Shown: positions 1 through 34,483 of the stretch, piece by piece
How positions within the stretch are numbered: the stretch's first letter is position 1
Layout: every line of letters begins with the position of its first letter
Origin: a virus
Length of the DNA: 34,483 bases
IMG/VR virus record: IMGVR_UViG_3300049847_000145
Coordinates: 1-34,483 of that record
Direction: 5' to 3' (one strand)
Notes under the pieces: generated by a model
What the model saw: the letters and a program-made list of their open reading frames with translations, nothing else
Database searches by the model: none
What the model was told of the DNA's origin: nothing
Made by a program: the position numbers and the translations under genes

Positions 1-11
1 CCGGTGAACGA

Positions 12-182
12 ATGGCGGTGCCGAGGATCAACCCGAATCCGCATAGCAAAGCATACGCCATTGTGCCGGCGGGAACCAGGCTGGAATACCTGCATATGGC
101 GGGCCGGCCGGACCTGCGCGCCGAACCTCACGGGTGGAAGATGCCTATCCCTGTGAAAGTTGCTATAAGGATCATCAAATGA
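12..182 (+). CDS. Small hypothetical protein, possibly the C-terminal end of a longer gene
   Basis: The frame is open from the window edge to a TGA at 180-182, so the gene may begin upstream; the first ATG inside the window is at 12 and would give 56 residues. The stop overlaps the ATG of the methyltransferase (ATGA at 179-182), the same coupling used throughout this operon, which supports translation. The visible part is Pro- and Lys/Arg-rich without a motif I recognise. No function is assigned. Confidence 0.5.
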   Translation: MAVPRINPNPHSKAYAIVPAGTRLEYLHMAGRPDLRAEPHGWKMPIPVKVAIRIIK

Positions 183-943
183 CCGCGCTGCCGGGCGACT
201 GCCGCGAGCCGTGGAAGGAAAAGCGGGTGATCGGCAATGCCGAGCTTTACCTTGGTGATTGCCTTGAGATATTGCCTACGCTGCCGAAGGTGGATGCGGT
301 GATTACTGATCCGCCGTATGGCGCGAGGACGCATGATGGTGCGAGGACAGGATCGGGGAAAGGCGGGGGTGACGTGCTCATTGACTTTGCTTGCCTCCCA
401 GATAATCAATTTATTCCTCTATGCAAACAATTGGTGCATAAGGCGAATCGATGGGTAATTATGTCTTGCGAATGGCGACATGCAGCGCAATTAGAAGAGA
501 TGGAGTTGCTTGTCAGACTGGGCGTATGGGTGAAGCCAAATCCAACACCGCAATTTACTGGAGACCGCCCTGGAACTGGATGGGAGGCAGTTGCCTGCCT
601 ACACAGGCCGGGGAGAAAGAGATGGAACGGAGGTGGGCATTGTTCGGTCTGGACATATAACAAAGTTAATAGCGAGCATCCTACGGGGAAACCACTTCCA
701 TTGATCTCAAAATGGGTATCGCAATTTACCGACTTTAATGAGACGGTACTCGATCCGTTCATGGGAGGATGCACCACAGGCGTGGCCTGCGTAAATGCGG
801 GTCGCAAGTTTATAGGCATTGAGATCGATCCAAAGTATTTCGAGATAGCCTGCGAGCGCATCGAGAACGCGCAGCGGCAGACCTCTCTGCTCGACGACTA
901 CGACGCCGTGACGCAATCCTACGAACAGGTGAAGCTGATATGA
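179..943 (+). CDS. DNA methyltransferase, N4-cytosine/N6-adenine type, beta class
   Basis: Predicted to transfer a methyl group from S-adenosylmethionine to an exocyclic amino group in DNA, altering phage DNA so that host restriction or phage regulation sees it differently. The protein is 254 residues. The catalytic motif IV (DPPYG) lies at residues 44-48 and the SAM-binding motif I (DPFMGG) near residues 192-197, so the order is catalytic then SAM-binding, which defines the beta class. Motif I reads FMGGCTTG where most relatives have FxGxGTTG. I chose ATG 179 because AAGGA at 167-171 is 7 bases upstream; a longer GTG start at 134 exists. Residues 1-15 look like a second methyltransferase N-terminus placed ahead of the real family start near residue 17 (see findings). 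The last 13 residues are repeated at the end of the glycosyltransferase downstream. Function class is secure; target sequence unknown. Confidence 0.93.
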   Translation: MTALPGDCREPWKEKRVIGNAELYLGDCLEILPTLPKVDAVITDPPYGARTHDGARTGSGKGGGDVLIDFACLPDNQFIPLCKQLVHKANRWVIMSCEWRHAAQLEEMELLVRLGVWVKPNPTPQFTGDRPGTGWEAVACLHRPGRKRWNGGGHCSVWTYNKVNSEHPTGKPLPLISKWVSQFTDFNETVLDPFMGGCTTGVACVNAGRKFIGIEIDPKYFEIACERIENAQRQTSLLDDYDAVTQSYEQVKLI

Positions 944-974
944 CCACACTCATGGGCGACTGCCGCGACACGCT
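902..974 (+). repeat. 73-bp direct repeat, left copy
   Basis: Identical over 73 bases to 2224-2296, with similarity continuing about 15 bases further right. It covers the last 13 codons of the methyltransferase, its stop codon, and the first codons of an overlapping reading frame. Together with the right copy it brackets about 1.25 kb carrying the small partner gene and the glycosyltransferase. Confidence 0.97.
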
Positions 975-996
975 TAAGACGATTGCGAGAACTTAA
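940..996 (+). pseudogene. Truncated methyltransferase start (18 codons)
   Basis: An ATG overlapping the preceding stop (ATGA) opens an 18-codon frame beginning MTTLMGDCRDTL and ending at TAA 994-996. Sequences of the form xLxxGDCRxxL are typical of the first residues of phage DNA methyltransferases, just before the TSPPY/DPPY motif. Here the frame stops before any catalytic motif. The same start appears at 2262, where it leads into a zinc-finger protein. I read it as the 5' debris of a second methyltransferase gene broken by recombination at the repeat; it may still be translated as a short peptide. Confidence 0.55.
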
Positions 997-1013
997 ACAT
1001 AACCGGAGGCACT

Positions 1014-1409
1014 ATGAAACAACTTACTTTTCTCGAACAGGATGATCGCGCACCTAAAAAATATACTACCGTAGCTGGATCTCCTCTATACGTTCCGAAG
1101 GAACGCAGGCCGCATATTACTGATCTTAGAGACACGAACAAGCTAACGCAACTACTACGCTCTATTGATGCGTCGCAGGTTTCTCCTGAGGAAAAGATTT
1201 TCCTCGCGTCGGCAGCACAGCGGCATGTCGTTTTTAACTACGAATTGATCGCAGATTATTACGCGCATGCATCGTCTGAAATGCAAAGGCTCATGGAAGA
1301 ATCAGCATTAGTTATCATTGATATCGATCAGGCAATTGAGCGAGGCTACGTGCGTCTATGTGGAGAAATCAAGCGCTTGCACATGGAAGAGGTATCGGAC
1401 GGTGCGTAA
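1014..1409 (+). CDS. Hypothetical protein next to the DNA glycosyltransferase
   Basis: A 131-residue soluble protein with a strong ribosome-binding site (CGGAGG, 6 bases before ATG 1014). The N-terminus (KQLTFLEQDD) is followed by a basic linker and a helical C-terminal half containing NYELIADYYAHAS and a stretch rich in Met, Leu and Glu. From memory, similar proteins occur in phages beside methyltransferase and DNA-modification genes; I cannot confirm this by search. Its stop overlaps the GTG start of the glycosyltransferase by 8 bases, so the two are probably translated together. A role as partner or specificity factor for DNA modification is inference. Confidence 0.82.
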   Translation: MKQLTFLEQDDRAPKKYTTVAGSPLYVPKERRPHITDLRDTNKLTQLLRSIDASQVSPEEKIFLASAAQRHVVFNYELIADYYAHASSEMQRLMEESALVIIDIDQAIERGYVRLCGEIKRLHMEEVSDGA

Positions 1410-2265
1410 ATTCGCTGCGTTTATTCTCACGCACGGGAGACCGGACAACGTGCGCACTTTCAAGACATTGCGCGCGAGCGGGTACACAGGGAAGGTTTAC
1501 TTCATTGTCGATAATGAAGACGCGACAATAGACCAGTATCGGCGCAATTTCGGCGCAGAGAATGTAATCGTATTCGACAAAAAAGCGATGGCAGATAAAA
1601 TCGACGAAGCAAACAATTTCGATAACCGCAAGGTTATCGTACACGCGAGAAATGCTTCGTTCGATATTGCGGAGGATCGCGGGATTACTCACTTCGTGCA
1701 GCTAGATGACGATTATTATTTTTTTGGATTCCGTGGGAATTGTGGGGCTAGGACAATTCGTAAAATAGATTTCGTATTTGACGTGGTGCTAGATTTTCTA
1801 GACTCTACTCCTACGCTTGCTATTGCCTTTGCGCAAGGTGGAGATAATATCGGCGGGTTCACTGGAATCAAGATGCTTCGCAAGTCGATGAATTCATTTT
1901 TTTGCCGCACCGATAGACGATTCATGTTTGTTGGATCAATCAACGAAGACGTTAATACATACGTTTCTTTAGGAATGCGCGGAGGACTTTTTTTGACGTT
2001 TACCGGCTTGCAGCTAGATCAGAAAGATACTCAAAGCCAGGGCGGAGGTATGACCGAAGTTTATTTGCAGAAAGGAACATACGTAAAGTCCTTTACTTCA
2101 GTTTTGTTTAACCCTTCTGCCGTCCGCGTTTCGATGATGTCTACAAAACACGTTCGCATGCATCATTTAATAACTTGGCGTGCTACGTGCCCAGCGATTG
2201 TGCCGGAGTGCTATCGAAAACAAGACGCCGTGACGCAATCCTACGAACAGGTGAAGCTGATATGA
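1402..2265 (+). CDS. Glycosyltransferase, TET-associated (TAGT)-like; candidate DNA base glycosylase-type modifier
   Basis: Probable nucleotide-sugar-dependent glycosyltransferase of 287 residues with a GT-A-like layout. It begins KFAAFILTHGRPDN, has a metal/nucleotide-binding acidic motif LDDDY at residues 101-105, a second acidic motif NEDVNTY at 181-187, and conserved-looking His254/His255. This pattern fits the TET-associated glycosyltransferases described in phages, which are proposed to decorate oxidised pyrimidines. No TET/JBP oxygenase is in this window, so the substrate is inferred. GTG 1402 is preferred over the longer ATG 1318 because GGAAGAGG lies about 10 bases upstream and the longer start would run 92 bases into the previous gene. 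Residues 275-287 are identical to the methyltransferase C-terminus because the ORF runs into the right 73-bp repeat. The natural family C-terminus probably lies near residue 273. Confidence 0.8.
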   Translation: MRKFAAFILTHGRPDNVRTFKTLRASGYTGKVYFIVDNEDATIDQYRRNFGAENVIVFDKKAMADKIDEANNFDNRKVIVHARNASFDIAEDRGITHFVQLDDDYYFFGFRGNCGARTIRKIDFVFDVVLDFLDSTPTLAIAFAQGGDNIGGFTGIKMLRKSMNSFFCRTDRRFMFVGSINEDVNTYVSLGMRGGLFLTFTGLQLDQKDTQSQGGGMTEVYLQKGTYVKSFTSVLFNPSAVRVSMMSTKHVRMHHLITWRATCPAIVPECYRKQDAVTQSYEQVKLI

Positions 2266-2296
2266 CCACACTCATGGGCGACTGCCGCGACACGCT
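2224..2296 (+). repeat. 73-bp direct repeat, right copy
   Basis: Identical to 902-974. It supplies the last 13 codons and the stop of the glycosyltransferase and the ATGA-overlapping start of the next gene, in the same frames as in the left copy. Confidence 0.97.
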
Positions 2297-2555
2297 GCAA
2301 ACGATAGCGAGCGGCACTACTATATCCGAAAGCCACGACGAAAAAGAGTGCGCGAAGTGCGGCGAGTATTTGCCGGCTGATGCCGAATTTTTCTACCGTT
2401 GCAAAAAGAACTGGGACGACCTGCACGGATGGTGCAAGGCGTGCTGCGATACGGTGACAAGGCTCCGGCGCGAGCGAGAAAAGGCGGAACGATTGCGCGT
2501 CCGGGCTGAACGGCTCAGGCGCTACGAAATCTACAACCCTTTCGTGATCCTATGA
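2262..2555 (+). CDS. Zinc-finger protein with a methyltransferase-like N-terminus (chimera)
   Basis: A 97-residue protein starting at the ATG that overlaps the glycosyltransferase stop. Residues 1-15 (MTTLMGDCRDTLQTI) resemble the start of a DNA methyltransferase. After a short linker there is a Cys4 zinc-ribbon module, CAKCGEYLP followed by WCKACC, then a long Arg/Glu-rich helix. The CxxC...CxxC module resembles small phage zinc-finger proteins related to HNH endonucleases, but the HNH catalytic residues are not evident. The chimera probably arose when a methyltransferase gene was replaced downstream of its first codons. A DNA-binding role is inference. Confidence 0.72.
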   Translation: MTTLMGDCRDTLQTIASGTTISESHDEKECAKCGEYLPADAEFFYRCKKNWDDLHGWCKACCDTVTRLRREREKAERLRVRAERLRRYEIYNPFVIL

Positions 2556-2659
2556 AATGCGGCTGCTCGACAACGCGCGAGGTAATCGTGCTGGACGGCA
2601 GAGACCGCGTTGTTACGACACGCTGGGTGTGCGCCGCGCATATGGGGATGATTCTTTAA
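2552..2659 (+). CDS. Very small Cys-rich protein
   Basis: A 35-codon frame whose ATG overlaps the preceding stop (ATGA at 2552-2555). It starts MKCGCS and ends WVCAAHMGMIL, so it has a CxC pair and a CxxH pair that could hold one zinc ion. The ATGA coupling, used by neighbouring genes, is the main support. No family recognised. Confidence 0.5.
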   Translation: MKCGCSTTREVIVLDGRDRVVTTRWVCAAHMGMIL

Positions 2660-2754
2660 CGGGCAACGAGCACCGATACGCTCGCATTAAATGGATTAAA
2701 AAAATGGATACGAAAGAACTATTGCAACGCTCTGTAAGTGAATGGAGATTGACT

Positions 2755-3066
2755 ATGAGCAATAGATTGCGGGAACTGATAGCGGCACGGGATGCTGCGC
2801 CATCTGGAGTTTTAACGCCGGCATTGATACTGCGCGATTGGATGGAGAATCATGCCGAGGCAGTCGCAGACCTGTGGGACGCGGCGGAAAAGTATTTGTC
2901 TTCTGCAACGGCGAGAGATAACTTTGTTTTTGCTTCCCTATCCTCAGCAGCCAAATTTTCAGATCACAAGCAGGAATTCGATGCAGCGATGGACGCTAAC
3001 GTTAACGCGTCATTATGCCGGACTGCGCTTGTCGAAGCGCTTGTCAAACTCAAGGAGCAACCATGA
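2755..3066 (+). CDS. Hypothetical phage protein
   Basis: 103 residues from ATG 2755, chosen because GGAGAT lies 7-8 bases upstream; an in-frame ATG at 2704 has no good ribosome-binding site, and the frame extends further upstream only through sequence of another character. The protein is mostly helical, starting MSNRLRELIAARDAAPSG with a central WMENHAEAVADLWDAAEKYL. Its stop overlaps the next gene (ATGA at 3063-3066). Function unknown. Confidence 0.72.
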   Translation: MSNRLRELIAARDAAPSGVLTPALILRDWMENHAEAVADLWDAAEKYLSSATARDNFVFASLSSAAKFSDHKQEFDAAMDANVNASLCRTALVEALVKLKEQP

Positions 3067-3359
3067 GCGATACACCGAGAACTGACGCGCTGTATTTCCC
3101 GAACGGAGAAAATGCGACTATGGCGTATTCACCGAGAATCGAAGTTGCAGTAGCTCACGCCAGGGAGCTTGAACGCGATCTTAAAATAAAAGACGATCAG
3201 TTAGCAGACTGCTACGCCAAATGGCAGGACACGTTGCGCGAGCTTGCCGAGGCGCGCATGTCATTCAGGAACGAGCCGCCGGAAGATTGCGCTATAGCTA
3301 CGCAGTGCATGCACGTCGGAAACTGTTTAGGTCAATGCAGCTTAGCGAGTAAGCCATGA
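3063..3359 (+). CDS. Hypothetical phage protein (MSDTPRTDA family)
   Basis: 98 residues starting MSDTPRTDA with a central HARELERDLK coiled-coil segment. Proteins with this start and a short heptad stretch are very common in phage accessory regions; no function is known to me. It has four cysteines near the C-terminus that could form a small metal site. Coupled by ATGA overlaps on both sides. Confidence 0.8.
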   Translation: MSDTPRTDALYFPNGENATMAYSPRIEVAVAHARELERDLKIKDDQLADCYAKWQDTLRELAEARMSFRNEPPEDCAIATQCMHVGNCLGQCSLASKP

Positions 3360-3598
3360 CAACAAAACTAGACCATGATCTTAGGATGTTGGCGCGGGCA
3401 GCGTTTTCCGTGATCCGAAGGTTTAAGCTTAAGAAAGAATGGGTTGCCACTCCATACATGGCATACGAAAGAATAGCACCGGCCCGTGCTCGCGCCGAAC
3501 GATACATCGATTTTGTTCGACGCCAAAACTGGATAATTTTGGAAGAAGAAGCTGCTCGTGATGACCGTATCCGATTTGGTATGGAGAGCGATTCATGA
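3356..3598 (+). CDS. Hypothetical protein
   Basis: 80 residues, helical and rich in Arg and Glu (LARAAFSVIRRF, ERYIDFVRRQNW). Start and stop both overlap neighbours by ATGA, which fixes the start at 3356. No family recognised; a small nucleic-acid-associated protein is possible but unsupported. Confidence 0.72.
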   Translation: MTTKLDHDLRMLARAAFSVIRRFKLKKEWVATPYMAYERIAPARARAERYIDFVRRQNWIILEEEAARDDRIRFGMESDS

Positions 3599-4044
3599 CA
3601 ATCGAAAACCTCGGCGCGAGCCTGCTGCAGACCCTGGAACCTCGGCACGTGCATGTAGCGGACGGCAGAAAATGTTCACCACTAGACATGGGCAACGGCG
3701 ACAGCATCGCGGAAAAACCGGTGCGCACGCCGGAACAAGAGGCGGAACTCGCAAAGCGCAGGCGCATGCGGCGCGAGGCTAATGCTGCAGCGCGTGCGCG
3801 CAAGCATGCCAGGGACGGCACTGGCGGGCTGTGGGAAGCCATCGTTAAGGTGTTGCCGCCAGGGCCTGACGCTAACGGTAGGGGCATGCCCACGGGAGAC
3901 ATAGCGCGGCTGATCGGGCACGATCCCAAGAGCTTGGGCGCAACCTTGGGACACATGAAACGAGACGGCTGCATAGCGGGAACTGGCCGCAAAATCCAGA
4001 AGTGCGGATCGCATGAATGGTGGAAAGCGCCGGGCGAAAATTAA
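3595..4044 (+). CDS. Hypothetical protein with a possible winged-helix C-terminus
   Basis: 149 residues. The middle is a strongly basic Ala/Arg helix (residues about 50-70). The C-terminal 80 residues (MPTGDIARLIGHDPKSLGATLGHMKRDGCIA) read like a helix-turn-helix or winged-helix fold that counts MKRDG as its wing entry. Last gene of the ATGA-coupled chain before the tRNA. DNA binding is inferred from this pattern only. Confidence 0.72.
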   Translation: MTIENLGASLLQTLEPRHVHVADGRKCSPLDMGNGDSIAEKPVRTPEQEAELAKRRRMRREANAAARARKHARDGTGGLWEAIVKVLPPGPDANGRGMPTGDIARLIGHDPKSLGATLGHMKRDGCIAGTGRKIQKCGSHEWWKAPGEN

Positions 4045-4067
4045 ACGTGCCGCGCTCCACGACCTGA
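4043..4067 (+). repeat. 25-bp direct repeat, left of the tRNA
   Basis: The 25 bases from AAACGTGCC to GACCTGA occur here and again at 4162-4186 with one substitution (G to A at the tenth base). The pair brackets the tRNA with a period of 119 bases. The left copy overlaps the last bases of the preceding gene. Confidence 0.9.
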
Positions 4068-4077
4068 AAAAATTAAC

Positions 4078-4156
4078 GCGGCGTAACAAGCGCAAGGGAC
4101 GCGCAGCGGACTTCCAATCCGCAGACCGTGGAGTTCGACTCTCCTGCGCCGCTCCA
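4078..4156 (+). tRNA. tRNA-Gly(UCC), CCA encoded
   Basis: A cloverleaf can be drawn. The acceptor stem GCGGCGT pairs with GCGCCGC (last pair T-G). The D arm is GCGC-AAGGGAC-GCGC. The anticodon stem GCGGA/TCCGC holds loop CTTCCAA (anticodon TCC). The T arm is GGAG-TTCGACT-CTCC with a T-T mismatch at its base, and T73 and a genomic CCA end at 4156. G1-C72, C2-G71, G3-C70, U73 and C35 C36 are the known bacterial glycine identity elements, which supports the call. The odd point is a 5-base linker (AACAA) between acceptor stem and D arm instead of the usual two. It would read GGA codons. Confidence 0.8.
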
Positions 4157-4161
4157 GAATA

Positions 4162-4186
4162 AAACGTGCCACGCTCCACGACCTGA
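4162..4186 (+). repeat. 25-bp direct repeat, right of the tRNA
   Basis: Second copy of the 4043-4067 repeat, differing by one base. It begins 5 bases after the tRNA CCA end, an arrangement expected if the tRNA unit was inserted or duplicated as a module. Confidence 0.9.
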
Positions 4187-4287
4187 GCGAAAGTGCTATG
4201 ATTTCGCACCGCTGGCGGCCACCGGCGGTGTGTGCAATCGGCAAGGGCGGGGACTTGACCCCCGCCCGCGCCACCCAGTCAAGGGGT
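4187..4287 (+). other. Non-coding stretch with strong hairpins upstream of the next operon
   Basis: I see no gene here. There is a perfect 6-bp hairpin GCGAAA/TTTCGC (4187-4207, 9-base loop) and a perfect 8-bp hairpin GGGCGGGG/CCCCGCCC (4245-4267, loop ACTTGAC). A short ACCC/GGGT pairing (4273-4287) could cover the ribosome-binding site AAGGGG of the gene at 4292. There is no T-run after the large hairpin, so it is not a standard terminator. It may be an RNA processing or translation-control structure, or the scar of a second tRNA. Confidence 0.5.
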
Positions 4288-4291
4288 AAAT

Positions 4292-4561
4292 ATGAAAGAA
4301 TTATTCAATGCGATCCGCGTAGCACTTGGCGGTAAGTCTCTATCGACAGCAGCGCTAGAAGTTGTCGCCGAGGATTTGGATATTTACCCGCGAGAAAAAG
4401 TACTCACAGCATTGGGAAGATGCTTGATAGAGTGCCGTGGGAACCTGTTTTTGTGCGACGTTATTCAGCGCATGGATGACGGACATCTATACGTGCCCAA
4501 GCCGTTCTGGGAGGACAAGGAATTTATTGATTTCGTGAATTCCGGACGCAGAAGCAACTGA
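4292..4561 (+). CDS. Small hypothetical protein upstream of a DUF1376 gene
   Basis: 89 residues with ribosome-binding site AAGGGG 5 bases before the ATG. It starts MKELFNAIRVALGGKSLS, has a helical core (VAEDLDIYPREKVLTALGRCLIECRG) and a C-terminal DVIQRMDDGHLYVPKPFW. I recall similar small proteins directly upstream of DUF1376-type replication genes in other phages, which suggests a replication-associated role, but no activity is known to me. One base separates it from the next ATG. Confidence 0.75.
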   Translation: MKELFNAIRVALGGKSLSTAALEVVAEDLDIYPREKVLTALGRCLIECRGNLFLCDVIQRMDDGHLYVPKPFWEDKEFIDFVNSGRRSN

Positions 4562-4562
4562 C

Positions 4563-5267
4563 ATGAGCTTCTCCTACCTGGCGCTTTACACCGGCGATTA
4601 CCTGCGCGATACGCGTCACCTCACGCCGTTGAAACATGGAGTTTACCTGCTGCTCCTGATGCACTGTTGGGATTCACGCGGCCCGGCGCCATTGGATGAG
4701 CAGGAATGCGCCGGCATCGCTAACTGTCGGAGTTCTGACGAGGTAGACGCATTGCGCTACGTTCTGGAACGATACTTTGTCCGCATGGACGACGGCTGGT
4801 ACAACAAGCGAATCCAGAAGGAAATAGAGCGGTCATGCGCGATAAGCAACGCACGATCCAATGCGGGTAAGTTGGGATATCAAGCAAAAGCTAAGCAATT
4901 GCCTAGCAATTGGCAAGCAAGTGTATCTAACACCACCACCACCACTATTCCACCACCACCACCAGGGGTTGATGTTGTAGTGTCTCAAAGGGGTACACCT
5001 CATGCGCCACGCGATAAATCGCGCGACGCCGGAGACACGGCGACTATCGATGCGGTAATCTCGATCCCTATTGTCGGCGGCGGCGAATACCCGGTGTCGC
5101 AGCAGTTTGCGAGCGAACTCGAAGCACTTTACCCGGCGGTGGACATGCCCCAAACGCTGCGCGAAATTCGGGCATGGAACATCGCTAACCCTAAGCACCG
5201 AAAGACCGCATCTGGAATAAAACGTCATATTAATCAATGGTTTGCAAAGGATCAGAATCGTGGTTAG
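4563..5267 (+). CDS. DUF1376 / YdaU-family protein, probable phage replication factor
   Basis: 234 residues. The N-terminal domain (residues 1-100; FSYLALYTGDYLRDTRHLTPLKHGVYLLLLMHCW is too typical to miss in outline, with the hallmark YxGDYLxDTxHL) is the DUF1376/YdaU winged-helix-like fold found in lambdoid and other phages near replication genes. It is followed by a low-complexity linker of Thr and Pro runs encoded by CCA triplets (about 4930-4965) and a C-terminal domain ending KHRKTASGIKRHINQWFAKD, a common ending in these replication-initiation-like proteins. Likely acts in loading the replication machinery on phage DNA; this role is inferred from family context. Confidence 0.88.
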   Translation: MSFSYLALYTGDYLRDTRHLTPLKHGVYLLLLMHCWDSRGPAPLDEQECAGIANCRSSDEVDALRYVLERYFVRMDDGWYNKRIQKEIERSCAISNARSNAGKLGYQAKAKQLPSNWQASVSNTTTTTIPPPPPGVDVVVSQRGTPHAPRDKSRDAGDTATIDAVISIPIVGGGEYPVSQQFASELEALYPAVDMPQTLREIRAWNIANPKHRKTASGIKRHINQWFAKDQNRG

Positions 5268-5610
5268 AAAATACATCCCGGACACAGCTAAGGAATTCCA
5301 CGCCAACGCGCACATCCAATGCGCGCACGCCGATTGCGCCACGTCTGCAATGCACAAGGTCAAGACTGCGACGGGCTGGGCTAAATTCTGCGATGCCCAC
5401 TACGACGCATATTTTACGCAGCAAGGTATTGATAACATTGACAAATACGGAATGGAGCGCCAGCCCGACGAAACACGCCAGGAGCATGTCGGGCGCATGC
5501 GGAATTTTGTCCGCGCGGGATTCAAGCGCCTGCGCGCCGGCAGTGACAGGCAGGCCGCGCTTGCCGCATTGATCCGCGACCACGGAAGCGACCTGGGGAG
5601 CCAGCCGTAA
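5260..5610 (+). CDS. Small zinc-binding hypothetical protein
   Basis: 116 residues from GTG 5260, chosen because AAAGGA at 5246-5251 sits 8 bases upstream; the ATG at 5242 lies 25 bases inside the previous gene without such a site. The N-terminal half has CAHADC followed by FCDAHYD, a C/H-rich pattern fit for one zinc ion. The C-terminal half is helical and basic (HVGRMRNFVRAGFKRLR). Overlaps the DUF1376 stop by 8 bases, so probably coupled. Function unknown. Confidence 0.8.
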   Translation: MVRKYIPDTAKEFHANAHIQCAHADCATSAMHKVKTATGWAKFCDAHYDAYFTQQGIDNIDKYGMERQPDETRQEHVGRMRNFVRAGFKRLRAGSDRQAALAALIRDHGSDLGSQP

Positions 5611-5745
5611 ATGCCACGCAATCTAGCCAGGAACGCCGCCACGCGCACGGATCGGCTTTGGCGATACCAACCCATTACCTGGCAGCGGGAAAGCGCCAAA
5701 ACGCGCCCTGACGCGGCTAAAGCGGCTTTTCGAGCGCGGCGATAA
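5611..5745 (+). CDS. Possible small basic protein
   Basis: A 44-codon frame starting immediately after the preceding stop (TAA ATG), with GGGGAG about 10 bases upstream. It is very rich in Arg, Ala and Thr. Its last 29 bases overlap the convergent leftward gene ending at 5717. Support is position and ribosome-binding site only, so it may not be real. Confidence 0.35.
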   Translation: MPRNLARNAATRTDRLWRYQPITWQRESAKTRPDAAKAAFRARR

Positions 5746-5977
5746 GGGCGTCTGCCGCTTCGACGCATTCCACTGCGTTTCTGTTCGCCCAATCGTGCCG
5801 ATTCATAATATCAGGGCTGCCCATCGATCCAGCCAGCGCCTGCCCTGCCAAGTAGGCGCGCAGGGACATGCCACCGCTCCCTGAAAATTGATGTATTGTC
5901 ATACCGTCCTGCCCCGGAAATGATGCGCCCATAATAGGGCCGCACGGAAAAGCCTGTCCGCCGTCGGTTTTGCTCAT
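5717..5977 (-). CDS. Small phage protein (MSKTDGG family)
   Basis: 86 residues starting MSKTDGGQAFPCGP with a GMSLRAYLAGQALAGSM core, a pattern common to many small phage proteins of unknown function in early regions. ATG 5977 overlaps the stop of the upstream leftward gene (ATGA), which fixes the start; a longer open frame upstream is only the shadow of the alanine-repeat gene. Last gene of the leftward early operon. Confidence 0.8.
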   Translation of the reverse strand: MSKTDGGQAFPCGPIMGASFPGQDGMTIHQFSGSGGMSLRAYLAGQALAGSMGSPDIMNRHDWANRNAVECVEAADALIAALEKPL

Positions 5978-6639
5978 GCTGACACCGCATTGAGCCGATC
6001 CAGCAGGCCGCAAGGGTCCAGTTTTTCCCACACGTCGGCATCTGCGGCATCTGCGGCCGCACCGGCGGCATCGGCGGCACCGGCGGCATGGGCGGCACGG
6101 GCGGCACGGACGGCACCGGCGGCACCGGCGGCACCGGCGGCACGGGCGGCACGGACGGCACCGGCGGCACCGGCGGCACGGGCGGCACGGACGGCACCGG
6201 CGGCACCGGCGGCACGGGCGGCACCGGCGGCACTGTCGGAAGTGCGCAGCTCGCACATGGCGCGCCACGTGTCGCCGTGGCCATGCGCATCTGCTGCCGC
6301 CTGCGCCAGACTAAGCGAGTCCCACATCCAATCCATGATGATGGCGAGCCGTTCTGCATCGTGATCGTTGCCACTGCCAGGCGCATCTATGGCAGCAGCT
6401 ATCCACGCCTCGCTGTTGAGCAGAGCGAGCGGCATGCGATCCTGAATGATTATGATCCACGCGTGGATCACCGCCGACATGCAATCAGGGCGCGCGTCTG
6501 TCACGCGCCCGGTGGCAGCCACGTTCAGCGCGGCTATCGTGCAGGCCGCATCTTTGTCGCCGATCCCGTGCACGATGCGGTGCGTGCGCAGAAAGTCTGC
6601 GTACTGCTGGCGTAATTCTGGGGTGTAGATTTCGATCAT
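5974..6639 (-). CDS. Hypothetical protein with long Ala/Gly/Arg repeat tract
   Basis: 221 residues. Residues 1-130 form a globular-looking domain starting MIEIYTPELRQQYADFLRTHRIVHGIGD, with WIIIIQDRMP and WMWDSLSL. Residues about 135-205 are a low-complexity tract of AAGAARAAGAVR-type units. The last 20 residues (WEKLDPCGLLDRLN) look like a conserved closing segment. I recall phage relatives with the same two ends and an Ala-rich middle of variable length, so the tract appears to be a real, length-variable part of the protein. ATG 6639 has GGAG 7 bases upstream within the module shared by this operon. Function unknown. Confidence 0.78.
   Translation of the reverse strand: MIEIYTPELRQQYADFLRTHRIVHGIGDKDAACTIAALNVAATGRVTDARPDCMSAVIHAWIIIIQDRMPLALLNSEAWIAAAIDAPGSGNDHDAERLAIIMDWMWDSLSLAQAAADAHGHGDTWRAMCELRTSDSAAGAARAAGAAGAVRAARAAGAAGAVRAARAAGAAGAAGAVRAARAAHAAGAADAAGAAADAADADVWEKLDPCGLLDRLNAVSA
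6055..6235 (+). repeat. GC-rich 9-bp tandem repeat tract
   Basis: About 20 tandem units of the type GGCACCGGC with variants GGCACGGGC and GGCACGGAC, arranged in a higher-order pattern of about 36-45 bases. It lies inside the leftward gene 5974-6639 and encodes its Ala/Gly/Arg tract. Because the unit is a multiple of three, several frames on both strands stay open through it, giving spurious collagen-like (GGT) and Ala/Pro frames. Confidence 0.9.
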
Positions 6640-6734
6640 GATTTTCTCCGGTTGTTGATCTGAAGTGTTAGGCGTCTCGTTTCAGTCCAGGCCGGTCGCT
6701 GGCGGCGCGTCGCGGAAGATTGCGGCGATGCGCT

Positions 6735-7178
6735 CTAAAGCTTGGGCCATTTCCTCGCGCCGGCCTTGCGACGCTCTCTCATCGCTGCGACGTAGGCGCG
6801 GCAAAGGTCGGCAACTTCGTCCACCGACGCGCTGACATTATCACCGTAGCCGTCGCATGCCTCGGACCAAACGCCGTCACAATCGTCGGGCATTAGCGCG
6901 ACGCAGGTATGCAACTTTACCCGCTTGCTTACGCACGCAAGGTCGTGCAACTGGCGCCGGTATTCAGCCGCGGCCGGTCTCGCGGCGTAGAACTCGTTTT
7001 GCTTTTGGACAGCTCGAGCGAATGCGTCTTGGGGCGTGATGCCAATTTTGAGCTTGCCGCTGATCTTCCAGCCGCTGCCATGATTGACTAGCACCTTGCC
7101 GTCGCTCATGTAGCGCTTGACCTTGCAGGTGTACTGAATTGTGCCGACGATGGTGCCATGTGCTGATAGCCTTGCCAT
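6735..7178 (-). CDS. Hypothetical protein
   Basis: 147 residues from ATG 7178 with GGAG 6-7 bases upstream. The N-terminal half reads as beta strands (TIVGTIQYTCKVKRYMSDGKVLVNHG), the C-terminal half as helices ending in a basic RERRKAGARKWPKL. Five cysteines are present in the middle. No family recognised. Member of the leftward early operon controlled from the 8271-8571 region. Confidence 0.72.
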   Translation of the reverse strand: MARLSAHGTIVGTIQYTCKVKRYMSDGKVLVNHGSGWKISGKLKIGITPQDAFARAVQKQNEFYAARPAAAEYRRQLHDLACVSKRVKLHTCVALMPDDCDGVWSEACDGYGDNVSASVDEVADLCRAYVAAMRERRKAGARKWPKL

Positions 7179-7200
7179 GATGGTCTCCGGTTGTGTTAGT

Positions 7201-7242
7201 CACTGCTGGATGCGCCCTCCGAGGCGCATGGGGCAGGGACTA
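7201..7242 (-). repeat. Duplicated intergenic hairpin module, copy 1
   Basis: Shares CACTGCTGG-ATGCG...CGCAT-GGGGCARGG...CTA with 7459-7501. The core is a perfect hairpin ATGCGCC/GGCGCAT (7210-7229, 6-base loop). It contains the stop codon of the gene ending at 7240 and lies just before the ribosome-binding site of the next leftward gene. Confidence 0.85.
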
Positions 7243-7434
7243 GGCTGTGTAATCGGCGCCAAGGTGACGCACCTCAACCCACGATGCCATGGTGTCAAGC
7301 GCATGCTTTAGAACGATGCCCGACTTAAAATCAGCAACGGCGAGAACGACTTTATTCCCGTCGCAGATAAATTCGCACTGAAACGCGATGCTGCCGTCTG
7401 TGAGTTTGGTATCCACTAATTCTACGCTTTGCAT
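7240..7434 (-). CDS. Small hypothetical protein
   Basis: 64 residues from ATG 7434 (MQSVELVDTKLTDG), with CCGGAG 7 bases upstream. An in-frame ATG at 7488 lies in the intergenic hairpin and would read through the ribosome-binding site, so I reject it. The protein is beta-rich at the start with a helix at the end (KHALDTMASWVEV). No family recognised. Confidence 0.75.
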   Translation of the reverse strand: MQSVELVDTKLTDGSIAFQCEFICDGNKVVLAVADFKSGIVLKHALDTMASWVEVRHLGADYTA

Positions 7435-7458
7435 GATGTTCTCCGGTTGGTTGATAGG

Positions 7459-7501
7459 CACTGCTGGATGCGCTCTGTCACAGCGCATGGGGCAAGGGCT
7501 A
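7459..7501 (-). repeat. Duplicated intergenic hairpin module, copy 2
   Basis: Second copy of the 7201-7242 module. Its hairpin is ATGCGCT/AGCGCAT (7468-7488, 7-base loop). Compared with copy 1 the innermost stem pair changes from C-G to T-A on both sides, so pairing is kept while sequence differs. Confidence 0.85.
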
Positions 7502-7750
7502 TATCATGCGTTCTGATCGCGCCAGTTGTTCGGCGGTCACGTACCGGCGCGAGTTAGAACACCAGTGTTGCAACGTGACGATGCCATCCGACTCGCCATC
7601 GACGAACCATTCGCGCACGCCGTATTTGCGATGGTCTGTGTCGCTTGAGAGCGTCACTGTCCGGCGGCCAAATTTGTCGATCTCTACGAAGTCGATTTGT
7701 CCAGTCCATATTTTTCGTTCTGTCGGTCGCCCTAGTGCATCTCGTTCCAT
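7499..7750 (-). CDS. Small hypothetical protein
   Basis: 83 residues from ATG 7750, with GGAG 7 bases upstream in the common module. Charged and beta-rich (WTGQIDFVEIDKFGRRTVTLSS), with one REWFVDGESDG turn and a C-terminal TAEQLARSERM helix. It could be a small structural or regulatory early protein; nothing more can be said. Confidence 0.75.
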   Translation of the reverse strand: MERDALGRPTERKIWTGQIDFVEIDKFGRRTVTLSSDTDHRKYGVREWFVDGESDGIVTLQHWCSNSRRYVTAEQLARSERMI

Positions 7751-7777
7751 GATGGTCTCCGGTTTGTTGTGGATGGG

Positions 7778-8017
7778 TTAAACGCGGGTTACGGCAGGTT
7801 TCTTTTCGTCGTTCTTGAAATCGACAATCCAAGTATTGTCAAGGCTGGAAATCTTCATGGTGTGCCCGCGTGAGGCCTTGCATTTGTAGTTGATGCCTAA
7901 CCCCATGCTGTGAGCAATCACGCCACACACCCATGAGCGGGCAGCTACGCTTGAGGACATATGCGGGCAATCCTCAATGCGCCCGTTTATGTAGCCATCA
8001 CGATATTCTTGGTTCAT
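7778..8017 (-). CDS. Small hypothetical protein
   Basis: 79 residues from ATG 8017 with CCGGAG upstream. It starts MNQEYRDGYINGRIEDCPH, has a central CGVIAHSMGLGINYKCKA and a beta-like C-terminus. Three Cys and several His could bind metal, but no family is recognised. Member of the leftward early operon. Confidence 0.72.
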   Translation of the reverse strand: MNQEYRDGYINGRIEDCPHMSSSVAARSWVCGVIAHSMGLGINYKCKASRGHTMKISSLDNTWIVDFKNDEKKPAVTRV

Positions 8018-8040
8018 TTCGTTCTCCGGTTTGTTGTGGG

Positions 8041-8238
8041 TTAGGCTGCGGCAAGCAAGTCGCGCAGGGTTTGTTCGCCGTCTATGAGGACCGTGGCGCC
8101 CATATCTTTTGCGTGCCGCAACACGGTAAGGGTGAGAGTCTTTGATCCGGCAATCGCTGCCAAATGACAGGCGGCTGTGTTTGCCGGGTAGAACAATGTG
8201 GCGCCGTAAACTGATTTTGCTTTGACTTGGATTTCCAT
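8041..8238 (-). CDS. Small hypothetical protein, first gene after the inner promoter
   Basis: 65 residues from ATG 8238 (MEIQVKAKSVYGATLFYPAN), with CCGGAG 8 bases upstream. A longer in-frame start at 8283 would lie in the operator palindrome and is rejected. The sequence alternates short strands and helices (GSKTLTLTVLRHAKDMGATVLIDGEQTLRDLL), a compact alpha/beta protein; from memory, similar short proteins occur widely in phages. Function unknown. Confidence 0.75.
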   Translation of the reverse strand: MEIQVKAKSVYGATLFYPANTAACHLAAIAGSKTLTLTVLRHAKDMGATVLIDGEQTLRDLLAAA

Positions 8239-8270
8239 TTCGTTCTCCGGTTGTTTATCTGATACTGTGA

Positions 8271-8303
8271 GTGCATTATGCACCTAAAGGTTTCAGCATG
8301 CAA
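8271..8303 (-). promoter_or_regulatory. Leftward promoter overlapped by operator palindrome GTGCATAATGCAC
   Basis: On the minus strand TTGCAT (8303-8298) and CATAAT (8280-8275) are separated by 17 bases, a fair sigma-70 promoter with a good -10. The -10 box lies entirely inside a perfect 13-bp palindrome (8271-8283). Two relatives of that palindrome flank the start of the helix-turn-helix gene. A protein bound here would block RNA polymerase, so this looks like a repressor-controlled promoter for 8041-5717. Confidence 0.6.
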
Positions 8304-8320
8304 GAACTATTTTTCGGTTT

Positions 8321-8336
8321 CTTGACCTAGATCAAG
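8321..8336. promoter_or_regulatory. Palindrome CTTGACCTAGATCAAG
   Basis: A near-perfect 16-bp dyad overlapping the end of the helix-turn-helix gene. The inner TTGACCTAGATCAA is one base from the FNR/ANR box TTGATnnnnATCAA, and its centre is about 60 bases upstream of the predicted start of the leftward promoter. It may be an activator site or simply a palindrome. Confidence 0.3.
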
Positions 8337-8521
8337 TCGGAGGTGCTAAATTGCTGATTATCAACAGTATTTTCTTGCGACTTTTTCGCAATTCTGGCCG
8401 CCGCGCGGCGCACAGTTGACGGTTGCAGGCCGGTTTTCCGAGCCGCCGCGTATGCCGATATGCCAGTCCGCGCCATGAGGCGTAATGCGCGGTCGGTTGC
8501 TGCTGATTGTCGTGCGCCCAT
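8327..8521 (-). CDS. Small helix-turn-helix protein, candidate repressor
   Basis: 64 residues from ATG 8521 (MGARQSAATDRALRLMARTG); AGGTGG lies upstream, and a GTG at 8530 is an alternative. Residues about 20-45 (ISAYAAARKTGLQPSTVRRAAARI) form a helix-turn-helix of the resolvase/homeodomain-like kind, where AYAAARKTG is the first helix and STVRRAAARI the recognition helix. It is small, basic and divergent from the gene at 8649, with operator-like palindromes at its own promoter region (8535-8571) and at the leftward promoter (8271-8283). I infer it regulates both, but another protein could be the binder. Confidence 0.75.
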   Translation of the reverse strand: MGARQSAATDRALRLMARTGISAYAAARKTGLQPSTVRRAAARIAKKSQENTVDNQQFSTSDLI

Positions 8522-8534
8522 GATATCCACCTAT

Positions 8535-8571
8535 GTGTATTATGCACCGTCATACATAGCGCATAATGCGC
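8535..8571. promoter_or_regulatory. Paired operator-like palindromes in the divergent intergenic region
   Basis: GTGTATTATGCAC (8535-8547) and GCGCATAATGCGC (8559-8571) match the palindrome at 8271-8283 with few changes; the shared form is roughly GYGCATWATGCRC. Their centres are 24 bases apart, about two helical turns. A wider dyad (CTATGT at 8531-8536 and ACATAG at 8554-8559) covers the same area. Each site contains a CATAAT-like -10 on one strand, so they may control divergent transcription of the genes at 8521 and 8649. Confidence 0.6.
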
Positions 8572-8620
8572 GCAGTGTCAAGCGCCGCGTTGCAAGACCG
8601 CGCGAATCGGCATAGTCTAT

Positions 8621-8638
8621 GTAGATCGAATAATCTAC
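8621..8638. promoter_or_regulatory. Inverted repeat GTAGAT-N6-ATCTAC upstream of 8649
   Basis: A perfect 6+6 inverted repeat 11 bases before the start codon of the gene at 8649. The same arms recur directly at the end of that gene (9077-9103). It could be an mRNA hairpin or a protein-binding site. Confidence 0.5.
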
Positions 8639-8648
8639 AAGGCATGCC

Positions 8649-9080
8649 ATGAGCCAGACGTTCACCAAGCTGTTCGCATCGATCACTGCCAGCACAATCT
8701 GGTGCGAGCCGGCTCCGACAAAGGTAGTGTGGATCACGATGCTCGCAATGGCCGATCACGTAGGCCGCGTTCACGCAAGCGTGCCAGGACTCGCGCACAT
8801 CTCGCAGGTGACGCTTACAGAGTGCCAGACCGCACTTGATACGTTGCTATCACCCGACAGATACAGTCGTAGCACATCCGAAGAGGGGCGCCGCATAAAG
8901 CCGATTGACGGCGGCTGGCAGCTAATCAACTACATCACATACCGCGAACGTATAGATCACGAGTCAGCAAAAGAGGCCAAGCGGAAATACATCGCAAACC
9001 GCCGCGCGAAGGAAAAGAAAGCCGTGACCATCAATGCCAACAGCGTAACAGTGATCGACAAAGAATCGTTTGAAAAGTAG
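8649..9080 (+). CDS. Phage replication-type protein with winged-helix-like N-terminus
   Basis: 143 residues. The N-terminal domain (KLFASITASTIWCEPAPTKVVWITMLAMADHVGRVHASVPGLAHISQV in outline: a strand, then a helix starting TKVVWITMLAMAD, then the VPGLA turn) is the fold seen in many phage replication-initiation or DnaT-like proteins. It is followed by a wing carrying RRIKPIDGGWQLINY and a basic helix (KEAKRKYIANRRAKEKKA). It probably binds phage DNA or loads a helicase. The gene is divergent from the candidate repressor and flanked by GTAGAT inverted repeats. The ribosome-binding site is weak (CAAGGC). Confidence 0.8.
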   Translation: MSQTFTKLFASITASTIWCEPAPTKVVWITMLAMADHVGRVHASVPGLAHISQVTLTECQTALDTLLSPDRYSRSTSEEGRRIKPIDGGWQLINYITYRERIDHESAKEAKRKYIANRRAKEKKAVTINANSVTVIDKESFEK

Positions 9081-9103
9081 ATACAACATATCTACTGTAG
9101 ATA
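9077..9103. repeat. Alternating inverted repeats GTAGATA / TATCTAC / GTAGATA
   Basis: Three arms in a row: GTAGATA (9077-9083), TATCTAC (9089-9095), GTAGATA (9097-9103). The middle arm can pair with either neighbour, giving mutually exclusive hairpins or overlapping dyad sites. The first arm includes the stop codon of the preceding gene. A run of five AAG triplets follows. Confidence 0.75.
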
Positions 9104-9121
9104 CAAGAAGAAGAAGAAGCA

Positions 9122-9163
9122 GATGTAGAAGTAAAAAGCAGTCTACACATCGCGCGTTTTTTT
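9122..9163 (+). terminator. Possible rho-independent terminator
   Basis: GATGTAGA and TCTACACATC can pair (two-base bulge) around a 12-base loop, and a run of seven T follows after GCGCG at 9157-9163. The stem is modest and the T-run is a few bases away, so termination may be partial. It lies between the replication-type gene and the gene at 9288; the rest of the gap to 9287 shows no gene. Confidence 0.4.
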
Positions 9164-9287
9164 GTTATTCTTGAAATTCGGGCGCAAGCCCGCGTGCCGG
9201 AACGGCCAAACACAGCAACACCACCGTCGCGTTGACACGCCACGCAAGTAAGCGCATGCTTTCGCGCAATTTAGTGAGGTAACTGAC

Positions 9288-9449
9288 ATGCCAAAGGGAT
9301 CAAAAGTAGCAAAAGTCGAAGCCGCACTCAAACGCGAGTATCCAAACAACCCAGCCGCAGTCTACGGCACGCTCAACAAAGTCGGGTTGATGCGCGGCAA
9401 CAAGCCGACTGCAAAAGGCCGGCAGAAAGCCGGTAAGAGCAAGCGATAA
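9288..9449 (+). CDS. Small basic phage protein (MPKGSK family)
   Basis: 53 residues starting MPKGSKVAKVEAALKREY with a VYGTLNKVGLMRGNK core and a Lys/Arg-rich tail. Short proteins with this pattern occur just ahead of terminase genes in many phages; their function is unknown to me, but the charge suggests nucleic-acid contact. GAGGT lies 8 bases upstream. The stop overlaps the next start (TAATG). Confidence 0.85.
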   Translation: MPKGSKVAKVEAALKREYPNNPAAVYGTLNKVGLMRGNKPTAKGRQKAGKSKR

Positions 9450-9700
9450 TGGATCACAAATCCGAAGAGTGGACATTCGTGCTGCGCGACGATGATCCAA
9501 ATAACGCATACGTGCAGTGGCCTTACGGCGGCGCAAGCGTGGGTGGGTCTCGGCACGGACGAGAAAAACGGGCACGATTGATTTCCGCAGCACCTCAATT
9601 GCTGGCAGCGCTTGAAGCAACTCGGCATCTGTGGCAATCAACCGAGCATGCAAATGCATGCAATGTGGCAATTGCAAAAGCAACGCAACAAACGGATTGA
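9449..9700 (+). CDS. Hypothetical phage protein
   Basis: 83 residues, started by the ATG of the TAATG overlap. It has an RARLISAAPQLLAALEA helix near the middle, a segment found in a very widespread family of small phage proteins, and a C-terminal NVAIAKA helix. Likely an accessory early protein; function unknown. Confidence 0.8.
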   Translation: MDHKSEEWTFVLRDDDPNNAYVQWPYGGASVGGSRHGREKRARLISAAPQLLAALEATRHLWQSTEHANACNVAIAKATQQTD

Positions 9701-9705
9701 CTGAA

Positions 9706-10182
9706 ATGCCAGGCGGACGCCCACCCGATTATCGGGTAGAGTTTTGTGAGATTGCGCACGCGATGTGCCAGCAAGGGGCGACTGACCGTGAAGTAGCGCA
9801 ACGCTTGGATGTCGCCGAGGGGACGTTGTACCGCTGGCGGCATGAGCACCCAGAATTTCGTGAGTCGCTAAGACTGGGCAAGGAATCGGCAGATGATCGT
9901 GTAGAAAAGGCGCTTTACAATCGCGCCGTTGGATACAGCTTCGACTCGATCAAGATCATGCAGTATGAGGGTGAAGTTATTGTCGAACCTTACGTTGAGC
10001 ATGTGCCGCCAGATGTTGGCGCCGCAAAGCTGTGGCTGACAAATCGCCGCGGCCGAGAGTGGCGGGATAAAGTCCTGCACCAAGGCGATCCTGAAAACCC
10101 TCTGACCTTCTTAATCGCGGAAATGAACGCATCGAAGTCGCAATTGCCGATTGCACCGGATGACGATGGCAATGGCGATTGA
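9706..10182 (+). CDS. terS: Terminase small subunit
   Basis: 158 residues from ATG 9706 (MPGGRPPDYRVEFCEIAHAMCQQGATD). It recognises the packaging site on phage DNA and regulates the large subunit. Residues about 20-55 form a helix-turn-helix (TDREVAQRLDVAEGTLYRWRHEHPEFRESLR), followed by a helical oligomerisation segment with ALYNRAVGYSFDS and the DVGAAKLWLTNR pattern typical of this family, and an acidic C-terminal tail. The gene overlaps the large subunit, the usual order. A TTG/longer start at 9631 is rejected because it would lie inside the previous gene. Confidence 0.92.
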   Translation: MPGGRPPDYRVEFCEIAHAMCQQGATDREVAQRLDVAEGTLYRWRHEHPEFRESLRLGKESADDRVEKALYNRAVGYSFDSIKIMQYEGEVIVEPYVEHVPPDVGAAKLWLTNRRGREWRDKVLHQGDPENPLTFLIAEMNASKSQLPIAPDDDGNGD

Positions 10183-11734
10183 TTTCGCATATCGTCCGAC
10201 GGAAGATATCAACGATGTGCTGAGGTGCTATCGTGATCCGATGTGGCGCATCTGCAGTGGTGCGCTTTATCACATCATGATTAAGAGCGATGTCGGCGAT
10301 GGGCAGGTAGTTCGGTTTCATCCGAACAGTGCGCAGATAGATTTGCTCAAAAAGCTGTGGTACCGCAACATCATACTCAAAGCGCGGCAACGCGGGTTCA
10401 CTACGATGATCGCAATCATGTGGCTCGATCACGCGCTGTTCAACGCAGACCAGCGTTGCGGCATCATTGCGCAGGATATCGAGGCCGCGCAGTATATCTT
10501 CCGCGATAAAGTCAAACTCGCATACGACAGGCTGCCGCAAGCGCTGCGTAACAAGATGCCGCTCGCACGTGATAGCGCTAACGAACTGCTATTTGCTCAC
10601 AACAACAGCAGCGTGCGTGTCGCAACGTCAATGCGCTCCGGCACCATCAATCGATTGCATGTCAGCGAGTTCGGGAAGATATGCGCGAAGTTCCCTGATA
10701 AGGCCGGCGAAGTAGTTACCGGGTCATTCCCCGCTGTGCCGAATGATGGCGTCATCATCATCGAGTCAACAGCCGAGGGCCGCGACGGCGAATTCTACGC
10801 GATGACGGAACGCGCTAAAGCAAACCGCGATGCCAAGGTAAAGCTAACGCCGCGCGACTATCGATTCAAATTTGTGCCGTGGTGGGATGACCCAGGATAC
10901 CGACTCGATGATGCAACGTTCGGGATCACGGATATCGACAACGAGTATTTCGATGGCGTAGAAGCATCGCAAGGCACGCTGATCGACGAAGCGCAACGCA
11001 GATGGTACGTGGCAACACGTGACAGTGATTTCAGCGGCAATGCTGAACGCATGTGGCAGGAGTATCCGTCATACCCGGAGGAAGCTTTCCGCGTATCGAC
11101 AGAGGGCGCATACTACAGCGTGCAGATCACGCAGGCACGCAAGGCTGGGCGCATCGGCGCTGTTCCGTATGCCGAGGGCATTCCGGTAAACACGTTCTGG
11201 GATATAGGCAACAGCGACGGCACCGCAATCTGGCTGCATCAAAAGGTCGGGCTGGCGCATCGGTTCATCAAGTTCGTTGAGGGATGGGGCGAGCCGTATA
11301 GCTACTACATCAAGGCGCTGCAGAAAACGGAATACATCTGGGGCACGCACTATCTGCCGCACGATGCAGAGCATAAGAGGCAGCAGGGCGCAGAGGTAAC
11401 GTCGCCTATCGACATGCTAAAAAAGCTTGGACTCGGCGGGACGTGGACGGTTGTGCCGCGCGTATTGGAACTCTCGCACGGCATACAGCTAACGCGCGAT
11501 GCCATATCGCAAGCGTGGTTCGACGATACCGGATGCAGGGAAGGATTGGTGCATCTTGAAGGCTATCGCAAGTCATGGAATGAACGCGCGGGATGTTGGA
11601 GCGAACACCCGATAAAGAATATCCACACAGAGGGCGCAGATTCGTTCAGGCAGTTTGCGCAGTCGATTGATGTTGCGGGTATCATTGGCGACCCGAAGGC
11701 TAGGGTTATCAACTACAAACGGAAATGGCTATGA
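10160..11734 (+). CDS. terL: Terminase large subunit (packaging ATPase and nuclease)
   Basis: 524 residues from ATG 10160; starts at 10166 or 10172 are also possible. It pumps DNA into proheads and cuts concatemers. The Walker A variant KARQRGFTT lies at residues 74-82, the Walker B LHVSEFGK at 166-173 and motif III IIIESTAEG at 199-207. The RNase-H-like nuclease domain starts with FWDIGNSDGTAIW (Asp at about 348) and includes YLPHDAEHKR further on. The length fits podovirus/siphovirus terminases of this type. It overlaps the small subunit by 23 bases. Confidence 0.96.
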   Translation: MTMAMAIDFAYRPTEDINDVLRCYRDPMWRICSGALYHIMIKSDVGDGQVVRFHPNSAQIDLLKKLWYRNIILKARQRGFTTMIAIMWLDHALFNADQRCGIIAQDIEAAQYIFRDKVKLAYDRLPQALRNKMPLARDSANELLFAHNNSSVRVATSMRSGTINRLHVSEFGKICAKFPDKAGEVVTGSFPAVPNDGVIIIESTAEGRDGEFYAMTERAKANRDAKVKLTPRDYRFKFVPWWDDPGYRLDDATFGITDIDNEYFDGVEASQGTLIDEAQRRWYVATRDSDFSGNAERMWQEYPSYPEEAFRVSTEGAYYSVQITQARKAGRIGAVPYAEGIPVNTFWDIGNSDGTAIWLHQKVGLAHRFIKFVEGWGEPYSYYIKALQKTEYIWGTHYLPHDAEHKRQQGAEVTSPIDMLKKLGLGGTWTVVPRVLELSHGIQLTRDAISQAWFDDTGCREGLVHLEGYRKSWNERAGCWSEHPIKNIHTEGADSFRQFAQSIDVAGIIGDPKARVINYKRKWL

Positions 11735-11946
11735 GCGACACGAGACAAGACCTGATCGACGCATTCACGCGGCTCGGACGCGGATTTACCGACGCTGCTG
11801 TAACGCTGGCGGATATCATCCTGGGCGTTCCTGGAGATGATCTGATGCCGGTTGCGCCGACGAAGCCGGACGAAGTCCTGTCGCCGGCAGATGTGTATGC
11901 TGGCAAGAATTTCTCTGATGCGCAAACCGATGACGTGAAGAAGTAA
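11731..11946 (+). CDS. Small protein between terminase and portal
   Basis: 71 residues from ATG 11731 (ATGA overlap with the terminase stop). It starts MSDTRQDLIDAFTRLGRGFTDAAVTLADIIL, an amphipathic helix, and ends with an acidic tail. Three bases separate it from the portal start. Position suggests a head-assembly or packaging accessory protein; no family recognised. Confidence 0.75.
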   Translation: MSDTRQDLIDAFTRLGRGFTDAAVTLADIILGVPGDDLMPVAPTKPDEVLSPADVYAGKNFSDAQTDDVKK

Positions 11947-11949
11947 CCA

Positions 11950-14268
11950 ATGGCCGCAAAACCCGACAAGATGGACGAAGAAGAACTCCTGCATCATCTG
12001 CAGGTGCTGGAGGAGGATTCGTCTACGTTCACCTGGGGGCGGCTGGGCAGCGATCGCGAAAAGGGCATGAAAGAGTACTATCGCATGCCGTACGGCACCG
12101 AGGAGGAGGGTCGCAGCGATATAGTCACATCCGAGGTGCAGGATACGATTGAGTGGATACTGCCTGATTTGCTTGACATATTCGTAAGCACCGACAAGGC
12201 CGTGTGCTTCGAGCCGACCGAGGAGAAGGATGTCAAGGGCGCAGAGCAGGCAACCGACGCCTGCAACTACATTTTTTACAAGCGAAACAACGGTTTCCTG
12301 GTGCTGTACACGGCATTCAAGGATGCGCTGATGGTCAAGAATTGCGCCGTGCACTGGCGCAACGAGGAAAAGCGAGTCAAGACCGTTGTGCCGGTGAATG
12401 GCGCTACCGAAGACGAAATCACGATGGTTCTGGCGGAAAGCGGCGACGATGCCGAGATAGAATCGCAGCAGGAATTGCCGCCGCAGCCGATGATGATGCC
12501 GCAGATGGGGCCTAATGGGCAGCCGATCATGGCGCCGGCAGTCGGCCCGGACGGCCAGCCGATGATGATGCCGCCACGGTTCAACGCGCGCATCTGCAAG
12601 ACCGAAAAGCGCAAGTCGATATGCGTTGAGGCATTCGCTCCGGAAAATCTGCTCATCAAACGCGACTGGACCAGCCCGATACTGAGCGACTGTCCGTACG
12701 TGTGCCGCAACATGCCGATATCATTATCGGAGTTGTGGGAGATGGGATTCGATGACGTTAAACCTGAGGAACTGCGGGAAAGCGATGATGCCGGCGTAAG
12801 CGCTGATATGTCGTTTCGCGCGAATCGCGCCGGCACCACGGACCAGGCACACGACGCCGCCACGATCAACACCGATGCCGACGAAAGCCAGACGCAGGGG
12901 TTCCTGCGCATCGAATACGTGTTGGTTGACTTCGACGGCGACGGCATTGCCGAGAGGCGCTGCATTTACCGCCTCAAGCAACGCATTCTGAGCAACGACG
13001 AGGCAAGCCATGTGCCGTTTGCCACGGCATCACCTATCCTCATACAGCACCGCTGGGACGGCATGAGTGTCGCCGAGATGGTTAGCGACCTGCAGAAGCT
13101 GCGCACCGAGTGGACGCGGCAGATGGTAGATAGCGGCAGGCTGGCGATGAACCCGAAGACCAAGGTGTTGACGGACTCGAACTGGTCGCCGCAGGCAAAC
13201 ATTGATGATCTTCTCGATCCGCGACCGGGCTGGCCGGTGCGCATGCTTAGGCCGGATGCGGTAAGTGAGATGGCATCGCAGTGGACCGGCACGCAGATGT
13301 TTCCGATGCTGGAATACATGGATTCGATGCTCGCCAAGCGTACCGGCGTAAGTGGTCAGAGTCAGGGCATCGATGCCAATGCGCTGAATCGCGGCGGCAA
13401 GTACGAGATGCGTGTCATGAACTCTGCGCAAAAGCGCATCAAGCTGATTGCGCGCGTGTTTGCCGAAATCCTGGTCAAGCCGATGTTTCAGGGCATCCTG
13501 AAACTGCTGACTGACGGCGACATGGAGAAAATTTCCATGCGTCTGCGCAATGAATTCGTGCAGTACGATCCGAGCGAGTGGCGCGACAACTACGACATGA
13601 CGGCGAATGTCGGTCTCGGAACCGGCGACCGCGAGTATCAGGCGATGGTGCTGGAAAAAGTAGCAACGAGCCAGGCACAACTCGCAATGTCGCCATTCGG
13701 CAAGCTTCTGATAACACCGAAAAACGTCTACAACTCGCATGCGCGCATGATCGAATACGCGGGATTCAAGAACGTGGGCGATTTTTTCGTTGATCCTGGC
13801 GACAAGCTGCCGGAACCGTTGCCGCCGCCGCCCCCTCCCCCTCAAGTGATGATAAAGCAGATGGAGTTAGCTGCCGATGCGCACAAGTATCAAGCAGAGC
13901 AAGCAGCGGAACAACAGAAAATTGCGCTGGATCACCAGGCGAAAATCATGGAAACGCGAGCGCAACTGGAATTGCAGGCTCAAAACGACATGCGAGACGC
14001 AGAACGCGAGCGCATGAAGGCCGAGCATACGGCGCAACTCGAAGACTTGAAGGCGCAACTCGAAAAATACCGTATCGACGAAGACAACCGCACGAAGATC
14101 ATGGTTGCCGAGATTTCGCACCCGCCGGCGCCGGAACCCGACGCCGACGACGGCAATGCGGAGCACAACGGAGCCGACGTGGCCAAGGACGTGCAGATTA
14201 TTCGCGGTGCCGACGGCAAGATGGCGCGCATCATCGTCAAACCCATGACGCAACAACCACTTAACTGA
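11950..14268 (+). CDS. Portal protein (P22-type)
   Basis: 772 residues, the size of P22-like portals. It forms the dodecameric ring at one capsid vertex through which DNA enters and leaves. The N-terminal core includes YYRMPYGTEEEGRSDIVTSEVQDTIEW-type signatures of this family (SDIVTSEVQDTIEW) and FKDALM; the central stem region follows; the C-terminal 150 residues carry a Pro run (about residues 620-627) and a long Gln/Glu/Lys/Ala coiled coil that matches the barrel helix of extended portals. An insertion at about residues 175-215 is Met/Pro/Gly-rich (PQPMMMPQMGPNGQP). It sits between terminase and capsid genes as expected. Confidence 0.95.
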   Translation: MAAKPDKMDEEELLHHLQVLEEDSSTFTWGRLGSDREKGMKEYYRMPYGTEEEGRSDIVTSEVQDTIEWILPDLLDIFVSTDKAVCFEPTEEKDVKGAEQATDACNYIFYKRNNGFLVLYTAFKDALMVKNCAVHWRNEEKRVKTVVPVNGATEDEITMVLAESGDDAEIESQQELPPQPMMMPQMGPNGQPIMAPAVGPDGQPMMMPPRFNARICKTEKRKSICVEAFAPENLLIKRDWTSPILSDCPYVCRNMPISLSELWEMGFDDVKPEELRESDDAGVSADMSFRANRAGTTDQAHDAATINTDADESQTQGFLRIEYVLVDFDGDGIAERRCIYRLKQRILSNDEASHVPFATASPILIQHRWDGMSVAEMVSDLQKLRTEWTRQMVDSGRLAMNPKTKVLTDSNWSPQANIDDLLDPRPGWPVRMLRPDAVSEMASQWTGTQMFPMLEYMDSMLAKRTGVSGQSQGIDANALNRGGKYEMRVMNSAQKRIKLIARVFAEILVKPMFQGILKLLTDGDMEKISMRLRNEFVQYDPSEWRDNYDMTANVGLGTGDREYQAMVLEKVATSQAQLAMSPFGKLLITPKNVYNSHARMIEYAGFKNVGDFFVDPGDKLPEPLPPPPPPPQVMIKQMELAADAHKYQAEQAAEQQKIALDHQAKIMETRAQLELQAQNDMRDAERERMKAEHTAQLEDLKAQLEKYRIDEDNRTKIMVAEISHPPAPEPDADDGNAEHNGADVAKDVQIIRGADGKMARIIVKPMTQQPLN

Positions 14269-14283
14269 CCATAGGAACAGAAA

Positions 14284-14754
14284 ATGGCAACCGGAACGAT
14301 CAAATGGTTTTCGCAGGGGTTACTTGACCTCGGCAACAAGATTCACAACTTGTCTTCGGACGTGTTGAAACTCGGCATCGTCACCACGGCGACTGTGCCG
14401 ACTCTATCAACCGCTGCGCCGCACTGGGGCGGCACGGGAACCACTAATTTTGCCACTAATCAGGTAGGCACGGGCGGCACGCAATACACCGGGCCTAAGA
14501 CATTGGCATCGGTGACGTGGACGCTGGTAGCTAACGTTCCTACGCTACGTGCAGCCGACATTGCCATGACCATCGACGCATCCGGTTTCACCAATGGCGC
14601 CTACGGCATTATCTACAACGACACGGACGCCAACAAGCGAGCACTCGGATTTGTCGAATTGAGCGCGGCAGGAATACTATCGCTTGTGGCCGGCGGTGTG
14701 ACTATCGACTGGCAGGGCGCAGGAACAGACACTCTCACCATTACGCAGAGCTAA
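14284..14754 (+). CDS. Putative virion structural protein
   Basis: 156 residues starting MATGTIKWFSQGLLDLGNKIHNLSSD, followed by Thr/Gly-rich beta strands (APHWGGTGTTNFATNQVGTGGTQYTG; DASGFTNGAYGIIYNDTD). Similar proteins occur after the portal gene in related phages as head-decoration or minor virion proteins. Its start mimics cold-shock proteins only by chance (see rejected list). AGGAAC lies upstream. Role inferred from location and composition. Confidence 0.75.
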   Translation: MATGTIKWFSQGLLDLGNKIHNLSSDVLKLGIVTTATVPTLSTAAPHWGGTGTTNFATNQVGTGGTQYTGPKTLASVTWTLVANVPTLRAADIAMTIDASGFTNGAYGIIYNDTDANKRALGFVELSAAGILSLVAGGVTIDWQGAGTDTLTITQS

Positions 14755-14768
14755 CCCGGGGAACAATA

Positions 14769-15332
14769 ATGAGTCTGACGCCTACACAAAAAACAGCGCT
14801 GAAAACAGATTATCTTGCTGATAGCGCGTTGCAAACTCTATTCGCCAATTCAGGAAACGGCGCGCAGGCAGTGTGCGATGTATACAACGCGGCGCCGGCA
14901 GTGGCAATGTCGGTCTGGCGCACGAACGTTAAGCGCGAGGAAATTTTTGGCGCAATCACGTGGTCGAGATACACGCCAAACGATGCGCCGGACGTAACGA
15001 TAACCTGGGGCAATCGGTGCATGATTTGCGCACTCAAGGAACAAATCCTGCGCACGTATATGCTGCTTACCATTATCGACATGGGTAACTCCGGTACGCG
15101 CAAGGGGTTAGTCGATTGCGTGACCGCGTGCCCATCAGGGAATGCTGGAGCCGCACAACACCCAGGCGGTGCCGGTGGTTCGCAGGTATTGCCGCTAAGC
15201 ACACGGCCAGCAACGCGAATTGAAAAGCTACTGGCTGGCGCATCTGCAACCGAGGGAGCAACTACGGCAAACGTCCTCACGTTTGAGGGCAAGCTGCAAC
15301 CAGCAGATTTTGACGAGGCGTTAGCGAGTTAA
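14769..15332 (+). CDS. Putative virion-associated protein
   Basis: 187 residues starting MSLTPTQKTALKTDYLADSALQTLF, a helical N-terminal half with VWRTNVKREEIFGAITWSRYTPNDAP, then a Gly/Ala/Thr-rich loop and a C-terminal helix ending KLQPADFDEAL. I know such proteins only as hypothetical virion-region proteins next to structural genes. GGGGAACAATA upstream provides a weak ribosome-binding site. The stop is one base-pair step from the next start. Confidence 0.7.
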   Translation: MSLTPTQKTALKTDYLADSALQTLFANSGNGAQAVCDVYNAAPAVAMSVWRTNVKREEIFGAITWSRYTPNDAPDVTITWGNRCMICALKEQILRTYMLLTIIDMGNSGTRKGLVDCVTACPSGNAGAAQHPGGAGGSQVLPLSTRPATRIEKLLAGASATEGATTANVLTFEGKLQPADFDEALAS

Positions 15333-15334
15333 TC

Positions 15335-15859
15335 ATGGCCTTACCAGACTATCTACGAGTTCAATCAGGCACCACCAAGACTTGGAAATCGTCTGGCGGT
15401 GATGCGGCAATGACTCCGACGAGTCTTGCAAACGGATCATCTTATCAAGGTGCTAAACTAGACCTTGGAGCAACGCGGGCTTATGAATACGATGTGTTTC
15501 TTGATGTAGAACTTGCAGCGACTCCCACTGCCGGAAACACCATAGACGTATTTTGGGGGCCGAGCAGCAGCGCAACTGCGGCAACTGATAATCCTGGTGG
15601 CATGAGCGGCACAGATGCTTCGTATACCGGATACAGTAGCAATGCCGACGCATCAAATCCGCAGTTGCAGTACGTTGGTTCACACGTTTGCACGGCACAG
15701 GCTACGGCAACCGTACAAAAATCGTTTGTAGGCCGATTCTCTCCGGCACAGCGCTACGGTTCGCCGATGGTGCGCAACGGCGCAGGCTCTGCGTTCCATT
15801 CCACTATCACCAATTTCCAAATACGACTTGTGCCGGTCGAAGGTGTGATCGAGGACTAA
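15335..15859 (+). CDS. Putative virion structural protein
   Basis: 174 residues, beta-rich with many Ser, Thr, Gly and Asn (YEYDVFLDVELAATPTAGNTIDVFWGPSSS). This composition is typical of capsid-decoration or tail proteins. The core ends FQIRLVPVEG. Two bases follow the previous stop. No named family recognised; cotranscribed with the LamG-like protein downstream. Confidence 0.7.
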   Translation: MALPDYLRVQSGTTKTWKSSGGDAAMTPTSLANGSSYQGAKLDLGATRAYEYDVFLDVELAATPTAGNTIDVFWGPSSSATAATDNPGGMSGTDASYTGYSSNADASNPQLQYVGSHVCTAQATATVQKSFVGRFSPAQRYGSPMVRNGAGSAFHSTITNFQIRLVPVEGVIED

Positions 15860-15866
15860 CTCTGCC

Positions 15867-17609
15867 ATGGCAATCCGGGTAACGACAGCGTGGGTTGAGC
15901 GAACCGCGAATCTGCCGTCTCTAACCGCATTCAGCGCGTGCTGCTGGTGTATCCCAGCAATTGCGCCAACTCAATGGATGAGTGCGCTTGGATTTGGTGT
16001 TACTTCGACCAGCAGTTCGCATATTTTGTTAGGCAATAGCAATACCGGCAACAGTAACAACGCGTGGGGAATCTCCGAGGGTCTTAGCGCTACCCAGGCA
16101 AACTTTGCCAATGCGCCAAAGGCGGGCCAACCGTGCTTTCTGGGTATGACGAATAACGGCACAAATCTCATCGGGTATTCGCGGATATCGTTTCGCCCGC
16201 GATTGGATATTGCCACGCTGGGCGTGGTGGCGACGGGCACCGCGAATTCATTTCGCGCCGGCAACTCTGTATATGATGGTACAGATTATTTCGACGGCGC
16301 GCTCTGGAATGTCAGGTTGTGGGATCGTGTCCTTACGGCGGCCGAGATGTTGGCGGAATCATATTCTCCCTACCCAGTATCGACGAAGAATTTGAATTTG
16401 TGGTGGCCGCTAGACACACGGCAAAAATTGATAGACGCGAGCGGACGTAATCACCCGCCGTCTGTCAGCGGGACAATGGTAACGGCAAAATCGTCTAGTG
16501 TCGGATACCGAGACAGATCGCGGGCGAGGACACGTCTAAGGGCGAAGTCCGGTGGCGTCAGTGATGTTGTCATAACGACAATTACCGGAAATGCCGTTGC
16601 AAATGGCGTTGTAGCTGCAGTCAATAGAAGCATTCCTGCAGGCGTAGGAAACGCAACCGCAGACGGAATAACCGTTGCTGTAATCCGTGTTGTAGCTACG
16701 ACCACCGGAAATGCGGTTGCGGACGGCACGCTGGCTGCATTAAACCGCAGTATCCCAGCCGGCGTCGGTAATGCCGTTGCCAACGGCGTAACTGCATTCA
16801 TCACACAAACGATTGCCACCACAACCGGCAACGCAGTTGCTGATGGCGTGACGGCGGCCGTCAACAGGATCATCGCCAGCGGGGTAGGGAACGCAGTCGC
16901 CGATGGCACCACGGCAACCATAGTCACCGGTGGCCAAACAACCATCACTTGCACGGTAGGCAATGCGGTTGCGGACGGCGTTACGGCGGCGATCAACAGG
17001 TCAATACCGGCTACCACAGGAAACGCAGTTGCAGATGGGACGCTGGCGGCTGTATCGCGGATCGTATCCACAGTAACCGGCAACGCAGTAGCAGACGGTG
17101 TGACCGCTGCCATCACGGGATCGATAACCATCCTGTGCCAGCCCGGCAATGCGGTCGCAGACGGCGTGACGGCACTAATCACCGGTGCGCCGGACGCTGG
17201 CGCCAGGTTTGGCGGCTTCGAGATGGTGGGCGACAAACCGAGGCGCCCAGTCCCGGAGGTCTACAAAAAGCCGCTGTTGCAGCGCATCATGGAGGCGCGG
17301 CAAGCCGTCAAAGACGAAGCCGTGGCCGCCGCCGTGCCGGAGCGCAAGAACGCGCGCCGTAAGGCCCGCGAAGTCGAGGAAACCACCGCCAAGCTGGTCC
17401 TGGAGGGTGCCGCAGACGCCAAATTTGCCGCCATGCTGGCGAAATGGGAGTCCTACAAGCCGGCGTTACACGAAGTTGACTTAACGGACGCAATTACGGC
17501 GTATGATATGTTTATGGCGCGCGTGGCCGACCAGGTTATGCGCATGCAGGACGGCGAGGCCGAAGACGAGGCGATTGTGCTCGAATTGATACGCAGCGGG
17601 ATCATTTAA
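15867..17609 (+). CDS. LamG-like virion protein with ten 20-residue GNAVADG repeats
   Basis: 580 residues in three parts. Residues 1-220 look like a concanavalin/LamG-type jelly roll (YDGTDYFDGALWNVRLWDRVLTAAEM is the classic LamG closing signature in outline), a carbohydrate- or protein-binding fold. Residues about 230-440 contain ten tandem copies of a unit beginning GNAVADG or close variants, about 20 residues each and separated by Thr/Ile-rich strands. Residues 450-580 form a charged helical domain (AVKDEAVAAAVPERKNARRKAREVEE). A surface-exposed head or tail fibre is likely; the repeats may vary in number. The start is weakly supported (GAGG 13 bases upstream). Confidence 0.75.
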   Translation: MAIRVTTAWVERTANLPSLTAFSACCWCIPAIAPTQWMSALGFGVTSTSSSHILLGNSNTGNSNNAWGISEGLSATQANFANAPKAGQPCFLGMTNNGTNLIGYSRISFRPRLDIATLGVVATGTANSFRAGNSVYDGTDYFDGALWNVRLWDRVLTAAEMLAESYSPYPVSTKNLNLWWPLDTRQKLIDASGRNHPPSVSGTMVTAKSSSVGYRDRSRARTRLRAKSGGVSDVVITTITGNAVANGVVAAVNRSIPAGVGNATADGITVAVIRVVATTTGNAVADGTLAALNRSIPAGVGNAVANGVTAFITQTIATTTGNAVADGVTAAVNRIIASGVGNAVADGTTATIVTGGQTTITCTVGNAVADGVTAAINRSIPATTGNAVADGTLAAVSRIVSTVTGNAVADGVTAAITGSITILCQPGNAVADGVTALITGAPDAGARFGGFEMVGDKPRRPVPEVYKKPLLQRIMEARQAVKDEAVAAAVPERKNARRKAREVEETTAKLVLEGAADAKFAAMLAKWESYKPALHEVDLTDAITAYDMFMARVADQVMRMQDGEAEDEAIVLELIRSGII

Positions 17610-17622
17610 AGGAATCCACACT

Positions 17623-17961
17623 ATGATGTCCATTCAAGTAACCGAACTGGCGAGCGCTGCGCGGACCACTACCGGCCAATCTGTAGGCTCGGCCATGCCG
17701 AACGAGTACGAGGAATTGAACGTCTACCTGAACGTGACTGCGGTATCCGGTACCACGCCGTCTATGACCGTCACGTATCAGTGCAGCCCGGACGGCACGA
17801 ACTGGTATGACCATACATCCGGGTCGGCGATCACCGCCGCCGCGAATCAACTGATTAAGGTCAATGCAAACATCGGCAAATTCGGGCGTCTTAGCTATGT
17901 AATCAGCGGCACCACTCCGTCGTTTACGTTCTCGGCAATCCTTGAGGGCAAGCGGCCGTGA
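17623..17961 (+). CDS. Putative virion protein
   Basis: 112 residues from ATG 17623, with AAAGGA 9 bases upstream; a second ATG follows directly. Beta-rich with LNVYLNVTAVSGTTPSMTVTYQCSPDGTNWYDH and FGRLSYVISGTTPSFTFSA, a pattern of small beta-sandwich phage proteins of unknown role. Its stop overlaps the GTG start of the next gene. Confidence 0.72.
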   Translation: MMSIQVTELASAARTTTGQSVGSAMPNEYEELNVYLNVTAVSGTTPSMTVTYQCSPDGTNWYDHTSGSAITAAANQLIKVNANIGKFGRLSYVISGTTPSFTFSAILEGKRP

Positions 17962-18260
17962 GTGAACGACAGGAAGCGCAGACCGGCCTTGAGGCCGCCC
18001 AGGTGCTCGACAACGAGGCGTACAAGGCCGCCATGCAGTCGCTACGCGACCAGGTCATCGGCCAGTGGAAGGAATGCCCGATCCGCGACCGCGAGGGACA
18101 GATGCTGCTGCTGCAATTGGCGAAGCTTACCGACAAATTCGAGTCGATCCTGCGCGGCTATATCGAGCGCGGCAAGTGGGCGCAGGAAAAGATAAATATT
18201 GATGACCTGCGCAACGAGGGAAAATTGCGGCGCGGGTTTAGGTCAGTGACAGGAATGTAA
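17958..18260 (+). CDS. Small helical protein upstream of the scaffold
   Basis: 100 residues from GTG 17958 (GTGA overlap). Almost entirely helical: QEAQTGLEAAQVLDNEAYKAAMQSLRDQ, then a KLTDKFESILRGYIERGKWAQEK segment. Small proteins of this kind are common immediately before scaffold/capsid genes in phages. Assembly role is inferred from position only. Followed by a terminator. Confidence 0.75.
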   Translation: MSERQEAQTGLEAAQVLDNEAYKAAMQSLRDQVIGQWKECPIRDREGQMLLLQLAKLTDKFESILRGYIERGKWAQEKINIDDLRNEGKLRRGFRSVTGM

Positions 18261-18261
18261 T

Positions 18262-18284
18262 ACCAGCGATAACCCGCTGGTTTT
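18262..18284 (+). terminator. Rho-independent terminator before the scaffold gene
   Basis: ACCAGCG/CGCTGGT stem of 7 bp with loop ATAACC, followed by TTTT. It would lower read-through from the upstream genes into the scaffold and capsid genes, which therefore likely have their own promoter. Confidence 0.65.
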
Positions 18285-18310
18285 GGCCTCCGCAGTGATG
18301 CGCGCCGTAG

Positions 18311-18336
18311 TCACCGAGGGTTGATGTTTTCGGTGA
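18311..18336 (+). other. Hairpin upstream of the scaffold ribosome-binding site
   Basis: TCACCGA (18311-18317) and TCGGTGA (18330-18336) form a perfect 7-bp stem with a 12-base loop, 9 bases before AAAGGA of the scaffold gene. It could be a 5' leader stabiliser or a processing site. Confidence 0.5.
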
Positions 18337-18358
18337 TTTAGATGAAAGGAATTACGTC

Positions 18359-19390
18359 ATGGCCGAAGCCGAACAATCCTCCGGGAACTCGGAAACCATC
18401 GACTCGCTCGCAAGTTTTCTCGCCGATAACCCGGATGCCGACGCATCCGGGCCGGCACTGGAGAAAAAAGCGAAACAACCGCCAGCCACCGCCGATACCG
18501 GCGACAAGGATGCGGACGAAGAAGACGCCCCAGACCCTGCTGACGAGGATTCCGAATCCGCAGCCGATAAACTCGCCGCCGACAAGGAAGACGAGGATAA
18601 AGGCGAAGAGGACGACGAAAACCCGGAGCAACAAGGTCTAAAGTTCAAGATCACCGTCAAAGGCGACGACGGCGCTGATACGACTATCGAAGTCGATCAG
18701 AAGGAACTCGTTGCAGGCTACCAGCGGCACGCGGACTACACACGCAAAACGCAGGAACTCAGTCAGCAACGGCAGGAAATCACGACGCAGGCGGCGAAGC
18801 ACATCGAGGAGGGGCGTAACTATTACCTCCAACAGGCACATACCGCTCATGCCGCGATTTCCCGTTTGGCATCACTGAAAACACCCGAGGAAATGGCGCA
18901 GCTTGCAGCCGCCGATCCAGCAGCATGGGTCCAGGAGAATCAACGAGCAGCCCTTGTAGGAAGCGTGCTTTCGCAGATAGAGCAAGGCATGCAGGCGGAA
19001 GTTGCCAGGCAACAAGCCGAGCACAAGGCAATGCAAGCGCAAATCTATCAGCAAACGTGGGAAACCTTGAATAAGGAAGGGATCGACAGACCCAAACTGA
19101 AAAAGATTTTCGACGTGATGCAGGAACGCTACAAAGTCCCTGCCGAACGAATCGCAAATATCAACGATCCGATCCTAATTCGCATCATGCGTGACGCTGC
19201 TGCGTTCCAGGATTTGCAGGATCGCAAGCCGGCGGTAACGAAGAAATTGGCGGAAGCGCCAAAACTACCCGCTGCCCGGCAATCTGTCACCCGCAAAGAA
19301 CGCATCAACAAGCAGTTGAACTCCCGTTTTGCCGGCGGCAAAGGGAAGGTAGACGACTTGGCGGCGTTCATTTCTCTAAATAATCTGTAA
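18359..19390 (+). CDS. Capsid scaffolding protein
   Basis: 343 residues, directly before the major capsid gene. It guides capsid protein assembly and leaves before or during DNA filling. Residues 1-100 are highly acidic and disordered (DKDADEEDAPDPADEDSES); residues 100-125 hold a short beta segment (GLKFKITVKGDDGADTTIEV) and the VAGYQRHADYTRKTQEL motif that I associate with phage scaffold proteins; the rest is helical with Gln-rich coiled coil and a basic C-terminus (VTRKERINKQLNSRFAGGKGK) expected to bind capsid protein. AAAGGA lies 8 bases before ATG. Confidence 0.88.
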   Translation: MAEAEQSSGNSETIDSLASFLADNPDADASGPALEKKAKQPPATADTGDKDADEEDAPDPADEDSESAADKLAADKEDEDKGEEDDENPEQQGLKFKITVKGDDGADTTIEVDQKELVAGYQRHADYTRKTQELSQQRQEITTQAAKHIEEGRNYYLQQAHTAHAAISRLASLKTPEEMAQLAAADPAAWVQENQRAALVGSVLSQIEQGMQAEVARQQAEHKAMQAQIYQQTWETLNKEGIDRPKLKKIFDVMQERYKVPAERIANINDPILIRIMRDAAAFQDLQDRKPAVTKKLAEAPKLPAARQSVTRKERINKQLNSRFAGGKGKVDDLAAFISLNNL

Positions 19391-19402
19391 AGGAAATGCC
19401 AA

Positions 19403-20371
19403 ATGGCACAACCAGCAAACCTTTTTGACCGATTCGACGAAGCCGGGTCAGTCAGAGAAGACTTGATCGACAAGATTTACAACGTATCACCAGAAGAAAC
19501 GCCGGTCACAACCGCATTCGGCAAAACCAGTGCGGCGCAGACCTTCCACGAGTGGCAACGCGATGCGCTGGCGGCAGCCAATGCCAACAACGCGCTGATC
19601 GACGGTGACGATTTTTCTGCAACTGCACTCACCGCCACCGACCGCATCGGCAACTATTGCCAGATTTTTGCGAAACAGCCGGCAGTGTCCCGCCGTGCCA
19701 ACATCGTGAAAAAGGCCGGCAAAACCACTTCGATGGCCTATCAAAAGGCCAAGCTGATGAAGGAATGCAAGCGCGATATCGAGGCGTCGGTGTTGTCTGC
19801 TAATCCTGCCGTTGCCGGCAATAGTGCGACGGCATCGAAATCCGGTGGCTTGGGCGTGTTTATTTATTCCAACGCCCTGCACAACGGCGCCGGCGCCACT
19901 GCGGCTCATACTTCCGGCGCGCCGCTCACCGGCGTAACAGCCGGCACGAACCGGACGTTTACGGAAACTCTGCTGAAATCGGCGATTCAGTTGAACTACA
20001 TCGCCAGCGGCACTGTGGCACCGATGGCAGTGATGTCTCCGAGCCACAAGGAAACGTTTTCAACGTTTGTAGGTATTGCGGTGAATCGTTTTCAGGTAGG
20101 TAAGCGCGAGCAAGGCCGGATCATAGGCGGCGCCGACATTTACGTGAGCAACTTCGGTGAACTAGAAATCGTGCCGCACTACCTGATGTCATCCTTCACC
20201 ACCGTCTACGGCGTCAATCCAGACTACGCGAGCCTCGCGTTCCTGGACGGATTCCGCAGCAAGGAGATGGGGCCGACCGGCGACAGTGAAAAGCAACTCA
20301 TCACTGCCGACATGTGCCTGCAGGTGGACAACGAAAAGGCGTTCTGGAAGATTGCCGACCTCAATCCGTAA
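19403..20371 (+). CDS. Major capsid protein, SU10/DUF5309 type
   Basis: 322 residues building the icosahedral shell by the HK97 fold. The family hallmarks are the N-terminal LIDKIYNVSPEETPVTTAFGK segment, NYCQIFAKQPAVSRRANIVKKAGK (E-loop region and the start of the long helix), MAVMSPSHKETFSTFVG and IIGGADIYVSNFG. These match the DUF5309/SU10-like capsid proteins of podoviruses. AAAGGA 8 bases upstream and a strong terminator after the gene fit a highly expressed unit. Confidence 0.93.
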   Translation: MAQPANLFDRFDEAGSVREDLIDKIYNVSPEETPVTTAFGKTSAAQTFHEWQRDALAAANANNALIDGDDFSATALTATDRIGNYCQIFAKQPAVSRRANIVKKAGKTTSMAYQKAKLMKECKRDIEASVLSANPAVAGNSATASKSGGLGVFIYSNALHNGAGATAAHTSGAPLTGVTAGTNRTFTETLLKSAIQLNYIASGTVAPMAVMSPSHKETFSTFVGIAVNRFQVGKREQGRIIGGADIYVSNFGELEIVPHYLMSSFTTVYGVNPDYASLAFLDGFRSKEMGPTGDSEKQLITADMCLQVDNEKAFWKIADLNP

Positions 20372-20388
20372 GCTGCTGTTGTAACCTT

Positions 20389-20416
20389 GGGGCCGGTTTC
20401 GGCCGGCTCCATTTTT
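20389..20416 (+). terminator. Rho-independent terminator after the capsid gene
   Basis: Stem GGGGCCGG/CCGGCTCC of 8 bp (one G-T pair) with loop TTTCGG, followed by ATTTTT. It ends the capsid transcript or lowers read-through to the tail genes. Confidence 0.85.
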
Positions 20417-20434
20417 AAACGCCGGGAGGCGCGC

Positions 20435-20758
20435 ATGACAAAAGGATTTTCAGAGAATGTGAGTGTGCACGAAGGCACTGCGCCTGATGGCACAGAGACC
20501 ATCCTGCACTTCGAGGGTAACGACCTTATCGTTCAGAAACGCTACGATGCCGAGCCGCATTTGCAATATTGCGAACAGGCACGGCAAGCAACCGCTGGGC
20601 AGCGCTGGGGTGACGGCAAGCTGGTCGGGCACATTCCTGCCGCGCAATACGGGAAATTTCTGCTGATTACCGATCCACGCGAGCGCATGAAGGCGATTCG
20701 CCTGTGGCTGCAAGAGAATTCAAAGTTTGTGATGTTTGACAAATACCTCAAACGATAA
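20435..20758 (+). CDS. Hypothetical protein after the capsid gene
   Basis: 107 residues from ATG 20435, with GGGAGG 5 bases upstream; the open frame upstream is only terminator sequence. Contains TILHFEGNDLIVQKRYDAEPHLQYCEQARQ and a C-terminal KAIRLWLQENSKFVMFDKYLK. I recall this type of protein in podovirus head-tail regions as hypothetical. It overlaps the adaptor gene start (TAATG), so the two are coupled. Confidence 0.75.
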   Translation: MTKGFSENVSVHEGTAPDGTETILHFEGNDLIVQKRYDAEPHLQYCEQARQATAGQRWGDGKLVGHIPAAQYGKFLLITDPRERMKAIRLWLQENSKFVMFDKYLKR

Positions 20759-21363
20759 TGCCGCTTACCACATACGCAGGGCTAAAAGATTCGATAGCGA
20801 ACTGGATGGTTCGCCCGGACCTATTGCCTATGACGCCTGACTTTATCCGCATCTGCGAGGATCGCGTCAACGATCAACTGCGTATCCGGCAGGGGCTTGT
20901 CGTGGGCGCAACGCTTACCACGGACGGCACGCAGAAAGTAGTATTGCCTGCCGACTGGCTGGAATTCGATAGCTTGCGCGTGAACGGAGAACCACTGGAG
21001 TTGATTCCAGTAGACAAACTGTATTCGCAGGCCAACATCGCCACCGGGCAACAACGGTACTACGCCATTCGCGGCAACTACCTGCTGTTGTCGCCAACAC
21101 CGGGATCGACGCCGGTAACGATCACCATCGACTATTACGCCAAGATTCCGTTTTTGAGCGACACGATTACAAGCAACTGGCTGCTTGAGAAGAACTCCAA
21201 CATTTACCTATACGGATCACTGGTATCCGGCTATCAGTATTTGCTCAACACCAAGCAGGCCGACTATTGGGGCACTCTATACACGCAAGCCGTTGACCTC
21301 GCCAAGGCGGCGGACGTGCGCGCGCTGGCGAGCGGGTCACCATTTAGGATGCGCATGCGATGA
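20758..21363 (+). CDS. Head-tail adaptor protein (gp4/SU10-adaptor type)
   Basis: 201 residues. It attaches below the portal ring and links it to the tail. The order MPLTTYAGLKDSIANWMVRPDL, TPDFIRICEDRVNDQLRIRQ, LPADWLEFDSLRVNG and LEKNSNIYLYGSLV is the signature of this adaptor family (helical bundle with a beta insertion). It lies between the capsid gene and a large tail protein, where adaptors are expected. ATGA overlap with the next gene. Confidence 0.85.
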   Translation: MPLTTYAGLKDSIANWMVRPDLLPMTPDFIRICEDRVNDQLRIRQGLVVGATLTTDGTQKVVLPADWLEFDSLRVNGEPLELIPVDKLYSQANIATGQQRYYAIRGNYLLLSPTPGSTPVTITIDYYAKIPFLSDTITSNWLLEKNSNIYLYGSLVSGYQYLLNTKQADYWGTLYTQAVDLAKAADVRALASGSPFRMRMR

Positions 21364-22823
21364 TTCCCATCGTCGGATTCGCGCCTGACGCGGACAAAAC
21401 AACGCCGGGTATCCTCACGGACTGTCAGCATCTGCTTCCGTTCGAGGCCGGGTATCGTGGGGCACCATCGTCGGTAGCGGCTACTGTTCCCGCACTCGCC
21501 ACGCAGTGCCAGGGATCGGTAGTGGCTATCCTGCTCGACGGCACATCGCGCGTGTTTGCGGGAACGCCGACGAAGCTATGGGAACTGGTCAGCGGAGCAT
21601 GGGTTGACCGCAGCAGCGGTGCCTATACTGGCGGCACCAATGCGCGCTGGAGTTTTTGCCAGTTTGGCAATACCACCATTGCCAGTAATTTTGCCGATGC
21701 CATGCAATCGTCGGCGGCAGGCGCGTTTGCAGCCGTCGGCGGTGGCGCCCCCAAGGCAAAGATTGTGGTCAGCGCATCCAACAACTTTGTCATGGCTTTC
21801 AACACCAACGACGGCACGTACGGAGTATCGCCGGATCGCTGGTGGTGCTGCGCGCAAACCGATCAAACTAACTGGACGCCTTCGGTCTCCACGCTGGCAA
21901 CTACTGGGCGTCTTGTTGGCGTCGAGGGAGAAATTATCGCCGGCATGGCACTTGGAGATTACGTTGTCGCCTACAAGAAGCGCGCGATATTCGTCGGCAG
22001 CTTCGCAGGCCCGCCCGTGGTTTGGCAATTCAGCATCGTGCCGTCTTCGGAATGCGGCGCGGTAGGGCAAGAGGCGGTATGCGACCTCGGCGGCTCGCAC
22101 TTTTTCGTGTCCGAAGACAATTTTTGGATGTTCGACGGCACGCGCCCGGTTCCGGTCGGCATCGGCGTCATTCGCAAGTGGTTTTTTGCTAACGTGAACC
22201 CGGTTTACCTATACCGCACGCGCTGCACCTATGAGAAGCAAAACAATCAGGTTCGCGTGAGCTACGTGAGCCGCACTAGCTTGGGCGTTGTCGATTCCAG
22301 CATCGTGTATCACATCGCGACGAAGCAGTGGGGCCGCGATGACGTGGTATCGCAGGCGTCGATCAACTACATATCTCCTGGTGTAACCATCGACGGCTTG
22401 GACGCGTATTCGTCCACGATAGACGGACTGCCGGAAGTGCCCATCGACTCTCCATATTGGACGCAAGGCGGTCGTGTCGCTTCGTATTTCAACGGCAGCA
22501 ATCAACTGACCTCGTTTGCCGGCGTGACGCAAAATTCGTATTTCATCACCGGCGACTTCGGCGACGATCAGGCCGTGACGATGATGCAGCCGTTTCGCGC
22601 TCGGTTCGAGAAAATGCCGGCCACCGCGGTTGCCACGGGCTACTACAAATTCAACGAAGGCGATCCGCTAACGCAGGGAGCGGTGAGCAGCATCAACGAC
22701 GGCAAATTCGACTTGCGGCAGTCCGGCCGCTTTCACCGCGTCCTGGTGAACATGACCGGCGATGTAACCGTGTATGGCTTCAACACCGATGAAGCAGCGA
22801 CCGTGCTAGTAGGTGGCCGATGA
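21360..22823 (+). CDS. Tail-hub or stabilisation protein with a beta-propeller-like repeat
   Basis: 487 residues, nearly all beta structure. Repeated motifs GTSRVFAGTPTKLWELVSG, SNNFVMAFNT, DYVVAYKKRAIFVGSF and SEDNFWMFDGTRPVPVG resemble the blades of the P22 gp10-type packaged-DNA stabilisation protein and similar podovirus tail proteins. It probably forms the tail tube/nozzle below the adaptor. The start overlaps the adaptor gene by ATGA and the stop overlaps the next gene. Confidence 0.78.
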   Translation: MIPIVGFAPDADKTTPGILTDCQHLLPFEAGYRGAPSSVAATVPALATQCQGSVVAILLDGTSRVFAGTPTKLWELVSGAWVDRSSGAYTGGTNARWSFCQFGNTTIASNFADAMQSSAAGAFAAVGGGAPKAKIVVSASNNFVMAFNTNDGTYGVSPDRWWCCAQTDQTNWTPSVSTLATTGRLVGVEGEIIAGMALGDYVVAYKKRAIFVGSFAGPPVVWQFSIVPSSECGAVGQEAVCDLGGSHFFVSEDNFWMFDGTRPVPVGIGVIRKWFFANVNPVYLYRTRCTYEKQNNQVRVSYVSRTSLGVVDSSIVYHIATKQWGRDDVVSQASINYISPGVTIDGLDAYSSTIDGLPEVPIDSPYWTQGGRVASYFNGSNQLTSFAGVTQNSYFITGDFGDDQAVTMMQPFRARFEKMPATAVATGYYKFNEGDPLTQGAVSSINDGKFDLRQSGRFHRVLVNMTGDVTVYGFNTDEAATVLVGGR

Positions 22824-23140
22824 GACTCCCTGACGCCGCCAAGCTACCGCATGAGCCGGATACGCCCTACGCGCGTGCGCTGGCGCGGTTCCTTACCGAC
22901 TTGCTGCAGGTGATATGCGCCAAGGTCAATGCGATGGCGAGCGGGCGTCTTGCCGGCACCGACCTTACCGCGACCGCGATGCCTACCACTGGCATGTACG
23001 CACAGGGAGATTTCGTCCGCAACAGCACGCCGGTAGAGGCTGGAGCAGCGACCGCAAAATACGTGATTACCGGCTGGATTTGCGTTGCCGGCGGCACTCC
23101 TGGAACATTCAAGGAAGCGCGAGTTTTAACGGGAAATTGA
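22820..23140 (+). CDS. Small tail-region protein
   Basis: 106 residues. N-terminal helix (LPHEPDTPYARALARFLTDLLQVICAKVNAMASG) and a beta-rich C-terminal half (YAQGDFVRNSTPVEAGAATAKYVITGWICVAGG), an arrangement seen in small tail-attachment proteins next to nozzle genes. ATGA overlap upstream; one base after its stop begins the next gene. Function inferred from context. Confidence 0.72.
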   Translation: MRLPDAAKLPHEPDTPYARALARFLTDLLQVICAKVNAMASGRLAGTDLTATAMPTTGMYAQGDFVRNSTPVEAGAATAKYVITGWICVAGGTPGTFKEARVLTGN

Positions 23141-23141
23141 T

Positions 23142-23789
23142 ATGGCAGACAGCTACACGAATCCATACCTGGGTGTCGATAACCCCTACCTCACCGACAA
23201 GATCAATCTTGCGCAGGGCGATCTTGTCCGCAATTTCAACCTCACCGCGCAGCCGGCGTTCAATGCCGCCCTGGTGCGCAGCGGGTCCTTCGGCAACTCC
23301 GGTGTTCAGGAACTGAACGAGAACGCGCGCCGCGACCTGCAAGCCAATCTTGGCCGCATATCGACGGACTTTCGCGGCGCCGACTACAACAACCAGCAGG
23401 GCATGTACCGCTGGGATCAGGAATTCAACCGCAACCTATACAACGATGCCTACGGGCAGCAGCAGCAGGACTTGCAGACTCAGATTGGCCTGCTGGACCG
23501 GTCGCAAGCCTACCTCGGTCAGGACGTGAACAACGCCAACACCATCCAAAACGTGCCCCTGAATTACTGGCAGCAGTTCAGCAATCAGGCGAACGCCATC
23601 GGCCAGGGTTACGGCACGACAACGCAGCAGGGCGGCGGCTCGAACCCGTGGGTATCTGCTCTGGGCGGCGCGCAACTTGGGAGTGCAATTCAGCGCGGGT
23701 GGGGCAGTGGCGGAGGCTGGGGTGGCACGCCATTGGTTCCAGAAGCGGCGCCCGGCCAATTCTCTTTGATGAATCCGCAATATGGATAA
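23142..23789 (+). CDS. Putative internal virion or ejection protein, Asn/Gln-rich
   Basis: 215 residues, rich in Asn, Gln, Gly and Tyr (QPAFNAALVRSGSFGNSGVQELNENARRDLQ; YNDAYGQQQQDLQTQIG). It ends with a Gly/Trp-rich tail (GWGSGGGWGG). Such proteins are common in podoviruses between tail-hub genes and ejection proteins and are often in the virion in several copies. No catalytic motif is visible. Role inferred. Confidence 0.7.
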   Translation: MADSYTNPYLGVDNPYLTDKINLAQGDLVRNFNLTAQPAFNAALVRSGSFGNSGVQELNENARRDLQANLGRISTDFRGADYNNQQGMYRWDQEFNRNLYNDAYGQQQQDLQTQIGLLDRSQAYLGQDVNNANTIQNVPLNYWQQFSNQANAIGQGYGTTTQQGGGSNPWVSALGGAQLGSAIQRGWGSGGGWGGTPLVPEAAPGQFSLMNPQYG

Positions 23790-24303
23790 CAAAAACATGA
23801 CGCACCAAGTTATCGTCCAGCCGCGGGGCGATATGGTTGGCAAGCGTGAGCACGCCATTGCAGATGCGCATAGGCAACTTGCCTTGCAAGAGGAGGGTAG
23901 CGTCCGGGCCAAGCTTTATGCGTTGCAGGCGGCTTGCGGAGAACTGCCGGAAGTCGATTTCCCGTTGCTCCATACCTTCGCTCCTGATGCCTACGCCCGC
24001 ACTATATTTCTGCCGGCCGGGTCCGTGATCGTCGGGAAAATCCACAAGCACGCACACCTCAACGTGCTTTGTTGCGGCAAGGTCGCGGTAGGCACGGAAA
24101 CAGATGGCATCGAATTGCTCGAAGGTCCGCTGACGATGGTTTCGCCACCTGGCACAAAGCGCGGAGTCTATGCGATCACCGATGCGGTATGGGTGACGAT
24201 TCATGTAACGCCCTTGACAGACTTGGCTGAAATTGAAGATTTCGTGATCGCCAAAACTTACGAGGATTACGACGAATTCCTGAAAACACAGGTGAAACAA
24301 TGA
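23782..24303 (+). CDS. Cupin-domain protein
   Basis: 173 residues. Residues 85-155 form a cupin barrel: IFLPAGSVIVGKIHKHAHLNVLCCGKV is the first motif with HxH in HKHAHLN, and the second motif is weaker (PGTKRGVYAITDAVWVTIHV). The HxH and later His could bind a metal, but the classic acidic residue of motif 1 is not clear, so it may be structural. Virion-region cupin-like proteins are known in several phages, role unknown. ATG 23782 (overlap of 8 bases) is chosen; 23797 is an alternative. Confidence 0.78.
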   Translation: MDNKNMTHQVIVQPRGDMVGKREHAIADAHRQLALQEEGSVRAKLYALQAACGELPEVDFPLLHTFAPDAYARTIFLPAGSVIVGKIHKHAHLNVLCCGKVAVGTETDGIELLEGPLTMVSPPGTKRGVYAITDAVWVTIHVTPLTDLAEIEDFVIAKTYEDYDEFLKTQVKQ

Positions 24304-25073
24304 CTTGGGGCGCAATAGGTAGTGCTGTTATTGGAGTCGCCGGAAACGCTATATTGAGTAGCGGCGGCGACGGGGGCGGCGGTAGCAGCGGAGGCGGCAC
24401 AACCGTCAACAAAGACCCGTGGGCACTGGCGCAGCCGTGGCTACAGGCAAATTTGGGCATGGGCCAGCAGTTGCAGAATCAGTACGCGGCTAACCCGTTC
24501 AGCCCGACGCAGAAGCGCGCATACTCGTTGCAGTTCGCCAACAGCGACTACCTGCGCCAGCTACAGGAAGCCGTTGCAGCGCAGGCAAACCAACGTCAGA
24601 CATTCAACCGCGGCAGGCCGTCAGTCGTGCCACAACGGTATTGGACGCCACCGCCGGGCGTGCCTGATGTAAACCTTGGCCTAGGTCAGCCGGGCACTCC
24701 GACCATACCGCCTGACGTAAGCGCCGCATTGGCGCAATCCGGGTATTCGCCGCAGGGATACGCAATGCCAGGGCAGACGCAGGCGGCATCGCCGGCGCCG
24801 GCACCTACGCAACCGTCAGCATCTGCACCGGCACCAGGGCCGTTTGCCAGCGGTAATCCTGGAAGCTCCTACGGCGACATATTCCCAAATTTCGCGCCTG
24901 GGTTGTCACAGGCACCAGTTTCTGCGCCAGAGCCAATTAAGGCGAAACCTATAGAGTTTACGTCTTCGTCGCAAATCTATAATTTTATTGCGCAGCCGCG
25001 TCCGAGCGATCCAGACTTAGCTGCTGTTTGGGACTACTGGAACGACAAAATGCAAGGGTCTCAGGGCGAATAA
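24300..25073 (+). CDS. Putative ejection/internal virion protein, low complexity
   Basis: 257 residues. It starts with a hydrophobic, Gly/Ala-rich segment (MTWGAIGSAVIGVAGNAILSSGG) then a Gly/Ser run, followed by a helical stretch (LRQLQEAVAAQANQRQ) and a long Pro/Ala/Gln linker before a C-terminal IYNFIAQPRPSDPDLAAVWDYW segment. The design matches podovirus DNA-ejection proteins that cross the cell envelope. ATGA overlap with the cupin gene. Confidence 0.7.
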   Translation: MTWGAIGSAVIGVAGNAILSSGGDGGGGSSGGGTTVNKDPWALAQPWLQANLGMGQQLQNQYAANPFSPTQKRAYSLQFANSDYLRQLQEAVAAQANQRQTFNRGRPSVVPQRYWTPPPGVPDVNLGLGQPGTPTIPPDVSAALAQSGYSPQGYAMPGQTQAASPAPAPTQPSASAPAPGPFASGNPGSSYGDIFPNFAPGLSQAPVSAPEPIKAKPIEFTSSSQIYNFIAQPRPSDPDLAAVWDYWNDKMQGSQGE

Positions 25074-25175
25074 ATGCAAAACCTATTTTCTCACTTGCGG
25101 GCACCAGCGGGCACCAGCGGGCACGATCCTGGAATAGCTTTGTTCCACGTGAAACATACGCATAAAAGGCTTTAA
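25074..25175 (+). CDS. Possible 33-residue ORF carrying the parS-like site
   Basis: An ATG directly after the preceding stop (TAA ATG) opens 33 codons ending at TAA 25173-25175. The product contains the repeat-coded APAGTSG and an LFHVKH stretch, which is the usual translation of a parS sequence in this frame. There is no clear ribosome-binding site and no family. I doubt that it is a gene; the DNA elements inside it may be the point. Confidence 0.25.
   Translation: MQNLFSHLRAPAGTSGHDPGIALFHVKHTHKRL
25097..25124 (+). repeat. 10-bp tandem repeat, 2.8 copies
   Basis: GCGGGCACCA repeated at 25097, 25107 and 25117 (last copy ends after 8 bases). It lies 16 bases before the parS-like palindrome. 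Short iterated units beside a ParB site recall auxiliary binding sites of partition loci, or may simply be slippage. Confidence 0.85.
25141..25156. promoter_or_regulatory. parS-like centromere site TGTTCCACGTGAAACA
   Basis: The 16 bases match the published bacterial chromosomal parS consensus TGTTNCACGTGAAACA (Lin and Grossman, Bacillus subtilis; conserved in most bacteria including Proteobacteria) at every fixed position. It lies in the largest gap of this part of the virion operon, between two ejection-type genes. By chance one would expect about 34483/4^15, roughly 3 in 100000, such matches in this window. No parA or parB gene is in the window, so a host ParB is the likely binder. Confidence 0.8.
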
Positions 25176-25179
25176 TATC

Positions 25180-26730
25180 ATGGGCTTACTAGATTTCCTC
25201 AACAGCGACGATGCGCGGCTTGGCATTGGCCTGCTGGCTGCCGGCGGTTACACGCCTACCAAGCAGAGTTTCGGGCAGCGCATGGCCGGTGCGTTTCAAG
25301 GTGAGGATGCCCGTAAGCAGGAAGCGCTCAAGGCGTTGATATTGAATGCCCAGATCGAAGACATCAAGCAAAAGGGGGAATTTGAGAAGCAGCAGCGGCC
25401 CCTGCTACTCAGTGAACTGCAGTTGAAGAACCAGCAGCATAAATTGCTCGGCGACATCGTAGGCGGGCTTATGGGCGCGCCGGTATCGACGGGCACAGCC
25501 ACACCGCAGCCAAGCGCTGCCGACGCAACGGCGCCCCCCGTCGCAGCACCTGATGACGGTTTTGACCGCGACCTACAGATGGCAAGGGCGCTATCCCTGC
25601 TTGACCCCGCCAAGGGGCGTGCGCAGATGGAAGCCATGAAGCTCAAATACCCGGACATGAAGGAACATCAGGGCATCATTTATCACCCGCGCACCGGGCA
25701 GCCGGTGACGATCATGCCCTACGGTTCCCCTGCCGGACCTGTAATCCAGTATTCGAAGTTGCCGGGCGGAGGGTTCGGTGTGTTCACGCCGCCGGGCGCA
25801 AACGAGGCCCTACGCGAGCAGACTCGCATCAAGGAGCAGGAAGCTGCTCGGTTTAAGCCATACGAAATCAAGCCCACGGGGCCAAATGTACCTCCGGAAG
25901 TGCGGCCACTTTCTGACGTTCTTTCCGGCGGCGCGGTGCCTGCCAACGAAGCCACTTTCTTGCAATCCCCTGAGTTCGCCGGGCTTCCAAAGCCGCAGCA
26001 GGACGCCATACGCGCCATTGTATCCGGGCAGGCACCACGTGCCGCCGTTCCGGCTGGCGGTGCCGCAATTGCGCTGCCCCCAGCCGGGGCGCCACAGCCA
26101 GCCGGGGCGCCAGCTATAGCCGGGCCTTCGATTGCCCAGCTTCCGCGAGGCGGAACGGTAATCGGGCCGACGCCTAACGCGTCGGCATCGATGGAGGCTA
26201 ACCGCGAGTTTCAGCTTGGCGACGCAAAATCGAAGCAGGTGATGTACGAGAATTTCCAGAAGGCGGCCACCGCAAATGCGGCAAAAATCGCAAAAATGGA
26301 GCGCATCGGATCACTGCTGGCGGACTACAATGGCGGCAAACTGGCGCAAACCGGTTATGAACTCGCGCGCCTCGGAACGTCTATCGGCATCAAGATCGAT
26401 CCCGACTTGCCCAACAAGGAAGCCGCGAACGCGCTCACCAATGAGGTCGCGCTTACCCTGCGCAGCACCGCAGACGGTAACGGCATGCCGGGGGCCATGT
26501 CCGATGCCGACCGAGAATTTCTCAAGTCGATGACGCCGCAGCTTGGGCAGACTGCAAAAGGGCGACAATTGCTGATTGAAAGTAATGTCGCGGCGCTCAG
26601 GCGTGAACAACAGATCGCCTCGATGGCGCGGCAATATCGGCAGAAACACGGCATCGTAGACGACGATTTCTACACGCAGTTGCAGGCGTGGTCAGAGCGC
26701 AACCCGATATTCAAAAATGCCAGTCGATAA
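25180..26730 (+). CDS. Putative internal virion (ejection) protein
   Basis: 516 residues. The N-terminus MGLLDFLNSDDARLGIGLLAAGGYTPTKQSFGQRMAGAF is a short hydrophobic/Gly segment seen in phage internal proteins, followed by a long Gln/Lys/Glu helix. The middle is Pro/Ala-rich (APAAAVPAGGAAIALPPAGAPQPAGAPA region). The C-terminal 190 residues are a well-ordered helical domain (NREFQLGDAKSKQVMYENFQKAATANAAKIAKM; DREFLKSMTPQLGQTAKGRQLL). Likely ejected with DNA. It overlaps the next gene by 14 bases. Confidence 0.75.
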   Translation: MGLLDFLNSDDARLGIGLLAAGGYTPTKQSFGQRMAGAFQGEDARKQEALKALILNAQIEDIKQKGEFEKQQRPLLLSELQLKNQQHKLLGDIVGGLMGAPVSTGTATPQPSAADATAPPVAAPDDGFDRDLQMARALSLLDPAKGRAQMEAMKLKYPDMKEHQGIIYHPRTGQPVTIMPYGSPAGPVIQYSKLPGGGFGVFTPPGANEALREQTRIKEQEAARFKPYEIKPTGPNVPPEVRPLSDVLSGGAVPANEATFLQSPEFAGLPKPQQDAIRAIVSGQAPRAAVPAGGAAIALPPAGAPQPAGAPAIAGPSIAQLPRGGTVIGPTPNASASMEANREFQLGDAKSKQVMYENFQKAATANAAKIAKMERIGSLLADYNGGKLAQTGYELARLGTSIGIKIDPDLPNKEAANALTNEVALTLRSTADGNGMPGAMSDADREFLKSMTPQLGQTAKGRQLLIESNVAALRREQQIASMARQYRQKHGIVDDDFYTQLQAWSERNPIFKNASR

Positions 26731-28642
26731 AGAAATCTTCGGTGATCTCTCGAAGCCGCCCGCTGGCGACGAAGAGATATTCAGCGACAAGCCTGCAACG
26801 GTGAATACCAGCATTGCCGCGCAAGGCAGGAATCGGCGCAAGCCGGAGCCATATGTACGCGGCGAATTCGATCCTACGCGAGGCGGTAGCACGCTTAAGT
26901 TCGGGTTGCCATTTGCGCCTGATCTGGGTTCGTTTGACACAGGGATACCATTGTCTGAAGGCTTTACAAACTTTCTCGCAGGCGCTGGCCGCGCAAACAT
27001 GCGATTGGGGCAAGGAACGAAGCAAATATTCGGCCTCGGTCCTACACGCCAAGAGGTAGACGAACAAAATAGACTTGATGTGCCATTGATGCGCAACCCA
27101 GCGGGTATAGCCGGTAACGTGATAGATGATTTAGCCAAGGTTGTGCCGACGATGTTTATTCCGGGCGTGAATACGGTAACAGGCGGCGCGTTGCTTGGCG
27201 GTGCCATGGGAGCAACCCGCCCGGTTGGCGTCGAAGATAGCCGCATAAAGAATGCCTATGTATCTGCTGCTTTCGGTGCCGCAGTGCCGGCAGCGGTCGC
27301 TACCTACCGAGGCGCTAAGAGCCTGCTGCAACCGTTGAGCAACGCCGGACAGGACAAGATCATCACGAACGCCATGGTGGAGGCCGCTGGCGGTCCCGAA
27401 CGCGCCGCGCTTGCCGCGACAAAATTGCAACAATCAGCGGATCCACTATTCGGCGCATTTAGGCCTGGACAGGAACGGCTTACCGCCGGCGAATTGGTGC
27501 CGGGATCCGTGCCAACGGTCGCGCAGCGCGCCGATAATGCGGGACTCGCGGCGTTGCAACGCGCCGCCGTGGCGACCAGTCCGGCGTCCACGATCACAAA
27601 TACAGAGCGCATGGGGGCGCAAAATGCCGCGCGTATCCGCAGCCTTGAAGATATGGCCGGCACAGACGGCCTGCGCATGTTCGCCCGCGAAGAATTGAAA
27701 TCGACGGCGGATGATCTATACAGGCAGGCATTCGCCAACGGCATGGATATTCGCCGCGATGCACTTACGGGACAATTTCTGAGCAAGGCAGAGCAAGCCG
27801 CCCGCAATGGCGAAATCACCAAGCTCATGAAAAATCCCTACATCGCGGAATCCGTTGACGAAGCCAAGAAATTGATGCTCGGAGACTTCAAGCGCATCGA
27901 TAACGTCAACGGCTCCGTTGAGGGCCTGCATTACATGAAAAAGGCGCTCGACGATAAAATCGCGCGGGCGACCGGAAACGAACAACGAATACTTATAGGC
28001 GCCCGTGATCGTCTGCTTACAACGATTGACGCCCTGAGTCCCGAATACGCGGCGGCGCGCGCAGTGTTCCGCGACATGGCGAAGCCCGTTAACCAAATGG
28101 ATACCGCTGCGGAGATATTGAAAAACAGTGTCACGCCGCGCGGCAACATGACGCTGGATAAGTTCGCGAGGTCCAATACGGACAAGTCCGCTGTTTCCGC
28201 CCAGCAGTTCAAAAAGGCCACGCTTGAGGGCACGTTCAGCAATGAGCAAATGAACAGGCTTGGCGCGATAGACAAGGACTTGCGCGGCGCCGACTTTGCG
28301 GCGACTGCTGGACGCGACGGCAACAGCGACACCGTTCAGAAACTCGCCTACTCGAACATGATTAGCCAGCTTGGTGTGCCGAATATGATTCGCATGGTAG
28401 CGCCAGGTCAGATCGTGGGGCGCGTGGCGGCGCGCGGAGCCGACTTGCTGTATGCCGACGCTAATCGGCAGATGGCGGAAAAACTGGCGCAAACCATGAT
28501 GTCACCCGAGGCCGCAGCAGCGCTGTTGCTGCGTTACGGCAAGCCGCAGTCAACGATTATTCCAAGGGTCGCCAGCAAGGTAAACCCATTGCTGGCGCAG
28601 GTGCCGCCGTATGCCGGACTACTTGGTTACTCGAATGAGTAA
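26717..28642 (+). CDS. Large internal virion (ejection) protein
   Basis: 641 residues. After an acidic/Pro-rich start there are Gly-rich hydrophobic segments (NAYVSAAFGAAVPAAVATYRGAKS; VNTVTGGALLGGAMG) able to insert into membranes, followed by mostly helical sequence (ESVDEAKKLMLGDFKRIDNVNGSVEGLHYMKKALDDK). It ends with a GIAGNV-type Gly-rich part earlier and LLAQVPPYAGLLGY at the C-terminus. The size and design fit the large ejection proteins of podoviruses (compare P22 gp20/gp16 or T7 gp15/16 by role). No lytic transglycosylase motif is seen. Confidence 0.75.
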   Translation: MPVDKEIFGDLSKPPAGDEEIFSDKPATVNTSIAAQGRNRRKPEPYVRGEFDPTRGGSTLKFGLPFAPDLGSFDTGIPLSEGFTNFLAGAGRANMRLGQGTKQIFGLGPTRQEVDEQNRLDVPLMRNPAGIAGNVIDDLAKVVPTMFIPGVNTVTGGALLGGAMGATRPVGVEDSRIKNAYVSAAFGAAVPAAVATYRGAKSLLQPLSNAGQDKIITNAMVEAAGGPERAALAATKLQQSADPLFGAFRPGQERLTAGELVPGSVPTVAQRADNAGLAALQRAAVATSPASTITNTERMGAQNAARIRSLEDMAGTDGLRMFAREELKSTADDLYRQAFANGMDIRRDALTGQFLSKAEQAARNGEITKLMKNPYIAESVDEAKKLMLGDFKRIDNVNGSVEGLHYMKKALDDKIARATGNEQRILIGARDRLLTTIDALSPEYAAARAVFRDMAKPVNQMDTAAEILKNSVTPRGNMTLDKFARSNTDKSAVSAQQFKKATLEGTFSNEQMNRLGAIDKDLRGADFAATAGRDGNSDTVQKLAYSNMISQLGVPNMIRMVAPGQIVGRVAARGADLLYADANRQMAEKLAQTMMSPEAAAALLLRYGKPQSTIIPRVASKVNPLLAQVPPYAGLLGYSNE

Positions 28643-28789
28643 AAACCGTTTCAGCCGCCCTTCCGGCATCCACTTGATGACGGCGAAGCGCACCGGCAAC
28701 AGGATGAAAAAGCAGAGCGCAAGAACGACAAACGGCCTTAAGAGTATCGCAATATTGTGTAATTCCATGACAGGATTGTAAGCCATCAT
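28619..28789 (-). CDS. Small membrane protein encoded antisense in the virion operon
   Basis: 56 residues if it starts at ATG 28789 (AGGA 8 bases upstream), or 49 from ATG 28768. The core AILLRPFVVLALCFFILLPV is a transmembrane segment, followed by FAVIKWMPEGRLKRFLLIRV, an ending I recognise from a widespread family of tiny phage membrane proteins of unknown function. It is read against all neighbouring genes, overlaps the end of the large ejection protein by 24 bases and the tailspike start by 2, and fills the 145-base gap between them. The gap also has a rightward 48-codon frame, which I consider less likely. Confidence 0.6.
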   Translation of the reverse strand: MMAYNPVMELHNIAILLRPFVVLALCFFILLPVRFAVIKWMPEGRLKRFLLIRVTK

Positions 28790-30347
28790 GCCAGTTCCTG
28801 TAACAATAAACGATTTAAGCACGGTTGCTGCGACCAACTTCCCGCTTGGCTCGGACTTTCCGCACGGGATAGACGATACCCTGCGCGCACATGCCCAGTT
28901 TGTCGCCGAACTGCGGGATAGCCGTGCGTTGCAGCAGACGGAGTATGTCCACGTAGACAACTTCGGCGCGGTCGGCGGTGGAGTGGTCAATGATACCGCC
29001 GCATTTGCGGCAGCGGCGGCGTCGTTCGGCGTTCTCGGCGGGACGATCCATTTCAGCAAAATCCACCTGATCGACTCGAATCTGACGCTGCCGGACAACG
29101 TTGTGATTTGCGGACCTACGCTTCGCGTTGGGTCAACCGGCACGTCCACTACGGCGCCATTCGCCAACATGGCAGGGCTTGTGGTGAACTCTGCGGTCAC
29201 GATCAAAATCGGTGCTGGAGCCGGCCTGATCGGTTGCCTGCTGCGCCGTAAGGGGATGACATTCCCCGCTGCTGATTCAAGCGCATTCGCTGGCACAGCG
29301 GTCACGGTTGACGGTCACGACGCATTCGTTGACGGATGCATTATCCTGGGATTCGAGCGAGCCGTTTTGTCCAATGGGTTCCAAAGATTCCGGGCAGAAA
29401 ATACGCTTGTGGATTGCCTAAACGGTTTCCGCATCGAAAATTCTCTCGACATTCCGCACATAACTGGGTGTCACTGCTGGCCGTTTGCAACCATCTTTTC
29501 GTTTGGCCCGGCATCGAGCCTGCACCGTAGCGGCATAGCATATCACCTGCTGAATACCGTCGATTGGGGAATGCTGACAAACAATTTCTCGTATGGATAC
29601 CTGGTAGGTTTCAAGAACGAGAATTGCAACTCAGTCACCTACCTTGCTTGCGGTGCTGATGGCACTGCGGCTTATGCGAACAGCACTGGATTTCTCGACT
29701 ACGGAAGCAGCCAGGAAGTTGCTTTTGTTGGTTGCAGAGCGGCAGGACAAGACGCAGGCATCGTCGTGAACATAGATATCGGCGCGAGAGCTTTTGTCAA
29801 TGGATGCGAGGCATGGGGAAACACAGCAGGCCCTTCGACTATAAATATCGCCGTGAATTCAGGAGACCTATTTGTGGTTGGCGGAATGACGCGCGGCGGA
29901 TTCCACGGCGTATTGGTAAACAACGCCACCAGCAGGGTTTTCGTCGATGATGTGTGCTTTAACGATCACTCTCTGGCACCGATTTATGCCAATGTTGCCA
30001 CGACAACGGTGTTCATCGGAGACAATGACTACGGCAATTACTCGGCTGGCAATGCGCCGTTTCAATCCAGCATTTCAACTTCGCTTCCTTCTGTGACGGC
30101 TGCCGATCCTTTGAATCTTCCGGCCAATGGAAAATCATACACTGTCACCGGGAATACTAATTTCGGAACCATCAACGGCGGGTATGCCGGGCGCAGGATC
30201 ACGCTTGATTTCGCCGGAACGCCTACACTGTTCCACGGAGGCGGAGCGCCAGGAGGAATGAAAATGAAGTCCGGCAGCAATTTTGCAGCTTCTTCAACAA
30301 CTTCGATATCTTTCCTTCACAACGGAAGCGTTTGGAAAGAGGATTAG
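28788..30347 (+). CDS. Tailspike protein, pectate-lyase-like beta helix (putative depolymerase)
   Basis: 519 residues. Residues 1-60 (INDLSTVAATNFPLGSDFP; IDDTLRAHAQFVAEL) are the head-binding segment common to tail fibres of many podoviruses. From residue 62 (VDNFGAVGGGVVNDTAAFAAAAASF, the pectate-lyase_3 signature of Gly/Asp-rich start) the chain is a right-handed parallel beta helix with repeated strand-turn units. The last 90 residues form a separate beta cap. It probably binds and cuts the host surface polysaccharide. Catalytic residues cannot be named from the sequence alone. The gene lies after the ejection genes, at the end of the virion operon. Confidence 0.87.
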   Translation: MPVPVTINDLSTVAATNFPLGSDFPHGIDDTLRAHAQFVAELRDSRALQQTEYVHVDNFGAVGGGVVNDTAAFAAAAASFGVLGGTIHFSKIHLIDSNLTLPDNVVICGPTLRVGSTGTSTTAPFANMAGLVVNSAVTIKIGAGAGLIGCLLRRKGMTFPAADSSAFAGTAVTVDGHDAFVDGCIILGFERAVLSNGFQRFRAENTLVDCLNGFRIENSLDIPHITGCHCWPFATIFSFGPASSLHRSGIAYHLLNTVDWGMLTNNFSYGYLVGFKNENCNSVTYLACGADGTAAYANSTGFLDYGSSQEVAFVGCRAAGQDAGIVVNIDIGARAFVNGCEAWGNTAGPSTINIAVNSGDLFVVGGMTRGGFHGVLVNNATSRVFVDDVCFNDHSLAPIYANVATTTVFIGDNDYGNYSAGNAPFQSSISTSLPSVTAADPLNLPANGKSYTVTGNTNFGTINGGYAGRRITLDFAGTPTLFHGGGAPGGMKMKSGSNFAASSTTSISFLHNGSVWKED

Positions 30348-30356
30348 GAGGAGTAA

Positions 30357-30581
30357 TTGAATAATGAACAAGAAGAACATCAGCATATTGACTATGGCCC
30401 ACTAACGCATGAACAAGTCAACAACATCGCAATCTACACGCACAAGAAAATCACGGATCAAATCCTCGCCGATATCGGCCGTGAAGTGGTCAGAAAAGTT
30501 GTATATTTTCTTGGGGCGGCGACTCTGGCGCTTGCTTTATGGGCGTGGGACTGGGTGAAATTCATCCCGCCGAAGAAGTGA
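30357..30581 (+). CDS. Small single-span membrane protein, holin-like
   Basis: 74 residues from a TTG start: AGGAGG at 30346-30351 is 5 bases before TTG 30357, and the nearby ATG is out of frame. The N-terminal half is hydrophilic (HIDYGPLTHEQVNNIAIYTHKK), the C-terminal part has one membrane span (VVYFLGAATLALALWAWDWV) and a short basic tail. I recall such proteins at the end of podovirus virion operons, sometimes annotated as holin-like. A lysis function is a guess; no endolysin lies nearby. It ends two bases before the convergent gene at 30584. Confidence 0.72.
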   Translation: MNNEQEEHQHIDYGPLTHEQVNNIAIYTHKKITDQILADIGREVVRKVVYFLGAATLALALWAWDWVKFIPPKK

Positions 30582-30583
30582 CT

Positions 30584-30940
30584 TTAAGGCGCAGTAAGTT
30601 TTGCGATCAGCGAATCTATTACCTGCTGCGTGGTGACGCCAGGCTGCGCTTGCAGAATCTTTAGTGTGGCGAGCGCAGTATCCACCTTCCCTTCGAGTGC
30701 CGCCAGCCGCGCAAGCGCGGCCTCGGCCTTGTTATCCAGCGCGACGAACCGGCCATCGTAGGATTTCAACAGCGCGATGATTTCCTCAATGGACGCCTCG
30801 AAGCCACGTACGACGATCTGCTGTGCTGCACGCGCCGCCGCATCCTTGGCGTAGTAATCATCGAGTTCGGACTGCGTAGGAGACTGCGCTGCTGCCGCGC
30901 ATGAAAAGATCAGTGCCGTTGCTGCTAGTGCGTATTTCAT
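30584..30940 (-). CDS. Secreted or lipid-anchored coiled-coil protein
   Basis: 118 residues starting MKYALAATALIFSCAAAAQS, a signal peptide; the Cys at position 14 could be a lipobox (IFSC) but the context is imperfect, and cleavage after AAA is also possible. The mature part is helical with a heptad pattern (NKAEAALARLAALEGKVDTALATLKIL). It is exported to the periplasm. It could be a spanin-like or superinfection-exclusion protein; neither is supported by a specific motif. AAGGGA is 7 bases upstream of ATG 30940. Confidence 0.75.
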   Translation of the reverse strand: MKYALAATALIFSCAAAAQSPTQSELDDYYAKDAAARAAQQIVVRGFEASIEEIIALLKSYDGRFVALDNKAEAALARLAALEGKVDTALATLKILQAQPGVTTQQVIDSLIAKLTAP

Positions 30941-31128
30941 GTCTGTCCCTTCGGTTTGAGTTTAAGGCGCATGTAGGTTGATCCGTCAGTCTTGCTCGTT
31001 GCTAGATACGCCGACAGTATGTAATCTACGCCGGCCGCATTCAAAACGCCGGTGTAGTCCGGGTGAGTTTCCTCCTTCTTTTTCTTGTTTTTGAACAGCG
31101 CGCCGGTGTTTGTGTTGTCGTATGCCAT
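30937..31128 (-). CDS. Small protein (MAYDNTN, DUF736-like)
   Basis: 63 residues starting MAYDNTNTGALFKNKKKKEETHPDYTG, then VLNAAGVDYILSAYLATSKTDGSTYMRLKLKP. The pattern of an Asn/Asp start, HPDYxG, and a beta-rich rest is that of a very widespread phage family (DUF736-like), often placed beside recombination genes. Single-strand-binding activity is sometimes suggested for it; I cannot show it here. AGGAA 6 bases upstream. Stop overlaps the next start (ATGA). Confidence 0.85.
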   Translation of the reverse strand: MAYDNTNTGALFKNKKKKEETHPDYTGVLNAAGVDYILSAYLATSKTDGSTYMRLKLKPKGQT

Positions 31129-31136
31129 GTCGATTC

Positions 31137-31736
31137 CTATCGCAATTTGTCAATCGCGGACTGAACAGCACGGCGGCAACTCTCAATGATGGCGAGGTCT
31201 CGCACATGCTGCTTTTGGAGTTCCCATATTTTCGATTGAAAATCCTTGAATATTACTTCTGGCACTTGCCCGCGCAGGCATAGTGCTATGTATCGTTGCA
31301 ACTCTGATACTTCGGCTAGGGCCGCATCGCGCTCGCCTTCAATATTCTGCACAAACTTTTCAAGCGCGAGCCACCAATCGTTGGCGTCAAGAGTCGCCGC
31401 GTTTCGGAAGTTGAACGCGTACCAATGCAAGGATAATTCCTTCGGCGTGTCACCCTCTCCCCGCGCAGCACGAGCATCAACACCCTTGTTAGAAGGCGCT
31501 GCTCCAAACGCTTGCTGATGTTGCACGGGGCGGGTGATCGGTTGAGCGTAGAGCGGGATACCATTTTTTTCCGGCTTGTTTCTTTGAAACGATCCTTTGT
31601 CGAAAGGGTCTCCGTATTCGCTCTCATATCTCCACCATCCGACAATGATCGATTGCTCAAGCGCGCATTCCTGCCCGGAGGCATCGACTGCGCGAGCGAT
31701 TTCCTGATTGTCGGTGGTGAATGGCGGCGGTTTCAT
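31137..31736 (-). CDS. Hypothetical protein of the recombination operon
   Basis: 199 residues from ATG 31736 (MKPPPFTTDNQEIARAVDASGQ), with GGAGGAATGAC upstream. The middle contains RPVQHQQAFGAAPSNKGVDARAARGEGDTP and the C-terminal half WYAFNFRNAATLDANDWWLALEKFVQNIEGERDAALAEVSELQR, a helical part. The family is unknown to me. Part of the leftward operon with the ATPase and nuclease. Confidence 0.72.
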   Translation of the reverse strand: MKPPPFTTDNQEIARAVDASGQECALEQSIIVGWWRYESEYGDPFDKGSFQRNKPEKNGIPLYAQPITRPVQHQQAFGAAPSNKGVDARAARGEGDTPKELSLHWYAFNFRNAATLDANDWWLALEKFVQNIEGERDAALAEVSELQRYIALCLRGQVPEVIFKDFQSKIWELQKQHVRDLAIIESCRRAVQSAIDKLR

Positions 31737-31737
31737 G

Positions 31738-31977
31738 TCATTCCTCCACAATTACGGCAATCGATTTTACCCACGCATCGAGAGTGCTTTGGCACCACTG
31801 CTTCGCTTCGTCCAAAGTTTTGAACATGTCTTCATCTCCTTCGCCCCATGTTGCGATGTACGGTTTATCCGGCCAATCGTCCGGGCTGAACGTGATTAAG
31901 AATCCATGCACTGGCGAATACCATTCATTGCATGGCTCGATCTCGTTCCATTCGATGGGCTTAGCTTTTATTTTCAT
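31738..31977 (-). CDS. Small hypothetical protein
   Basis: 79 residues from ATG 31977; a longer start at 32064 lies inside the ATPase gene. It starts MKIKAKPIEWNEIEPCNEWYSP and has a strand-helix pattern with many Trp (FSPDDWPDKPYIATWGEGDED; LDEAKQWCQSTLDAW), typical of the small unknown proteins of phage early operons. It begins 1 base after the ATPase stop on the minus strand, so it is translated with it. Confidence 0.75.
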   Translation of the reverse strand: MKIKAKPIEWNEIEPCNEWYSPVHGFLITFSPDDWPDKPYIATWGEGDEDMFKTLDEAKQWCQSTLDAWVKSIAVIVEE

Positions 31978-31978
31978 G

Positions 31979-32971
31979 TCACGCCCCCGCCGCAGCTTGC
32001 TGGCCTTCGATGTATTGACGTGCTTTGTCGATTCTGGCCTTGGTTTCATCTCGAAGTTCGGCATATTGGATTCCTCGGCACAGATCGTACGCCATGTCGA
32101 ACTTTTTGCTCTTCACACACGCTGCTATCTCTGACACGAGCTGTACATCCGGAGGCGCAGGATGACCTGGTTGCAAGGCATCTTCCGGGGCTGATTCCCC
32201 TTTCACCTGCGCCGCCGCTACTTTTGTTGAACCGCTCGCCCATTGCGCCAATACCATGCCGGTTTGTTCGTCCAGCGGGCGCTTCAAGTCGATGATCTTG
32301 CGGTGTTGATCCTGTAGTTTTATAGGTTGCGGGATGCCTGGCCTATCTGCAGTAAGCAGAAAGCTTGCCGTCGCCTCGAATGGCAGATTCTTTTCGCACA
32401 CCGGAATCCAGCCATCAAGCCCGGTAAGCGACTGCTTTGCTTGAATGACCATCTTCCCGTTCTCTTTTACCATTTCAATTTTCTGTTCCGCGCGCAGGCA
32501 CAGGATGATATGCGCCTTCACTTGCAATAGCTTCTGCACCATCTGCTTGTGCGACATCTTGGGCTTGATCCAAGCCGCCATTTTGCACTGCTCGCGCTTC
32601 TTCCAATCGTCGCCGGCCATGCGGTCAAGCTCATCATCTTGCCAGTCCAATACTCCGCCGTCGCCGGCCCATACGTGCGAGCCTGAATCAACTACAATCA
32701 CCGGGTATCCAGCTTGGTCCGCCGCCATAATTGCTTCGGCGTAGGCGTCCGGCCGAAATGGCGCACGCAGGTCGGCGTGGTCGAACCGGAACTGATCGGC
32801 ATAGTGCAGTGCGCGGCGGTTCTCGGTGTCGATGATAGCGAACGGATTTTTGCCGGATATGCCGGAGGCCAGCCGCAGTGCCGAAAATGTCTTGCCGCTG
32901 CCGGTCCCGCCAATGACGTTAATCCACAATCCTACGTTTTCCCTGATAGCCTTGCGAAAAGTGATAGTCAC
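31979..32971 (-). CDS. AAA/RecA-type ATPase, partner of the exonuclease
   Basis: 330 residues. Walker A GGTGSGKT at residues 21-28 and Walker B VIVVDSGSH at 91-99 define an active P-loop ATPase. The middle has SLTGLDGWIPVCEKNLPFEATASFLLTADRPG and the C-terminal 80 residues form a helical domain after a Pro/Ala linker. This is the phage AAA_24-type nucleotide-binding protein that usually accompanies an exonuclease in recombination operons, used for strand exchange or DNA repair. It overlaps the nuclease stop by 4 bases. Confidence 0.9.
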   Translation of the reverse strand: MTITFRKAIRENVGLWINVIGGTGSGKTFSALRLASGISGKNPFAIIDTENRRALHYADQFRFDHADLRAPFRPDAYAEAIMAADQAGYPVIVVDSGSHVWAGDGGVLDWQDDELDRMAGDDWKKREQCKMAAWIKPKMSHKQMVQKLLQVKAHIILCLRAEQKIEMVKENGKMVIQAKQSLTGLDGWIPVCEKNLPFEATASFLLTADRPGIPQPIKLQDQHRKIIDLKRPLDEQTGMVLAQWASGSTKVAAAQVKGESAPEDALQPGHPAPPDVQLVSEIAACVKSKKFDMAYDLCRGIQYAELRDETKARIDKARQYIEGQQAAAGA

Positions 32972-33873
32972 AGCGGAATCCCTCCCTCAAGTTCAACCTC
33001 CGAAAACGCCGTATTAACCTGCATTTCCTCGGCCTCGTTGATTTGCCAGGCGCGGGGCTCGGCGTAGGCGATGCGCGTCGGGTAAGCCGGCCACGCGTCA
33101 TTCTCAACGCAGCGCCTCCACGTTTCCAGCGCCGAATCGAGCTTCGCCGCCGCCAGTTCACGCCATGCTGGCGAAAGCGCCACGAGGCTGCACGAGAACG
33201 GGGGCTGCTGCTCTTGGACCAGGTGCACGGCTATGCAGGCATCAACTCCGTACGCGATGCGCACAGCGCGCTCATAGAACAGCGTTGCGGCATCGTAGCC
33301 GGGTAGCTGGGTGCGAATCCATGCGTCCGGCTTGGCGCTGCCAAGCGTCGTCTTGTAGCTCAGGCAGATGCGGCGGTCCGTGGCCAGAAAGTCGGCGCGC
33401 GCCTTGCAGGCGAGGCCGTTCATGTCGAACAGCATCGTTACTTCCGGCTCGCCGTCGTCAAGAATACCGGCCAACTCGCTGCTGGCGAGGTACGTTTTCG
33501 CTGCGATAACCATCATGTGAACACCCTCGAACTGCTCGACGAGGATCGGTATCTTTCCCTCCGCTCTGGCGGTGTCGCGGGCGCCGCGGATGGCCTTGTT
33601 TGTCCAGCCGTCAGGGATATTCCCGTTTTTGGCACGATAATCCTCCGGGTCGATTACCGCGAGCGCATTGGTCCCGCCTTCCAGCAGGCAGGCGTGCGCA
33701 ATCGTGCCGATGTCTGCCACCGCGCTGTTATCCTGCTCGCGCGCCGGGTTCCACGGCGAATCAATCCACGCGTGCAACGGACTCTGCGCCAAAATGCGGT
33801 GGCACAGGCCGCTCGATACCGCCTTGTGGGCGATGTATTCCTGCATGGTCATCGTTGCGATTTGCGTGCTCAT
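32968..33873 (-). CDS. PD-(D/E)XK exonuclease-like protein, catalytic Asp apparently lost
   Basis: 301 residues from ATG 33873 (MSTQIATMTMQEYIAHKAVSSGLCHRIL); GGGAGG is 9-10 bases upstream. Family features: a start with SP.HAWIDSPWNP, GTIAHACLLEGG, then the PD-(D/E)XK core with Glu144 (GEPEVTML), Asp161 (CKARADFL) and Lys174 (SYKTT). Members usually carry Asp two residues before this Lys (DYKTT or DLKTT). Here codon 172 is AGC, Ser, so the metal site lacks one ligand and cleavage may be weak or absent. Together with the ATPase downstream it forms the phage recombination pair. The longer frame to 33990 includes a helix-turn-helix remnant (separate entry). Confidence 0.85.
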   Translation of the reverse strand: MSTQIATMTMQEYIAHKAVSSGLCHRILAQSPLHAWIDSPWNPAREQDNSAVADIGTIAHACLLEGGTNALAVIDPEDYRAKNGNIPDGWTNKAIRGARDTARAEGKIPILVEQFEGVHMMVIAAKTYLASSELAGILDDGEPEVTMLFDMNGLACKARADFLATDRRICLSYKTTLGSAKPDAWIRTQLPGYDAATLFYERAVRIAYGVDACIAVHLVQEQQPPFSCSLVALSPAWRELAAAKLDSALETWRRCVENDAWPAYPTRIAYAEPRAWQINEAEEMQVNTAFSEVELEGGIPL

Positions 33874-33990
33874 GTCATTCCTCCCATGCGTTGCCGCGCG
33901 CATCGCCCGCACGGTGGTGTCCGGCAGTTTTGCGCGTTGGTGGTCTTCACCCACGCGGTATCCTCGGTGATTGCGACGTATGGCAGTCAC
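33874..33990 (-). pseudogene. N-terminal remnant of a small DNA-binding protein, in frame with the exonuclease
   Basis: From GTG 33990 (GTGA overlap with the preceding stop) 39 codons run in frame into the exonuclease. They contain RRNHRGYRVGEDHQRAKLPD followed by TTVRAMRAATHG, the typical first half of small phage helix-turn-helix proteins (GYRVGExHxRAKxxDxxVRxMR). The second half with the recognition helix is missing. This looks like a deletion joining the start of that gene to the exonuclease leader. The fusion could still be made from the GTG. Confidence 0.5.
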
Positions 33991-34271
33991 CCGATTTTCA
34001 GAGTCACCGGTTTGCCGCTGCCTAACACGCGGGCCTGATCGATCAGCATGTTGGCAATGTCGATAGCTTGATCGGGCGTGAACCCGATTACGCTGATCAT
34101 TCGCGGAAATCTGATCACCACTCGGCCATTCTCACGGCCGACGGAAAAGGTGAAGGCGCCCAGGTCATGCTCGTTCATCCGACCGTTTGGGTATTCGCCG
34201 AACACTTTTTTGAATGACTCTTTCAACTTTCGATCCTGCTCATCGTTGCCGCCGCTGTGGTGTGAGCTCAT
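33987..34271 (-). CDS. Small hypothetical protein
   Basis: 94 residues from ATG 34271, with AGGAG 8 bases upstream. His/Ser-rich start (MSSHHSGGNDEQDRKLKESF), then FTFSVGRENGRVVIRFPRMISVIGFTPDQAIDIANMLIDQARVLG, a beta hairpin and a long helix. The FTPDQAIDIANML segment is common in small phage proteins. First complete gene upstream of the recombination pair; overlaps the remnant by GTGA. Confidence 0.78.
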   Translation of the reverse strand: MSSHHSGGNDEQDRKLKESFKKVFGEYPNGRMNEHDLGAFTFSVGRENGRVVIRFPRMISVIGFTPDQAIDIANMLIDQARVLGSGKPVTLKIG

Positions 34272-34303
34272 TGTCGTGCTCCTGTGATGTTGAGAAATTC
34301 GGT

Positions 34304-34387
34304 TCACTTCGTAGCCGCCTTCAATACCAGCGCAGCCCGTGCCGGCGGCGCTAGTTCTGTGCTTTGTTCTTTCAGTTCTGTGCTCAT
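34304..34387 (-). CDS. Very short protein, probably truncated
   Basis: 27 residues (MSTELKEQSTELAPPARAAL, then VLKAATK). GGAGAAATGAC upstream and an ATGA overlap with the previous gene support translation. The PPARAALVLKA segment resembles the start of a long phage helical protein family (ARAAIALKxxEHE...), which continues for more than 200 residues; here a TGA ends it. I think it is a truncated relic. An 11-bp direct repeat (34351-34361 and 34373-34383) encodes the repeated STEL. Confidence 0.5.
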   Translation of the reverse strand: MSTELKEQSTELAPPARAALVLKAATK

Positions 34388-34483
34388 GTCATTTCTCCAG
34401 TTTGTTGCCGCGTTCTACGCTTTGCTTGCTTGTAGGCGTAGCGAGTGCAGCCATTGGTCAAGTGCATCTGAATCTTCACGATG
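34384..34483 (-). CDS. Hypothetical protein, 5' end outside the window
   Basis: The frame is open from the window edge to TGA at 34386-34384. The visible part ends with MHLTNGCTRYAYKQAKRRTR and TGEMT, a basic C-terminus. It overlaps the next start by ATGA. The start cannot be placed; it may be only 31 residues long with a GTG at 34480. No family recognised. Confidence 0.55.
   Translation of the reverse strand, partial: IVKIQMHLTNGCTRYAYKQAKRRTRQQTGEMT

Follow-up and report, generated by a model that had tools for sequence, protein, structure and literature searches.

How did a small gene and a glycosyltransferase gene come to lie between two identical stretches of viral DNA, each of which joins the end of one gene to the start of the next, and could recombination between these stretches remove the pair again? 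The question is raised by IMG/VR virus record IMGVR_UViG_3300049847_000145, a contig of 34,483 bases from an environmental sample that is classed as linear and that was analysed over its whole length (the window). Methyltransferase A, repeat 1, a dead open reading frame of 18 codons, a gene for 131 amino acids, a TAGT-family glycosyltransferase gene, repeat 2 and a zinc-ribbon gene follow one another in this order (Table 1). The glycosyltransferase start overlaps the small gene by 8 nt, while ATGA overlaps are found at 940-943, where methyltransferase A ends, and at 2262-2265, between the glycosyltransferase and zinc-ribbon genes. The gene anatomy that an earlier note on this DNA had described around the cassette is borne out by these coordinates and overlaps; it had not mentioned the dead frame opened by copy 1, the third copy of the start leader at 179-207 or the 15-bp diverged tail of the repeat.

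Table 1. Features of the cassette locus, candidate recombination genes and repeats beside modules in other viral loci
Feature	Position	Strand	Description
Methyltransferase A	179..943	+	254 aa, amino-methyltransferase, DPPY motif (N6_N4_Mtase); Pfam 8e-21, phrog_67 1e-58
Third, diverged leader copy	179..207	+	83% over 29 bp against ATGACCnCnCTnnnGGGCGACTGCCG
Repeat copy 1	902..974	+	exact 73 bp: end of methyltransferase A (13 codons plus stop), ATGA overlap, then first codons of a second methyltransferase, probably lost
Dead 18-codon ORF	940..996	+	MTTLMGDCRDTLKTIART and stop; a TSPPY-type methyltransferase start, probably cut off (weak N-terminal matches)
Diverged extension of copy 1	975..989	+	4 mismatches in 15 bp against 2297-2311
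Cassette between repeats	990..2223	+	GC 45.3%
Ribosome-binding leader of small gene	1001..1016	+	AACCGGAG-N5-ATG; same type as six minus-strand genes
Small partner gene	1014..1409	+	131 aa; similar to ParB-like phage proteins in their C-terminal part (phrog_620)
TAGT-family (PF20691) glycosyltransferase	1402..2265	+	287 aa, GTG start; Pfam 2e-35, phrog_842 8e-65
Repeat copy 2	2224..2296	+	exact 73 bp; source of the stop codon of the glycosyltransferase and of the start of the zinc-ribbon gene
Zinc-ribbon gene	2262..2555	+	97 aa; phrog_3273 match, 2e-13
Sak4-like protein (AAA_24)	31979..32971	-	candidate for repeat-mediated recombination
Exonuclease VIII-like PDDEXK nuclease (DUF3799, phrog_412)	32968..33990	-	usual partner of annealing proteins
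Repeats beside other modules			L013, 27 bp exact; L016, 31 bp at 90%; L082, 52 bp at 87%

The repeat is seen directly in two copies, 1322 bp apart from start to start, and its length is far beyond chance: the next-longest exact repeat in the window is 19 bp (a 9-mer array left out), and the longest exact repeats in 20 first-order Markov simulations measured 13-16 bp. As the earlier note had held, the identical copies bracket the small gene and the TAGT gene, and each of them comprises a gene end, an ATGA overlap and a gene start. Aligned without gaps, the match extends to 88 bp at 95% identity (902-989 and 2224-2311), and all four mismatches, at 975, 976, 978 and 984, fall in the last 15 bp, a clustering at one end with P = 5.9e-4; three of the four are at third codon positions. 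Considering that mismatches are confined to this end, two recombined alleles or a homogenisation of 73 bp fit better than one simple duplication, and the cluster beyond the 73 bp points to recombination or homogenisation at the boundary.

Against this pattern we weighed a single illegitimate insertion, in which staggered ends or template switching duplicated an 88-bp target and left the repeat as the scar of a now static event. Such an insertion would agree with a cassette in which neither gene matches a recombinase in profile searches, from which a homing endonuclease is also absent, and at whose ends there are no terminal inverted repeats (longest inverted match 5 bp). Illegitimate recombination has been proposed as a general route to phage mosaics (PMC3029335). 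However, a simple duplication would not be expected to place four mismatches within the final 15 bp while the other 73 have none, and we regard this origin as doubtful. A transposon or site-specific element with target duplication was rejected, as there are no recombinase and no terminal inverted repeats. Being an IMG/VR contig classed as linear, the record could also be an assembly artefact in which two strains or loci were joined across the repeat. Yet on either side of it the frames, overlaps and ribosome-binding sites fit together, and the order of partner and glycosyltransferase is that of 93 other loci. Short reads and long k-mers usually exceed 73 bp, which likewise counts against an artefact, and we consider this explanation highly improbable.

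The glycosyltransferase looks like an intact TAGT, with 123 bits against the PF20691 profile, whose curated cut-off is 27.5. Since 41 residues are invariant among this protein and 29 relatives, the DxD region among them, there is no sign of decay. Its predicted structure resembles GT-A enzymes, and a comparison with the sequences of solved structures returned chance matches only. For T6-type phages, TAGT is considered the likely source of the second glucose on glucosylated hydroxymethylcytosine (PMC13390438). The case for the DNA glycosylation expected by the earlier note is weak here: the TAGT looks intact, but Tet_JBP (TET), a source of the hydroxymethylated bases on which the family acts, was not detected in the fragment by a profile search in which no control rang, and it is present in just one of 36 module-bearing records. 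With TET undetected in the fragment and in nearly all of these records, the function is read from the family only, according to which the gene product probably adds sugar to phage DNA.

In most TAGT relatives, the protein stops at or just after a conserved '..YKK' ('..KK' and stop). Here the family domain ends at residue ~273, and one codon past the '..YKK' position the repeat begins; directly visible in the sequence, it continues the frame from this natural end and adds 13 C-terminal residues that methyltransferase A also has at its end. The structure prediction leaves this tail disordered, with pLDDT below 50 for residues 276-287. Because the family normally ends where the repeat begins, the repeat is, on this comparison, a fusion scar that replaces the glycosyltransferase stop codon.

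The second half of the repeat encodes MTTLMGDCRDTL, which in the phage collection matched only the N-termini of DNA methyltransferases, in three distinct cyanophages and each time weakly (E about 5). These matches take the form MKNTILFGDCRDTLPTI...CVTSPPYYGLRNYG, and both sequences read run on to CVTSPPYYGLRNYG. While the frame opened by copy 1 stops after 18 codons, the same head in copy 2 is fused to the zinc-ribbon protein, of which the first ~20 residues are the methyltransferase-like leader and the family match starts at residue 23. The leader ATGACCnCnCTnnnGGGCGACTGCCG is seen at three gene starts; its three matches are the only ones in the window, all at ATGA starts, with zero expected by chance. 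Methyltransferase A begins with an added leader, MTALPGDCRE, as its first ~10 residues. Its homologues lack this leader; they begin at what would be residue ~13-16 here or have an unrelated short start. Two pattern scans for the leader gave no match in viral or genome contigs, and its comparison with profile libraries and plasmids gave no informative match. Considering the cyanophage methyltransferase matches, the dead frame, the fused zinc-ribbon head and the third leader copy together, a second methyltransferase was probably lost, and the head in the repeat is probably its remnant, kept at gene starts. This origin of the leader is drawn from matches that are short and singly weak, and we call it probable. 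As a separate observation, motif I of methyltransferase A (750-790) reads DPFMGGCTTG and not DPFMGSGTTG, the sole such variant among the methyltransferases of the loci compared, and the enzyme may be impaired.

The three leader copies also bear on the idea that the repeat is kept for a function, as a translation-start unit (AGGTGA, ATG and first codons) reused before successive genes. The leader does stand at three ATGA starts, and the phage also reuses a AACCGGAG leader at seven gene starts; but half of the repeat lies before the start and belongs to the 3' end of a coding region, the only frame that copy 1 opens is the dead one of 18 codons, and a separate ribosome-binding site serves the partner gene, so that we find such a function very improbable. 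A bolder view takes the leader copies as a recurrent landing site, where methyltransferase A, the glycosyltransferase module and the zinc-ribbon gene each came to lie behind the same severed methyltransferase start and annealing at the 73-bp repeat, driven by the phage, would still swap or remove the youngest of them, so that phages with a DNA sugar and phages lacking it would arise. We think this quite unlikely.

Whether the cassette belongs to a module with a history outside this phage was assessed from 93 other viral loci, 80 found via the glycosyltransferase and 13 via the partner, a few of which are truncated where the contig ends. Partner and glycosyltransferase were both present in all 93 and adjacent in nearly all, and the pair is linked also in Lactobacillus, Escherichia, Salmonella, Vibrio, Nocardia and Haloarcula phages; it is a real travelling module that moves as a unit between unrelated phages. 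Among single loci, L049 has a methyltransferase-like gene between partner and TAGT (4102-4986), and L110 has two tandem TAGT genes, the second lying between partner and TAGT (5396-7119). Alleles of the pair were swapped between phages with nearly identical flanks (L014/L013 against L035, and L021 against L078). The sequences of L014 and L035 are 95-100% identical until about 100 bp inside the partner gene, after which the module drops to 61-93%, and a similar change of identity occurs in L021 against L078 at the other side of the module; the flanks of phages exchanging module alleles are 93-98% identical. Direct repeats within 500 bp of both module ends occurred in 3 of 80 other modules and 1 of 383 control windows (Fisher P = 0.017), an enrichment that is suggestive only, because the controls were random windows and not gene-aligned.

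In this phage, the foreign composition of the cassette is directly seen, as its GC content lies below that of all 665 sliding windows of equal length, with a window mean of 56%. The module was absent in 37 of 38 portal-related records, the remaining one having a remote glycosyltransferase match of 24%, and methyltransferase A had any match in five of the 38. Considering both the lowest GC stretch and the absence from most portal-related records, the cassette is, by these sequence criteria, foreign to the phage and horizontally acquired. The earlier note's view of the cassette as a separable module bounded by repeats is supported; the module is patchily distributed among portal-related phages, and its alleles are exchanged elsewhere between near-identical phages.

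The partner gene is often annotated as ParB-like in phages carrying the linked pair. Its relatives are mostly about 130 aa long, and a few have an N-terminal ParB-like domain; an N-terminally truncated ParB protein was rejected, as most relatives also measure about 130 aa. Its structure model (pTM 0.57) had no significant structural match. The AACCGGAG-N6-ATG arrangement was noted at minus-strand gene starts 6637, 7176, 7432, 7748, 8015 and 8236, with the N5 form on the plus strand at 1001. With one mismatch allowed, the N6 form has eight matches, six of them exact, against 0.4 expected. Since the partner gene shares this type of leader with six phage genes, the sequence suggests that a phage of a similar kind brought the module in.

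For the reverse step, we computed the deletion product that leaves a single repeat copy. Joining 1-974 to 2297 onward keeps both flanking frames open: methyltransferase A retains its end, the zinc-ribbon frame is unbroken and ATGA couples the two, so that the clean removal described by the earlier note holds in the computed join. Genes for a Sak4-like protein and a PDDEXK exonuclease (Table 1) are also present in the phage and together make a plausible engine for annealing between the repeats. We then consider an active presence/absence switch, in which both forms coexist as sugar-plus and sugar-minus phages and are interconverted via the 73-bp copies. The repeat length would permit this, 73 bp being at or above the published minimal lengths for RecA-dependent recombination, which are 23-27 bp for RecBC and 44-90 bp for RecF (quoted in PMC12074656), and the encoded Sak4-like protein and exonuclease, the open frames after deletion and a perfect copy 1 that is partly without useful coding, as homogenisation would leave it, all agree with a switch. 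However, the second form was unseen in all collections searched, regain would require a second module-bearing genome in the same cell while deletion is easy, and a recent single event accounts equally well for the identity of the repeats. We therefore judge an active switch unlikely.

The search for relatives was as follows. No empty-site relative and none with alternative cargo was found in the viral and genome collections searched; a junction search of viral contigs gave eight matches, none of which on inspection had a homologous junction. A search for relatives with the zinc-ribbon protein gave no match, methyltransferase A had distant relatives only in genomes, and the left arm had no close relatives in the collections searched. 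Because the relatives found by the portal, many of which are fragments, have the structural arm in common with this phage but not the left arm, no empty site can be read in them. In the comparison with relatives lacking the glycosyltransferase that the earlier note had proposed, the module was absent from 37 of 38 portal-related records, none of which covers the junction. The short form was not seen in any collection searched, and a mixed population with and without the cassette is only predicted, from the repeat in this single contig.

We favour, at a probability of about 0.62, the reading that the module was acquired at the junction of methyltransferase A and a second methyltransferase (B), can be deleted and transferred by recombination between the repeats, and probably adds sugar. 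The two-gene module of ParB-C-like partner and TAGT would have entered by recombination at a common junction, between two phages or sister copies with different methyltransferase B alleles, leaving junction sequence on both sides, and the remainder of methyltransferase B would have been lost. Host RecA, or the phage Sak4-like protein and exonuclease, could then drive homologous recombination or single-strand annealing of the two 73-bp copies and so delete the module, which would yield methyltransferase A, ATGA and the zinc-ribbon gene. Through the same homology, phages that have the module could hand the cassette on to phages that lack it.

Other features of the contig were recorded in their own right. 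A tRNA-like sequence at 4078-4152 scored 28.7 bits with the Rfam tRNA-Sec model, below the gathering score, and was not called by ARAGORN; it adjoins, and lies partly inside, a pair of 41-bp direct repeats (4027-4067 and 4146-4186, 85%). A tandem 9-bp array of GGCACCGGC type occupies 6036-6240 within overlapping open frames on both strands, and the 580-aa ORF at 15867-17609 contains about nine degenerate repeats with ~60-nt spacing (16576-17181) as well as a weak lectin-like domain. No Rfam family reached its gathering score in the contig, and promoter-like sites were at chance level only.

Among known systems, mycobacteriophage LRRHood carries genes 43-46 on 1.35 kb flanked by 29-bp direct repeats, of which relatives including Cali have one copy, and in Island3 genes 67/68 compared with Brujita, about 60 bp are common to the 3' ends of neighbouring genes and the relative has a single copy; both cases are accounted for by recombination inside the repeats (PMC3029335). 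Our cassette resembles LRRHood as an extra accessory-gene segment between direct repeats at gene ends (PMC3029335), whereas here the 73-bp repeat spans a gene end and the next start and supplies the last codons of the cargo, and no empty-site relative was found. It resembles Island3/Brujita, where two neighbours have 3' ends of ~60 bp (18 C-terminal residues) in common and recombination there adds or removes a gene (PMC3029335), but here the shared stretch includes the start of the next gene, and a short-form relative was not found in the collections searched. As in phage-mosaic conserved boundary sequences and morons, short junction homology permits optional-gene exchange; here, in contrast, a fused remnant, which probably stems from a lost methyltransferase, forms the boundary, and one part of it occurs in three copies. 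The wzy locus of Salmonella Typhimurium likewise lies between perfect direct repeats, of 113 bp, and its clean excision leaves one copy (PMC12074656), but wzy is on a bacterial chromosome where reversible excision was experimentally shown (PMC12074656), while the phage case is predicted from sequence. The glycosyltransferase shares its sequence family, invariant residues and GT-A-like model with TAGT, or beta-glucosyl-HMC-alpha-glucosyltransferase, of T6-type phages (PF20691, phrog_842; PMC13390438), but differs in that no hydroxymethylated-base pathway was found nearby, where TET was looked for, and in its constant ParB-C-like partner.

Although no empty-site relative was found, the cassette works like, and we file it with, direct-repeat-bounded accessory segments of the LRRHood/Island3 type, an already known kind, on two features: long direct repeats at gene boundaries on both sides, and horizontally acquired cargo absent from most relatives (by GC; 1 of 38 records). 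It would be a new example of optional gene gain and loss in phages, an optional DNA-modification module with boundaries still legible, in which the constant small partner of TAGT is a putative targeting or accessory subunit. If both forms exist, the gain and loss of a likely restriction-evasion trait would be directly measurable by PCR.
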